Source of the DNA: Prinia subflava
Taxonomy: Eukaryota > Chordata > Aves > Passeriformes > Cisticolidae
NCBI RefSeq assembly: GCF_021018805.1
Contig: NC_086259.1
Span: 1,364,001-1,428,000, forward strand
Reading direction: 5' to 3'
DNA: 64,000 nucleotides
Shown: positions 1 through 64,000 of the stretch, piece after piece
How the letters are laid out: each line of letters starts with the position of its first letter
Position numbering within the stretch: the stretch's first letter is position 1
Program-made: the position numbers and the translations under genes
The notes under the pieces: model-generated
What the model saw: the letters and a program-made list of their open reading frames with translations, nothing else
What the model was told of the DNA's origin: nothing
The model's database searches: none

Positions 1-2532
1 AATCCCCCAAACATAAACAACAACAAAAATACATTTAAAAACCCCCACAAAACACTCGCCAATGAAGGAAAAAATACAAAGTTGAAGTCTCTTTTATGAC
101 CTTAATTCATGTCCATTCTGCCCTCACCACAGAGTGCTAGGAACCTTATCTGCAGAAACAGAGCAGGAGCTGTTTGCAATGTCAGCTCTGCAAGTAAAGG
201 TCCCCGATATCCTGATGCATAGAAAAGAACACAGGAAATGAACATCAAGATCATAAATTGATAACAAAATACAAGTTGTTAAAAAAAAACGCAAAACAAC
301 CCACAACAACTTGAATTATTTGGAATTCTCTCCACGGCCACAACAATCTGTAGGCACAGCTGTGAAGCTGCCAAAAAGCTGTTTAATTCAAAGTCTGGCA
401 TGTATTTTTCACTACCTCACTCAATTTTTAAAATGTGCTCTTAATTGCCAAAAGTGAGGGGGAAGAATGTTACTTGCTTTTGGTGAAAAAGAGATAATTA
501 TTTTTATCCATCATGTGTATGAAGGATAAAGTGCTCTAACACAAATATATTAATATTTGGAACTAAACACTAAAATGCCAACTCTTCAATACCATAATTC
601 ACACCCATTTACTGGACCCTTAAAAGTCTGCTTCCCAAGGGACCATTTCCCTGTTTATCCCAGCCAGCAATTCAGTTCTACAAAGCTGAGCTGTGGTCCA
701 GGAAAGGCATTAAATTAAAGCCAAGGCAGAGGAATCATCTGCAGATGATCAGGTAACAGCAGCAAGAAACAGTTCCCACCGTGCTCATTTCTCCTTTAGG
801 TCAGTGGCAGATTTCCCAGAAGCAGGAGACAGAGAAGCTTCTTCCCTTTTGTGTCTTGGCAGAAGGATTCCAAATTTTCCATCTTGAAACTCACATTACT
901 GTGGGCTTTTCTGAATGGAAACTTTTCCCCTGTGCTTACAGACCCAGTAAGTGCTCTCTGTTAGCCTGATTAAGTCAGTCAAAACCTGAGGAGAGATTTT
1001 AAATAAATTCACTGGGCTTTAGGTCAGCAAAATGTAAATTAAGTAAAGATGCAGCTCATAGGTATCCTGCAAGAAGTGGCTGTTCCTTTACCCCTATGGA
1101 GCTCAACAAGAGTTGAGGACATCAGGTCCTCAATATCTGACTGAGGTCTAAGAACTTTTCAAAGACTACCACGTACGTTTGAAAGCTTCAGTGTATTCAG
1201 TGGAGGCTGGAGTGACACCTTTTCCACATGCTGTAAAAAAACCAATTCTACTTCCTAACATGCTGGGACTTTTCTGAAATATCTACCAGCCCTATTCAGG
1301 GTTTCCAGAACAGACTTGCATTCTTAAATATTATTTTCTGATGGGGAAATCAAACTTTTCTTGTCTGAATTTAAAGCCATTGTCCTGATGAATATACAAG
1401 TAAGGTGAAATGGAAGTAAAAATAAAAACACCCATGGATATTTGAGTTTAGTTATGTAGCGCTCTGATTTCACTTTCCTACCTCTCCCTTCCCCACAAGA
1501 ACCATTTCCATCACCCAGACTGGGCTTTGGGAGCTTGGTTTAGCCTGGCAGTAACAGGTACAGGGGCACAACGTGTGCCTGCAGTCTGCTGAGATGACAC
1601 ATGCTCAATATCCCAATTTGCAGGAAATATCCCAGATCTTAATGGCTTGGCAGTCAGTGTGGCTGAGGAAATAGGTTCTTAGTTTGTCTGGCTCCAGCAG
1701 AAATGTTTTTCAGGTTAAGTCAGTAGGGAAAGGGTTTTGGTGTTTTTTAGCAGGAAACATTCCCTTCATCGGGACTGGATTTAAAATTACCCTGGAATGG
1801 TTAAAGAGCAGCCACAAAGCAGGTCTAGTATTTAAGATCATGATGTTGTGACTCTTTCATGGCTCTTGCCTGCTGCCAGGGAGCACAGAGCAGAGTGAGG
1901 AGGGAACAGTTTCCCTGGCACCAGCCCAGTGGCACAGGCAGAACCACAAAGCCTGGGTGCACCTGAGCTGGCTCCCCATGGAAACCCCACCAACCCAGCT
2001 GCCCTGCATTCCTGCTCTCAGCAGTCCCAGAGTGACCAGCACGACTCTGTGCAGCTTATCCAGCACAGCTCTGCAGCTCAGCAAGGAATCCTGCAGCCCC
2101 TGGCAGCACACACCTTCCCCCAGCCTGCCCACCCAGGCAGTGCTGGTGGAGCCCCAGACCTGCAGCAGGACAGCACAGAGGAATATCTGCTAGAGACCAT
2201 CACCAGCCCTCCATACCTCATTTCACAACTGAAGCAGCAACACCACCTCCCTTCCCGCAGGTTTCTCTAACCTGGCTCTTACAGGCAGGTGAGAGCAGGA
2301 ATGAGCCCTAGCTGCACTGCACTTATGGTGAGCACCTCTGGGATTATCTCTGGGTGGTTTTAAGTGTTATATTCTTGAGTGTCTGACATGGCAGGGTCAG
2401 CAAGGATGTGGGCTGAGGAACGAATAACCAGACACTTATTTTCTTCTCACTTCACTTGCCTCTGTTATGCTGAAATAATGTACTGTGGCATTTTTCCCAG
2501 GAATCTAATGAATATTTCTTTTTTTCTTTCAG
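1..2532. other. BEAN1 intron or upstream sequence; no gene seen
   Basis: I see no coding exon here. The earlier BEAN1 exons would lie to the left, and I looked for the preceding acidic, PP-rich exon without finding it. The stretch ends in a pyrimidine tract and AG that form the acceptor of the BEAN1 exon at 2533. Several small open frames around 1.86-2.27 kb show no recognisable family. Confidence 0.5.
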
Positions 2533-2791
2533 CTACGATGAATGTGTGGGACCAGGAGCAACACAAATATATATTCCCACAGATGATCCCCCCCCATATT
2601 CCCTTACGGACCCTTGCCAAAGAAATGAAATGCCTACAAATATCTGTATCAGCCAGGAAGAGGAAGCAGCATCTGGGACTGCAGGATGGGCTGCACACTC
2701 TGCAGTGAGGCTGCAGGACTTGCAGCAGCCCAGCTCGGCCATCGCGGTGATCTCCCAGTGCTGCTCCCCCGTGCGGGACAGCGGCGTGTGA
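2533..2791 (+). CDS. BEAN1: BEAN1 last coding exon (brain-expressed, NEDD4-associated protein 1)
   Basis: This is the C-terminal exon of BEAN1, a small single-pass membrane protein that binds the WW domains of the ubiquitin ligase NEDD4 through PPxY motifs. The exon follows a pyrimidine-rich acceptor ending at 2532 and opens with one base of a split codon. Reading from there gives YDECVGPGATQIYIPTDD followed by the PPPYSLTD motif, which matches the mammalian protein nearly residue for residue. The PPPY is the NEDD4-binding site. After it the sequence diverges from the mammalian tail, and the frame stops at 2789-2791. Only this exon is in the window, so signal anchor and basic region are not seen. 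Position and strand relative to TK2 and CKLF agree with human 16q21. The call is secure for the PPPY region; the last 50 residues are less certain. Confidence 0.85.
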
Positions 2792-3679
2792 GCACAGCCT
2801 GCTCCAGCAGAGACACGGAACACGCTCCCACAGCCACCGGATCCCAAATCACACCACTGAAAGTGGCTCTTTCCTTCGACTCTTCCCAAGAACTCACACC
2901 AGTGGAAGAATCAAACCTCTGGAAGTTTTATCAATTTTATATCGTTAAACAGGGATACAATGGGATTTTTTTTTACAGTGGATTTTGCAAGTATACCTAA
3001 AATTCCCTGTTTGTTTCAAAGTGTTCCATGGCATCACACAGCATCGAAGAGCAGCAGAGACAAGCAGTGCATCTGACCTTATAGAAGCACTGCAAAACCC
3101 ATTGAAATCAGCCACTCATAATGAAGATAAATGTTATCCAGTCAAGGTTACTTGTTGGTTTTATGATACTTTGCATGGTTTAGAACAGAAGGAAAAAGAA
3201 GACCATTTTGTTGTCATTGTGGGTGTCACTAGTACGTCTTGTTCAGTGTATTGAAAACAAAGCATTTTTAAATAACTCTTTGTCTATCTATCTATGTGTT
3301 TCAGTAGGCAAAGCACTGCCTAAAAAAATTATCAGTACCATGTAGAAGCAAAAGAAAAAAAAAATTTAAATATTCACATTATTCATTGTTCCCAGGCTTT
3401 CCTGGCCATTGCAAAGCCTGCTGCAAGTCTTCCTCAAAAGAAACCATCCCCAAATGGTGGAGGGGTGGCAGTGGGTCCCCAAAGTGCAGCTGGCTTTACC
3501 TGCAGAAGCCGCAGCACAGCGGTGTAGGCTGCAGCTGTACATCCTTCACGGGCCTTGCTGCAGCCAAGGGAAGGGCACAGGAATCCTAGAGGATGCTTCA
3601 GGCCAATTCCCACACACGGCTGCATTTCCAGGCACAAAGCAGTTTCTCCATGAGGAGCCTGGGTGTTACCGTGTGACCC
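2792..3679 (+). other. BEAN1 3' flank, probably 3' UTR
   Basis: No conserved coding sequence is seen. This stretch probably holds BEAN1 3' UTR and flank and ends at the target site of the minus-strand retroviral element. No clear polyadenylation site could be assigned. Confidence 0.35.
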
Positions 3680-3683
3680 CCGT
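3680..3683. repeat. 4-bp target site duplication (left), CCGT
   Basis: CCGT lies directly before the left LTR and is repeated at 11789-11792 directly after the right LTR. A 4-bp duplication is what gammaretroviral integrases make. Confidence 0.85.
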
Positions 3684-4442
3684 TGAAAAGAACAGGGCAT
3701 ATGCCTTTATTAATATTCAGCTCTTTATTAAAGTGATCAGCTCATTATTAAAATCATCAGCAGGATTGCAAAGTCCGATCGGAGTTTTCCACACTACTGC
3801 AGCCATCTGAAGGAGCAGGTGCTGTCCCAGTGGATGCTGAGTCCTTGTTCCCATAGAAACAGCTGGCAGTTCTCTCTGGTCAACCATCAGAAGGCAGAGC
3901 ACTGGCAGTCAGCTCTTTGCCCTCAGGGAAAAGTTTCAAGAGTTTCCCATTCTCTGCATCAGTCAGCTCAGCTGGCCGGTTCCCATTCCATTCAGGCTCC
4001 TCACAGGTCATGGCCAATCTTCAAACCAGGCCAGGAGGTGCACCCACTCCCCGCTCAGCCAGGGCACTATCCCATTCTCTTCTGACGAATCCAGCTTCCT
4101 GTCCCGGGGTGCAGTATCCCCCAAAAAAACCTCCCAGGATCCACGGGGGCGGCCCTGCCCTATCTGCATATCCAAATGCATATGCATTTGTCCTGGTCAT
4201 AGCCGAAGTTACTCTTGCTAAATGAGGTAGTTACAAAGGACAATAGGGCTATCTAGGTGTGGGCAGCTTCTTTTCACATTTCAATTAGGTAGGGAAAAGT
4301 TGCCAGGCAACTTTCCTTCAGGGCAGCTCTCCCTGCTCAGATTGTCTGGGGTGTGGGGGGTGTTACTCTAGCCAGGAGAGGGTCAGTTGTGGGGTGGTTG
4401 TTTTGGTTTGTTTTTTTTTTTTTTTTTTTTCCGTTCATAACA
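3684..4442 (-). repeat. 3' LTR of the minus-strand ERV
   Basis: This 759-bp terminal repeat appears identical to 11030-11788 at an offset of 7346. In element sense it begins TGTTATGAACGG with an A-rich run and ends CTTTTCA. Two AATAAA signals lie close to its U5 end (plus-strand TTTATT at 3707-3712 and 3724-3729). Confidence 0.9.
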
Positions 4443-4465
4443 AATCCCTCCTCTATTTCTTTGAT
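4443..4465 (-). other. Polypurine tract next to the 3' LTR
   Basis: In element sense a purine-rich run (AGAAATAGAGGAGGGATT) abuts the TG of the 3' LTR. This is the place and composition of a retroviral plus-strand primer, and it fixes the element's orientation. Confidence 0.7.
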
Positions 4466-4849
4466 CGGGCTGTAGCCCGCATCAACTTGCAGCTTCCTAC
4501 TGTGTATCCTCTCAGTAGACACTGCTCAAAGAAATTTAGGAGTTCTCTAGGGGAATTGCCCAGCGGGAGACTGAGCAGATGTGGGAGGGGTGCCTTTAAA
4601 CTTGGGTTTTTTATCAGGAATTAAGACACACTCGATAACAATTTAACTAGGGATAGGTCTCTTGGTCTCTCAATTGTTATCTACGTAGAAGAGGTGGCAG
4701 GTGGTCCTGTTGGGTCTGGTTCGGCATCAGGGGCGGTACTGGTCCTGTGACTCCGGTAACGTGGGTCTGACTTCTCTCTGGAGTTCACACTGCGGTATGT
4801 GTGGTGAGCAGCACCTGGAAGACACTTTCATAATTTTCCTCTTTTTAGT
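4466..4849 (-). other. 3' non-coding part of the minus-strand ERV
   Basis: This lies between the polypurine tract and the CR1 3' end. I see no env or other coding sequence in either strand. Confidence 0.45.
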
Positions 4850-6300
4850 TACAGAATTACAGAATCACTAGGCTGGAAGAGACTTCTAGGATTAAGTCTA
4901 ACTCTAATTACACGATGTCACTAAGTGCTACATCTACTCTCTTCTTACACACATCTAGGAATGGTGACTTCAGCTCTTCCAGCTAGTATTTATAGGGCTA
5001 GTGTTCTAAGCTTCTCACTAGCTTTGTTGCTTTCTTTTGACACGCTCAAGCATCTTAATGTCTTTTTTAAACTGAGGGGCTCAGAACTGGGCACAGTACT
5101 CAAGGAGTGGCCTCACCAATGCTAAGTGGCCTCACCAATGCTATGTGTAAGGAAAGGATGACCTTTCTGCTTCTGCTGGCCACATTATTCTCAATACAGC
5201 CTACGATATTGTTAGCTTTGGCCATCAGGGCATACTGCTGGCTCATATTTAGTTGGTTATCAACTAGCACTTTCAGGTCTTTTTCTGCTTGGGTACTGTC
5301 TAGCTACACTACCTTCAACTTGTAAGGTTGCAGGGGGTTATTGTGGCTAAAATGCAACACCTGGGATTTGGACTTATTAAACGTTATCTTCTTGGATTTT
5401 GCTTATCTATCTAATCATTTTAGGTTTCTCTACAGAGTCTTCTTACTCTCTAACAGATGGACACGTGCTCTCAGCTTAGTGTCATCTGTAAATTTACTAA
5501 TGAAGGACTCAATATTTTCATCTGTGTTATTAATAAATATAATAAATAGAACTGGCTTCAGCACAGACTTTTGAGGGACACCACTGGTGGCTGGTTGCCT
5601 GCTGGATGCAGCACTATTCGTTACTACCCTCTGGGCTTGGGTATCTAGCCAGTTCTTAACTTAGCAAAGAGTGTTCTTGTATAAGCTGTGGGAAACAGTG
5701 TCAAAGACTTTGCTGAAGTCTGAATAGACAACATAAACAACTTTTCATGTATCTACCAGGCAGGTCACCTGGTCAGAGAAGGAGGCTAGTGGGGTCGAAC
5801 ACTACTTACTTCTCTTAAGCTCATGCTGGCTGGGTCTGATACTCTGTTTATCTCATCAGTGCTGCACAATAGCTCTCAGTATAAACTGCTTTATCATCTT
5901 ACTCGGTACTTTGGTCAGGCTAACTGGCATATAATTACTAGGCTCTTCTCTACTCTTTATGAATGGGAATTACATTGGCTAGCTCTCAGTCATCTAGAAC
6001 TTCACTAGTGAGTTGAGACTGTTGGTAGATGATAGAGTGGCTTTGCAAATTTATCAGTTAGCTCTCTTATCTCTTTGGGATGGATTTCATGTGAGTGGGC
6101 ATTCAAGCAAATTACTACTTCTCTGACTACTTTGTTTTTGATAACAGGAGGACTATTCTGTTCTTTAAAAATATCTACTGACTCAGTATGACCACTGTCT
6201 TGAAGACAAGCTGTCTTCTCACTAAAGACAGCAGCAAAACAAAGCATAAAGTACTTCTGCTTTCTCTTTGTCTGCAATTACTAATTTTCTTCTTACTTTG
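4850..6300 (-). mobile_element. CR1 LINE fragment inside the ERV, sense on minus strand
   Basis: The plus strand reads as the reverse complement of an avian CR1 3' half. Landmarks include the terminal ACAGAATCAC octamer region with a GGCTGGAAGAGAC block near 4855-4885, the GGGCACAGTACTCAAGGAG block near 5090, and the GTCATCTGTAAATTTACTAATG block near 5490. It is truncated at its 5' side near 6.3 kb and heavily diverged. Most changes are C to T on the plus strand. It has the same orientation as the host ERV. Confidence 0.8.
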
Positions 6301-6394
6301 AATCATGTTCTAGATTGGCTAGGGGTTCTCTAGCGAGAAACTGCATAGGGTGATTAATTCTAAGTCACTTGTGTTCATTATTTTAGAGTCAGTC

Positions 6395-6520
6395 AACTAG
6401 TGTAAAGTCTTCTGGCTTAGCAATTTTTCTTTTGCAGGATCAACCTTTTAGACTTCTTTTATTAGGGTAGCTGTTACTGCAACTGTTTGCAGGCAAGTTG
6501 GTTATCTCTTAACTACTGGG
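6395..6520 (-). pseudogene. Reverse transcriptase (pol) remnant of the gammaretrovirus-like ERV
   Basis: The minus strand translates to a short stretch resembling the connection region of gammaretroviral reverse transcriptase. It is interrupted by in-frame stops at 6502-6504 (TAA) and 6397-6399 (TAG), both at places where the family carries tryptophan. The rest of pol is missing, so the piece cannot be functional. The assignment rests on remembered family pattern and not on an alignment. Confidence 0.6.
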
Positions 6521-6639
6521 TCTAGTAGTTTTGAGAGATAGACCGTAGACTTTGATTCTCACTATCAGGGATCTATAGTCTCTCATGCTTTGCCTTTTTT
6601 TTTTTTTTTTCTTGGTCTGAATTTTAGCTGGTGTCTATT

Positions 6640-7135
6640 AAGGGCATCTTATGGTCTCTTGGGTGTCACAGTCTATTTTTTTATTTTTGCTATCTGGACT
6701 ATCCGGGCTTCTTCTGGAGTGAACAGAACTATTAGAATAGAGTTTAACTCTCTCTAGAAATAACTATTTGGCCTCAGAAGCTGGTCTAGCTGGTTAGACA
6801 TTCCAATGGGGGCTTCTACTAAACCCTCTCTCTTTCTTAGAGTCTTGGGCTTCAGGGGTTGTCAAAGGTGCATTTATAAATTTTAATCTTTTTAATTAAT
6901 CTATAGGAACTTTTCTAAGGGGAAAGACCTCCTCTGTTCTTGGTGCTTTGGATTTGGTGTTGTAATCTGTCTCTTCCTCTAAAACACCAGGTACAGGGAG
7001 CAGTAGTGGAGACAGGCCAAGAGAAACACTGGGCAGGGGTGGTTCCCACTCCCAAGTGGGGAAGTGAGGGTATCACAATTGGTGAAGGGGAACTGTTGGA
7101 GAGGTTAAGGAAGAGACTGGAGGTACAGCTGGGGT
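6640..7135 (-). pseudogene. Capsid (gag) remnant of the gammaretrovirus-like ERV
   Basis: The minus strand gives a broken reading resembling the N-terminal half of gammaretroviral capsid: a proline-rich lead, a NAPLTT motif, then a block with LDQLL and FTPEEAR. Frame changes and stops interrupt it, including a TAG at 6754-6756 where the family has tryptophan. The fragment lies in the right order between leader and pol for a minus-strand element. It encodes nothing usable. Confidence 0.65.
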
Positions 7136-7802
7136 AGGAGGGAGAGTTTGCATCTTTTCACATTTTCATTACTTATAGTTTTCTAGCCAGCAGGCTGCAT
7201 AAGATAGTGGTTTTACATCAGGGTCTTCTTGGGCTTAGAGATGTTGGTTTAACTGGTTACACATTTACTGAATTCAGGTCTTACACTATGACTACTCTCT
7301 TTGTAATTTTACTCTTTGTGGTCTTTTAAGGATATTATTGGTCTGACAATTGTTCCAGGGGGATGTTAGGGAGAATCTTCTTTACTGTCCTTTTGGAAGG
7401 GTCTGCTTGTTTACTATAACATCATCTCAGTTTTTAGGCCATAAAATAAAAGGAAAAATGAAGTACTTTAACAATGCTTCAATCTAAACTGGAATATTCT
7501 GATTGGCAATCTAAACTTTAAGATAACTAAAGGTTGTCTGATCTCTCACAACTAAACATTCTGAATCTCTTTGCTGAACTTTAAAGGGTCAGAATATAAT
7601 TTCTTGGCAACCCACTTTTGACACTTTTTCGTCTGTCTCTTTTTAAAACTCTCTCTTGGCTATGACACGTACTACTATGAATCACACCCATTGTTTTCTG
7701 CTAAGGGTATCTCTCTTAACTTTTCGAATTAAGTCTGAACTTCTTTCTAGGCTTTCTAGGCTTGGACCCCTGCTGAGTCTTGTTTGAACTCTCTAACTTC
7801 AC
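7136..7802 (-). other. ERV interior, presumed 5' gag (matrix) region, decayed
   Basis: By position this should hold the start of gag, but no frame is open and no motif is clear. It is T-rich on the plus strand, like the CR1 and pol parts. The last 60 bases before 7803 look like a degraded half-unit of the adjoining tandem array. Confidence 0.4.
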
Positions 7803-9727
7803 AAGGCTTAGGAGGCTTGAACTCCCTGCCAGGCTGAGGTCGAACGTCCTGCCGAGCCTCACACCTGAACTCCGGCCAAGCCCCCCTTGCCCCCTAGGCT
7901 TAGGAGACTCGAACTCCCTGCCGGGGTGAGGTCGAACGTCCTGCCGAGCCTCACACCCGAACTCCGGCCGAGTCCCCTTCGCCTCCCTTTCCTACAAGGC
8001 TTAGGAGGCTTGAACTCCCTGCCAGGCTGAGGTCGAACGTCCTGCCGAGCCTCACACCTGAACTCCGGCCAAGCCCCCCTTGCCCCCTAGGCTTAGGAGA
8101 CTCGAACTCCCTGCCGGGGTGAGGTCGAACGTCCTGCCGAGCCTCACTCCCGAACTCCGGCCGAGTCCCCTTCGCCTCCCTTTCCTACAAGGCTTAGGAG
8201 GCTTGAACTCCCTGCCAGGCTGAGGTCGAACGTCCTGCCGAGCCTCACACCTGAACTCCGGCCAAGCCCCCCTTGCCCCCTAGGCTTAGGAGACTCGAAC
8301 TCCCTGCCGGGGTGAGGTCGAACGTCCTGCCGAGCCTCACACCCGAACTCCGGCCGAGTCCCCTTCGCCTCCCTTTCCTACAAGGCTTAGGAGGCTTGAA
8401 CTCCCTGCCAGGCTGAGGTCGAACGTCCTGCCGAGCCTCACACCTGAACTCCGGCCAAGCCCCCCTTGCCCCCTAGGCTTAGGAGACTCGAACTCCCTGC
8501 CGGGGTGAGGTCGAACGTCCTGCCGAGCCTCACTCCCGAACTCCGGCCGAGTCCCCTTCGCCTCCCTTTCCTACAAGGCTTAGGAGGCTTGAACTCCCTG
8601 CCAGGCTGAGGTCGAACGTCCTGCCGAGCCTCACACCTGAACTCCGGCCAAGCCCCCCTTGCCCCCTAGGCTTAGGAGACTCGAACTCCCTGCCGGGGTG
8701 AGGTCGAACGTCCTGCCGAGCCTCACTCCCGAACTCCGGCCGAGTCCCCTTCGCCTCCCTTTCCTACAAGGCTTAGGAGGCTTGAACTCCCTGCCAGGCT
8801 GAGGTCGAACGTCCTGCCGAGCCTCACACCTGAACTCCGGCCAAGCCCCCCTTGCCCCCTAGGCTTAGGAGACTCGAACTCCCTGCCGGGGTGAGGTCGA
8901 ACGTCCTGCCGAGCCTCACACCCGAACTCCGGCCGAGTCCCCTTCGCCTCCCTTTCCTACAAGGCTTAGGAGGCTTGAACTCCCTGCCAGGCTGAGGTCG
9001 AACGTCCTGCCGAGCCTCACACCTGAACTCCGGCCAAGCCCCCCTTGCCCCCTAGGCTTAGGAGACTCGAACTCCCTGCCGGGGTGAGGTCGAACGTCCT
9101 GCCGAGCCTCACTCCCGAACTCCGGCCGAGTCCCCTTCGCCTCCCTTTCCTACAAGGCTTAGGAGGCTTGAACTCCCTGCCAGGCTGAGGTCGAACGTCC
9201 TGCCGAGCCTCACACCTGAACTCCGGCCAAGCCCCCCTTGCCCCCTAGGCTTAGGAGACTCGAACTCCCTGCCGGGGTGAGGTCGAACGTCCTGCCGAGC
9301 CTCACACCCGAACTCCGGCCGAGTCCCCTTCGCCTCCCTTTCCTACAAGGCTTAGGAGGCTTGAACTCCCTGCCAGGCTGAGGTCGAACGTCCTGCCGAG
9401 CCTCACACCTGAACTCCGGCCAAGCCCCCCTTGCCCCCTAGGCTTAGGAGACTCGAACTCCCTGCCGGGGTGAGGTCGAACGTCCTGCCGAGCCTCACTC
9501 CCGAACTCCGGCCGAGTCCCCTTCGCCTCCCTTTCCTACAAGGCTTAGGAGGCTTGAACTCCCTGCCAGGCTGAGGTCGAACGTCCTGCCGAGCCTCACA
9601 CCTGAACTCCGGCCAAGCCCCCCTTGCCCCCTAGGCTTAGGAGACTCGAACTCCCTGCCGGGGTGAGGTCGAACGTCCTGCCGAGCCTCACACCCGAACT
9701 CCGGCCGAGTCCCCTTCGCCTCCCTTT
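7803..9727. repeat. Tandem array, 10 units of 193 bp
   Basis: Units start at 7803, 7996, 8189, 8382, 8575, 8768, 8961, 9154, 9347 and 9540 with the block AAGGCTTAGGAGGCTTGAAC. Each unit is two related halves of about 97 bp that share GAGGTCGAACGTCCTGCCGA. The copies are nearly identical. One site in the second half varies (CACACCC or CACTCCC) and runs A,T,A,T,T,A,T,A,T,A along the array. Because 193 is not a multiple of three, the array cannot be a coding repeat. It lies in the leader/gag-proximal part of the minus-strand ERV. Confidence 0.95.
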
Positions 9728-9889
9728 TTGTTTATCTGGCTGCTCTTTTTGTTTGCCTTTTTTTTTTTTTTCATAAATCTTGCTTGCCTTCTTGCTTGCC
9801 TGTCTGCTTTCTTGTCTGTTTCCTCACCTTTATGCCTGCTTTCCTGCTTGCTAATGATATCTTACTTGCTTGCCCGGATATGCTTAAAC

Positions 9890-10590
9890 TCTCTTGGGGA
9901 CAGCCCACCTGCCTCCTGGGACATCATGCCCTATCCTGCCAGGGACTTCCCACTTGCCCTATTAGGGATCTTCCTTGCCTGCCTGTCAGGGCATCCTGCC
10001 CTGCCCGAGACTTTCTACCTGCCCTGCCAGGGACTTTTTCTCACCTGCCTACTGGGGCATCTTGTTTTGCCATGCCGGGGACGTTACCTTGCACCTGCTC
10101 TGCCGGGGATCTTTCCTCGTCTGCCTGATGGGGCATCTTGCCGTGCCAGGGATCCTCTTTCAATTCCCTTCTGGAGCAGCCCTGCCAGGGACCTCTCGCC
10201 TGCCCTGCTGAGGATCTTCTCTCATCTGCCTTCTGGAGTAACCCTGCCAGGGGCCTCTCACTTGCCCTGCTGGGGATCTTCTCTCGCCTGCCTACTGGAG
10301 CATCTTGTCTTGTTATGCCAGGGACATTACCTTGCACCTGCTCTGCCGGGGATCATCCCTCGCCTGCCTGATGGGGCATCCTGCTGTGCCAGGGATCTTC
10401 TTTCACTTGCTTTCTGGAGCAGCCCTGCCAGAGACCTCTCACCTGCCCTGCTGGGGTCTCCTCTCACCTGCCTTCTGGGGCAGCCCTGCCAGGGACATTA
10501 CCTTCCCTGTTGGGGATCTCTCATCTGCCTTCTGGGGCAGCCCTGCCAGGGACCTCTCACCTGCCCTGCCGAGGATCTTACCTCACACCT
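9890..10590. repeat. Degenerate minisatellite, about 60-bp unit, in ERV leader
   Basis: The block CTGCCAGGGACCTCTCACCTG, or close variants of it, recurs with a following CTGGGGATCTTCTCTC and CTGCCTTCTGG. Units are about 55-65 bp with some compound ones. The plus-strand frame stays open for 414 codons because of the repeat, but this is not a gene. Confidence 0.8.
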
Positions 10591-11009
10591 CAAGAGCCTT
10601 TGCACCCTCGATGGGGCCCTCCCCCAAGGAGGCGCCTCAGTCACTCTTCTATGCCATTCGCTTCCCGCCCGTTCTCGGCCGGCACCCTCTCGGGAGACCG
10701 GAAACGCGATACTAGGGGGTCCACTCTCGCTCTGGGGGTCCGAGCTGCCGGCCCCCATCTCACTCAAGCACTCATTCACTCGCCTCCCATTTCCGCCACG
10801 GATTTATCTCACCCATCTGGCGTTCTCCTTTGCTTGGTCTCACGATGATCCCAGGGCCGATCCAGCGCTGATCCCAGGGCCGATCCTGCGTTCTTCTGTG
10901 CTGCTTGGTCCCACGCTGATGCCAAGGTCCGGGGGTAGCCAGCAATTCCCGAGGATCCCTCGAAGCCGATGATCGTCTTCTTCGCGGGTGGTCCTTTATG
11001 GGCGTGGCT
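10591..11009 (-). other. ERV leader next to the primer site
   Basis: GC-rich non-repetitive leader of the minus-strand element, apart from a short direct repeat around GATCCCAGGGCCGATCC (10.85-10.88 kb). It would be the place for packaging signal and splice donor, but I could not identify either with confidence. Confidence 0.45.
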
Positions 11010-11027
11010 ATCCCGGACGAGTCCCCA
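11010..11027 (-). other. Primer binding site, tRNA-Pro type
   Basis: On the minus strand the 18 bases TGGGGACTCGTCCGGGAT follow the 5' LTR after two bases. They match the tRNA-Pro site of murine-type gammaretroviruses except at one position (G to A). Confidence 0.8.
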
Positions 11028-11029
11028 AT

Positions 11030-11788
11030 TGAAAAGAACAGGGCATATGCCTTTATTAATATTCAGCTCTTTATTAAAGTGATCAGCTCATTATTAAAAT
11101 CATCAGCAGGATTGCAAAGTCCGATCGGAGTTTTCCACACTACTGCAGCCATCTGAAGGAGCAGGTGCTGTCCCAGTGGATGCTGAGTCCTTGTTCCCAT
11201 AGAAACAGCTGGCAGTTCTCTCTGGTCAACCATCAGAAGGCAGAGCACTGGCAGTCAGCTCTTTGCCCTCAGGGAAAAGTTTCAAGAGTTTCCCATTCTC
11301 TGCATCAGTCAGCTCAGCTGGCCGGTTCCCATTCCATTCAGGCTCCTCACAGGTCATGGCCAATCTTCAAACCAGGCCAGGAGGTGCACCCACTCCCCGC
11401 TCAGCCAGGGCACTATCCCATTCTCTTCTGACGAATCCAGCTTCCTGTCCCGGGGTGCAGTATCCCCCAAAAAAACCTCCCAGGATCCACGGGGGCGGCC
11501 CTGCCCTATCTGCATATCCAAATGCATATGCATTTGTCCTGGTCATAGCCGAAGTTACTCTTGCTAAATGAGGTAGTTACAAAGGACAATAGGGCTATCT
11601 AGGTGTGGGCAGCTTCTTTTCACATTTCAATTAGGTAGGGAAAAGTTGCCAGGCAACTTTCCTTCAGGGCAGCTCTCCCTGCTCAGATTGTCTGGGGTGT
11701 GGGGGGTGTTACTCTAGCCAGGAGAGGGTCAGTTGTGGGGTGGTTGTTTTGGTTTGTTTTTTTTTTTTTTTTTTTTCCGTTCATAACA
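11030..11788 (-). repeat. 5' LTR of the minus-strand ERV
   Basis: This is the 759-bp partner of 3684-4442, with no difference seen. It would drive transcription leftward across the element. Confidence 0.9.
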
Positions 11789-11792
11789 CCGT
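11789..11792. repeat. 4-bp target site duplication (right), CCGT
   Basis: Matches 3680-3683 and closes the element. Confidence 0.85.
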
Positions 11793-14700
11793 GACCTGTG
11801 GGAACTGTGCCAGTGCGGTGCAGACGAGGGGCGCTGGGCCGGGCTCAGTAACAGAACCTGAGCTCTGAACCTCAGGAGCTTTGAGAGGAGGGACCAGGCA
11901 AAGGAACCCAACGAGTGCGCCCAGGACACTCACATGGCAGTCCATGGGCTCCCGGCTGTGGTTCCTGGTGTGCCAGGGCAGTGGAGCTGGGCTGGGAGTT
12001 CAGCTCAGGCACGGCGGGGTCAGGGCACAGCAGCACCATGTCCCCGGGCCGGCCGGGGCTGCACCCACTGCTCCCACCGAGCCCCCCTGCAGCCACCGAG
12101 CCCCCCTGCAGCAGCCCGGCCACAGGAGACAGTGGCACCGAGAGCTCCCAGAACGGGCACTGCCTCTGGGGCGGGCAGGGCACCGGGGACCCAGACACTC
12201 ACGGTCACCCCCTGCTCCTTGTCCCCTCCCGGGAGCCGCTGGCCCGGCCCCAGGCACCTGCTGGGCACAGCTCCCAGGCTGGATACGCATTTGAAAGACA
12301 GCACATCCCTGAGCTTCTGTCTGTTCACCCCGAGCTGGGGAAGATCCACGTGTGGGACAGGCAGATCTGCTTCCCCACTCCCTTTTTATGGCCCAGCAAA
12401 AAAACACCTGCAAGATTCAGACTAGAGGCGAGCCCTGAAATCCCAACAGTAGGCAGCCAAGGAGGTTTCCATCTATTGCCTTAAATAAAACAAAGTTTGG
12501 ATCCTGTTGTTCACTTCTGCCTGGAAAGTCCCATTCCTCATCTGAAATAGTCCCATTCCTCATCTGGAGCTTCTCTGTGTCTGACTGAGGACACACAACC
12601 TACAAGGCAGCAAGGAGAGCTCAACCCTGTGCTTTCCTTGGACTTTCCCTTGGAGAACTTCTTGACTGTGTTGTTTTGAAATGTGTTGCTGCCAGCAAGT
12701 CAAGCTCTTAATTTGCATTCTACATTTTAAAGTCATTTTAAAGTTCTGTGTGTAATGGAAAACCCCTGGGTGAGTCTGGGTGCTAGCAGGAAGCAGAACT
12801 GACTGCCAGCACATCAACAGCAGGGATGGAGCTCCAGCCAGCCCTTAGGGCATTCACAAGCCTGGGCTCCCTCTGGGACCAGGGACAGGAGCCAAGGAGC
12901 TGTGGCAGGGGAACAGTTATCACAGGCTCATCTGCAGGAAATTTCTTAGATGCATTTTCACTAAAAAAAAAGTTTCTTACACTGAGAAAATGGACTTCAT
13001 TTTCTATCCCCACTAAAGGATATGCAAAGCTGAGTATAGTAAATATATAATGGTGTTTAAAAGGAAGCAGCATCCAAATTATTAAAATCACACTTGGATT
13101 TTCTATAAGTACTGAATAATTTTCAACTGTAATCATCATTTAACACTCCAAAGATTGACACAATTATAATTAATACTTAGATGGGAAGTAATTATATGGT
13201 TCTTACTGCTATATAAATGATACCATAACTGAGTCATATGCACAAGATATAAGGTAAGCATGTATTTTTTGCTAAGCAGATGCCAGTAAATATGTATTTT
13301 GCTAAAAAGAGACAATTCTTTTGCAGTTCACTAAGATTTTCAATATTCTCAGTATTCTTTACCCAAAATACGAGAAATTCACCCTTTTGCATTGCTGAAT
13401 TGCTGACAAGCATTGCTAAAAGGTAGGCTCTATTTCACATTTGTGTTTTTGAAAGAGAGAACTGTTCCTGCCATAAAGTATTCATTTGAACAGTTTTGTG
13501 GTATGCAAAGTACCCTGCAATGAGAGAAACAAAACTCTACCCCACCTCTGAGGGGCTGGAGATGCACAGAAGTGCCCCAGTCAGATTTACTGGCAGGAGA
13601 ATCAGAGGAGAGGGGAAGCACAGGGAGGTTGTGCAGAGTGGGATTTGCTTTCAGGGCTGTGTGTGCCTGCAGCTCCTGCAGGGCTGCCTGGAGCAGGGAA
13701 GGCTCTGGGACCTGCTTCCCTTAGGCTCTGCTGGGAGGGCCAGAGGGAATCTAATGAATCCAGATTAGGAGGGAAATGTGATTCTTTTCCCCTGATAGTG
13801 AGGCTCTTCCAAGTAACATGACCAAGCTGAAGGCTCTTCTGCAGCCAGGCACAGAGGGATTTTCATGCCTGTAGACAAGCCCCTGCTCCTTTACTGATGC
13901 TCAGCTTTCTCTGCATGGTGGGAAACCCTTTGGTTTGGCTTTTAACCTTTTTAACAGCGATTTCCTGCCCTTCCACCAACTCTGTATCCGTGGCTTACAA
14001 AACAAGCTTTTAGTAAACTTCTGATAAGAATGGGAGATTTACATATTACCTCATGTCAGCAATGCATTGGTAAAATTGTAGAAAAAGAATCCAAGTCTTT
14101 CTTTCTTCCTTCAGTAACAGTGAAGTGTCCCTGGCGCTGTGCTCTGGGTTTGGCAGCATTTCTTACACACGTCTGCCTGCTCCCTCTTGTGGAGTGGACC
14201 ACTCCATTAAAATCCTGTTATCCTGTTATCACAGAATAATCCAAATGATCCCAGCTGCTCTGTCACACGGATACGGGAGCCAACCAAAACATCCGCATCC
14301 ACACTGTATTTCTACATTTTTCCAAGTTACCACTGAATAGCTGAGTTATGTGATTCATTACCAACATATATAATTAAAAAACAAACTGTGAATTGAAGGC
14401 AGAGTGTGCTGCCTTCTGTGGTGTCTTACCACTATCACTTGCAGGAGTGGTTTAGCATTTTCTGCTCTTGTTAATCTTTTTAACTGAGTGATAACCAGTT
14501 AAAAAGATGTGGAGGGGGAAAAGCTTATAATTCCAAATAGACATCACTAGAAAGAAAAAAAAATAGCTGTAAAACACTACAGAGAGAAGTTTGCAGCTCT
14601 GAAGCTGCTCCAACAGCTTCCAATGCTACTACTGCAAGTGTTGAAATCCTTATAATGATGCAATAAAAATATGCTTTCATTTCTTGAAAATATTGCAGAT

Positions 14701-16552
14701 CTTGGATAAATCTCAGCAAAGTTGGCAAAGTGATGTCGCTCTTAAGAAATTAATCTCCTGCTATCAGATATTATCCTAAACCTTTGCATAATTCTAATAC
14801 CAGTGCTAAAACCCAGGCTTAACACAGACCTTTGCTTTATTACATGAGTAAAATCAGAAAGAAAACTGGCCATGCTATTTCTTGCTACATGATAACAACC
14901 CTTTATTTCTGTAGCCATCTCTTATGCTTCAGTTTTTAGTATACTGATCTTATACAGAACTTTTAGTAAAGAACACACAAAAATTTGGGTTTGCTTCTGT
15001 GCTTTTTATTTTACATCTCTGGGACCACCATGACTGAGCAACAGCTGAGGAAGCAACACTGTGCTTCGGTCACTTAAATTGGATTTTACCTTTGTCAGAG
15101 GCCACAGAAACAAGCACTGGAGCAGTCAGGTCCCTCCTGCTCTGGGGGACAAGTCAGTGTCCAAGCTCAAGAATGGCAGAGTGAAATTTCTGAAGTCAGG
15201 ACACTGAAAATGGCAATGTATCACCAAGGGAAAAGATGAAAAACCAGGAAATAATAGGCAAATCATCCCAGAAATATTCAAACAGATCATTTTTTAGCAA
15301 GGTGAGTAAAGATGTATTTCTTGAATGAAAACCACATCCAACTGATCTAAGTGGTCTTAGTACAGTCCGACAAATGATTCCCCTCATTAAATTACAGAAA
15401 TAATTTCTACATAAAATTATGACAATAGACTTCTGTCAATTAAAGTAATAATCATCATATGAGAAAATATTTATCAATTTGTGAGGTCACAGAGGTGCAC
15501 AACATCATGGTGGCCACAGGTGGTGACTTGAAAATTCAGATGCCAAAAATCAAGATTAGAAAACCACCTGGATCACAGCTGTGTTTTCCAGCTGCTGGAT
15601 CCAACCTCGATTCAACCCCACGGCAGGACACTTGTCACCCCCACGGCAGGACACAGATCTCCTTTAACCCCACTGCAGCACACCTGTCACCCCCATGGCA
15701 GACACGGATCTCCTTTAACTCTACAGCAGACACGGATCTCCTTTAACTCTACAGCAGACACGGATCTCCTTTAACTCTACAGCAGACACGGATCTCCTTT
15801 AACCGCACTGCAGACACGGATCTCCTTTAACTCTACAGCAGACACGGATCTCCTTTAACCGCACTGCAGACACGGATCTCCTTTGACCCCACAGCAGACA
15901 CGGATCTCCTTTGACCCCACAGCAGACACGGATCTCCTTTAACCCCACAGCAGACACGGATCTCCTTTAACCCCACTGCAGCACACCTGTCAGCCCCACA
16001 GCAGACACAGAGCTCCTCCAGCTGTTACGCAGCCCCAGCGCAGGGATCAGGGGCAGCTTCCAGCAGGAGGAGCAGAACAGGCCCAGGGATCACACCTTGT
16101 GTCGGGGGTCTCAGCAGGGCAGGCAGCAATGGCAGTGTAAATGCTGTGTGCTTGGCTGACCTTTTTAAAGAAAGGGAAGACAGCCCCAAAAGGAATGGGC
16201 TGTTTGGCCAGCAGCCAGCGGGAGTGATGTGAGCAGTACCTGGGGGACAGGGAATTCCAGCAGTGGGAGATCGTGACCAGCTCAGTGATCTCCTACTGCA
16301 AACGAATGGGCCCAGAGCCCGGTGCAGGGACCGCCACCCCGAGCAGCATGAGAGACATATCCAGCAAAGAGGGGTCTGAGCACGAACCAAGACAAAAGTT
16401 ACCATTTGTGACCAGTGAATTCCGACACCTCTGTTAAAATGTACGAATAGTGTAAACATCTGATGATCAGGGAGCTTTTTGTGGTTTACCAGTAGCTCCT
16501 GCTTTGTGCAAATCAGGTTTAAGTACAGAAACATCGCCCTGTGGTGTGAGAA
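11793..16552. other. Intergenic region between BEAN1 and the SPATA2-family gene
   Basis: I recognise no gene here. A GC-rich stretch at 11.8-12.4 kb has overlapping open frames on both strands but no known family. The rest is AT-rich and ordinary. The only structured part is the minisatellite listed separately at about 15.6-16.0 kb. Confidence 0.5.
15595..16015. repeat. Minisatellite, 28-bp unit
   Basis: The block CAGACACGGATCTCCTTTAA recurs every 28 bp from about 15698 to 15970, with CTCTACAG, CCGCACTG or CCCCACAG as the variable part. It is flanked on both sides by longer, more degenerate units containing GCACACCTGTCA. Confidence 0.9.
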
Positions 16553-16579
16553 TTGGCGCTGCGCACCCGGGAGCCACCG

Positions 16580-16801
16580 ACACCCCGGGACACCCCGAGA
16601 CAGCCCGAGACAGCCCGAGACAGCCCGAGACAGCCGCCCTCACCTCAGCGCCCCTCCCCGCCCTCCCGCCTTTCACTTTCGATTCGCAGGGCTCCTCCCC
16701 CTGCTCTGACTGACAGGCGGGAGAACCAATGGCCGCCCGGAGCGCTGGCGGTGCCGGCCAATGGCGGCGGGGGGCGGGGGCCGCGGGGTGGGCGCGGCGC
16801 C
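16580..16801 (+). promoter_or_regulatory. GC-rich promoter region of the SPATA2-family gene
   Basis: CpG-rich sequence with a short CCCGAGACAG tandem run (about 16597-16635) and GGCGGGG-like boxes leads to the start codon at 16802. No TATA box is evident. Confidence 0.5.
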
Positions 16802-17086
16802 ATGGCGGAGCCGGCGCTGTTGAGGGAGTACGTGTCGCACCTGGCGGCCCGCGCGGCGCAGGGACAGCTCGCGGCCTGCGCCGACCCCGCGCTCAAGGCC
16901 CGGGCGCGGCGGCTGCTGGGCCCGGGGCGCCGCGGGGCCCTGGACGTGCGCGGCGTGGCCGAGCGCTGCCGGCGGGCGCGGGACGGCCGCGCCCTGCGCG
17001 ACCTGCTCAAGGCTCTGGAGCTGCTGGAGCTGCTCTGCGTGAACCTCCTGCTGTGCCCCTGGCGCCGGGAGATCCGCTCCCTCAAG
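16802..17086 (+). CDS. SPATA2-family protein, coding exon 1 (N-terminal part of PUB domain)
   Basis: This is the first of two coding exons of a 590-residue protein of the SPATA2 family. SPATA2 proteins link the deubiquitinase CYLD to the linear ubiquitin ligase LUBAC through a PUB-type domain. The ATG at 16802 sits in a CpG island with a good context (GCCATGG). The exon encodes 95 residues of the helical N-terminal domain and ends with LLLCPWRREIRSLK, which matches the LFLYPWKKEFRSIK segment of human SPATA2. The donor GTACGG follows at 17087 in phase 0. Alanine/arginine-rich composition reflects high GC. The nearest human relatives are SPATA2 and SPATA2L, and I cannot decide between SPATA2L and a third paralogue. 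The gene lies between BEAN1 and TK2, where human has no SPATA2 member that I know of. Confidence 0.8.
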
Positions 17087-19250
17087 GTACGGCACTGCCG
17101 CCGGCACCGGGACTGCGAGGCCGCTGCCCCGGGCCGGGCCTTGGCAGCGGCTCCGGGAGGTGGAGAGGGGCCAGAGGCACACCCTGCTCGGGCCAGGGAG
17201 CGGGGCCAGGGGGGCACCCTGCTCCGGACAGGATCGGGGGGCTCCCTGCTCGGGACAAGGAATGGGGTCAGGGGGATACCCTGCTCGGGACAGGGAGTGG
17301 GGTCAGGGATACATCCTGCTCGGGACAGGGAATGGGGGACACCCTGCTCGGGACAGGGAGCGCGGTCAGGAGCACATCCGGCTCAGGGCAGGGTGCCCAG
17401 CACGGTGCAGGACTACTCAGAGGTGTTCACTGGCCTCAAAGGCTTGTCCTCGCTGAGGCCGGGAGTGCTGAGCAGCTCCGGGGCTTGGGAGCAGAGCCCC
17501 TCGTTGTGGTGGGATAGCAGAGAAGGTAAAAGCTACTCTTAGAGGCTTTGCCTTTCATCACACTAAGCTCTGACCAAAATCTGCCTATAAGCAGGGATGT
17601 TGGCCATCTCCAGTGCCTTGGTGCCAAAGCCAGGTGGGCCAGTGCCTGTCTGGCCCCTGATCCCAGCTCAGAGCCTGCAGCGGTGGGTAGGCAGGGGCAG
17701 CCCCTTGCAAAGAGGAAACGCTGCGGTTTTTTGCAGCAGGGTGGTCACGGTTACCCCACTTCAGCTCACTGAACACATCTCTGAATACACGGCCATCTTC
17801 ACATATCCCAAATTTAAACAGACTCCCCAAACACTCAGATGCAAACTTACTGCTCTTGCTTTGGCCACAGGTGCTGGTGAGGAAAAGCCATTTCTTTGCT
17901 TTTTCCTGCACTTAGGTCTAACCTGTGGATTCTCAAACAGCTGTAAATTCCTGTTCCACTCATTCATCTCCCTAAAACAGGGCAAAGCTTAATATAGTCA
18001 GGTCTGCACTTAGTGGGTTCAGCTTTTCCTAACACAAAAATCCTTGGCTGTATTAAAATTAAAAACTTCGAAGACCACTGTGGGTAATCCAAAGTATGAC
18101 AGCCTACTGCAGGCCTGAAATAATTCTACTGCAAGGCTCATGTTGCAGAACAACGAATACCTTGTGCATGTACAAATTTGATGAAAAGCTACTGAAATAC
18201 ATGGAATAGTATCTCCCATGTCCTACCTCTCACCTGCTCTGATGTCCCCGCAGTGCCTGCAGCTGCCCCCCTCCAGAAGGAACAGAAGGTGAGGCGTGCA
18301 GGGCACTGTTGACAGATTTATCTGACAATTACACTGTGGCTGTTCTGGAGGTCAGTTTTGTTCTCCTGAGCCTTCTGCTTGTGACACTGATGCTCACTCC
18401 TGGTACCCCACTCATGGAAATCCTGACTTTGCATTCCCCCCTCTGCTCTGTTCTGACTTGCCAGGAGTTGGTCATGCCCATCTCAGAATAGTCTCTCCTG
18501 TCGCAGGGTTTCAGACAAAACCAAAAACCACTTCTGGGTTACAAACTAGGCCTCGTGCCTGGGGTAGCTCTAAAACCAAGCAAACATTGAACAGTTCTTT
18601 AAGCTGTTGCACAGCAGCAGCATTTCATTGGTGTTTTGCAGAGAGCTTGTGCAAAGAGAGGTGTTAGGACAGTATTTCTGTTAGACTAGCCTCTCTTCAG
18701 AAGGGTGCTCTCAAAAATGGCAGTTTAATTCAAGTGTAGTAAGGTTCACAGCAGGAGTTTGAACCACAGAAAAAGAAAATGTCAACAGCTCAGCAGTGTG
18801 ATTTACAGTGAGGGCATCATGTCTGTTTGTTTAGGAAAAGACCTCAGTGATTTGTTCTGGAACCTCTGTTTGTTTAAAAAACTTAAGTTCAGTAGAATAC
18901 ATAAGGTTTATTTCTGAGTTTCTCTAGTTTGACTAAAATGATTTCCTTACTCTCTTCCTTTTTGAATGCTGGTACTTCTAGCCAAGATCCCAGCAGCTTT
19001 AAACTGGCACAACTTCACTGAAACTGATGTGCTGTAGCAAAGCTACAATGCTCGAGAGGCTGCCAAAATAGTGCTGTTAGAAAAGCCTCACTCACTGCAA
19101 TTCAAAACTCAGACTTCTAGAACACGGTTTTTTGAAAGCTGTAAGCAAGTTTTGAAGTATTTTTGATCTTTAGGAAATCAACTCTTTCACATTTCCCTGC
19201 ACCCACTCCTGCAGTGTTCATCGGCTTTTCCATGTTGTGTTCTGTTCCAG
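17087..19250 (+). other. Intron 1 of the SPATA2-family gene
   Basis: It runs from GTACGG at 17087 to TGTTCCAG at 19250. It contains a minisatellite at its start and otherwise nothing recognisable. Confidence 0.7.
17160..17400. repeat. Intronic minisatellite, about 40-bp unit
   Basis: CCCTGCTCGGGACAGGGA with a following GTGGGGTCAGGG-like segment recurs about six times with length variation. It lies just inside intron 1. Confidence 0.8.
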
Positions 19251-20738
19251 ACCTTCACTGGGAATTTTGTCTACTACATCCAGCCAGTGCTCCCAGAGGA
19301 TACTGTGAAAGCAGTCCTGGAGAAAATAGGTTATGTTGCAACTACAGCGACAGAGTTTTCACTTGTCAAAAACAGAAACAATGAGGAAACAAAGCAGACT
19401 GCATTTGAGATATTCCTGGCAAGAATCGAGTGTGAAGCCATCCTCGAGATGACAAATGAAGACAAACATAGCAATTTGGAGAAGGGCCTGCAGAAGGGAG
19501 CACAGACACATCAGCATCGAGAAGAGGAGGATGAGCAGGATCAGACACCCCGGAGAGGAGACACTGAAAGTCTGGGAAATGAAGGGAACAGTGAGACACC
19601 TTTGTGCCTTGCTCCCCAGCAGAAGTGTTCAGCTACCTGTGCTGCATCCTTTGAAGCTGCTGGGAATCCGAGGATCAAAGGGGACATGGCTCAGTCAGGA
19701 GCTGCTGCATCCCCCGGCAGCCTCCAGGAGCACCAAAGGCAAAGCATCAACACTGCACACCTCCCGGGCAAGTGCTCAGACAGTGAGGACTTCCTGATCA
19801 AATACAGTGACATTGTCATAGGACAGACACCCATCTTCAGTGAGAATCTGTCTCCAAAGGCTCTGGAAAAGGATCCAGGAGCCAGGCTGAGCGGGGAGTG
19901 TGCCTTGGCAGGGGCTGCAGAGTCCGCTGCGCGTGCACTGGGGCCAGCGCCTCTGTCACCAGGAGCCAGCGGCCCCCCAGCCTTTGCCATCTTTGTGGAC
20001 AGTTCCTGTGACAGCAAAACCACCTTGGAGTTTGAAGCTCCAGGAGTCCCAGAAGGATCAATTGAAGCAGAAATTAATGATGCCATAAATTGCATAGACC
20101 CAGCCCCTGGTGACGAACCCACTGAGCTGAGGTCTCTGCCCTACGACGACTTTGCCTCTGCCCAAAACTCTAGCGTCCCCAGGGAAGAGGATGTTTGTGA
20201 GCTGTCTTTAACCTTCACAGAACTGCAAATCAAGGATGCTCAGGAAGAACTTACGTATCCAGTAGAGGAAACTGGCCAGCCTGAAGCGTTGGCCTATGCA
20301 GGAACAAGTGACAGGCAGTTCAGAGAATTTAATCGCTCCCAAATAAAACATGCGTACCTGACTGACGCAGAGCTGCACAAGAGAGCACAGACACACACGG
20401 AGCCACCTTCAGGTCTGTGCTGTACTGCTGGGCACACAGAGGATTCCACTACTGGTTCTGACAGCAAGAGACTGTTCATGGATCCTGTGAAGGCACACCC
20501 AGCTCCTGAGTGCTTCAGGCACGTCAGAGAGCCCCCCAACCTCACCTACATTCCCCCCCAAAGCATTGATGTGCAGTCCTCACACGGGGGCAGGAGGAGC
20601 CTGGTGCACCGTGCAGGTGACTCTGCCGGAGGTAGGGAAGGGAAGCTGGAGAACTGTAATTCCCAGGAGACTGACAGCCAGGAGCCGTATGTCATCATTG
20701 ACAGGACCGACCAGGCTGCGCTGTGCCACCACACCTGA
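19251..20738 (+). CDS. SPATA2-family protein, coding exon 2 (PUB domain end and long tail)
   Basis: The exon follows an acceptor (TCTGTTCCAG) in phase 0 and opens with TFTGNFVYYIQPVLPEDTV, matching the YTGPFVYYVKSTLLEEDI segment of SPATA2. The conserved block continues to about FEIFLARIECEAILEM, which completes the PUB-type domain. The following 400 or so residues are acidic and low in complexity, with Ser/Glu-rich runs. I see no zinc finger of the kind found at the SPATA2 C-terminus, which fits SPATA2L-like members better. The frame stops at 20736-20738. The protein is expected in the cytosol. A PUB-interacting motif for LUBAC was not identified. Alternative frames over this exon are shadows. 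Confidence 0.8.
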   Translation, partial: TFTGNFVYYIQPVLPEDTVKAVLEKIGYVATTATEFSLVKNRNNEETKQTAFEIFLARIECEAILEMTNEDKHSNLEKGLQKGAQTHQHREEEDEQDQTPRRGDTESLGNEGNSETPLCLAPQQKCSATCAASFEAAGNPRIKGDMAQSGAAASPGSLQEHQRQSINTAHLPGKCSDSEDFLIKYSDIVIGQTPIFSENLSPKALEKDPGARLSGECALAGAAESAARALGPAPLSPGASGPPAFAIFVDSSCDSKTTLEFEAPGVPEGSIEAEINDAINCIDPAPGDEPTELRSLPYDDFASAQNSSVPREEDVCELSLTFTELQIKDAQEELTYPVEETGQPEALAYAGTSDRQFREFNRSQIKHAYLTDAELHKRAQTHTEPPSGLCCTAGHTEDSTTGSDSKRLFMDPVKAHPAPECFRHVREPPNLTYIPPQSIDVQSSHGGRRSLVHRAGDSAGGREGKLENCNSQETDSQEPYVIIDRTDQAALCHHT

Positions 20739-23700
20739 CTGGAGGGCTTTACTTGTAATACCTGGGGGATTCTCCTCTCACCTGTGGCCTTGATCCTGCT
20801 GTCAGGAATGTGACTAGCTTTGTCAAAACAATTCTAGAAAAACCCAAACCACATCACCGCTTTCAGACAGTAAACAGCAGGAGTTACACAAACTCTTAAT
20901 GGTTCCTTTCACAAGGAAACCTGAATGGTCACCTTTATAAAGGGTAGGCAAATTCTATAAATTTAAATCCATTCAGTTCATCAGTCAAGATTCCTTCTGG
21001 CTGTTCTTAATGCCAGAGAGGTTTCTTCAGCTGGGCATCCTAGTTTTCTTTTTTCCTTCACAAACCTATCCCTGGAATACTCTTCCAGTACAAGGTAAAT
21101 TCTTCTAAACTGGAAGACCCAGCTTTAGAAATGCCACACTGGAGTGTACTCCTGTTAACTCTCTGCATTACTTTGAAGCTGTGTCTGAGCTAATCTTGCT
21201 CCTGCCTTCATTTGAAAACAGGTTTAGAGAGTTTGATAACATTCCTTTAGCCTTAAAGAGGGAAACAGCTCTGTGAACGCTTGGGTTTGTAGAGGCATTA
21301 ACGTGTGTTACAGGTTTTATATCTCCCTCCATTTGTAACCAAAGTATTTTGTGGCCAACACCACGATTTCCAAGAGAAGCCTTGAGCATAGTAACTGTTC
21401 ACTGTCACCAGCAGAGAGAGCTGCAGCTGTGGCTGCCGTTTCCCTTGCCCCTGCTCCTGACTCTTAATTCTGCACCAGAAGTCCACAGAATTTTTCTGCA
21501 GGCCAGTTCCCCTCACTAAAATGAAGGGGAAAAAAATCTCATTCTTCACCATTTTAATGGCAGGAAAAAAATCTGCTCAGAGAAGGATCCCAGTGAGCAG
21601 CAGAGGCAGGATCAGGGGTACCCTGCAGGTGGGAGTGCTGTGTGCAAAATGTATGTCCATAGTGAAATTAGAATTAAGAACAAACTGCAGGAGACTGAGC
21701 TTCAATTGTATAGAAGCATTTCCAAAGAAATCGTTCTTTTGGACTCTTAGAGAAGAAAAAGTTGTGAAAGTTTAATAGCAGATGTCAAGAATATCTGGTA
21801 TCCCCCCTACAAAGAAGCTGCAATAAGTAAGATAATTACTTAGCACACAAAATCTTACTTTTAAGCTCAAATTCTAAAGATTTACAACAGAGCAGCCGAA
21901 TGGCATTCCTGGGATCACAAGCTTTAGTGCTTCATTAGGAAATGCTCTCTGTGCACTTACCATTATTGAGTTGCAGTGATTTAGAAAAGAAACAGCTCAC
22001 CAGATGGGAGTAACAGGACAGGAGGTGCAGTTCCTGACTGGGTGTGGTTCTCTCAGTGTAATGCGGTTTAGGCAAACCACAACCCTACAAACGCAGTGCT
22101 GTCCAAAAGCAGCACCATCAGATATTGTTGCAAAGCCCCATAACTGAATGTTTCCATCCTGCACTAAGTGCCTGACAAATGTCTGTACAAAGTGATCAAA
22201 GTGCTCACGAAGCCTTGCTTGTTCCAGCTAAACCAACCAGAACCAGTAGGGGAAAAACATTCTGTACTTCTGGGATCATTCCCTGAAAATGACCCCAAAA
22301 AGCAATGTGAGAGCAGTCTGAGTGCTGCATTGAAAGGATTCCCTTAAAGGCAACACCCAGAGGGTGAAGCACAAGTGAAGGGCAACTCAGCACTTCCTTT
22401 CACAAGTCCAAGAATGAAACCCCCACTGGTTTTCTCTACGGACTTGCCAAGTACTTACAGGTCATAATAAACTAATAGTGATATAAACCCAAAAAACACC
22501 TGTGTTTTTCTTTAAAAAAAGAAGTAAAAGAATGCAAACCAATTAAGAAATCAATTCATTTTAGAATTTTTTTAGAAATGTTTGAAGAGAGTAACAGTGT
22601 CTCATGCACCCTGTATTTTCACAGCTCCTCAGCTCAGCCAGAGCAGGGCTGGGGATCTCATGAACACAAATAAAATAAGCTCTCTGTGAAAAGCTAGCTG
22701 AAAAAACCCCTTGCAACCTTTCTACAATCACTTACAAAAACTGTGTTTTGAGGGGTTTTTAAATGTTTTGCAGTGAATTCAGTGGGACTACCAGTGCACA
22801 GTTCTCTTCAGAACTAAGTTATGTTGTGATGTCCTGCAGAGCAGAAAGAACTTCCTGAATTCAATGAACTTGCATTCATGTGGACAGGATTAGAGCACAA
22901 CACCATTTCAAACTGGTAAGATCTGTTTAACAAAGCTGCTTTAACTCAATGCACTTCATTTGCTTCCTCCAATAATAAAATAATGAACATCCTGCTTCTG
23001 GTATGAACTGTGTAAAGCCTGGGCAGGAAGGAGTCAATGCCTTGCTGTGCCTCAGGCACCTGATGGCCACTCAGGATGTGCCTGGAAAGGGGAACCAAGG
23101 AGCAGAGGGTAGGGCAGCACCTTCCTGGAGCCACTTTTCTGCTCAGGTCATGGTGCCCACACAGCACAGGGGCACGAGTGGGCAAGAGCCAGAGGGGCAT
23201 TGACACCACCCAGGCCTCCGAATGCCCCTGACTCCTGCCAGGGAGGCCCCACCCAAAGGCTCTGCATGGCCCTCAGGGTCACAGCTGACAGAGGAAGCAT
23301 TTCCCTGGGGAGGGATACAGCTGTTCCCATGCTAAATGGAATGTCTGCAACCCTCTGAACCTTTTGTTTGGTGGGTACCACCCCAAGGGACCAAGAGTGG
23401 ACGTTGACCTGACCAGGGACATCAAAATTCCAACAATCCAGCCTCATTGCTTTGAGATCTTTCCAGTACCTACTCTTACCCTTGCCTGCCATACTTTGTG
23501 GTATTTTTGTATTTGAACAGAAAAGAACCCAAAGAGCTCCACCCCTCCTTTTTACTGCAATTCAATTGTTCAAAAATCACAGAATCACTGAGGCTGGAAA
23601 ATACCTCAGAGGTCATTGAGTCCAGCCTGTAACCAACCACTCTGTCACCCACCCAGAGCACTGAGTGTCACGTCCAGACATCCCCCTGCAGCTGCAGGGG

Positions 23701-24297
23701 GTCATTGTGGCTGAAGTGCAGGACCTGGCCCTTGACCCCGCTGGACCTCGTGGCAGTGGCCTTGGCACATCACCCAGCCTGGCCAGGGCCCTCAGCAGGG
23801 CCTTCCCGCCCTCCAGATCCCATTCCAGGCAGTGGGTATCACCCCAGTTAGCCGGGGGTAAACTCAGTGCCCTCCTCCACACCGTCAGGAGAGGTGTGGA
23901 GCAGCCCTGGTCCCAGCAAGGGACCCCATTCCCACCAGGGGGATCCCATTCCCACCATTCTGGGCCCGGCCCTCAGCCAGCTCCCATCCCAGCCAAGGAC
24001 AGCCCTGGCCAAGCTGGGGCTGCAGCTTCTCCAGGAGATGCCAGGGGAGAGGGGCCCAAAGGCTCTGTGAATTCCAGGGAGGACCTGCCCCTCCTAACCC
24101 AGCCTGGCTGGGGCTGATCCTGTGGCTGTCCTGCGGTTGTCCCGCCCGTGCCGTGTGCTCACACTCAGGGTGATCTGCTGGGCTCCAGGGCCGGGCTGGC
24201 AGCTCTGTCAAACCAACCTCCCCCTGCACACAGCGGCCACTCGGGGCTGGGTACCCCGTTCACCCCACTCAGAGAAACCTCAGGTACCCTCCTCAGA
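20739..24297. other. Interval between the SPATA2-family gene and TK2 3' end
   Basis: The two genes converge here, so both 3' ends lie in this interval. I could not place the polyadenylation site of the SPATA2-family gene. From 21643 on, the sequence is duplicated at 50882. A short piece at 23362-23432 continues, in copy 2, into an LTR-containing segment. A CR1 fragment follows and is listed separately. Confidence 0.5.
23576..24200 (-). mobile_element. CR1 fragment, sense on minus strand
   Basis: It begins with the ATCACAGAATCACTGAGGCTGG block of a CR1 3' end. It continues with the CTGCAGGGGGTCATTGTGGC and CTGAAGTGCAGGACC blocks known from avian CR1 elements. The inner end is diffuse. Present in both duplicates. 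Confidence 0.75.
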
Positions 24298-24316
24298 GGC
24301 CATTGTAATAAACCCT

Positions 24317-24322
24317 TTATTT
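24317..24322 (-). terminator. TK2: Polyadenylation signal of TK2
   Basis: Plus-strand TTTATT is AATAAA on the gene strand, about 320 nt past the TK2 stop codon. It is the first canonical signal downstream, so cleavage near 24300 is likely. It is conserved in the second copy. Confidence 0.6.
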
Positions 24323-24640
24323 CAAATTACAAAAACAGTTGTCTTTAGGGAAAAAAAGAAGACATTAAAGTTACTTCTGGGAAGCAGCAGCGAAGTGGGA
24401 AATGAGGGAAACAGCCGTATTTCAGCTGAACAAAACTGACACAGTAAAACTGATGGAAAACCTAAAAACACAAAGAGAACTGGCTCATGTTCTGTTCCTG
24501 ATTGGCATCTGATCATTTCAGAGCTGTAAGTCCATAGCATTCTACAAAGCATAGTGCAAAAACAATAGCCATTATATTTAAATACTAAAAATACTAACTC
24601 AGACTTCAGTAGATGATTTCTGATACAACAGCCACGGGCT

Positions 24641-24739
24641 TTATAAATGGTGTTGTCTGTTCGGTGGGTTCAGTATTTGGTCCCGGTTTTCTTCGTACTT
24701 CTCAATCATTTTCTGCACGTCATGGTCAGCTCCAATGAC
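24641..24739 (-). CDS. TK2: TK2 exon 10 (C-terminal, with stop)
   Basis: Encodes [20 protein letters not shown] and the tail to TAA at 24643-24641. Matches the end of the mammalian enzyme. Acceptor is CCAAG. Confidence 0.9.
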   Translation of the reverse strand, partial: VIGADHDVQKMIEKYEENRDQILNPPNRQHHL

Positions 24740-27700
24740 CTTGGAAAGAAGATGGAAACACTGGAAATAACTGACACCACAGAACTTGGTTTCTCTTGAG
24801 CAGAACAGTACAGAACAGGACTACCAGTGCAGCCAAGCCGGGATACTCCAACAGATCTGCCCAAGCTGCTTTCTGCTGGGAATTTGGCATTCCCTGAAAG
24901 CTACACAGCTGATCCTGCAAGCCATCCCAGTGAACAGCCCCTCAAATTCCACTGCAGAGATGGCAGACCCCACTTTTATGCTCTACACCAACAGCTGTCA
25001 CATTTGTCTGAGGCTGTCCTTCTCCAAAGGTTATCAGAAAAGCAGATTTATTTACTTTTACCACTGAACAACACTCCTGTTATTTCAGAAAGCACAATCC
25101 CCCACATGCCTAATTGGTTATCATTAAAATAATACTCACAAGTACTGGGCAGGAAACTTCAAACAGTGCACGTTTAATGAGCCACTCTTCATAGAGCTCG
25201 TGAATAGCCTCTAAATATTCCTAGAAAAGAGGCACTGGAATAACACAAATGCCCAGGGATGACACACACATTGCAATCTTTATCCATTTGGGAAGCAGTT
25301 AAGAGACACATATAAAAGCCTGCAACACATATCTTCCGCTAACAAAAAAATAAAAAGCATCAGAAGGTTTTTGAGAAATGTTAATTCCCAGTACAAAGTT
25401 TAACTCCAGGAAGACCTCAAAGACACAGCTCACAGAAGCACAGGGCTCTCAGCTCCTTTTAAGATCAAGCAACCATGATGCTCTCCCACAGGTAAAATGT
25501 GGTTCAAGATTTTTACAGAGGAAAATACTACAAGGTAAGGACAAAAAGGGCAAGGCTGCTAAGAATATGTATGGGGGGCACTTTCTGTGTCAATACATTT
25601 CCCTGAAATTCCCAGTTCACTTTCTGGTAACTCAGTTTCCTCTAAAAGCTCTTCTGCCTGCCACCAATTGGTTTTTTGCTTCATGGGGACCACTTCACTT
25701 TCATAACTGCTCCCCTCCTCTTCAGCAGAGCTGCAAAATAACACAAAAGCTCTTCAAATCCATCACAGGGGATTTATTCTCAAGGCAGGCAAAATTTCAC
25801 TGGGCCCAAAATTTAGCTCTTTGCACAGATCTTCTACTGACAATTGCTCCTCCTGAGCCACCCACCCAGAGCTGCAGAGGGAACTGCATTTATGTCTGCT
25901 CAGGCTTTTTTAGAAGCCTTGTGGCATGAAGGGCCGTGCTGTAAACTGGCACAGAAAGTCACTGTTCCATCACCACCATTTGTTTCAAAGCAGATTCCCA
26001 AGCTCACAATTCTCATGGAGTTGCTTCTTTTCAGCCACAGCAGAGACACTTTTCATGCACAAACATCCTGGAGGGAGCAGACTACAAAGTGCCCAGGAAA
26101 TCTCAGCACCTGCAAGCCCAGCTATCCGTGCTTCACCTGGTGCTTTTGTGCCATTTAATGGTACAAAGGCAATTGACTTTCACATCTTAGAGAAGATTAC
26201 CAGAGGATTAATACTGCACCTCAAGTCAGCTACAGTGCACTGACTACTACAACAGAACACCTGGGAGAGTCAGCGTGCATGACAGATCATTATTTTTTAA
26301 ATAAATCAAAATTCAATACTCAGGGTTTACTTTGCAGTAGAAACAGCTGCACCACATTTTGGCAGTATACTCAGGATACAATTTTAGTATTTAGACTGGA
26401 ATCATTCCATTTTCAAAGCTCATTATAAGCACATATATCAGAGGAACTCCTTACCAGAGGAATGACTTTTTCCTCTTCCCTGCATCGTGTCTTTAGCCTC
26501 TCATAACAAACTTTAGGAGATGTCTGCAAATAAACTGCCGGAATAAAAAATTTAATAGTTATTTAAAAGCAAAGAAGTAGTTCTTTAAAAGCAAAGAAGT
26601 AACTCACTTCACAAACTACAGAAGGGAAGGATCCTGGCTTGGGTACCACCATTAGACCTCCCCTTTGGCACTGCTGTGAGTCAGCCCAGGAACCACCCAC
26701 AAACCCAAGCTGTCTGATGGTGTCCACTTTTATACTGAATAATGTGATTATCTATGAGCCAAGAAACAAGAAGTATTGCTTCTCCCAGAAGGGAAACCCA
26801 CCCACAAACACAGCCCTCCAGAGCCACCAAGATGTTACCTATCAAATCCACTGAAACATCGATGTTGTTCTGGATCCAGTCAAACCATTCACTCAGGACA
26901 GCATAATCCACCTCTGGCATTTTTCCCCTGAACAAACACAAGAGGCACAAATCACTCACTTAGCATCATGCAGAGATCAACTCCAAACTCTCATTTTGCT
27001 CACCAGACCAGAATCCCTCCCCATTTACTCATCATTTATGAAAAGGCCAGCATTATGCCCACCCAAATTGAAGGCCACACAAACCATTGTTCATAACATA
27101 GAAAGACCAAATCTTTTCTCTCTCTTTTTTTTTTTTTCAAGTACTCAACGATATTTATTGCTCAGGTTCTCTGTATCAGTTCAAATCTATCCCAGGGCCT
27201 GTCACCAGAAGGGCTGGATTTACTGAGCAGCACCAATAATTCCTTACAGAAGCCACAGTGAAATGCAGCAAAAAATATAATGTCAATGTGTAGATAAATT
27301 TACTCCCACTGTAAGAAATATTTGTGGAAAGAGTAGTGAAATATCCAATATGTTTAACTAGAACTCTGAACTCGGAGCACAGAATGTTGGAGACAAAGAC
27401 CCCAAAGTTATCTCAGCAACAATAATAAAGTATCAGGCAACTCAAGTAAAAGGGAGTTACTGAGGACATGTTAAGAATCGCATACTATGTTTTTATTAGT
27501 GAATCGATTTTCACTTAATACCATATTCTGATTGTCAAATATTACTAATTTTACAGTATCCTCTCTTCAAAACTGGTGACAGTAACACATACTCCATACT
27601 CTTTCCTAAATGCTTCTGCAACATAAAAATTGTAAAAAAGATGGAGTTGGGAGGCTCCTGTGCTCTCCAGCTGAGTAATTAAGACTAGTTATGCCATTTG

Positions 27701-30700
27701 AAATAGGACCGAAGAAAAATATTCCACAGATTTCTAAACCAGTCCCCTGACAGCTTGCTTTGGTCATTTGCAAAACTGAGCAAAAGTAATAAAGCCATTT
27801 CCCTAAATATGGAAAAAAGCAAAACCCCCGTTTGCACCACCTCCCCTCTTGATCTGCCATCCAGAAATGGGGTAACACTGGTCACTGCTGCTCTTCCAAC
27901 ACATCAGTTCTGGGTAGCAGGGATCTACATCAGCCAGACTCTCATTGTGCTACTTTTCTCCAGGACACATGGGGAAACAGGAAAGTTAAAAGCAACTGGA
28001 AATAAGAAAAAGCTCCACTGTTCTTACCCTAAAAGACAGATACCTCCAAGTCAATTCTGCACTGACCTGCCCTGCAGACAACACACCTTTGCTTTCCCTG
28101 GGAGGACTCTGGCTCAAGGTCCATAAAGATACAGGGAATATAAAAGGCACAAAATGATGTTTAAATTTCCAAAGTTTGCTCACATTTGACTCCTACCAAG
28201 TCACGTTTTTACTGCCTAAGCCCAACACGAGCTGAGCAAATTTTCTATCATAACTAGTGATGGATTCAGAGGGACACTGAACTGCAGAGCTCACCTACGG
28301 CACACCCTGCACACTCGTGTGCACACATTTAAAACATACCTAACACAGCCAGATTGACTCATTTTTTAATGTGTCACAAACTAGCTACTTTCATACATTC
28401 CTCAAGCATTCCTTGTTTTATTTATAATCCCTTTAAAACACATCTTTTTCTTTTGGCTTGCTGTTGGTACTATCATTTGCCTTCTAGCTTGCTGTAACAA
28501 AACAAAGCAAATGCCTTTTTTCCAACATTTGAAAAGTGCTGAGGTCACAAAACATCTTAGAGGCCCTTAAAAATGTTATTATTATTTAATTAATTCCCAG
28601 AGTTGACACAAACAGATTTAGCCTAATAGCAACTAAATCTTTGGGAACAAAGCATTTTGTCTACATTAAAAAGAAATCAGCATCTAAAAAGGAGGCTATT
28701 CTGGGCTGCTTGCACTGTGTATGGACTGGGATGAATGATGTGGGTCTCTCCCCAGTGCCAAAGGCGGTCCCGCGGCAGAGAGGGATGACACTCGTGCAGC
28801 GTGGGTGACACCTTGTGGCACAAACCGGGTTTGTCCCTCCGGGCCACTGAAAAACCCACTAAAACTCATCTGTCGCAGACACTGCTGGCATAAGGTCAGC
28901 ATCCCAAACAACCAAACAAAACCCTGATTCCTGCACTACCGCAGTTAGTTTGGGGTGGGTGAGTTATACCTAGGGCAGGTAATTGCTCTTGCTTTACTCA
29001 CAGCCTACCAAGGCTCGCAGTCTTTTTTAATCCTGTCAATCCTGATTCTGTGCAAGGGCATAGGACTTGAGTCCCTGCTTGCAAGAAATGCCAATCCAGG
29101 GTGCCAGGCTGGCTAACGCAGCCCAGTTCTCTCCCTCCTGCAGCCTTATTCTTTATATCCTTGTGGTTTTTTACCTGTTCAGCGTGTGTTTGAGTCAAGC
29201 AAGATTCGGGTATTCAGCTGGAGAGCAGATCACTTCAATAGATGGTGTCTAAACAATACTGAGTTCTAAATACTCAGGAGCAGTGCTGAAAAAGGTTTTC
29301 CAGAGTCCTACAGGAAGTGGGCAGCACCACCCATACCAAACACACTGCCACTCCAACACAGAACTGGCAGATTGCACAGGCCCCTTAAAATGCACACTAC
29401 CAAAGGAATTATCATTTGATTAGATATACATTTTAAATAATTAATCCAAGAAAATAAAGTAGAAAGCCACATCCCATACCTTCGATACAAGTTTTCCACA
29501 AAAACGTGTTTTGCACTGTGAATCGACCGCTCCATCATCCTTATGGGGGAAATCTGCAACACAGAACTTCACCCTGTACATTTTCATGCTTGCTTCTCTG
29601 CAGACTCAGGTGGCACATAGGAAACACAATTTTCAGAATCTAGTGAGAAACAAACTTCCTTGGAGGGTGGGAACCCCAAAACAAACAAGGACTCCTGATC
29701 TTACTCTAATTTGTTATTCAGACACCAGCTCAAAGCTAAGTGGGAGCCAACTCAGGGTACAAAACAGCAGCAACCCACTTAGGATCTGCAGGATAATGGG
29801 AACTGTTGCTCCCCAAATAGCTGCTCCATCTCATGCATTGCTGGGTGACAGCACAGGGCTGACATCAGACATTCAAGCAAGGAAACAGGACTTTAAAAAT
29901 AAGTAACTGCAGCTGACAGAGCCCTGGCCTCAGCCAGCACTTCATGTGTTCCACCACTACTTCATGTGGGAGCAGGGAGATCCTCTGACACTCTTGGGCC
30001 TGGCAGAGCAACTTCTCACCCAGGTTTCTGCACATTAACAAAGCAAAAATAGCTCCAGCAAGGCTCAAATGACAAAAAAAAGCTTAAATTGAAATACAGG
30101 GAGATCCTCAGGAATTTCTGAATGAACCTCTCCAACAGAACAGGATTTCTGTGTCTTGGAAAAACACCTCTTCCAAAACCCTAATGATTATATGTGCCAC
30201 TTCCATATTTGGCACTGCTAAAAGTCTGCCCTAACACAAGCTTAGAAAACAGAACATAAGAACAATCAGTAAAATATAAGCATGGCATGTAAGACCAGGT
30301 CTTGTAATCAGGGAATGGAAGACCCCATAGAATGTAACAAAAGGTGTTTGAAGGAGAAAAGAATGAAGAAATCTTGATAAAAAAGGCAGGATGTGAAATT
30401 TAATTTAAAAAAAAAAGGAACAAATACAAGGAAAAAAAGGATGTAAACCACCTGAAAAAGCAATAGAAAACGGTAGTGGAAGTATTTTGCATAAATAGAA
30501 GAAGCAATGGCTAAATTTGTTCTAGACAGCACAAAGCAGTACTATGAATTCTAACATAAGGTTACTTGGTGTTTGCCAAAGATTCAAAATAATGAAATCA
30601 CAGACAAGTCACTGACATGAAATGAGGAAGAGATTTGTGCAAGCCGAGCTCCAGAAGTTGTGCCCAAACAGCAGGATCAGTTTGGGGAAGTTGTGAGCAA

Positions 30701-33700
30701 GCAGGAGGCAGAAGTTTTACCCCCAGAGCACATGCTGAGCATATCAATGTCTGCCCCACAGAAATCCTTACTCACTGCAGGAACAAAGAATGAACACACA
30801 CAGCACCTTAACTCTTGAATACAAGGTTAAAAGGATTTCGCACTCCTAACCACATCTAATTACTCTTAAAATTAAAAGAAGAAGTTTCCTTACCATGGGC
30901 CTGGTGTGCTGCTCCAGCATGGTTAGCTGGACATAGGTCTGCAGAGTTATTCCCCACCTCGATGCATCCTGGTACATTAAGCCCTGGGGTCAGAGATGGA
31001 AGCAGGACAGATGGACACTTGTTAGGACAAACAGCACAACAGGAAGTTTGGGTTATTAGGAAGCTTTTGCCCTACAACAGCGTTGCTCTAAGAAGCACAC
31101 TAAAATAGCTGACATCAGGTTTGATTAGAATTAAGTGATCATTTGCTCTCCACAATGGACAGTAATGTACAATTATGGCCCTGTCCCTACAGACACTGAG
31201 TGGGAGGTTGGTTGAAGTCAGCAGGAATTAGTTACTCTGCACATAGAACAGTCAGAACCAAGTAATGAAAAAAACCCCTATCTACTACTCTATTTTTGTG
31301 CACTGACAGACTCTCAGTACACCCAGTGCATCCAGATATCATACAGAGTTCTAAGTATGGTCTGGGCCTCAGAAAAGGTTAACAGGCAGCTGTTCTTCCC
31401 AAAGGATCCTCAGAGCAGCTCTCAGGTAGCTGTTCCACTTTCTGACTGCTGCAATTCCACACACACACAGAACTTACAAGAAACAATCTATCCTGCACAG
31501 CAGAGAAAGGATCTCACTCAAAATAAAACATCATTCAATGTCTGTTGGCTGAGGTGACAAGTTTTAAGCCAGCAGCACAGCTTCAGCCCACAGGTCTGAC
31601 CTTCTCCTTTTCTCCCTGCCAAGACCAGACTTTCCCAGTGCTCCGAGGCTGCTGTGGTGTCGTGCAACACGTGCCCCACCCTTTACTAACAATCAGAAAG
31701 GCATCAGCAACTCCTAGGAGGGACAATTTACTCCTCCAGGGGGCCTGTGCTAACACTGATGGTATTTAACACGTGTCAGGGCAAGTATGGCTTGGGCTGT
31801 GTCCACAGGGCGGACCGCAGATCCCTCCTCAGCCACCACGGGGTTTGTGCAGAGGGCTGAGCCCCAAGCACAGCACTGACAGCAGGGACCACTTCCAGCA
31901 CCACGGCAGGGTTGGTGTGCAACTGCAGCTGGGACCCAGGGACAGCCCCGGGGCAACAGTTCCAAGAAGCCTCGGCCACCCAAAGGTCAACAGAAGCCCT
32001 CAACGCCTCACTGAGCTGAATTTTCCTTATCTGCAGCAGCCACAGGATCACAGATTCATACAGTGTTAAGGGGTTGGAATGGACCTTAAAAGATCATCCA
32101 GTGTCACCCTCTGCCATGGCAGGGACACCTCCCACTGTCCCAGGCTGCTCCCAGCCCCAGTGCCCAACCTGGCCTTGGGCACTGCCAGGGATCCAGGGGC
32201 AGCCACAGCTGCTCTGGGCACCCTGTGCCAGGGCCTGCCCACCCTCAGAGGAAAGAGTTTCTTCCATACATCCAACCTAAACTACTTCTCTTTCAATTTG
32301 TCCCCTTTTCCCCTTGTCCTGTCACTGCAGTTCCTGAGGAATTGTCCCTCTCTGGTTTCCCTGCAGCCCCTCAGACCCTGAAGGAGCTCTGGGGTCTCCA
32401 CACAAGCTTCCCCTCTCAGGCTGAGCAGCCCCAGCTCTCCCAGCCTGGCTCCACAGGGGAGGTGCTCCAGCCCCCTCAGCACCTCCGTGGCCTCCTCTGG
32501 ACTCGCTCCAACAGCTCCATGTCCTTCTTATGTTGGGGGCACCAGAGTTATTCAAAGAACTCCAGTCAAACAACATTAACTGACCGGATCCACCCCTCAC
32601 CTTGAGTGACATCCTGCCCTTCTTTGAAACAGGCATAAGCACATTTAGAAAGAACTGCCACACTCAGGGCTCACCTTCCTGGGAATTGCTTTAATTCACA
32701 CCCCACTGGACACCCAGTCCTTGCCAAAAGCACATTTTATATGCCATGCTTCTATTATATGCATGTCTTAATCACAGTAGAAGCTCTTTTGCTTTGTGGA
32801 GCTTTAATTTTTGCTGTGTAATGTTTGGATCACACCTTTTGGAGCAGTTTTGCTGGCTGATAAAAAGCCATTACACGTCTTGCTAAAAGAACAGCCACTG
32901 TAACTGCAGAAATAGTTTCTGCCACTTACCAGTATATTGTGACCTCGAACATTCCTCCACTTGGTCAAAGGTTCCTTCAAAACCTGGTTAAAAAGAATAA
33001 CTCCATGTTCAATGCATCTTGGATTCAAAATACTTAATGTGACCCTACAAGTGTACAACTATTTTTAAGGAATACTTGAGCAGTAAATCAGAGTATTCAG
33101 GACTTGTATTGGAAACTCATCAGACTTAAAAAAACAGTACTGAATTCTGTAACGTAAAAGGTAATAATGAACACTGCTAAAAATAGAGAAATGCCAATAC
33201 CCAACATATTCTTAGCATTTTTAAATGCTGATTAGACTACCTCATACGCCTGGAGAGAATTTTTTTTTTTTGGAGTCAAAATCAATGTGATGTAAGGGAA
33301 AGAACAGCTTAGCAGAGTACTTCGCATTTCAATGACAAGCCCATCCCCTTACAAATTAACTTCTCAGAAAGTAACGCTTGCCAGCAAAGGAAGAGGACCA
33401 GAGTGCTACCACATTCTACCACAATGTGTTCTAACAAACAGAATGTATTCAAATCTTTTACAAAATGAATCAGAAAAGCGTCTACCCTGAATAGGTAAAA
33501 TCACAAGAGACTTGCCTGGTTCAAACAGGGTCTAAATCTGCAATAATACTGTAGAGTCAGGCCTAGGAGAATCTCATCAGCCAGGGTATTTAAGTAGCTA
33601 CTTAAAAATGTTGCATGGTATGCAAATTAAAGTCTGTTATCCTTTGGATTAACAGTTAATTACTTCATAAGGACAATTCCTGTAAAATTACCAAATAATA

Positions 33701-36134
33701 TCTGGCAACCCAGCATTTCGAGGAGGACTCCTAAAAATTATTACAAAATGTGTTGCCAGGTCTGTTGGGGAAAGCATTAATAACTGTTGTACAAAAACAA
33801 TTGTTCAATCAAGGTTTGTCCTTGATTTTGTTTAAAATACAACAAGCCTGCCCTTCCCGTAACCTGGTTCTAAGCAACACAAAATCAAATACCAGATCAG
33901 TCTAAAAAGTCTCCTGAACCAGTTCTAACAGATTTTCCTTCTTTTAAAAAAGCCATCTATTCATTGGGATCTCTGTTACATGGCATAGGTATTTTTACAT
34001 AATAATTCTTTACTTTGCTTTTACCACACCCATCTAAGATTTCAGTGACGTGAAATGGCAAACAGGCAAGCCCAAACATGCCCACGCTCTGCAAGTTGCT
34101 GTTACTTTATAAAGGTACAAACTCTGATTCACGGGTTTTACTGGGATTTTGGCATCCTGTACATACATACCACATGTGATCTACATTTCTCTGCTGCAAT
34201 TTGCCTATAAAAAGTTGGGTTGCTGCCCCAGCAGCCCCCTGCTGCTCCCTCCTCACACACCCAAGGACACGGTGGATCTCAGACAAGCAGCTGCTCAGTG
34301 ATGGAAATAAGGACAAAGAAATGTGCATCCAGTACCTCAGTGCTGGTAGTTTGTGCAAAATAATCCAGGCATGTTGTTTTTCCACTCGCAATGTTGCCCT
34401 CGATACAGATCTGGTGAAAAACAGAGTCACTTTGAACAGTGAACAGTGTGTTAGAAATGCACCCTGCCCGTTCCAACATGCCAGCTCCCTACCCTGGGAA
34501 CGGATTATTTCATGGGAAGGCACTGGCGATCTGTTTGGATGTTGTGACTCTCGCAGAGCAGCACTTTTTCCCTCCTTGCTACCCCCACAGCCAGCCCCTG
34601 CCCTGCTTACAGCTTCCTCCCCCCTCCCAGGAGCCCGGGGGTTCCAGTGGGTCACTGCTGCTCCTCACTCTGCCACCACCCACCTCAGAGACCTGACTAC
34701 CAGCTTCAAACAAGTGCCAGCTGAAGTAGTCATTTCAGCATCCATTGTATAGCTGGCTTAAACCTTAAGTGGGCTCACATTTTTATCTTCAGAAACCTAA
34801 ACAACTAAAATAAGCTAAGAGAATTTTTTTCAACCGCCTTAAAATGATTTATAGCCCAAGAGAGTTATATAAGGCAATGGCAAGGCTACACATGCAACAC
34901 TGAACCCAAAATGCCACCTGTCCTGACACAAGCCCTCACAATTTTATTCCTAACAACTTTTGCACACATCTCTCACAATTTCATTACAATTTTCACAACT
35001 AGACCAGCAAAGCCTTGCAAGAGTATGACCCAGTGACAGACCCACCACTACAGTGACACAGCTACGGCCTACGCTTGCCAATACACACACTCAGATTATA
35101 ACTGAATTGTAATGAAAGAGGCTGCACTGTTTATTTTGCTTTCTGAACAAAATACAAATACTTACAATTCTCTTTCTAGCATCTTTTTTAATCAGATGCT
35201 TATCTAGAATGGAAATAAACAACAGTTAACATCAAAGTGGTCTTAAGAACTTAGTTATACTGAGCCTCTTAATGTGAGATGCTCTAGGACATTGTTAGGT
35301 TCCCTATGGCTTAACATGACACTATTTTCTAAATGATCAACCTTCAAGGTTCTAGGTAATTATTGGGTCATGTAACAGACACATTGTGGCACCGACTGAC
35401 ACAGATTTAGCTGAAGCTGAACGCTGTCCCTGACGCTGCCAAGTCCAACGCTGAGTGCTCACACTTTCACCACATTTTTGCTACATCTGCTGCTCCTCAG
35501 CGGGTTTGCGTAGAGGAAAAATGAATTTTAGAAAGACCAGTTGGCGCAGCACCCACTGGCCTCACAGGTCCGGCGGGTAAGAGCGAGGATTACAGAGCAG
35601 CTCCAAAATAAGCACCTTACACCTCAAAACAGGGCAAAAACACTGTCCAAGCCAAGCTGAGCTTACGAGACCCTTCACCCAGCCAAGCACGGCAGGAAGG
35701 CAGGGACGGGCTCGGCGGTCACCCCCGGTCAGAGCTCCAATCTGACCCCGCTCGCTCCTGTTGCCCCAAAGCCGCTCCAGGGTCTGACCCGGTCCTGCTC
35801 CCTCAAAGCCGCTGCACGGTCCGACCCCGCTCCCGGGTCCGACCCCTCTCTCGGTCTGATCCAGCTCTCGGTCTGATCCAGCTCTCGGGTCTGATCCAGC
35901 TCTCGGGTCTGACCCCGCTCCCGCTCCCCCAAAGCCGCTCCAGCGCATCCCGAGGGCTCGCACTGACCCGAAGCCGGGTTCAGGGGCGGTCGCCGGGCCC
36001 GTCCCGTCCCCTCCCCGCGGTTCCGCCCCGCACTTACGGCCGGTAGCGGCGCGGGGCCCGCTCGCTGAGGGGCCGGGGACGGCGCTGCCCGCGCCCCGCC
36101 GGCCCCAGGCCCAGGCCGCGCCCCGCCGCCACAT
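24641..36134 (-). CDS. TK2: TK2, mitochondrial thymidine kinase 2 (complete gene, ten coding exons)
   Basis: TK2 phosphorylates thymidine and deoxycytidine in the mitochondrial matrix and so feeds mtDNA synthesis. Coding exons, in gene order: 36134-36038, 35203-35166, 34410-34336, 32983-32930, 30983-30894, 29553-29480, 26927-26839, 26534-26455, 25220-25140, 24739-24641. All junctions are GT-AG and the phases join to 258 codons plus TAA (human protein 265). Features: an Arg/Ala-rich N-terminus suited to mitochondrial import, the P-loop GNIASGKT (residues 50-57), KWRNVRGHN, the ERS motif in [24 protein letters not shown], the lid region [14 protein letters not shown], and a charged C-terminal helix. 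Exon 2 is the least certain because that part is poorly conserved. No lesion is visible. Introns hold a CR1 at 32.04-32.54 kb and otherwise nothing recognised. Confidence 0.93.
25140..25220 (-). CDS. TK2: TK2 exon 9
   Basis: 27 codons, [20 protein letters not shown] and following, between a CTAG acceptor and a GTGAGT donor, phase 0 at both ends. Confidence 0.9.
26455..26534 (-). CDS. TK2: TK2 exon 8 (lid region)
   Basis: Completes a split Val codon and encodes [20 protein letters not shown] and following. The codon at 26493-26491 is AAG (Lys); the duplicate copy has TAG at the same place. Confidence 0.9.
26839..26927 (-). CDS. TK2: TK2 exon 7
   Basis: Encodes [20 protein letters not shown] and following, with split codons at both ends, matching mammalian TK2 closely. 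Confidence 0.92.
29480..29553 (-). CDS. TK2: TK2 exon 6
   Basis: Encodes [20 protein letters not shown] and following. It contains the ERS catalytic motif and ends in phase 2 before GTATGG. Confidence 0.92.
30894..30983 (-). CDS. TK2: TK2 exon 5
   Basis: 30 codons, [20 protein letters not shown] and following, phase 0 at both ends. Donor GTAAGG. Confidence 0.92.
32042..32540 (-). mobile_element. CR1 fragment in TK2 intron 4, sense on minus strand
   Basis: Carries the familiar avian blocks GGTTGGAATGGACCTTAAAA, CATGGCAGGGACACC, CTGCTCTGGGCACCCTGTGC and CACCTCCGTGGCCTCCTCTG in order. Present in both duplicates, so it predates the duplication. Ends are approximate. Confidence 0.88.
32930..32983 (-). 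CDS. TK2: TK2 exon 4
   Basis: 18 codons, [18 protein letters not shown], phase 0 at both ends, bounded by AACCAG and GTAAGT. Confidence 0.92.
34336..34410 (-). CDS. TK2: TK2 exon 3 (P-loop)
   Basis: 25 codons opening [20 protein letters not shown], which holds the ATP-binding P-loop. Acceptor TTTCACCAG, donor GTACTG. Confidence 0.93.
35166..35203 (-). CDS. TK2: TK2 exon 2
   Basis: 38 bases that complete a His codon and give [12 protein letters not shown], joining in frame to the P-loop exon. Acceptor CATTCTAG, donor GTAAGT. The peptide is not conserved, so support comes from splice sites and phase. Confidence 0.7.
35830..35935. repeat. Short tandem repeat in TK2 intron 1
   Basis: About four to five copies of an 18-bp GGTCTGATCCAGCTCTCG unit with variants lie about 100-210 bp inside intron 1. 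Confidence 0.7.
36038..36134 (-). CDS. TK2: TK2 exon 1 (mitochondrial targeting)
   Basis: Starts [20 protein letters not shown] and ends with one base of a split codon before GTAAGT. Arg/Ala/Trp-rich with no acidic residue, as expected of a matrix-targeting sequence. A second ATG 13 nt upstream opens another frame that ends at the splice site, so I prefer this start. Confidence 0.75.
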
Positions 36135-36261
36135 TGCCCATCCCGCTGCCGCCCGGACCCGCACCGGACCCGGCTCCGCCCCGCTCCGGCCCTTCCGGCG
36201 CCGCCCCATCACTTCCTCCGCCCCTGAGGCGCTCTGAGGCGGGGCTGGTTCAGCGCCGGCG
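36135..36261. promoter_or_regulatory. Bidirectional CpG-island promoter, TK2 / CKLF
   Basis: Only about 127 bp separate the TK2 start codon (minus) from the CKLF start codon (plus). The interval is very GC-rich, with GGCGGGG/CCGCCCC-type elements and no TATA box. The same head-to-head arrangement exists in mammals. Confidence 0.7.
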
Positions 36262-36435
36262 ATGGCACCTGGATCACCTGCGGGATCGGCTCCGGGATCT
36301 CCCCGGCTGGAGGGGCCGTCCCGGGGTGCCAGTCCTGCCGGGCACCGCCCCGGCAGCGCTGCCGGCCCGACGCGGCTGCCGCTGGACCCGGCCTTCCCCT
36401 GCTCGGCGTGGGGCGCGGTGAAGATCGCCCGCACG
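36262..36435 (+). CDS. CKLF: CKLF exon 1
   Basis: 58 codons from ATG 36262 to ACG 36435, followed by a GTACGG donor in phase 0. The end FPCSAWGAVKIART aligns with the FCFSVKGHVK segment before the first membrane helix of human CKLF. The Pro/Gly-rich start is not conserved, so the start is tentative. Confidence 0.65.
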
Positions 36436-36510
36436 GTACGGCCTGGGGCGGCCCCGGGGCCCGCGGCACGGCCCGGGCCGGCGCTGACCCCGTCCCCTCC
36501 TGTCCCGCAG

Positions 36511-36669
36511 ATGGTGGCGCTGGCCGCCTTCATCTGCTTCCTGACCGCGGGCGAGCAGCTGTTCTACGCGGCGTATGCCGGCCTGGACACGGTGATCATC
36601 GTCTTCTTTCTGCTGCTCTACCTGCTGAGGCTCGACGCGCGGATGCGGTGCCTCTACTGGCCGCTGGTT
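36511..36669 (+). CDS. CKLF: CKLF exon 2 (MARVEL helices 1-2)
   Basis: 53 codons between CCCGCAG and GTGAGT. It holds a hydrophobic helix (VALAAFICFL) and a second one ending FFLLLYLLRLDARMRCLYWP. That end matches FFILLYVLRLDRLMKWLFWP of human CKLF. CKLF and the CMTM proteins are four-helix MARVEL membrane proteins. CKLF is preferred over CMTM1/2 because of this match and its place next to TK2. Confidence 0.82.
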
Positions 36670-36699
36670 GTGAGTACCCGTGGGCTCCGAGTACCGGGG

Positions 36700-37050
36700 T
36701 GCTCTGGCTGTGAGTACCGATGTCCCCTGGCCGTGAGCATTGATGGACTCGGGCCGTGAGTACCAATGTTCCATAGCTGTGGGTACGGCTGTCCCCTGGC
36801 TGCGGGCACCAATGTCCCCTGGCTGTGGGTACCAATGTCCCCTGGCTGTGGATATGGCTGTCCCCTGGCTGTGGATACCAGTGTCCCCTGGCTGTGGGTA
36901 CCAGTGTCCCCTGGCTGCGGGCACCAATGTCCCCTGGCTGTCCCCTGGCTGTGGCTACCAGTGTCCCTGGCTGTGGCTACCAGTGTCCCCTGGCTGTGGG
37001 TACCAATGTCCCTGGCTGTGGGTACCAGTGTCCCCTGGCTGTTGCAGCTG
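36700..37050. repeat. Minisatellite in CKLF intron 2, about 24-bp unit
   Basis: CCCCTGGCTGTGGGTACCAATGT-like units recur about 14 times with small variations, starting right after the exon 2 donor, so the donor-like GTGAGTACC is repeated too. Confidence 0.9.
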
Positions 37051-37641
37051 CTGGCTGTGAGTGCCAGCAGGGCAGTGAACAGGAGGGATCTCCTGTCCCA
37101 GGGGACTTTGTCAGCCAGCCCAGTGATTGTTTCTGTACAGGTAAGACAAGCCCTCGTGTTCTGTGGAGGTTGAGGCAGGTTTTCCTAACGGAGCGTTCTG
37201 TTCCATCAGTTCTGGATGGCTGCTGGATCCGGTAACAGTCCTCCCGGCACAGGCACTGTTTGCCTCTTTGCCTTTGTTGTGTAACACCTTCACACCACCA
37301 ACTAGTCACACACTTTCACCCAAATACCCACGAGTTCTGCTCCTACCTCCCTTTTGTACATGTATTTGCTGCTTTGGTCCATCAGGTGTAGCCAAGTTGC
37401 AAAATATCAGGCAAAAACAACAGAAGAAATGTAAAATGAGGAAGTTTTACTATAAACACTCTTTTTACCATCAAACCACTGGGTGTCAGTGTCTCACTGT
37501 CCTCTCACACAGATACTGCTGTAACTCTGTTTTCATGGCAATCCAGCCATTTTCACCATGCCTTCTCTGTTGGGAGCTCTCCACGTTCTCCTTCAGGCCT
37601 GTATTTCCAAATAAATATTTTGCTTCCACTACCTGTTTCAG
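37051..37641 (+). other. Rest of CKLF intron 2
   Basis: No coding signal seen. Ends with the acceptor CTGTTTCAG at 37641. Confidence 0.5.
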
Positions 37642-37737
37642 GATATTTTCATGTCGGGGACTTCAGTGATGTTTCTCATCCCTGTGGGCTTGACTGCAGT
37701 AAAAATCAAGACCAACAAGTGGATAATGGATGGAGGA
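37642..37737 (+). CDS. CKLF: CKLF exon 3 (MARVEL helix 3)
   Basis: 32 codons, DIFMSGTSVMFLIPVGLTAV and following, ending WIMDGG before GTAAGT. Phase 0 on both sides and in line with DIINSLVTTVFMLIVSVLAL of human CKLF. Confidence 0.82.
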
Positions 37738-39325
37738 GTAAGTAGGAACCTTGTTAACGAATTTCAGTTCTTAAAGTGCAGTGATTTGAACCTCTTGGTA
37801 CACTGACATTGTGGAAGGACCATGCAAACAACTGTCTTGGAAGAACATTCAGCAGTAGCAAACAAGGTATATTCAAGTGTATCTCACAAAAAGAAAATAA
37901 TCCTCCCATGACTATTAATTTAAAGATGACAAGAATTAGGAATTGCTGCAGAGAAGTACTGAAACATTCAAAATGTCTAGTGTTTTTAAGTAATCTACAT
38001 TTGCTCCCATAGCTTGAAATCCCAGGTGGGGGAATCCCTAGCTCTTTTAGAACTATCCAGTTTGGCTATTTGAGAAAAAATTACAACAGTCCTGCTAAAA
38101 AGAGTTGAAGCTTTTTAACAGACACGCTGGTACTTCCCTCCTGGCATGTGCATTCTTGTTTCTGACACAAACTGAGGAATTATGTCAGTTGAACAGGGGT
38201 TTTGTTCATACTGTGATTGTAAGAATTCATCTTCTTAAGATTTAACCAAATTAATAGTTTGTGTAACTGATATTTTTAATTCAAATGGCAACTAATGTAA
38301 TTAACCTTAATAAACAGCTAGGAGGGGAAGAAAACCCCTCAGTTTTAAAAGTCTCTAGAAGTACAAGATACAGTACAAGCTGAAATGTGACAAGAAACCA
38401 AAAGAAACCTCAAACCTACAACAGAGGTCTTTCAAACTGAGCTTAGGAGATGGTGGGGGGGAAAGTTGATGGCTTCATTGGCAACAGCATCCTAAAAAGG
38501 AGACTTTGTGATAGATTGACTGTGCTGGAATAGAATTTATATTCTCAGTTGTGAAGTTCACAGAAATTAAAGGTGGGAGCAGGAGACTGAGCAGGTAGCT
38601 GGGAACACAAGTTTGGGTGGAACATGGGACATCTCCAGTGCTGGGAGGGACAGAATCACCCCCAGCCAGTTCTCCTGAGGCACAAACTGCCTTGAGCTGT
38701 CCTCTCCCAAGAGCTCTCCTGAAAATAACTCCCCTGATCAGATAATTCAGTGCTTTCAGAAAAAAACCCTGTGTGCATGTGGGGTGGGGCTGAAGGGCAG
38801 GAACTGAGTGAGTTAACTCAGTGGCTCTTCTGCAAACACATTTTTCCAGTTACCTGCCTGAGGTGGTCTATTTTCTGAATAGTTTAGTGCATTTTATTCA
38901 GTTTGGAGAATGTTTCCCTTTCAGAGGAGAAGAGCATTTTCCTGCTGGGCTTGTTTCCACAAAGACTGACTTTTCCCCTTGACTTTTTTCAGGGCCAGTC
39001 CCATTAATAAGCAATCCTTAAAGGGACAGAGGGGATTTCATGAAGGATAAAAGCATTGTCTGGCATAATGCAGCATTAGCTTAGCTTTCAAGGAGAGCAC
39101 CACACTATCTCCAAGGCCTGACACAAACATCAAACAGAGCAGGCTCTCTGAAAGGCTGATGGGATGTAAATATGGGTGTTATTTGATTTATCAGCTGTCT
39201 CAAATCACACACGTTTTCAAGCCCAGAACAAAGTTAGGAAGATGTATTTACTGCTACCTTGATGAGTCACTACAGTAAAAGCTCAAGATTTATTGGGGGA
39301 ACTAATTTTATGATAATTTTTATAG
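37738..39325 (+). other. CKLF intron 3
   Basis: AT-rich intron ending at TTTTTATAG. I saw nothing coding. A possible alternative acceptor (CTTTTTTCAG, near 38990) leads to a stop after four codons. Confidence 0.6.
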
Positions 39326-39357
39326 GTGTTGAGTCTTATATTGGTTGCTCTCTGCCT
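39326..39357 (+). pseudogene. CKLF: CKLF exon 4, left part, cut by a provirus
   Basis: After the acceptor TTTTTATAG the exon starts in phase 0 with VLSLILVALC, the beginning of the fourth MARVEL helix. It then runs into the provirus at 39358. The remainder of the exon is found at 49137-49206 beyond the provirus, with a 6-bp duplication between. Reading straight on, the exon frame continues 20 codons into the LTR and stops at 39419-39421. The predicted chimeric protein has nearly the normal length (174 against 176 residues) but half of its last helix is replaced by a polar LTR-encoded tail. It could also be rescued if the provirus is polymorphic. Confidence 0.85.
39352..39357. repeat. 6-bp target site duplication (left), CTGCCT
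   Basis: CTGCCT precedes the 5' LTR and recurs at 49131-49136. A 6-bp duplication is usual for alpha- and betaretroviruses. Confidence 0.92.
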
Positions 39358-39500
39358 TGTGGGAGGTGGGGAAGCCCAAGAGGAGAGCGACACTCTCCGT
39401 TGGAGGGAGAGTGTGTTGTAACAATCCCACAAAGCAAGTTCTCCCATCAATTTAACTGTTTTCCCCGTTACTTAGAAAGTTAGTTGTTCTCCCCTCTCCC

Positions 39501-39740
39501 ATTGGCCAAAAGTTAGGCAGTGTTCCCCCATTGGTCCAAAGTTTCTGTCCCACAGCCATTGGTTCAAAAGTTAGTTCACCCTGTTCTCGGACAGAGATTG
39601 GTTCATTCTTGATCCTTCCCCTGATTGGCCGTTTCACAATCCCCTCGGTGATTGGAGAGTTCCCCAACCTCGCCCCCTGATTGGTGAACTTTTCAATCCT
39701 CTCCCTGATTGGATAACTTCTCAATCCGCCCTGTGATTGG
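39501..39740 (+). promoter_or_regulatory. Array of nine CCAAT boxes in U3
   Basis: ATTGG, the reverse of CCAAT, occurs at 39501, 39530, 39558, 39597, 39624, 39651, 39680, 39708 and 39736. Spacing is 27-29 bp except for one gap of 39. All boxes have the same orientation. CCAAT is the binding core of NF-Y, so this array is probably the main enhancer. The same array is in the 3' LTR (+8986). Confidence 0.85.
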
Positions 39741-39772
39741 CCCTAAAAGAAAACCACACCCCTTTCCAACCC

Positions 39773-39780
39773 CATAAAAG
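39773..39780 (+). promoter_or_regulatory. TATA-like box of the 5' LTR
   Basis: CATAAAAG lies 33 bp past the last CCAAT box. Transcription should start near 39800-39810. Confidence 0.65.
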
Positions 39781-39839
39781 CCCACTGTTTTAGACTCTCG
39801 GGGTCTTCGGGCTTCGGATGTCGCCGGTTCCTGCCTCCG

Positions 39840-39845
39840 AATAAA
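39840..39845 (+). terminator. Polyadenylation signal in the 5' LTR
   Basis: AATAAA within R. In the 5' LTR it could also end CKLF transcripts that enter the provirus. The equivalent 3' LTR site is 48826-48831. Confidence 0.75.
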
Positions 39846-40151
39846 GAAGCTCCGGAGATCTCCTGGCTCCCGCCTCTCCTTTCTGCGCCGCCTGGGCTCT
39901 GAACCTGTAGGCAAAGCTGCTTGCCAGCTCACCAGCTCCCTCTCCCTCTGCTGGCACAGAGCTGCTGGGGTTGCCTAGGCGACCCTCTCACAAAAGAGCT
40001 AAATCACTGCTGCGAGCCTGTGCCTCTGAGGCTGAGAGTGTCTTTTTAAAGACAACTTGCCACAGAAGGACGCGGCCCGCCGAAGACTCCACAGAGTGGA
40101 GTCCTCGGGTGGTCAGTGGGCTTCGGCCACACACCCTCTAGCCGCGTCAAG

Positions 40152-40169
40152 TGGCGCCCGAACAGGGAC
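40152..40169 (+). other. Primer binding site, tRNA-Lys type
   Basis: TGGCGCCCGAACAGGGAC follows the LTR after two bases. It is an exact match to the tRNA-Lys site used by several betaretroviruses and lentiviruses. Confidence 0.93.
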
Positions 40170-40466
40170 CGGCTCCGGCCACCCTGCGGCAAGTTGTGTC
40201 CAGCTGGTTTCGGCCACTGGTTCGTACAACCTCGGGTTGCCACTTCCTCGAAGGGACACCTCTGCGTTCTAGCAGAGGCTACCGGAGAGGCACCGACCGG
40301 GACCTGCCAGCACCAGCAGACGGCAGCCGATCGGTCCAGGCGGTCACCACCCACCGAGCTTTTGTTGACCAACGCCGTCGGGTGAAGAGAGACAGTGAGT
40401 TGTTAACATAAGGGGTCTTTTTCTTCAGTTTTTCATTTTCTCCGTGGGTGGGACACAGAAAGGAGG
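40170..40466 (+). other. Retroviral leader with putative splice donor
   Basis: Untranslated leader between primer site and gag. GTGAGT at 40395-40400 (after GACA) is the best splice donor and would serve the cystatin-like and env mRNAs. No packaging signal could be assigned by eye. Confidence 0.6.
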
Positions 40467-41213
40467 ATGGGCAACAATATCAGCCGCCCATCACTCTCTC
40501 CATCTGAGCGGGAGTTTTATCTCCAAGTTAAACAATCCCTTGTTGCGGGAAAGTTTAAGTTTAGTTCCAGTCTTTTAAAATGTTTTGTTCATTGGATTTT
40601 CAAGTCGTTCCCTAATACTCCTTTAGACCTTGTTTTTGTTGATTCTTTCTGGGATAAGGTGGGAAAAAAGTTAAATGTAGCTCAATTAGACAGGGACCTT
40701 TCAGTTGCAGAATTTTTTCCTTTATTTAAGTTAATTATTAAAGCAGGGGAAACTAAGGGAAGTTGTGATAAGAGGGATGGGGGTGGGCCCCAGTTGAAAA
40801 CCCCTTCCCCCTGTTCCCCTCCTTGTGATCCAAAACCCCCTTCCCTTCCTGAGAGTAGGTCAGCAGGCGTTATGCGCGGTGACGCACCGGGGTGCTACCG
40901 ACCCCCGGACCCCTCCCGACCTCCTTTCTACCCCTGCCAGGACAGTGCTGGCCACACTGTCTTGGATCCTTTCCTCAACCCGGTTTCCACATCCCTCTAT
41001 CCCAGTTTTCCTTCCCCCCCAGTTTGTAGTTCTCTTTTCCCCGGTTCTCAAAATGGCGCCGGCAACGTGGCCAGCCCCGCCATTTTGCCCCTCACGATCC
41101 AAGTTTACCCACCCTATCCACACAAAATGGCCACCACACAATTACATCACCCTCTTGCCACTCTCCTTGCGCTTCGATTGGTGTGGTTGCGTCGGGCCCC
41201 TCCCCCGAAATAA
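40467..41213 (+). CDS. gag: gag, first part: matrix and proline-rich linker
   Basis: This 248-codon frame starts MGNNISRPSLSPSEREFYLQ. Gly2 offers an N-myristoylation site, and the following helices with LLKCFVHWIFKSFP resemble class II retroviral matrix. Matrix directs Gag to the membrane. From about residue 100 the sequence is Pro-rich and includes a PPFYP stretch and a YPPYP stretch of the kind used as late-budding motifs. The frame ends at 41213, while capsid continues one frame back (-1). No plausible slippery heptamer lies at the overlap (41183-41213), so I take this as an inactivating one-base deletion or equivalent and not as programmed shifting. Confidence 0.82.
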   Translation: MGNNISRPSLSPSEREFYLQVKQSLVAGKFKFSSSLLKCFVHWIFKSFPNTPLDLVFVDSFWDKVGKKLNVAQLDRDLSVAEFFPLFKLIIKAGETKGSCDKRDGGGPQLKTPSPCSPPCDPKPPSLPESRSAGVMRGDAPGCYRPPDPSRPPFYPCQDSAGHTVLDPFLNPVSTSLYPSFPSPPVCSSLFPGSQNGAGNVASPAILPLTIQVYPPYPHKMATTQLHHPLATLLALRLVWLRRAPPPK

Positions 41214-42691
41214 AAACTATCCCCATCTCTTGCGGCGAGGTCACCAATCCCGTCGCGGGCCCCGCCCCTGACCACACCCCCAACACAAGTAACACCCCTA
41301 ACACTGGCTCCACCCCAGACACCTGCCCCTTTCCACAAAACCCCTCCCCTGTGTACCCCTCCACTTCCGGAAGTGGGGGTCCAGGCAGCCGGAAGGAAGC
41401 CATCTTGGCTCCCATTGCAACCCCACATCACACACCTCCGGCACACAGCAACAAAACAAACCTGCGTTTTAAGCCCCCAACATCTGACGATGAAAGCAGT
41501 GAGTCTTCACTTTCAGATTACGAAGACCACTGGGCTAAAACACGAGGGGACGCAGCAAAAGAAGGGGACTGGGCAATGGTAAATAAGATATCAGCCTTTC
41601 CTATCACTGTCAAAACTAGCAGGCGTTCTGGGAGGACTGTTACCTGGGAGCCCTTACCATATAATCAATTAAAGGAACTGTGCAAGGCTGCCAAGGAACA
41701 TGGCAGAGGGTCCCACTATTTTAAAAACTTATTGGAAGCTACCTTCGCCGCTCACACATTAATACCCCATGACATTAAGAATATTATGGGATGTCTGCTC
41801 TCCCCAGCGGAGTACATGTTATGGGAAAGAAATTGGAAACGGCAATTAGGAACATTGGTCACTACATATCAAAACGATCCAAACAAACCTCAATTAAATT
41901 TAGAGCAGATTGCTGGCGAAGGGAACTTCTTTAAGCCACAAGACCAGACCAATATCCCAGAGACTGCACTGCTTGACATCACAATGGCCGCTAAATCAGC
42001 ACTCTTGCTTACCCCTGATGATTCAATTCCAACACAGAGCTTCACACATATCATGCAAGGTCCGGAAGAATCATTTATAAAATTCATAGACAGATTAAAA
42101 ATTGCTTTAGAAAAACAGCTTGAGAGCAAAGAGGTGCAAAAAGAAATGCTAACTAAATTAGCAATGATTAATGCTAATTCAAGCACCAAAGTGGTACTTA
42201 GATCCTTGCCCCTTGATCCACCCCCAACTGTGGATCAAATGATAGAAGCCTGTGTCAAACATAACTCCACCGAGAACACAGTGGCCCAAGCAGTTGCACA
42301 GGGAATTGCACAAGGTGTCTCTGGAGCTTTTGCCGTGGTATCGTCAAAAGAAAACTCCAGATGTTTTAATTGTGGAAATATTGGACATTTTATAAAGGAC
42401 TGTCCGGAAAAGCACATGGTGCTAGACCATACAAAAGACCATAATTGGTTGCGCAGCAACCCTAGGAGAACTTGGCAGCCGGGAAACTCCCGGCTGAGCG
42501 CGGACCGGCGCCGCGCGAAGACACCAAATTCCCAGCCGTCTCGTCCTCATCATGCCGCTCGCGTCCCTGGACACACAGACTCCGACCAGTTCCCCCACGG
42601 GCCACAGACCCCCGAGGAAAAGGTACCAGCGGAGATGAAGAAGAATCAGTTTATGCCACGGTACAGGTGGGGACCAGACGGGAGCTGGTGA
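41183..42691 (+). CDS. gag: gag, second part: capsid and nucleocapsid
   Basis: This frame has no initiator of its own and should be the continuation of Gag. After a Pro/Thr-rich stretch and an acidic segment it enters capsid. The major homology region (QGPEESFIKFIDRLKIALE) sits near 42057-42113 and is the family signature. One CCHC zinc knuckle, CFNCGNIGHFIKDC, lies at 42362-42403; I see no second one, although class II viruses often have two. The frame passes a -1 shift site at 42481 and, if not shifted, ends at 42691 with a basic Arg/Pro-rich tail. Expression as a normal Gag precursor is blocked by the frame break upstream. Confidence 0.85.
   Translation: MVASGPSPEIKTIPISCGEVTNPVAGPAPDHTPNTSNTPNTGSTPDTCPFPQNPSPVYPSTSGSGGPGSRKEAILAPIATPHHTPPAHSNKTNLRFKPPTSDDESSESSLSDYEDHWAKTRGDAAKEGDWAMVNKISAFPITVKTSRRSGRTVTWEPLPYNQLKELCKAAKEHGRGSHYFKNLLEATFAAHTLIPHDIKNIMGCLLSPAEYMLWERNWKRQLGTLVTTYQNDPNKPQLNLEQIAGEGNFFKPQDQTNIPETALLDITMAAKSALLLTPDDSIPTQSFTHIMQGPEESFIKFIDRLKIALEKQLESKEVQKEMLTKLAMINANSSTKVVLRSLPLDPPPTVDQMIEACVKHNSTENTVAQAVAQGIAQGVSGAFAVVSSKENSRCFNCGNIGHFIKDCPEKHMVLDHTKDHNWLRSNPRRTWQPGNSRLSADRRRAKTPNSQPSRPHHAARVPGHTDSDQFPHGPQTPEEKVPAEMKKNQFMPRYRWGPDGSW
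42481..42520 (+). promoter_or_regulatory. gag-pro ribosomal frameshift site
   Basis: The heptamer GGGAAAC (42481-42487) is placed as G GGA AAC in the gag frame, the same heptamer known for the gag-pro shift of type D betaretroviruses. It is followed closely by a GC-rich segment in which GCGCGG and CCGCGC can pair. A -1 shift leads exactly into the pro frame. Confidence 0.85.
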
Positions 42692-43329
42692 GTGACCTTT
42701 CGATACAACTTGAAAATGACTCTGTTTTTAAAATTGCAACTGGGAAACGGGCACCACTTAACGGCCCTTGGGACATTTTAATTATCGGAGACCCTATGCA
42801 CAAACCGCCAGAGATTGCAGTTATCCCAGAGGTACAGACATTAGAGCCCGGAGAGGAGATTTTTATTTCAATTTTATGTTTGGACTATCCTTATTTTTTA
42901 CCCGCTGGAGTCCCCTTGGCTCAAGCATTTTTACTTCCCCGAAACCTCCCTGATGTGGTTCCAGTAAATCCTACCGCCTTTTGGGTGAAAGTCATTGGGG
43001 CAAATAAACCTATCATCAAATGTACATTGTTTTCCAAAGGTGAGAAGGTAAAAAGACCCGGGATGGCGGACACGGGGGCAGACGTGACCATCATCGCAAG
43101 ATCAGAATGGCCTGCCGACTGGGAGCTTGAGCCTGTTGCAGGCATGATCTCAGGTATTGGGGGCGTTGCAACCTCATGGCGCTCCAAACGAAATGTGGTG
43201 GTAAGTGGGCCAGAAGGCAAGGTCGCAACTATCAGACCCTTTGTAGTCAGAGCACCAATCACCTTGTGGGGACGGGATGTCTTATCCCAATGGGGCGCAT
43301 CACTGCAGATTAACTGCAGGGATTTTTAG
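42481..43329 (+). CDS. pro: pro: dUTPase-like domain and aspartic protease
   Basis: Entered by the -1 shift at 42481, this frame gives 282 residues. After a linker it has a dUTPase-like beta domain (about 42700-42950, with TGKRAPLNGPWDIL and PAGVPLAQAFLLP). The usual motif 3 with its Asp/Tyr is not recognisable, so this domain may not be catalytic. The protease follows, with the active-site DTGADVTII (DTGA at 43069-43080), a flap-like GIGGVA and the terminal LWGRDVLSQWG. The protease cleaves the Gag and Gag-Pol precursors as a dimer. The frame ends at 43329, overlapping pol by ten bases. Confidence 0.85.
   Translation, partial: GKLPAERGPAPREDTKFPAVSSSSCRSRPWTHRLRPVPPRATDPRGKGTSGDEEESVYATVQVGTRRELVSDLSIQLENDSVFKIATGKRAPLNGPWDILIIGDPMHKPPEIAVIPEVQTLEPGEEIFISILCLDYPYFLPAGVPLAQAFLLPRNLPDVVPVNPTAFWVKVIGANKPIIKCTLFSKGEKVKRPGMADTGADVTIIARSEWPADWELEPVAGMISGIGGVATSWRSKRNVVVSGPEGKVATIRPFVVRAPITLWGRDVLSQWGASLQINCRDF
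43320..43326 (+). promoter_or_regulatory. pro-pol ribosomal frameshift site
   Basis: G GAT TTT in the pro frame, immediately before the TAG stop. It resembles the GGATTTA heptamer of the mouse mammary tumour virus pro-pol shift. A -1 shift opens pol. Confidence 0.75.
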
Positions 43330-46076
43330 TTGGGGCCACTGATGAGCGCGCTTGTAACATCCTGCAGCTCACATGGAAAAAGGACGACCCCGTGTGGGTT
43401 GATCAGTGGCCCCTTTCAGAAGAAAAATTGCGCGCCTTGAGACTGTTGGTCGATGAGCTGCTTGCTAAAGGCCACATTACACCGTCTAACAGCCCCTGGA
43501 ATACCCCAGTTTTTGTTATTAAAAAGCCTGGAAAAGACAAATGGAGACTTTTACAAGATCTCCGGAAAGTTAATGATATCATTGAAGACTTTGGCCCTCT
43601 CCAACCAGGCATGCCATCACCAATGATGCTCCCTAGGAATTGGCCCCTTGCTGTCATCGACATCAAAGACTGTTTCTTTAACATTCCCCTCCATCCCGCA
43701 GATGCACCCAGATTTGCTTTTTCAGTTCCTTCCCCCAATCGACAAGCTCCTCTCCAAAGATACCATTGGCTGGTGTTACCGCAAGGAATGAAGGCAAGTC
43801 CTTCAATTTGCCAATGGTATGTGGCTCGTATTTTATCTCCTATCCGTGAGCAGTTCCCAGACTGCATTTTACTACACTATATGGATGATTTATTATTATG
43901 TGCCAAAGACTCACAGACTTTACAGACTCTACTGACCACTACTATTACCACAGTGGAAAGCGCTGGATTCGAGATCCAGCAGGAAAAAATACAACTCACA
44001 AGCCCATGGAGCTACCTCGGACTGCGAGTGCAGGAGCAGACCATCGTGCCCCAGCCGCTCATCATCAACAACAATCCTAAGACGCTGCACGACTTGCAAC
44101 AACTATGTGGATCGATCAACTGGGTCCGGCCTCTTCTCGGCATTTCCTCAGAGGACCTCGCACCCCTATTTAACCTGTTAAGGGGAGACAGTAAGCTGAA
44201 CTCACCGAGATCTTTGACACCAGAGGCCAGGCAAGCCATCGCAGTCGTGCAAAACGCTCTCTCTGAACGGCAGGCGCACAGGTATGACCCATCCTTACCC
44301 TTCCTCCTCGCAGTACTGGGTAGAGCTCCTCATATCAGTGGTCTGATATTCCAATGGGACAGCCAGTTAAAAGACCCACTGTTGATCCTTGAATGGGTCT
44401 TTTTACATGCCAGGTCCACAAAGACAGTTACCACCCCTCAAGAGTTCATAGCCTCTGTCATTCGAAAAGGGAGGGCACGCCTCCGCTCTCTTGCAGGGTG
44501 TGATTTTGCGTGCATCTACATGCCATTGGCCACTTCCGAAGAGCTTGAGTTTCTGCTCCGGAGCAATGACAACCTCCAATTTGCCCTTGATAGCTACTCA
44601 GGGAAAATTTCAATTCACTATCCAGGCCACAAATTATTTAAAGCAGATTTACATTTGGTTCCCAAATTCATCCAAAGTAAGATTCCTCTCGACGCTGTGA
44701 CAGTTTTTACGGACGGCTCAGGGGCTTCACACAAGTCAGTTATGACTTGGGAAGACCCCAGAACGCGGAGGTGGGAGTCCGACGTTCAACTTGTGGAAGG
44801 TTCTCCGCAAATTGCAGAACTAGCAGCCGTTGTCAGAGCGTTCGAGAAATTCAAAAACCAACCTTTCAATTTGGTCACAGATTCGGCATATGTAGCAGGA
44901 GTAGCTATGAGGGCAGAACACGCCATTTTGAGAGAGGTGTCAAATAAAAAACTTTTCCAGTTGCTTTCTCGATTAATATTTCTTATCTCCCACAGAAAGC
45001 AACCTTTCCATGTCATGCACGTGAGGTCACACACTGACCTTCCAGGAGCCATCACAGAGGGAAACAAGAGAGCTGACGCGCTAGCAATGGCAGTTCAAAC
45101 ACCCACATTGCCCGATACATTTCAGCAAGCGAAATTATCCCACCAGTTTTATCACCAAAATACACCATCACTTATGAAGATGTTTCACCTAACAAAAGAA
45201 CAAGCAAAATCCATAGTAGCAACTTGCCCTCAATGCCAAACATATCAAGTACCCTTCTTAGACAGAGGGGTGAATCCCAGAGGCCTCAACAGCAATGATT
45301 TGTGGCAAATGGACGTAACACATGTTGCGTCGTTTGGACGACTTAAATATCTACATGTGTCTGTGGACACTTTTTCTGGAGCGGTTTTTGCCTCCGCACA
45401 CTCAGGAGAAAACGCCAAATTTGTTAAAAGGCACCTTATGATGGCGTTTGCCACTCTAGGGGTCCCACAAAAAATAAAAACTGACAATGGACCCGCTTAC
45501 ACATCTAAACATTTAGAGACATTTTTTCAAGAATGGGGAATTCAACACACGACAGGCATCCCTCATTCACCTACAGGGCAATCTATAGTGGAGAGAATGC
45601 ACCAGAATATAAAAAGAGTCCTACACCAGCAACAAGAGAGCACAAAAGCACTTTCCCCTATTGAAAGACTCTGCAAAGCACTTTATGTAATCAATTTTCT
45701 TAATTGCTCAGAGGCTGAACCTAACCCTCCAGTAATAAGGCACTTTAGTAATACCACACAAGCCAAACTACAGGAGAAACCCCCTGTATTGGTGAAAGAC
45801 CCACAAACACAACAAATTACAGGACCACACCAATTAGTCACTTGGGGACGTGGATACGCTTGCGTGTCCATGCCCTCAGGGCCGAAGTGGGTCCCAGCCA
45901 AGTGTGTAAAGCCATATCTTGAACCCAATGAACCTAATGTAGTTTCTTCTGAGTCACACACAGAGCAAGATGAAGAACAAAAAACTGTCAGCTGGAAGAT
46001 AAGGAAGAAAAAGAACATACAACGAGACCAAGCAATGCATCGCCCAGTGACTCGCTCGATGAGCAAGAGACATTAA
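43320..46076 (+). CDS. pol: pol: reverse transcriptase, RNase H, integrase
   Basis: The frame is open for 918 codons after the -1 shift. Reverse transcriptase shows LPQGMKASPSICQ and the catalytic YMDD at 43878-43889. RNase H shows VFTDGSG near 44705 and a downstream VTDSAYV. Integrase shows an HHCC zinc finger ending CPQCQ (about 45130-45240) and the catalytic triad at 45312 (Asp), 45483 (Asp) and 45591 (Glu), that is DD35E. The C-terminal domain has TWGRGYACV and a basic Lys/Arg tail. I see no stop or frame break, so the enzymes look intact. The frame ends at 46074-46076. Pol copies the RNA genome and integrates the DNA. Confidence 0.93.
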   Translation, partial: GFLVGATDERACNILQLTWKKDDPVWVDQWPLSEEKLRALRLLVDELLAKGHITPSNSPWNTPVFVIKKPGKDKWRLLQDLRKVNDIIEDFGPLQPGMPSPMMLPRNWPLAVIDIKDCFFNIPLHPADAPRFAFSVPSPNRQAPLQRYHWLVLPQGMKASPSICQWYVARILSPIREQFPDCILLHYMDDLLLCAKDSQTLQTLLTTTITTVESAGFEIQQEKIQLTSPWSYLGLRVQEQTIVPQPLIINNNPKTLHDLQQLCGSINWVRPLLGISSEDLAPLFNLLRGDSKLNSPRSLTPEARQAIAVVQNALSERQAHRYDPSLPFLLAVLGRAPHISGLIFQWDSQLKDPLLILEWVFLHARSTKTVTTPQEFIASVIRKGRARLRSLAGCDFACIYMPLATSEELEFLLRSNDNLQFALDSYSGKISIHYPGHKLFKADLHLVPKFIQSKIPLDAVTVFTDGSGASHKSVMTWEDPRTRRWESDVQLVEGSPQIAELAAVVRAFEKFKNQPFNLVTDSAYVAGVAMRAEHAILREVSNKKLFQLLSRLIFLISHRKQPFHVMHVRSHTDLPGAITEGNKRADALAMAVQTPTLPDTFQQAKLSHQFYHQNTPSLMKMFHLTKEQAKSIVATCPQCQTYQVPFLDRGVNPRGLNSNDLWQMDVTHVASFGRLKYLHVSVDTFSGAVFASAHSGENAKFVKRHLMMAFATLGVPQKIKTDNGPAYTSKHLETFFQEWGIQHTTGIPHSPTGQSIVERMHQNIKRVLHQQQESTKALSPIERLCKALYVINFLNCSEAEPNPPVIRHFSNTTQAKLQEKPPVLVKDPQTQQITGPHQLVTWGRGYACVSMPSGPKWVPAKCVKPYLEPNEPNVVSSESHTEQDEEQKTVSWKIRKKKNIQRDQAMHRPVTRSMSKRH

Positions 46077-46266
46077 ACATGCTGAAGACGACAAGGACTG
46101 CTCCACCAAGAGAGCTATTCTCTTTTAGCCCCTCCCTTGTTTACCCTGATCCTTTCCCTCTTCCCTCCAATTGTAAAGATTTTATTTTGTTAAAGCTGTG
46201 TTGAATTATCACTAACATTGTTTTTTATTGCTCTTTAAATGCAGAGGCTCCTTACAACCTGCAACC
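46077..46266 (+). other. pol-to-cystatin spacer with splice acceptor
   Basis: The spacer holds a pyrimidine-rich tract and an acceptor, CTCTTTAAATGCAG, with AG at 46243-46244. The next ATG is 46267, 22 bases into the putative exon, and no other ATG intervenes. This arrangement implies a dedicated spliced mRNA. Confidence 0.7.
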
Positions 46267-46908
46267 ATGAAACTGGTGCTTGTTTTCACTGCACTCATCT
46301 GTGTGTCTACAGTACACAGCAAAACTCGTGAGATAACTCATCCAGAGTCAGATGTTACCGCACAAAAGGTGTTGCGATTTGCCCTGCAGCAGCATGACCT
46401 AAACCGCCGTCACAAGTCTCCAAGCCAGATTGTGAGGATTTTAAGAGCAGAAAAACAGATTCGCGCGGGAGTCACCTATGTGATGGACGTGGAGATCAAA
46501 CAAAACGAGCAACACCACGAATTGTGTAGCTTTGTAGTACACTCAGTACCATGGAAAAACTCTCTACAAATGCAGCAGGACAAGTGCAAAGATGTAAATG
46601 TGCTAATTAAAAGCACTGCATCCAAGGCTCCGCACGCAAGCACTTTATCTACTGTTGCTCCACAGCAACAAACCAACCGAGAAGCGAATGCAGATGCCTC
46701 TGACACACACATTTTTCGTTCCTCCTTGTTTTATATTATTATAGTCATAGGAGTTTCTTTGCCTATAATTTTCTATATTTTGTACCTAAACTACCGCAGA
46801 CGAGCTATTAATGCCGTCTTTTCAGTTTTCCAGATGGAGGGAGATGAGGGAGAAAACCAAAGTGGAGGGATGGACAAAGATAACCATCAAAAAGACACTG
46901 AACTTTGA
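46267..46908 (+). CDS. Cystatin-like type I membrane protein carried by the provirus
   Basis: 213 codons between pol and env. Residues 1-18 form a signal peptide. Residues about 30-112 read as a type-2 cystatin: a helix with VLRFALQQHDLN, the inhibitory first loop QIRAG at 64-68 followed by VTYVMDVEI, the LCSF strand, the second loop PW at 95-96, and Cys87-Cys107 in the place of the cystatin C-terminal disulfide. Type-2 cystatins are secreted inhibitors of papain-like cysteine proteases such as cathepsins. Differences: the first disulfide loop is absent, the third residue of the QxVxG motif is Arg, and the N-terminal conserved Gly is not evident. A Ser/Thr/Gln-rich stalk follows, then a transmembrane helix (about 153-175), a basic RRR stop-transfer and an acidic tail of about 33 residues. 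It is probably a captured host gene; substrate and role are unknown. Confidence 0.85.
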   Translation: MKLVLVFTALICVSTVHSKTREITHPESDVTAQKVLRFALQQHDLNRRHKSPSQIVRILRAEKQIRAGVTYVMDVEIKQNEQHHELCSFVVHSVPWKNSLQMQQDKCKDVNVLIKSTASKAPHASTLSTVAPQQQTNREANADASDTHIFRSSLFYIIIVIGVSLPIIFYILYLNYRRRAINAVFSVFQMEGDEGENQSGGMDKDNHQKDTEL

Positions 46909-47060
46909 ATGCGATGGTTAATTCCCTGGACCCCATATTCCCAAACCCACCTTCCCAGTTATACCTACCACAGTTATTACAGTTGGTGACTTAACGTTAT
47001 ACGACAGTTCTAATTCGTGTTTTATGTTTATTTAGCAGCAACCCAAGGGAACCGTTTCAG
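46909..47060 (+). other. Cystatin-to-env spacer with splice acceptors
   Basis: TTTATGTTTATTTAG (AG at 47034-47035, with CAG three bases on) lies about 25 bases before the env ATG, and a second possible acceptor CCGTTTCAG abuts the ATG. The layout mirrors that of the cystatin-like gene. Confidence 0.6.
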
Positions 47061-48407
47061 ATGAAATCTAGCTCGCAACGTGAAAACATGTCGGTACTCT
47101 TCCTGTTCTGCCTGATAGCAGGGATTAAAGCGTGGCAAGTCGGACAACCACCCGAAAACGTTTGGGTAACATTGGCAAAGACACTACAACAGGATAACTT
47201 ATGTTTATCAATGGGCTCGGTCAGCAGCCCTTTATCCTCGTGCCTGGTAGGAATGCCGTTTAACATCCAAGACCTAAGACCGCCGCACCCCCTCGCTGGA
47301 AGGTGGCCTACTCCGCCCACAGCACCCAAGTGGCCAGCTAGGGTGGCCTGGGAAAATTGGGTAGCACAATTACCAAAAGTGGCACCAGGACATTTTAATT
47401 CGGAAAGACCAGACAGGAAGCTAGAGCCCCAAGAATTGGATCTTTTAGGGTCGGCTAGAGCAAGCTATTGTTTTAATTTTTATTTCCAAAATCCAAGTGT
47501 CAGTTACAAAGTCTATTTAAACCCCTTGAATAAAAAGTATAATTCGGCCGCCTGGTGCAACCACACAGCAAAAATCCCATTCGACACATCAGGATTTCTT
47601 CATCCCAGGGCTCTCCCTAAGGGTGTCTTCCTCATTTGTGGAGACAGGGCGTGGGCAGGTCTCCCTTCCAGAATCCAAGGAGGTCCATGTACTTTTGGTC
47701 GGCTTACCACCCTCACCCCAAATACCACTATGCTGCACGAATGGAAAAGAAATAGCACCCAATTGGCTCGCCAAAAGAGATCATACCATCCCTTTGATGA
47801 AAAGTGTGAAGCCACCTTTTATTCTTGGCCCAAGTCAAAAAGGATTGCAGTCTCAATCTTCCTGCCGTGGGTGGCAGCGGCAAAAAGTTTAGGGGAGATT
47901 GAACATTTGGGGTGCTGGCTTAGTAAGCAGGCCAACAAGACATCACAAGCTTTGAGTGAGCTTCTGGAAGACGAAGAGACCACCAGGCACGCCACGCTGC
48001 AGAACCGAGCAGCTATTGACTATTTGCTTCTGCTACATGGACACGGTTGTGAAGAGTTTGACGGATTATGTTGTTTTAATTTATCAAGCCATAGTGAGTC
48101 CATTTTAAAGAAAATTCAGCTGCTAAAGGAAGATGTTAAAGAACTAAAAACTGAGAAAGACCCGGAATGGTTCCAAAATTTATTTGGACACTTCGGATTT
48201 AAGGGATGGGTTGCTGCATTGTTAAACCAATTAGTCTGGATTCTTATTGTTATAGTTATTGTGTTCTTGATGTTCACCTGTTTAGTTAAGGGCTTCAAAA
48301 AAGCAGTTGCTGATATCTTTTTAATAAATAAAAAAGGGGGAGTTGTGGGAGGTGGGGAAGCCCAAGAGGAGAGCGACACTCTCCCTTGGAGGGAGAGTGT
48401 GTTGTAA
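47061..48407 (+). CDS. env: env: surface and transmembrane envelope glycoprotein, alpha-like
   Basis: The frame is open for 448 codons. A signal peptide lies near residues 10-24. Surface subunit: about 215 residues, short, with several N-glycosylation sites. A furin-type site RQKR is at 237-240. Transmembrane subunit: Cys249 and Cys285 bracket an internal hydrophobic fusion loop as in alpharetroviruses, the CX6CC motif is at 330-338, and a membrane helix spans about 386-412. The start at 47061 follows a splice acceptor; Met10 is an alternative. The frame continues through the polypurine tract and 64 bases into the 3' LTR, ending at 48405-48407, so the last 20 or so residues are LTR-encoded. 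No lesion is seen. Env mediates binding and fusion. Pol and env have different affinities, which suggests recombination in the lineage. Confidence 0.9.
   Translation: MKSSSQRENMSVLFLFCLIAGIKAWQVGQPPENVWVTLAKTLQQDNLCLSMGSVSSPLSSCLVGMPFNIQDLRPPHPLAGRWPTPPTAPKWPARVAWENWVAQLPKVAPGHFNSERPDRKLEPQELDLLGSARASYCFNFYFQNPSVSYKVYLNPLNKKYNSAAWCNHTAKIPFDTSGFLHPRALPKGVFLICGDRAWAGLPSRIQGGPCTFGRLTTLTPNTTMLHEWKRNSTQLARQKRSYHPFDEKCEATFYSWPKSKRIAVSIFLPWVAAAKSLGEIEHLGCWLSKQANKTSQALSELLEDEETTRHATLQNRAAIDYLLLLHGHGCEEFDGLCCFNLSSHSESILKKIQLLKEDVKELKTEKDPEWFQNLFGHFGFKGWVAALLNQLVWILIVIVIVFLMFTCLVKGFKKAVADIFLINKKGGVVGGGEAQEESDTLPWRESVL
48328..48343 (+). other. Polypurine tract
   Basis: AAAAAAGGGGGAG directly precedes the TG of the 3' LTR and primes plus-strand synthesis. 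It lies within the env frame. Confidence 0.85.
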
Positions 48408-49130
48408 CAATCCCACAAAGCAAGTTCTCCCATCAATTTAACTGTTTTCCCCGTTACTTAGAAAGTTAGTTGTTCTCCCCTCTCCCATTGGCCAAAAGTT
48501 AGGCAGTGTTCCCCCATTGGTCCAAAGTTTCTGTCCCACAGCCATTGGTTCAAAAGTTAGTTCACCCTGTTCTCGGACAGAGATTGGTTCATTCTTGATC
48601 CTTCCCCTGATTGGCCGTTTCACAATCCCCTCGGTGATTGGAGAGTTCCCCAACCTCGCCCCCTGATTGGTGAACTTTTCAATCCTCTCCCTGATTGGAT
48701 AACTTCTCAATCCGCCCTGTGATTGGCCCTAAAAGAAAACCACACCCCTTTCCAACCCCATAAAAGCCCACTGTTTTAGACTCTCGGGGTCTTCGGGCTT
48801 CGGATGTCGCCGGTTCCTGCCTCCGAATAAAGCTCCGGAGATCTCCTGGCTCCCGCCTCTCCTTTCTGCGCCGCCTGGGCTCTGAACCTGTAGGCAAAGC
48901 TGCTTGCCAGCTCACCAGCTCCCTCTCCCTCTGCTGGCACAGAGCTGCTGGGGTTGCCTAGGCGACCCTCTCACAAAAGAGCTAAATCACTGCTGCGAGC
49001 CTGTGCCTCTGAGGCTGAGAGTGTCTTTTTAAAGACAACTTGCCACAGAAGGACGCGGCCCGCCGAAGACTCCACAGAGCTGACCTCGGGTGGTCAGTGG
49101 GCTTCGGCCACACACCCTCTAGCCGCGTCA
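48344..49130 (+). repeat. 3' LTR of the beta-like provirus
   Basis: 787 bp, nearly identical to 39358-40149. Differences seen: CTCCCTTGG for CTCCGTTGG near its start, three bases missing after AATAAA, and AGCTGACCTC in place of AGTGGAGTCCTC near 49078. Confidence 0.95.
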
Positions 49131-49136
49131 CTGCCT
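49131..49136. repeat. 6-bp target site duplication (right), CTGCCT
   Basis: Matches 39352-39357 and marks the exact insertion point in CKLF exon 4. Confidence 0.92.
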
Positions 49137-49206
49137 TGTTGACATATTTCTTCTTTCGGAGAAGATTAGCCTTGAGAAAGCAAGAGAAAGGAGTGCTGCC
49201 AGTTAA
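49137..49206 (+). pseudogene. CKLF: CKLF exon 4, right part, separated by the provirus
   Basis: The sequence resumes in the CKLF frame after the duplicated CTGCCT and encodes the rest of the fourth helix (VDIFLLSEK) and a charged tail to a TAA at 49204-49206. The charged residues after the helix agree with the end of human CKLF. Without its upstream half it has no start and cannot be translated as CKLF. Confidence 0.8.
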
Positions 49207-49510
49207 GATTGATGTGTTAGTGAAAGAATGAGTTCTCCATCCCGTTTCCCCACTGTCTTTTAAAGACAGTAAAGTATTTTCACATACTCGATTTTGAATT
49301 TCCTGTGCACTGATGTTTCTGCAAGTACCATTCATAAGTTTTCATACTTTCCCAAATGCAGTTTCAGCGTTGCAATTTCACCAGTTAAAGCTTCAGAGAG
49401 AATTGTCATGTTTTTCTAAACTTAATTGTGTTTTTACCTGTACGAAAATTATTTTCATGGTTGTCGTCTTTCTCTAATAAAAAAGAAAATAAAAACGAGC
49501 TTAAGCGCAT
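49207..49510 (+). other. CKLF: CKLF 3' UTR
   Basis: AT-rich sequence with AATAAA at 49476-49481 and a second AAATAAAA shortly after, a likely polyadenylation region. With the provirus in place this UTR is reached only by transcripts starting in or splicing past it. Confidence 0.6.
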
Positions 49511-50106
49511 TAATCTTATTTATTTACTAAGTGTAAAAAAGTACATTAAAGTAATGTACATTTTAAAGTAAAGTAAAAATGTAATGACCCAGTAACCATG
49601 CTTCGGAAAGATTTTGTTGGGCCATGTGAATTGCATGTTAAAGCATTCGCCGAGGCATTTGAATCCTGAAATTTCAGCCTTGAGCGGGGTTTGGCCTGGG
49701 TTACCTGCAGCGGCCCCTTGGAGCCCCAGGCGCCCGGTGGTTCTGTGCTTGGTGTGTTCAGAGTGGCGGGGACAGAAGCCCCCCGGCTCCCTGGTGTCGC
49801 TCCAGCAGCACAGGACAGGCGGAGGTGGTGGCCCAGCTCCATTGTCCCGGGGCTGGGGCGGGCGCTGGGGCCGTCCCCCACAGCTGGGGATGCTGAAACT
49901 TTTTTTTCACGTTTCCACAGTGTCACGATTTCTGCTTCCCTCCTTCAGAGAGGAAAAAAAAATTAAAAAAAAAAAAAAATTCCACGGCCAACCCCCCACC
50001 CCGAGCCTGAGCCCGCGCCCAGCCCGAGCCCGGCGGGAGCTCAGGCCGAGCCCAACGCGAGCCCAGCCCAGCCCAGCCCCAGCCCACCCCGCCCGCCGCC
50101 GCAGCC
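49511..50106 (+). promoter_or_regulatory. CKLF-CMTM3 interval and CMTM3 CpG promoter
   Basis: No gene is seen up to about 49.9 kb. From 49.98 kb the sequence is CpG-rich, with repeated GAGCCCAGCCC-type units just before the CMTM3 start codon; this is the likely promoter and 5' UTR. Confidence 0.5.
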
Positions 50107-50217
50107 ATGGAGGACCCCGAGCCCGCGGGCGCTTCAGCACCGCCCGGGCTGAGCTCGCTGCTCCCCCCACGCGAGTTCCTGCGCTCCCGCAAGGGGCAGC
50201 TGCTGCTCTCTGAGTCG
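50107..50217 (+). pseudogene. CMTM3: CMTM3 exon 1, apparently truncated copy
   Basis: From ATG 50107 the frame reads MEDPEPAGASAPPGLSSLLP and continues to KGQLLLSES. This matches the N-terminus of human CMTM3 (PPGLRALLPARAFLCSLKGRLLLAES). CMTM3 is a four-helix MARVEL membrane protein. The exon should end near 50217 with a GT donor. Instead the text changes at GGCTGTGGAGTCTCC, which is the body of a CR1 fragment, and no good donor lies at the expected point; the nearest strong GT is CAG/GTGACC at 50285/50286 inside the CR1. No further CMTM3 exon precedes the duplication joint at 50882, so this copy is probably a fragment. The complete gene may lie beyond the window. Confidence 0.7.
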
Positions 50218-50365
50218 GCTGTGGAGTCTCCCTCTCCGGGGCATTCCAAACCTGCCTGGACATGCTCCTGTGTCACCTGCTCCAGGTGACCCTGCCTGGG
50301 CAGGGCTCGGACTGGGTGAACTACAGAGGTCCCTTCCAGCCCGAAAAATTCTGGGATTCTGTTGG
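50215..50365 (+). mobile_element. CR1 3'-end fragment, plus strand
   Basis: Contains GGCTGTGGAGTCTCC, CCTGCCTGGACATG, CACCTGCTCCAGGTGACCCT, and a CAGAGGTCCCTTCCAGCC-ATTCTGGGATTCTG end, the usual order at an avian CR1 3' terminus. It abuts CMTM3 exon 1. Confidence 0.85.
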
Positions 50366-50424
50366 GATTCAACTTGTTACCTAGAAACACACTTTAATAC
50401 TGCTTCAAGTAGCTTTTTCAGTAG

Positions 50425-50881
50425 CACTGAGATGTGTGCTGGTTTGGGCTGGAGTAGAGTTCATTTTCTTCACAGTGACTAATATGGAGCTCAATTTTGA
50501 ATGCTTAAAAAATGCCTTTCATGTACAGTTAGCCAGAATTAATTTTGTTGAATTGTTTATGATTGACTTTCATCACCGAAGAAATCCAGAGGAGTGCACG
50601 TGGATTAGACTAGAAAAAGCTCAGGAACTAAAATATAAAGATTTGCTTTTTGCACAACTAATGGTTGCAATTCTGTCATCCCCTGATTCCGGCAGTGTAG
50701 GAGAAACAGAACTTTGCCCAAGGTAACACCAGGGTACAGGACTGCCTTCAGCTCTGGGTGGATTGTGAGAAATGGGTGTTAGGAACAAAAAGTGTTCACA
50801 GGGCTGTGTCCTGACAAGTAACAGTGGCATCCTTTGGGCTGTAACATTCTCTGTACTAAACCATTGACATTTTCTGTGCCA
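50425..50881 (+). other. CMTM3 intron remnant with a decayed LTR piece and an unidentified open frame
   Basis: GTGCTGGTTTGGGCTGGAGT and the following 40 bases resemble the start of a common avian LTR. After that a frame stays open from 50436 to 50726 (96 codons) with low-complexity-free text (FHHRRNPEECTWIRLEKAQE) and a GGTAAC donor-like end. I do not recognise it and it may be chance. Confidence 0.4.
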
Positions 50882-52601
50882 TGCAAATTGTATGTCCATA
50901 GTGAAATTAGAATTAAGAACAAACTGCAGGAGACTGAGCTTCAATTGTATAGAAGCATTTCCAAAGAAATCGTTCTTTTGGACTCTTAGAGAAGAAAAAG
51001 TTGTGAAAGTTTAATAGCAGATGTCAAGAATATCTGGTATCCCCCCTACAAAGAAGCTGCAATAAGTAAGATAATTACTTAGCACACAAAATCTTACTTT
51101 TAAGCTCAAATTCTAAAGATTTACAACAGAGCAGCCGAATGGCATTCCTGGGATCACAAGCTTTAGTGCTTCATTAGGAAATGCTCTCTGTGCACTTACC
51201 ATTATTGAGTTGCAGTGATTTAGAAAAGAAACAGCTCACCAGATGGGAGTAACAGGACAGGAGGTGCAGTTCCTGACTGGGTGTGGTTCTCTCAGTGTAA
51301 TGCGGTTTAGGCAAACCACAACCCTACAAACGCAGTGCTGTCCAAAAGCAGCACCATCAGATATTGTTGCAAAGCCCCATAACTGAATGTTTCCATCCTG
51401 CACTAAGTGCCTGACAAATGTCTGTACAAAGTGATCAAAGTGCTCACGAAGCCTTGCTTGTTCCAGCTAAACCAACCAGAACCAGTAGGGGGAAAACATT
51501 CTGTACTTCTGGGATCATTCCCTGAAAATGACCCCAAAAAGCAATGTGAGAGCAGTCTGAGTGCTGCATTGAAAGGATTCCCTTAAAGGCAACACCCAGA
51601 GGGTGAAGCACAAGTGAAGGGCAACTCAGCACTTCCTTTCACAAGTCCAAGAATGAAACCCCCACTGGTTTTCTCTACGGACTTGCCAAGTACTTACAGG
51701 TCATAATAAACTAATAGTGATATAAACCCAAAAAACACCTGTGTTTTTCTTTAAAAAAAGAAGTAAAAGAATGCAAACCAATTAAGAAATCAATTCATTT
51801 TAGAATTTTTTTAGAAATGTTTGAAGAGAGTAACAGTGTCCCATGCACCCTGTATTTTCACAGCTCCTCAGCTCAGCCAGAGCAGGGCTGGGGATCTCAT
51901 GAACACAAATAAAATAAGCTCTCTGTGAAAAGCTAGCTGAAAAAACCCCTTGCAACCTTTCTGCAATCACTTACAAAAACTGTGTTTTGAGGGGTTTTTA
52001 AATGTTTTGCAGTGAATTCAGTGGGACTACCAGTGCACAGTTCTCTTCAGAACTAAGTTATGTTGTGATGTCCTGCAGAGCAGAAAGAACTTCCTGAATT
52101 CAATGAACTTGCATTCATGTGGACAGGATTAGAGCACAACACCATTTCAAACTGGTAAGATCTGTTTAACAAAGCTACTTTAAAACTCAATGCACTTCAT
52201 TTGCTTCCTCCAATAATAAAATAATGAACATCCTGCTTCTGGTATGAAGTGTGTAAAGCCTGGGCAGGAAGGAGTCAATGCCTTGCTGTGCCTCAGGCAC
52301 CTGATGGCCACTCAGGATGTGCCTGGAAAGGGGAACCAAGGAGCAGAGGGTAGGGCAGCACCTTCCTGGAGCCACTTTTCTGCTCAGGTCATGGTGCCCA
52401 CACAGCACAGGGGCACGAGTGGGCAAGAGCCAGAGGGGCATTGACACCACCCAGGCCTCCAAATGCCCCTGACTCCTGCCAGGGAGGCCCCACCCAAAGG
52501 CTCTGCATGGCCCTCAGGGTCACAGCTGACAGAGGAAGCATTTCCCTGGGGAGGGATACAGCTGTTCCCATGCTAAATGGAATGTCTGCAACCCTCTGAA
52601 C

Positions 52602-53156
52602 TGTCGCGGTGCCGATACTGAAGCCCCTCGGCTTCGCCCCGTGCTAGCCCAGGCACCGGAGCAAGCGTAATCTTGGGCTGCCCCTCAGCACTCACTGAGG
52701 AGTCAGCCTTCGTGGATTCTTTTTCCCTGAGGGAAGCCTCTAGGTGACAAGAAGTATCGAGCGATGAAGCAGAGAGGAAGAAAGGAGGATCCAGCCAGCC
52801 AGACAGTTAAACAGTAACTTTAATCCCAGTGAACACTGTCAGGGCCAGGCGGAGCTGGACCCAGAACAAAGAAATGCACCGGCTTATAAGCTCTCAGGGA
52901 AGGGGAGGAGAAATGGGAGTTCCCCTTTGTGGCCACCAATGGAAACTTATTACTAGGGAGAAAAGGGGAGGGGTTGCAAGCCTTGGACCAATTGGGGGAA
53001 GGGGGAGGGAGAACACAGTGGCGGGAAAAGGGAGAAAGAAACATGTAACCAAGGGGAGCTAAGAATAGGGACTTGTAGGGAGGATGTAGCAACTTATGAA
53101 TTTCAATTAGGGGGGAAGGTACATAGAACAGACAATGGCATACAGAACATACAACA
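52602..53156 (-). mobile_element. LTR, minus strand, present only in copy 2
   Basis: In minus sense it starts TGTTGTATGTTCTG and ends CACCGCGACA. It has a TATA-like TTATAAG near 52885 (minus sense) and ATTAAA downstream of it. A purine-rich tract (GAAAGGAAAAGAAGG, minus sense) lies directly before its TG at 53157-53195, which marks it as a 3' LTR with some internal sequence. It shares GTGCCTGGGCTAGC near its end with the solo LTR at 58.6 kb. No target duplication is found. Confidence 0.75.
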
Positions 53157-53530
53157 GTATTGGACCCACCAATCCTTCTTTTCCTTTCACATATCTAAAT
53201 CCATTCCACTCGGTAAACCACCCATATGTCCTTCAACTCTGCCCTATCTCAAAAAGCCCTCTCTTTATTGTCCTTCTTCCAGCTCCCTCTCTCACTTCCT
53301 TAAGTCTCTCTTTAAAATCTTCTCTCTCGTCTGTCCTTCTTCTTCTTGACACAGTCCTTCAGAGCACTTACTTTCACTTGCTTATACAGTCCTACTTTCT
53401 CTGGAGGGTCCAACTGGGATTTAACATACAAAACTGGGGAAGGTTCAACTATCCACACCACCAAGTTTTTGTTTGGTGGGTACCACCCCAAGGGACCAAG
53501 AGTGGACGTTGACCTGACCAGGGACATCAA
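53157..53530 (-). mobile_element. Internal remnant attached to the copy-2 LTR
   Basis: The minus strand is open from 53530 to 53312 (72 codons, with LGPLGWYPPNKNLVVWIVEP), then stops before the polypurine tract. I cannot assign it to a viral gene. The part from 53467 rightward is also in copy 1 (23362-23432), so the remnant seems to span the boundary of the copy-2-specific segment. Confidence 0.5.
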
Positions 53531-53680
53531 AATTCCAACAATCCAGCCTCATTGCTTTGAGATCTTTCCAGTACCTACTCTTACCCTTGCCTGCCATACT
53601 TTGTGGTATTTTTGTATTTGAACAGAAAAGAACCCAAAGAGCTCCACCCCTCCTTTTTACTGCAATTCAATTGTTCAAAA

Positions 53681-54305
53681 ATCACAGAATCACTGAGGCT
53701 GGAAAATACCTCAGAGGTCATTGAGTCCAGCCTGTAACCAACCACTCTGTCACCCACCCAGAGCACTGAGTGTCACGTCCAGACATCCCCCTGCAGCTGC
53801 AGGGGGTCATTGTGGCTGAAGTGCAGGACCTGGCCCTTGAGCCCGCTGGACCTCATGGCAGTGGCCTTGGCACATCACCCAGCCTGGCCAGGGGCCTCAG
53901 CAGGGCCTTCCCGCCCTCCAGATCCCATTCCAGGCAGTGGGTATCACCCCAGTTAGCCGGGGGTAAACTCAGTGCCCTCCTCCACACCGTCAGTAGAGGT
54001 GTGGAGCAGCCCTGGTCCCAGCAAGGGACCCCATTCCCACCAGGGGGATCCCATTCCCACCATTCTGGGCCCAGCCCTCAGCCAGCTCCCATCCCAGCCA
54101 AGGACAGCCCTGGCCAAGCTGGGGCTGCAGCTTCTCCAGGAGATGCCAGGGGAGAGGGGCCCAAAGGCTCTGTGAATTCCAGGGAGGACCTGCCCCTCCT
54201 AACCCAGCCTGGCTGGGGCTGATCCCGTGGCTGTCCTGGGGTTGTCCCGCCCGTGCCGTGTGCTCACACTCAGGGTGATCTGCTGGGCTCCAGGGCCGGG
54301 CTGGC
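53681..54305 (-). mobile_element. CR1 fragment, copy 2
   Basis: Counterpart of 23576-24200 with a few base changes. Confidence 0.75.
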
Positions 54306-56554
54306 AGCTCTGTCAAACCAACCTCCCCCTGCACACAGCGGCCACTCGGGGCTGGGTACCCCGTTCACCCCACTCAGAGAAACCTCAGGTACCCTCCTCA
54401 GAGGCCATTGTAATAAACCCTTTATTTCAAATTACAAAAACAGTTGTCTTTAGGGGAAAAAAAGAAGACATTAAAGTTACTTCTGGGAAGCAGCAGCGAA
54501 GTGGGAAATGAGGGAAACAGCCGTATTTCAGCTGAACAAAACTGACACAGTAAAACTGATGGAAAACCTAAAAACACAAAGAGAACTGGCTCATGTTCTG
54601 TTCCTGATTGGCATCTGATCATTTCAGAGCTGTAAGTCCATAGCATTCTACAAAGCATAGTGCAAAAACAATAGCCATTATATTTAAATACTAAAAATAC
54701 TAACTCAGACTTCAGTAGATGATTTCTGATACAACAGCCACGGGCTTTATAAATGGTGTTGTCTGTTCGGTGGGTTCAGTATTTGGTCCCGGTTTTCTTC
54801 GTACTTCTCAATCATTTTCTGCACGTCATGGTCAGCTCCAATGACCTTGGAAAGAAGATGAAACACTGGAAATAACTGACACCACAGAACTTGGTTTCTC
54901 TTGAGCAGAACAGTACAGAACAGGACTACCAGTGCAGCCAAGCCGGGATACTCCAACAGATCTGCCCAAGCTGCTTTCTGCTGGGAATTTGGCATTCCCT
55001 GAAAGCTACACAGCTGATCCTGCAAGCCATCCCAGTGAACAGCCCCTCAAATTCCACTGCAGAGATGGCAGACCCCACTTTTATGCTCTACACCAACAGC
55101 TGTCACATTTGTCTGAGGCTGTCCTTCTCCAAAGGTTATCAGAAAAGCAGATTTATTTACTTTTACCACTGAACAACACTCCTGTTATTTCAGAAAGCAC
55201 AATCCCCCACATGCCTAATTGGTTATCATTAAAATAATACTCACAAGTACTGGGCAGGAGACTTCAAACAGTGCACGTTTAATGAGCCACTCTTCAGAGA
55301 GCTCGTGAACAGCCTCTAAATATTCCTAGAAAAGAGGCACTGGAATAACACCAATGCCCAGGGATGACACACACATTGCAATCTTTATCCATTTGGGAAG
55401 CAGTTAAGAGACACATATAAAAGCCTGCAACACGTATCTTCCGCTAACAAAAAATAAAAAGCATCAGAAGGTTTTCGAGAAAAATTAATTCCCAGTACAA
55501 AGTTTAACTCCAGGAAGACCTCAAAGACACAGCTCCCAGAAGCACAGGGCTCCCAGCTCCTTTTAAGATCAAGCAACCATGATTCTCTCCCACAGGTAAA
55601 ATGTGGTTCAAGATTTTTACAGAGGAAAATACTACAAGGTAAGGACAAGAAGGGCAAGGCTGCTAAGAATATGTATGGGGGGCACTTTCTGTGTCAATAC
55701 ATTTCCCTGAAATTCTCAGTTCACTTTCTGGTAACTCAGTTTCCTCTAAAAGCTCTTCTGCCTGCCACCAATTGGTTTTTTGCTTCATGGGGACCACTTC
55801 ACTTTCAGAACTGCTCCCCTCCTCTTCAGCAGAGCTGCAAAATAACACAAAAGCTCTTCAAATCCATCACAGGGGATTTATTCTCAAGGCAAAATTTCAC
55901 ATGGCCCAAAATTTAGCTCTTTGCACAGATCTTCAACTGACAATTGCTCCTCCTGAGCCACCCACCCAGAGCTGCAGAGGGAGCTGCATTTATGTCTGCC
56001 CAGGCTTTTTTAGAAGCCTTGTGGCATGAAGGGCCGTGCTGTAAACTGGCACAGAAAGTCACTGTTCCATCACCACCATTTGTTTCAAAGCAGATTCCCA
56101 AGCTCACAATTCTCACGGAGTTGCTTCTTTTCAGCCACAGCAGAGACACTTTTCATGCACAAACATCCTGGTGGGAGCAGACTACAAAGTGCCCAGGAAA
56201 TCTCAGCACCTGCAAGCCCAGCTATCCGTGCTTCACCTGGTGCTTTTGTGCCATTCAATGGTACAAAGGCAATTGACTTTCACATCTTAGAGAAGATTAC
56301 CAGAGGATTAATACTGCACCTCAAGTCAGCTACAGTGCACTGACTACTACAACAGAACACCTGGGAGAGTCAGCGTGCATGACAGATCATTATTTTTTAA
56401 ATAAATCAAAATTCAATACTCAGGGTTTACTTTGCAGTAGAAACAGCTGCGCCACATTTTGGCAATATACTCGGGATACAATTTTAGTATTTAGACTGGA
56501 ATCATTCCATTTTCAAAGCTCATTATAAACACATATATCAGAGGAACTCCTTAC

Positions 56555-56634
56555 CAGAGGAATGACTTTTTCCTCTTCCCTGCATCGTGTCTATAGCCTC
56601 TCATAACAAACTTTAGGAGATGTCCGCAAATAAA
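56555..56634 (-). pseudogene. TK2: TK2 copy 2, exon 8 with in-frame TAG
   Basis: The plus strand has GTCTATAGCC where copy 1 (26489-26498) has GTCTTTAGCC. On the gene strand one base change turns AAG (Lys) into TAG at 56593-56591, eleven codons before the KVIPL end of the exon. Confidence 0.9.
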
Positions 56635-58593
56635 CTGCCGGAATAAAAAATTTAATAGTTATTTAAAAGCAAAGAAGTAGTTCTTTAAAAGCAAAGAAGT
56701 AACTCACTTCACAAACTACAGAAGGGAAGGATCCTGGCTTGGGTACCACCATTAGACCTCCCCTTTGGCACTGCTGTGAGTCAACCCAGGAACCACCCAC
56801 AAACCCAAGCTGTCTGATGGTGTCCACTTTTATACTGAATAATGTGATTATCTATGAGCCAAGAAACAAGAAGTATTGCTTCTCCCAGAAGGGAAACCCA
56901 CCCACAAACACAGCCCTCCAGAGCCACCAAGATGTTACCTATCAAATCCACTGAAACATCGATGTTGTTCTGGATCCAGTCAAACCATTCACTCAGGACA
57001 GCATAATCCACCTCTGGCATTTTTCCACTGAACAAACACAAGAGGCACAAATCACTCACTTAGCATCATGCAGAGATCAACTCCAAACTCTCATTTTGCT
57101 CACCAGACCAGAATCCCTCCCCATTTACTCATCATTTATGAAAAGGCCAGCATTATGCCCACCCAAATTGAAGGCCACACAAACCATTGTTCATAACATA
57201 GAAAGACCAAATCTTTTCTCTCTCTCTCTTTTTTTTTTTTTTTCAAGTACTCAACGATATTTATTGCTCAGGTTCTCTGTATCAGTATCAGTTCAAATCT
57301 ATCCCAGGGCCTGTCACCAGAAGGGCTGGATTTACTGAGCAGCACCAATAATTCCTTACAGAAGCCACAGTGAAATGCAGCAAAAAATATAATGTCAATG
57401 TGTAGATAAATTTACTCCCACTGTAAGAAATATTTGTGGAAAGAGTAGTGAAATATCCAATATGCTTAACTAGAACTCTGAACTCGGAGCACAGAATGTT
57501 GGAGACAAAGACCCCAAAGTTATCTCAGCAACAATAATAAAGTATCAGGCAACTCAAGTAAAAGGGAGTTACTGAGGACATGTTAAGAATCGCATACTAT
57601 GTTTTTATTAGTGAATCGATTTTCACTTAATACCATATTCTGATTGTCAAATATTACTAATTTTACAGTATCCTCTCTTCAAAACTGGTGACAGTAACAC
57701 ATACTCCATACTCTTTCCTAAATGCTTCTGCAACATAAAAATTGTAAAAAAGATGGAGTTGGGAGGCTCCTGTGCTCTCCAGCTGAGTAATTAAGACTAG
57801 TTATGCCATTTGAAATAGGACCGAAGAAAAATATTCCACAGATTTCTAAACCAGTCCCCTGACAGCTTGCTTTGGTCATTTGCAAAACTGAGCAAAAGTA
57901 ATAAAGCCATTTCCCTAAATATGGAAAAAAGCAAAACCCCTGTTTGCACCACCTCCCCTCTTGATCTGCCATCCAGAAATGGGGTAACACTGGTCACTGC
58001 TGCTCTTCCAACACATCAGTTCTGGGTAGCAGGGATCTACATCAGCCAGACTCTCATTGTGCTACTTTTCTCCAGGACACATGGGGAAACAGGAAAGTTA
58101 AAAGGAACTGGAAATAAGAAAAAGCTCCACTGTTCTTACCCTAAAAGACAGATACCTCCAAGTCAATACTGCACTGACCTGCCCTGCAGACAACACACCT
58201 CTGCTTTCCCTGGGAGGACTCTGGCTCAAGATCCATAAAGATACAGGGAATATAAAAGGCACAAAATGATGTTTAAATTTCCAAAGTTTGCTCACATTTG
58301 ACTCCTACCAAGTCACGTTTTTACTGCCTAAGCCCAACACGAGCTGAGCAAGTTTTCTATCATAACTAGTGATGGATTCAGAGGGACACTGAACTGCAGA
58401 GCTCACCTACGGCACACCCTGCACACTCGTGTGCACACATTTAAAACATACCTAACACAGCCAGATTGACTCATTTTTTAATGTGTCACAAACTAGCTAC
58501 TTTCATACATTCCTCAAGCATTCCTTGTTTTATTTATAATCCTTTTAAAACACATCTTTTTCTTTTGGCTTGCTGTTGGTACTATCATTTGCC

Positions 58594-58599
58594 TTCTAG
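58594..58599. repeat. 6-bp target site duplication of solo LTR (left), TTCTAG
   Basis: TTCTAG is present once in copy 1 (GCCTTCTAGCTTGC near 28488) and on both sides of the LTR here. Confidence 0.92.
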
Positions 58600-59181
58600 T
58601 GTGGTGGTGCATGTTCCTTTTATCTTTGATGTTGTATGTAAAGCTTGGTTCTTTGTATTCTTTGTACAATTCAGTTCTATGTACTCCTACCCCCCCCGAA
58701 TTAATATTCCTTTGTTCTCTCCTTCTCCCTCACAAGGGGATATTTTTAGACCTTACAGTTAAGTGTCCATCACCCTTCCCGCCTTTGGTTTTCCCCTCCC
58801 AGTTCTCTGTGATTAGTCCGAAGTGCCTTTTCCCTCCCCTGTCTGCCCTAGAGACTGTATCCCATTGGCCGGAGGCGGCCAACCCCACCCCTTTCCCCTC
58901 CCCTTTTGTCCCCCTTAAAACTCTGTGCACGACCAGTGTCTGGGTCCAGATTTGGGATCAGAGCGAGGCTAATAAACCTTCTCTGCTGCACCATTTCTGA
59001 GTCCTCCTTTTTCCTCTGCCTTGCTGCTTTAGCACATCCCTCCTAAGCCCCTTCAGGGACACAGAGCCCACAGGAGTCAGTTCTGCTCGCCCTGCCTGCA
59101 GACTGACCCTAGGCTGCGCCTTGTCCCAGTGCCTGGGCTAGCTCGGGGCGAGAGCCAGTGGCTGCAGGAGGCATTGCGGCA
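58600..59181 (+). mobile_element. Solo LTR, 582 bp, present only in copy 2
   Basis: Starts TGTGGTGGTGCATG and ends GCATTGCGGCA, flanked by TTCTAG on both sides. A CCATTGGCC box, a TTAAAA promoter box near 58915 and AATAAA at about 58970 give a normal U3-R-U5 layout on the plus strand. Copy 1 has the empty site, so it inserted after the duplication (or on one haplotype) and its interior was lost by LTR recombination. Confidence 0.92.
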
Positions 59182-59187
59182 TTCTAG
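59182..59187. repeat. 6-bp target site duplication of solo LTR (right), TTCTAG
   Basis: Right-hand copy of the duplicated target. Confidence 0.92.
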
Positions 59188-62100
59188 CTTGCTGTAACAA
59201 AACAAAGCAAATGCCTTTTTTCCAACATTTGAAAAGTGCTGAGGTCACAAAACATCTTAGAGGCCCTTAAAAATTTTATTATTATTTAATTAATTCCCAG
59301 AGTTGACACAAACAGATTTAGCCTAATAGCAACTAAATCTTTGGGAACAAAGCATTTTGTCTACATTAAAAAGAAATCAGCATCTAAAAAGGAGGCTATT
59401 CTGGGCTGCTTGCACTGTGTATGGACTGGGATGAATGATGTGAGTCTCTCCCCAGTGCCAAAGGCGGTCCCGCGGCAGAGAGGGATGACACTCGTGCAGC
59501 GTGGGTGACACCTTGTGGCACAAACCGGGTTTGTCCCTCCGGGCCACTGAAAAACCCACTAAAACCCATCTGTCGCAGACACTGCTGGCATAAGGTCAGC
59601 ATCCCAAACAACCAAACAAAACCCTGATTCCTGCACTACCGCAGTTAGTTTGGGGTGGGTGAGTTATACCTAGGGCAGGTAATTGCTCTTGCTTTACTCA
59701 CAGCCTACCAAAGCTCGCAGTCTTTTTTAATCCTGTCAATCCTGATTCTGTGCAAGGGCATAGGACTTGAGTCCCTGCTTGCAAGAAATGCCAATCCAGG
59801 GTGCCAGGCTGGCTAACGCAGCCCAGTTCTCTCCCTCCTGCAGCCTTATTCTTTATATCCTTGTGGTTTTTTACCTGTTCAGCGTGTGTTTGAGTCAAGC
59901 AAGATTCGGGTATTCAGCTGGAGAGCAGATCACTTCAATAGATGGTGTCTAAACAACACTGAGTTCTAAATACTCAGGAGCAGTGCTGAAAAAGGTTTTC
60001 CAGAGTCCTACAGGAAGTGGGCAGCACCACCCATACCAAACACACTGCCACTCCAACACAGAACTGGCAGATTGCACAGGCCCCTTAAAATGCACACTAC
60101 CAAAGGAATTATCATTTGATTAGATATACATTTTAAATAATTAATCCAAGAAAATAAAGTAGAAAGCCACAGCCCATACCTTCGATACAAGTTTTCCACA
60201 AAAACGTGTTTTGCACTGTGAATCGACCGCTCCATCATCCTTATGGGGGAAATCTGCAACACAGAACTTCACCCTGTACATTTTCATGCTTGCTTCTCTG
60301 CAGACTCAGGTGGCACATAGGAAACACAATTTTCAGAATCTAGTGAGAAACAAACTTCCTTGGAGGGTGGGAACCCCAAAACAAACAAGGACTCCTGATC
60401 TTACTCTAATTTGTTATTCAGACACCAGCTCAAAGCTAAGTGGGAGCCAACTCAGGGTACAAAACAGCAGCAACCCACTTAGGATCTGCAGGATAATGGG
60501 AACTGTTGCTCCCCAAATAGCTGCTCCATCTCATGCATTGCTGGGTGACAGCACAGGGCTGACATCAGACATTCAAGCAAGGAAACAGGACTTTAAAAAT
60601 AAGTAACTGCAGCTGACAGAGCCCTGGCCTCAGCCAGCACTTCATGTGTTCCACCACTACTTCATGTGGGAGCAGGGAGATCCTCTGACACTCTTGGGCC
60701 TGGCAGAGCAACTTCTCACCCAGGTTTCTGCACATTAACAAAGCAAAAATAGCTCCAGCAAGGCTCAAATGACAAAAAAAAGCTTAAATTGAAATACAGG
60801 GAGATCCTCAGGAATTCTTGAATGAACCTCTCCAACAGAACAGGATTTCTGTGTCTTGGAAAAACACCTCTTCCAAAACCCTAATGATTATATGTGCCAC
60901 TTCCATATTTGGCACTGCTAAAAGTCTGCCCTAACACAAGCTTAGAAAACAGAACATAAGAACAATCAGTAAAATATAAGCATGGCATGTAAGACCAGGT
61001 CTTGTAATCAGGGAATGGAAGACAGCATAGAATGTAACAAAAGGTGTTTGAAGGAGAAAAGAATGAAGAAATCTTGATAAAAAAGGCAGGATGTGAAATT
61101 TAATTTAAAAAAAAAAAGGAACAAATACAAGGAAAAAAAGGATGTAAACCACCTGAAAAAGCAATAGAAAACGGTAGTGGAAGTATTTTGCATAAATAGA
61201 AGAAGCAATGGCTAAATTTGTTCTAGACAGCACAAAGCAGTACTATGAATTCTAACATAAGGTTACTTGGTGTTTGCCAAAGATTCAAAATAATGAAATC
61301 ACAGACAAGTCACTGACATGAAATGAGGAAGAGATTTGTGCAAGCCGAGCTCCAGAAGTTGTGCCCAAACAGCAGGATCAGTTTGGGGAAGTTGTGAGCA
61401 AGCAGGAGGCAGAAGTTTTACCCCCAGAGCACATGCTGAGCATATCAATGTCTGCCCCACAGAAATCCTTACTCACTGCAGGAACAAAGAATGAACACAC
61501 ACAGCACCTTAACTCTTGAATACAAGGTTAAAAGGATTTCGCACTCCTAACCACATCTAATTACTCTTAAAATTAAAAGAAGAAGTTTCCTTACCATGGG
61601 CCTGGTGTGCTGCTCCAGCATGGTTAGCTGGACATAGGTCTGCAGAGTTATTCCCCACCTCGATGCATCCTGGTACATTAAGCCCTGGGGTCAGAGATGG
61701 AAGCAGGACAGATGGACACTTGTTAGGACAAACAGCACAACAGGAAGTTTGGGTTATTAGGAAGCTTTTGCCCTACAACAGCGTTGCTCTAAGAAGCACA
61801 CTAAAATAGCTGACATCAGGTTTGATTAGAATTAAGTGATCATTTGCTCTCCACAATGGACAGTTAATGTACAATTATGGCCCTGTCCCTACAGACACTG
61901 AGTGGGAGGTTGGTTGAAGTCAGCAGGAATTAGTTACTCTGCACATAGAACAGTCAGAACCAAGTAATGAAAAAAACCCCTATCTACTACTCTATTTTTG
62001 TGCACTGACAGACTCTCAGTACACCCAGTGCATCCAGATATCATACAGAGTTCTAAGTATGGTCTGGGCCTCAGAAAAGGTTAACAGGCAGCTGTTCTTC

Positions 62101-62742
62101 CCAAAGATCCTCAGAGCAGCTCTCAGGTAGCTGTTCCACTTTCTGACTGCTGCAATTCCACACACACACAGAACTTACAAGAAACAATCTATCCTGCACA
62201 GCAGAGAAAGGATCTCACTCAAAATAAAACATCATTCAGTGTCTGTTGGCTGAGGTGACAAGTTTTAAGCCAGCAGCACAGCTTCAGCCCACAGGTCTGA
62301 CCTTCTCCTTTTCTCCCTGCCAAGACCAGACTTTCCCAGTGCTCCGAGGCTGCTGTGGTGTCGTGCAACACGTGCCCCACCCTTTACTAACAATCAGAAA
62401 GGCATCAGCAACTCCTAGGAGGGACAATTTACTCCTCCAGGGGGCCTGTGCTAACACTGATGGTATTTAACACGTGTCAGGGCAAGTATGGCTTGGGCTG
62501 TGTCCACAGGGCGGACCGCAGATCCCTCCTCAGCCACCACGGGGTTTGTGCAGAGGGCTGAGCCCCAAGCACAGCACTGACAGCAGGGACCACTTCCAGC
62601 ACCACGGCAGGGTTGGTGTGCAACTGCAGCTGGGACCCAGGGACAGCCCCGGGGCAACAGTTCCAAGAAGCCTCGGCCACCCAAAGGTCAACAGAAGCCC
62701 TCAACGCCTCACTGAGCTGAATTTTCCTTATCTGCAGCAGCC

Positions 62743-63241
62743 ACAGGATCACAGATTCATACAGTGTTAAGGGGTTGGAATGGACCTTAAAAGATCATCC
62801 AGTGTCACCCTCTGCCATGGCAGGGACACCTTCCACTGTCCCAGGCTGCTCCCAGCCCCAGTGCCCAACCTGGCCTTGGGCACTGCCAGGGATCCAGGGG
62901 CAGCCACAGCTGCTCTGGGCACCCTGTGCCAGGGCCTGCCCACCCTCAGAGGAAAGAGTTTCTTCCATACATCCAACCTAAACTACTTCTCTTTCAATTT
63001 GTCCCCTTTTCCCCTTGTCCTGTCACTGCAGTTCCTGAGGAATTGTCCCTCTCTGGTTTCCCTGCAGCCCCTCAGACCCTGAAGGAGCTCTGGGGTCTCC
63101 ACACAAGCTTCCCCTCTCAGGCTGAGCAGCCCCAGCTCTCCCAGCCTGGCTCCACAGGGGAGGTGCTCCAGCCCCCTCAGCACCTCCGTGGCCTCCTCTG
63201 GACTCGCTCCAACAGCTCCATGTCCTTCTTATGTTGGGGGC
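62743..63241 (-). mobile_element. CR1 fragment in TK2 intron 4, copy 2
   Basis: Counterpart of 32042-32540 with very few differences. Confidence 0.85.
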
Positions 63242-64000
63242 ACCAGAGTTATTCAAAGAACTCCAGTCAAACAACATTAACTGACCGGATCCACCCCTCA
63301 CCTTGAGTGACATCCTGCCCTTCTTTGAAACAGGCATAAGCACATTTAGAAAGAACTGCCACACTCAGGGCTCACCTTCCTGGGAATTGCTTTAATTCAT
63401 ACCCCACTGGACACCCAGTCCTTGCCAAAAGCACATTTTATATGCCATGCTTCTATTATATGCATGTCTTAATCACAGTAGAAGCTCTTTTGCTTTGTGG
63501 AGCTTTAATTTTTGCTGTGTAACGTTTGGATCACACCTTTTGGAGAAGTTTTGCTGGCTGATAAAAAGCCATTACACGTCTTGCTAAAAGAACAGCCACT
63601 GTAACTGCAGAAATAATTTCTGCCACTTACCAGTATATTGTGACCTCGAACATTCCTCCACTTGGTCAAAGGTTCCTTCAAAACCTGGTTAAAAAGAATA
63701 ACTCCATGTTCAATGCATCTTGGATTCAAAATACTTAATGTGACCCTACAAGTGTACAACTATTTTTAAGGAATACTTGAGCAGTAAATCAGAGTATTCA
63801 GGACTTGTATTGGAAACTCATCAGACTTAAAAAAACAGTACTGAATTCTGTAACGTAAAAGGTAATAATGAACACTGCTAAAAATAGAGAAATGTCAATA
63901 CCCAACATATTCTTAGCATTTTTAAATGCTGATTAGACTACCTCATACGCCTGGAGAGAATTTTTTTTTTTTGGAGTCAAAATCAATGTGATGTAAGGGA

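What the first reader, a model, noticed from the sequence alone, without database searches (positions are those of the whole stretch)
46267..46908. Retrovirus carrying a membrane-anchored cystatin between pol and env
Seen: an intact 213-codon ORF with signal peptide, a cystatin-like core (QIRAG loop at 64-68, PW loop at 95-96, Cys87/Cys107), a Ser/Thr stalk, a transmembrane helix and an acidic tail. It has its own splice acceptor 22 bases before the ATG. Known: type-2 cystatins have QxVxG and PW loops and inhibit papain-like cathepsins, and they are normally secreted. Inference: a host cystatin gene was captured and given a membrane anchor, so the provirus could display a protease-inhibitor fold on cells or particles. 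Possible roles include blocking endosomal cathepsins that act on viral glycoproteins or on antigen processing. I know of no described retrovirus with a cystatin.
Basis: partly seen in the sequence, partly recalled or inferred. Interest (0 to 1): 0.96.

Follow-up and report, generated by a model that had tools for sequence, protein, structure and literature searches.

The report
Bird retrovirus carrying a tethered cystatin
A family of endogenous retroviruses in a songbird genome carries, between its polymerase and envelope genes, a copy of the host's cystatin (a protease-inhibitor protein) anchored in the membrane, and the gene was kept under selection while the virus lineage diversified.

Summary
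Window 46267-46908 is an intact 213-codon ORF with a significant cystatin domain (PF00031 1.9e-9; profile-profile 99.2%), between pol and env of a provirus with nearly identical LTRs. Synonymous divergence from the window copy (about 0.27) far exceeds LTR divergence (0.2-1.5%, 6 of 8 dated) and dN/dS is 0.25-0.41, so selection acted in replicating virus. Env and pol trees fit one gain and one later loss. In older copies the cytoplasmic tail resembles the Env tail, so the anchor is probably Env-derived. A second element (L022), whose nearest relative lacks cystatin, joins a much more host-like cystatin in frame to Env stalk: probably an independent capture, though a tree test does not exclude one origin. 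The inhibitory wedge is eroded in the young clade (QIRAG, no N-terminal Gly, first disulphide lost; PW kept); two deep copies keep QIVGG. Cathepsin inhibition is thus plausible for the ancestor, unproven for this copy. Closest precedent: KIT-ligand between pol and env in CrocERV29.

The parts
46267..46908 (+). cystatin ORF, 213 codons, type I membrane protein (topology inferred)
46267..46320 (+). signal-peptide-like hydrophobic N-terminus (residues 1-18)
   Evidence: hydropathy; helix 2-13 in the model; no signal-peptide predictor available
46321..46596 (+). cystatin domain (residues 19-110): QIRAG loop 64-68, PW 95-96, Cys87 and Cys107
46597..46701 (+). Ser/Thr-rich stalk (residues 111-145)
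   Evidence: low model confidence
46726..46782 (+). transmembrane segment (residues 154-172)
   Evidence: Kyte-Doolittle; helix 147-192
46783..46905 (+). acidic cytoplasmic tail ending DTEL (PDZ-ligand-like [S/T]-x-hydrophobic end; motif recalled)
46236..46244 (+). splice-acceptor-like site for the cystatin ORF
   Evidence: AG kept in 8 of 8 close copies; position; splicing itself not tested
40395..40400 (+). donor-like GTGAGT in the leader
   Evidence: not tested
47030..47038 (+). separate splice-acceptor-like site upstream of env
47061..48407 (+). env, 448 codons, Avian_gp85-type; its last about 20 codons lie in the 3' LTR
43392..46076 (+). pol (RT, RNase H, integrase), betaretrovirus-like
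42472..43329 (+). pro, retroviral protease in its own frame
40467..42691 (+). gag, split over two frames in this copy
40152..40169 (+). primer-binding site of tRNA-Lys type (type recalled)
39358..40149 (+). 5' LTR
48344..49130 (+). 3' LTR
39352..39357 (.). target-site duplication CTGCCT (5' side)
49131..49136 (.). target-site duplication CTGCCT (3' side)

Best explanation
An avian betaretrovirus-like lineage captured a spliced mRNA of the host's type-2 cystatin (egg-white/cystatin-C type). It was joined to a membrane-spanning segment and tail resembling those of Env and kept as a separate accessory gene between pol and env, probably made from its own spliced mRNA. The product is inferred to be a type I membrane protein that puts a cystatin fold where Env goes: plasma membrane, endosomes and perhaps particles. 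Most likely role: it began as a tethered inhibitor of papain-like cathepsins, protecting Env or particles from endosomal proteolysis or blunting antigen processing. In the young clade, including this copy, the binding edge has changed, so the target is shifted or the fold serves as a binding module. Shown: domain, gene order, absence of introns, single clade, purifying selection, tail similarity in older copies. Inferred: splicing, topology, location, target. My odds: captured and selected accessory gene 0.95; Env-derived anchor 0.8; ancestral cathepsin inhibition 0.5; ordinary cathepsin inhibition by this very copy 0.25.
For: Domain; the model with 56 sequences has pLDDT around 90 over the domain and the helix-plus-strands order of cystatins. 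Absence of introns: the host gene at C2:101719466-101721219 has three exons, the viral ORF is one piece. Spread: 24 matches, fetched as 22 loci; pol and env both flank a cystatin ectodomain in 15 of 22 (8 of 8 close, 7 of 14 older). Selection: dN/dS against the window copy 0.25-0.41 in 7 of 7 comparisons, bootstrap upper limits 0.42-0.70, with LTR divergence 0.19-1.53% in the 6 of 8 that could be dated. Co-divergence: cystatin distances follow env (r 0.89) and pol (r 0.86), 0 of 9999 permutations, 17 of 22 loci. One clade: SH-aLRT 100 in env, 98 in pol. Env-like tail: 0-48 of 5000 shuffles for L019, L010, L014, L015 against four Env tails; 0 of 147 control C-termini reached the best Env score. 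Canonical first loop QIVGG in L013 and L018.
Against: Wedge residues are altered: QIRAG/RIRAG instead of QxVxG, no N-terminal Gly, first disulphide loop missing, the host's RASND (legumain-site region) replaced by LNRRH. The window's own tail is not significantly like its own Env (946 of 5000 shuffles; against other Envs 58, 62 and 1908), nor is that of L002 (107-2007 of 5000); one of four comparisons fails for L011, and the best controls come close for L014, L015 and L011 (38, 40, 36 against 44, 46, 39). DNA similarity of the two tails is weak (best E 0.04). Among very close copies dN/dS is higher (0.36-0.75, few changes). L019 and L020 lost the ectodomain and still exist as proviruses. The fold without an alignment was poor (pLDDT 55.9), and the good model used host cystatins as its alignment. 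The entry review also argues that most retroviral particles in late endosomes are not degraded (PMC3523128, passages). No expression or biochemical data.
Confidence: 0.6

Rival explanations
1. The cystatin fold is a pure binding module: the protein no longer inhibits proteases and instead binds a host receptor or antiviral membrane protein (decoy or antagonist), like other repurposed cystatin-fold proteins.
For: Two of three wedge elements are lost or changed in the 8 close copies, while the ectodomain is the most conserved part in the comparison with L002-L005 (dN 0.009-0.023, dS 0.136-0.158); the first loop varies among loci (QIRAG, RIRAG, HIRTG, CIDAG, RITAG).
Against: PW, the loop Gly and the Cys pair are kept in nearly all rows (exceptions: LW in L010, no Gly in L021, second Cys at a stop in L014); deep copies keep QIVGG. 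Against L006-L008 the ectodomain is not the best-kept part (dN 0.095-0.106). Bracovirus cystatins also change at the central Val and are still discussed as inhibitors of altered affinity (PMC2553070, passages).
Confidence: 0.3
2. The ORF is a passenger without function, carried because it does little harm.
For: L019 and L020 lost the ectodomain; cystatin evolves faster than env and pol (dN/dS 0.25-0.41 against 0.07-0.16 and 0.05-0.13).
Against: dN/dS is below 1 with upper limits at most 0.70 in 7 of 7 comparisons; a neutral simulation (substitutions only) leaves 111 of 2000 ORFs open at 0.13 substitutions per site, yet 6 of 8 close copies, which are related to each other, are open. Cystatin and env each have their own acceptor-like site.
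Confidence: 0.05
3. The cystatin locus of this window has been taken over by the bird as a host gene.
For: The window ORF is intact while gag of the same provirus is split.
Against: Eight insertions at different places carry the ORF, with LTR divergence 0.2-1.5% in the 6 dated; the selection predates the insertions and tracks env and pol.
Confidence: 0.05

Closest known systems
KIT-ligand mRNA captured by CrocERV29 (Chong et al. 2014, PMC4299795; passages and section 9 seen)
   Same: Host mRNA captured by an endogenous retrovirus as an extra ORF between pol and env without loss of a viral domain; nine copies keep the ORF; purifying selection.
   Different: A growth factor in soluble form, not a protease-inhibitor fold; no Env-like anchor in the passages seen; there the surrounding ERV genes carry multiple nonsense mutations.
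nectin3 captured by CrocERV31 (same paper, passages)
   Same: Host mRNA in a retrovirus; resembles L022 in that the capture was at the expense of env.
   Different: Immunoglobulin-type protein; no full env kept beside it.
Bracovirus (polydnavirus) cystatins (PMC2553070, passages; PMC2784779, passages)
   Same: Viral cystatins taken from a host; change near the inhibitory sites including the central Val of QxVxG.
   Different: Virus of parasitoid wasps; the modelled protein has both type-2 disulphides and all three wedge elements; average dN/dS 1.2 there, 0.25-0.41 here.
Avian egg-white cystatin / cystatin C, type-2 cystatins
   Same: Sequence, order of elements, PW loop, second disulphide.
   Different: Two disulphides, N-terminal Gly and QxVxG; secreted without an anchor (recalled; the host protein ends after the domain).

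Membership tests
Cystatin superfamily (PF00031) | Significant match to the family profile | tested here: met
   38.1 bits against cut-off 22.2; HHalign 99.2%
Cystatin superfamily (PF00031) | One helix packed on a four- to five-stranded sheet | tested here: inconclusive
Inhibitory type-2 cystatin | QxVxG first loop | tested here: not met
   QIRAG here, RIRAG in L006-L008; QIVGG in L013 and L018
Inhibitory type-2 cystatin | PW second loop | tested here: met
   PW 95-96 in all 8 close copies; LW in L010
Inhibitory type-2 cystatin | N-terminal Gly segment | tested here: not met
   Host LVGAP; no Gly at this place in the window or in the 11-row viral clade where aligned
Inhibitory type-2 cystatin | Two disulphides | tested here: not met
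   Only the Cys87/Cys107 pair remains; the first loop is deleted
Inhibitory type-2 cystatin | Secreted, no anchor | tested here: not met
   Hydrophobic segment 154-172
Inhibitory type-2 cystatin | Inhibits papain-like proteases | not testable with these tools
   Needs an enzyme assay
Host-gene capture by a retrovirus (CrocERV29 kind) | Intronless copy of a host mRNA inside a provirus with viral genes kept | tested here: met
   Host exons at C2:101719466, 101720018, 101721145; pol and env flank the ORF
Host-gene capture by a retrovirus (CrocERV29 kind) | Several copies with purifying selection | tested here: met
Betaretrovirus-like provirus | Pol closest to betaretroviruses | tested here: met
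   RT best 7sr6 425.9 bits, integrase best 7usf/3jca 255/250 bits against 7jn3 153 bits (that these entries are HERV-K, MMTV and RSV proteins is recalled)
Alpharetrovirus | Whole provirus alpharetroviral | tested here: not met
   Env is of avian gp85 type but pol is closer to other structures; the primer site is of Lys type (recalled)

The most novel reading that the evidence does not exclude
Related songbird retroviruses captured the same host cystatin gene at least twice, each time putting it on an Env-type membrane anchor. One capture founded a long-lived clade in which the tethered cystatin is a true accessory gene that has drifted from cathepsin inhibition to a new target.
Probability: 0.45. 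Interest if true: 0.9.

Novelty: new variant of a known kind. Interest (0 to 1): 0.82.

Why it matters
Capture of a host mRNA as an additional ORF is relatively uncommon and usually costs viral coding domains (PMC4299795, passages). Here the gene stayed with pol and env through the diversification of a clade, which points to a task in infection. Endosomal proteases digest HIV particles and cathepsin cleavage is thought to activate ecotropic MLV Env; a review notes that some microbes use cystatin-like cathepsin inhibitors and contrasts this with HIV (PMC3523128, passages). This lineage makes such a role of a retroviral cystatin testable with purified proteins and RNA data. The Env-like tail also suggests how a retrovirus can turn a secreted host protein into a membrane protein.

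Tried and rejected
Single-protein search of 5.8 billion proteins: no relative at E<=0.001 among 100 candidates; viral contigs: none. The profile search returned 198 proteins, of which the 120 listed were seen; those with a name are bird cystatins or synthetic constructs of them; 78 were not seen. BLAST of the window cystatin against its own Env gave nothing meaningful, DNA comparison of cystatin tail with Env tail only E 0.04; the tail similarity rests on protein comparisons of older copies. A tree test of L022 with the other viral cystatins does not reject one clade (p-AU 0.289), so two captures rest on the LTR, the gene context and the higher host likeness. In the env tree the row L021 was the wrong, upstream Env; the downstream Env of L021 scores best with the window Env among four queries; the counts of changes printed include this error. 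L002, L003, L005 and L008 were left out of the trees and rows under 150 residues were dropped; the rows were aligned to the window protein and the trees are of the quick kind. Promoter scan 46077-46300: nothing (bacterial consensus, not informative). Literature: ten searches, some with capped lists; listings only, except the passages and section cited; no title or abstract start that I saw describes a retrovirus with a cystatin; most subscription papers are not held.

Full report
What is there. Window 46267-46908 encodes 213 residues without a stop. Residues 28-108 match the cystatin profile PF00031 (E 1.9e-9, above the cut-off), and chicken egg-white cystatin is the best relative among solved structures. 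A profile of six viral proteins against 19 bird cystatins gives 99.2% and E 2e-19. An AlphaFold model with 56 sequences (55 of them bird cystatins) has pLDDT about 90 over the domain and the cystatin order of elements, followed by a low-confidence stalk and one long helix through the membrane region; the model without an alignment was poor (pLDDT 55.9).

The provirus. LTRs at 39358-40149 and 48344-49130 differ at 3 of 788 ungapped positions, with 5 gap columns, and are flanked by CTGCCT. Gag, protease, RT/integrase and Env are recognisable. Pol is closest to structures that I recall as betaretroviral; Env is of the avian gp85 type. Gag is split over two frames in this copy. Contig lengths of the assembly (153,903,191; 103,208,101; 107,849,034; 3,460,022) are those listed for Prinia subflava proteins, so the host is very probably that songbird (lineage).

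A family, not a single event. A six-frame search of the genome gave 24 matches, which I fetched as 22 loci (L001-L022; L016 and L017 may be two halves of one element). Eight are close (76-100% identity); 6 of these 8 have no stop. All 8 have pol before and env after the ORF, though env is cut short in L006. Of the 14 older loci, 7 (L009-L014, L018) have pol, a cystatin ectodomain and env; L019 and L020 have pol, only a remnant of the membrane and tail part, and env; L015, L016, L017 and L021 lack one of the flanking genes in the stretch fetched; L022 is different. An acceptor-like AG stands before the ATG in all 8 close copies and in L009, L010, L011 and L016, and env has its own acceptor-like site.

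Selection. Between the window copy and the 7 other close copies dN/dS is 0.25-0.41 for cystatin (bootstrap upper limits 0.42-0.70), 0.07-0.16 for env and 0.05-0.13 for the C-terminal part of pol. Pairs within the two close groups, with few changes, give 0.36-0.75. Synonymous divergence of cystatin from the window copy is 0.26-0.33, whereas the LTR pairs of the 6 of 8 copies that could be dated differ by 0.19-1.53% (L008 over 527 bases only; L005 gave a partial match of 390 identical bases, L006 none). Most change was therefore gained before these insertions, in replicating virus. Against L002-L005 the ectodomain is the most constrained part (dN 0.009-0.023, dS 0.136-0.158) and the stalk the least; against L006-L008 ectodomain dN is 0.095-0.106 and the membrane and tail part is better kept. 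Cystatin distances follow env and pol distances (r 0.89 and 0.86; 0 of 9999 permutations; 17 of 22 loci had a piece of all three genes).

Gain and loss. In env and pol trees the cystatin-bearing loci form one clade (SH-aLRT 100 and 98), with L019/L020 inside as a later loss. Fetched members of neighbouring families in the same genome (L063, L064, L065, L066, L067, L055) show no cystatin between pol and env. The row L021 in the env tree was the wrong Env copy.

Origin. The host gene lies at C2:101719466-101721219 in three exons. The viral ORFs have no introns. The viral domain shows 36 of 87 aligned identities to the host protein.

The anchor. In older copies the tail ends like the Env tail: L019 ...SDNTLPWRDSKV against Env ...SDTLPWRESVL of the window. 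For L019, L010, L014 and L015 against four Env tails 0-48 of 5000 shuffles scored as high; for L011 one of four comparisons failed; for the window's own tail the numbers are 946, 1908, 62 and 58 of 5000. None of 147 control C-termini reached the best Env score, but for L014, L015 and L011 the best control came within 3-6 points. Of 17 loci with a readable tail end (L001-L007, L009-L011, L013-L015, L017-L020; some in another frame than the domain), 16 end in [S/T]-x-[V/L/I], L005 being the exception; L008, L012, L016, L021 could not be counted and L022 ends differently. This looks like a PDZ ligand (motif recalled). Of 8 Env tails seen (window, L009, L012, L014, L017, L018, L019, L022), 7 have it, L022 not. 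Since these positions stay while the rest of the tail changes, I infer a conserved sorting or assembly signal.

A second capture. L022 (C47) has a signal peptide and a cystatin domain with 47 of 69 identities to the host (22 of 57 to the window copy), colinear with host exons 1, 2 and 3 at 73, 82 and 80% DNA identity. Its frame is broken twice; the cystatin part continues in the same frame into Env stalk sequence, followed by membrane part, tail and LTR. Its LTR matches that of L055 (79%) and not the window LTR, and L055 has no cystatin and lies outside the cystatin clade. This favours an independent capture. The protein trees also put L022 among songbird host cystatins, but without strong support, and a single viral clade is not rejected (p-AU 0.289). 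L022 is a single broken copy with no pol found upstream in the stretches examined, so I cannot say that it was ever functional.

How it probably works. Cystatins bind papain-like proteases by an N-terminal segment, QxVxG and PW (PMC2784779; PMC8070812; passages). Here PW is kept, the first loop is QIRAG or RIRAG, the N-terminal Gly and first disulphide are gone, and the region of the legumain site (Asn39 in the cystatin literature; host RASND) reads LNRRH. The deep copies L013 and L018 have QIVGG. So an inhibitor-like ancestor is likely, with a changed edge in the young clade. Bracovirus cystatins also changed there, including the central Val (PMC2553070, passages). Endosomal proteases digest HIV particles, and cleavage is thought to activate ecotropic MLV Env, although the same review argues that other retroviral particles in late endosomes are not degraded (PMC3523128, passages). 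A tethered inhibitor travelling with Env is to my mind the most economical role. This is inference; no activity was measured.

Novelty. Capture of a host mRNA between pol and env has a precedent in CrocERV29 (KIT-ligand), so the kind is known. A cystatin, an Env-like anchor, maintenance through a clade and a probable second capture are new as far as the ten searches and the listings seen show.

Noticed in passing
window 46267-46905 against L002-L008: The window cystatin looks recombinant: its ectodomain is nearly that of L002-L005, while its membrane part and tail, and mostly its env, are closer to L006-L008.
   Followed up: partly
C53 (L006, L008, L010-L018, L021): 14 of 24 cystatin matches lie on C53, 9.2% of the genome (binomial 2.6e-9; some matches are pieces of one element); 10 of 14 older loci are there. 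It may be a sex chromosome that keeps old insertions; not tested.
   Followed up: no
L063, L064 and the matches at 53-60% identity: About 40 of 94 env matches belong to a sister group with Env 53-60% identical to the window Env, many open; two were fetched (L063, L064), with identical Env rows and no cystatin: it looks like a recent expansion.
   Followed up: partly
L019, L020: Two proviruses lack the cystatin ectodomain and its acceptor but keep the membrane and tail remnant before env.
   Followed up: yes
window 48344-48407: The last codons of env lie inside the 3' LTR, so the LTR start may be under coding constraint.
   Followed up: no
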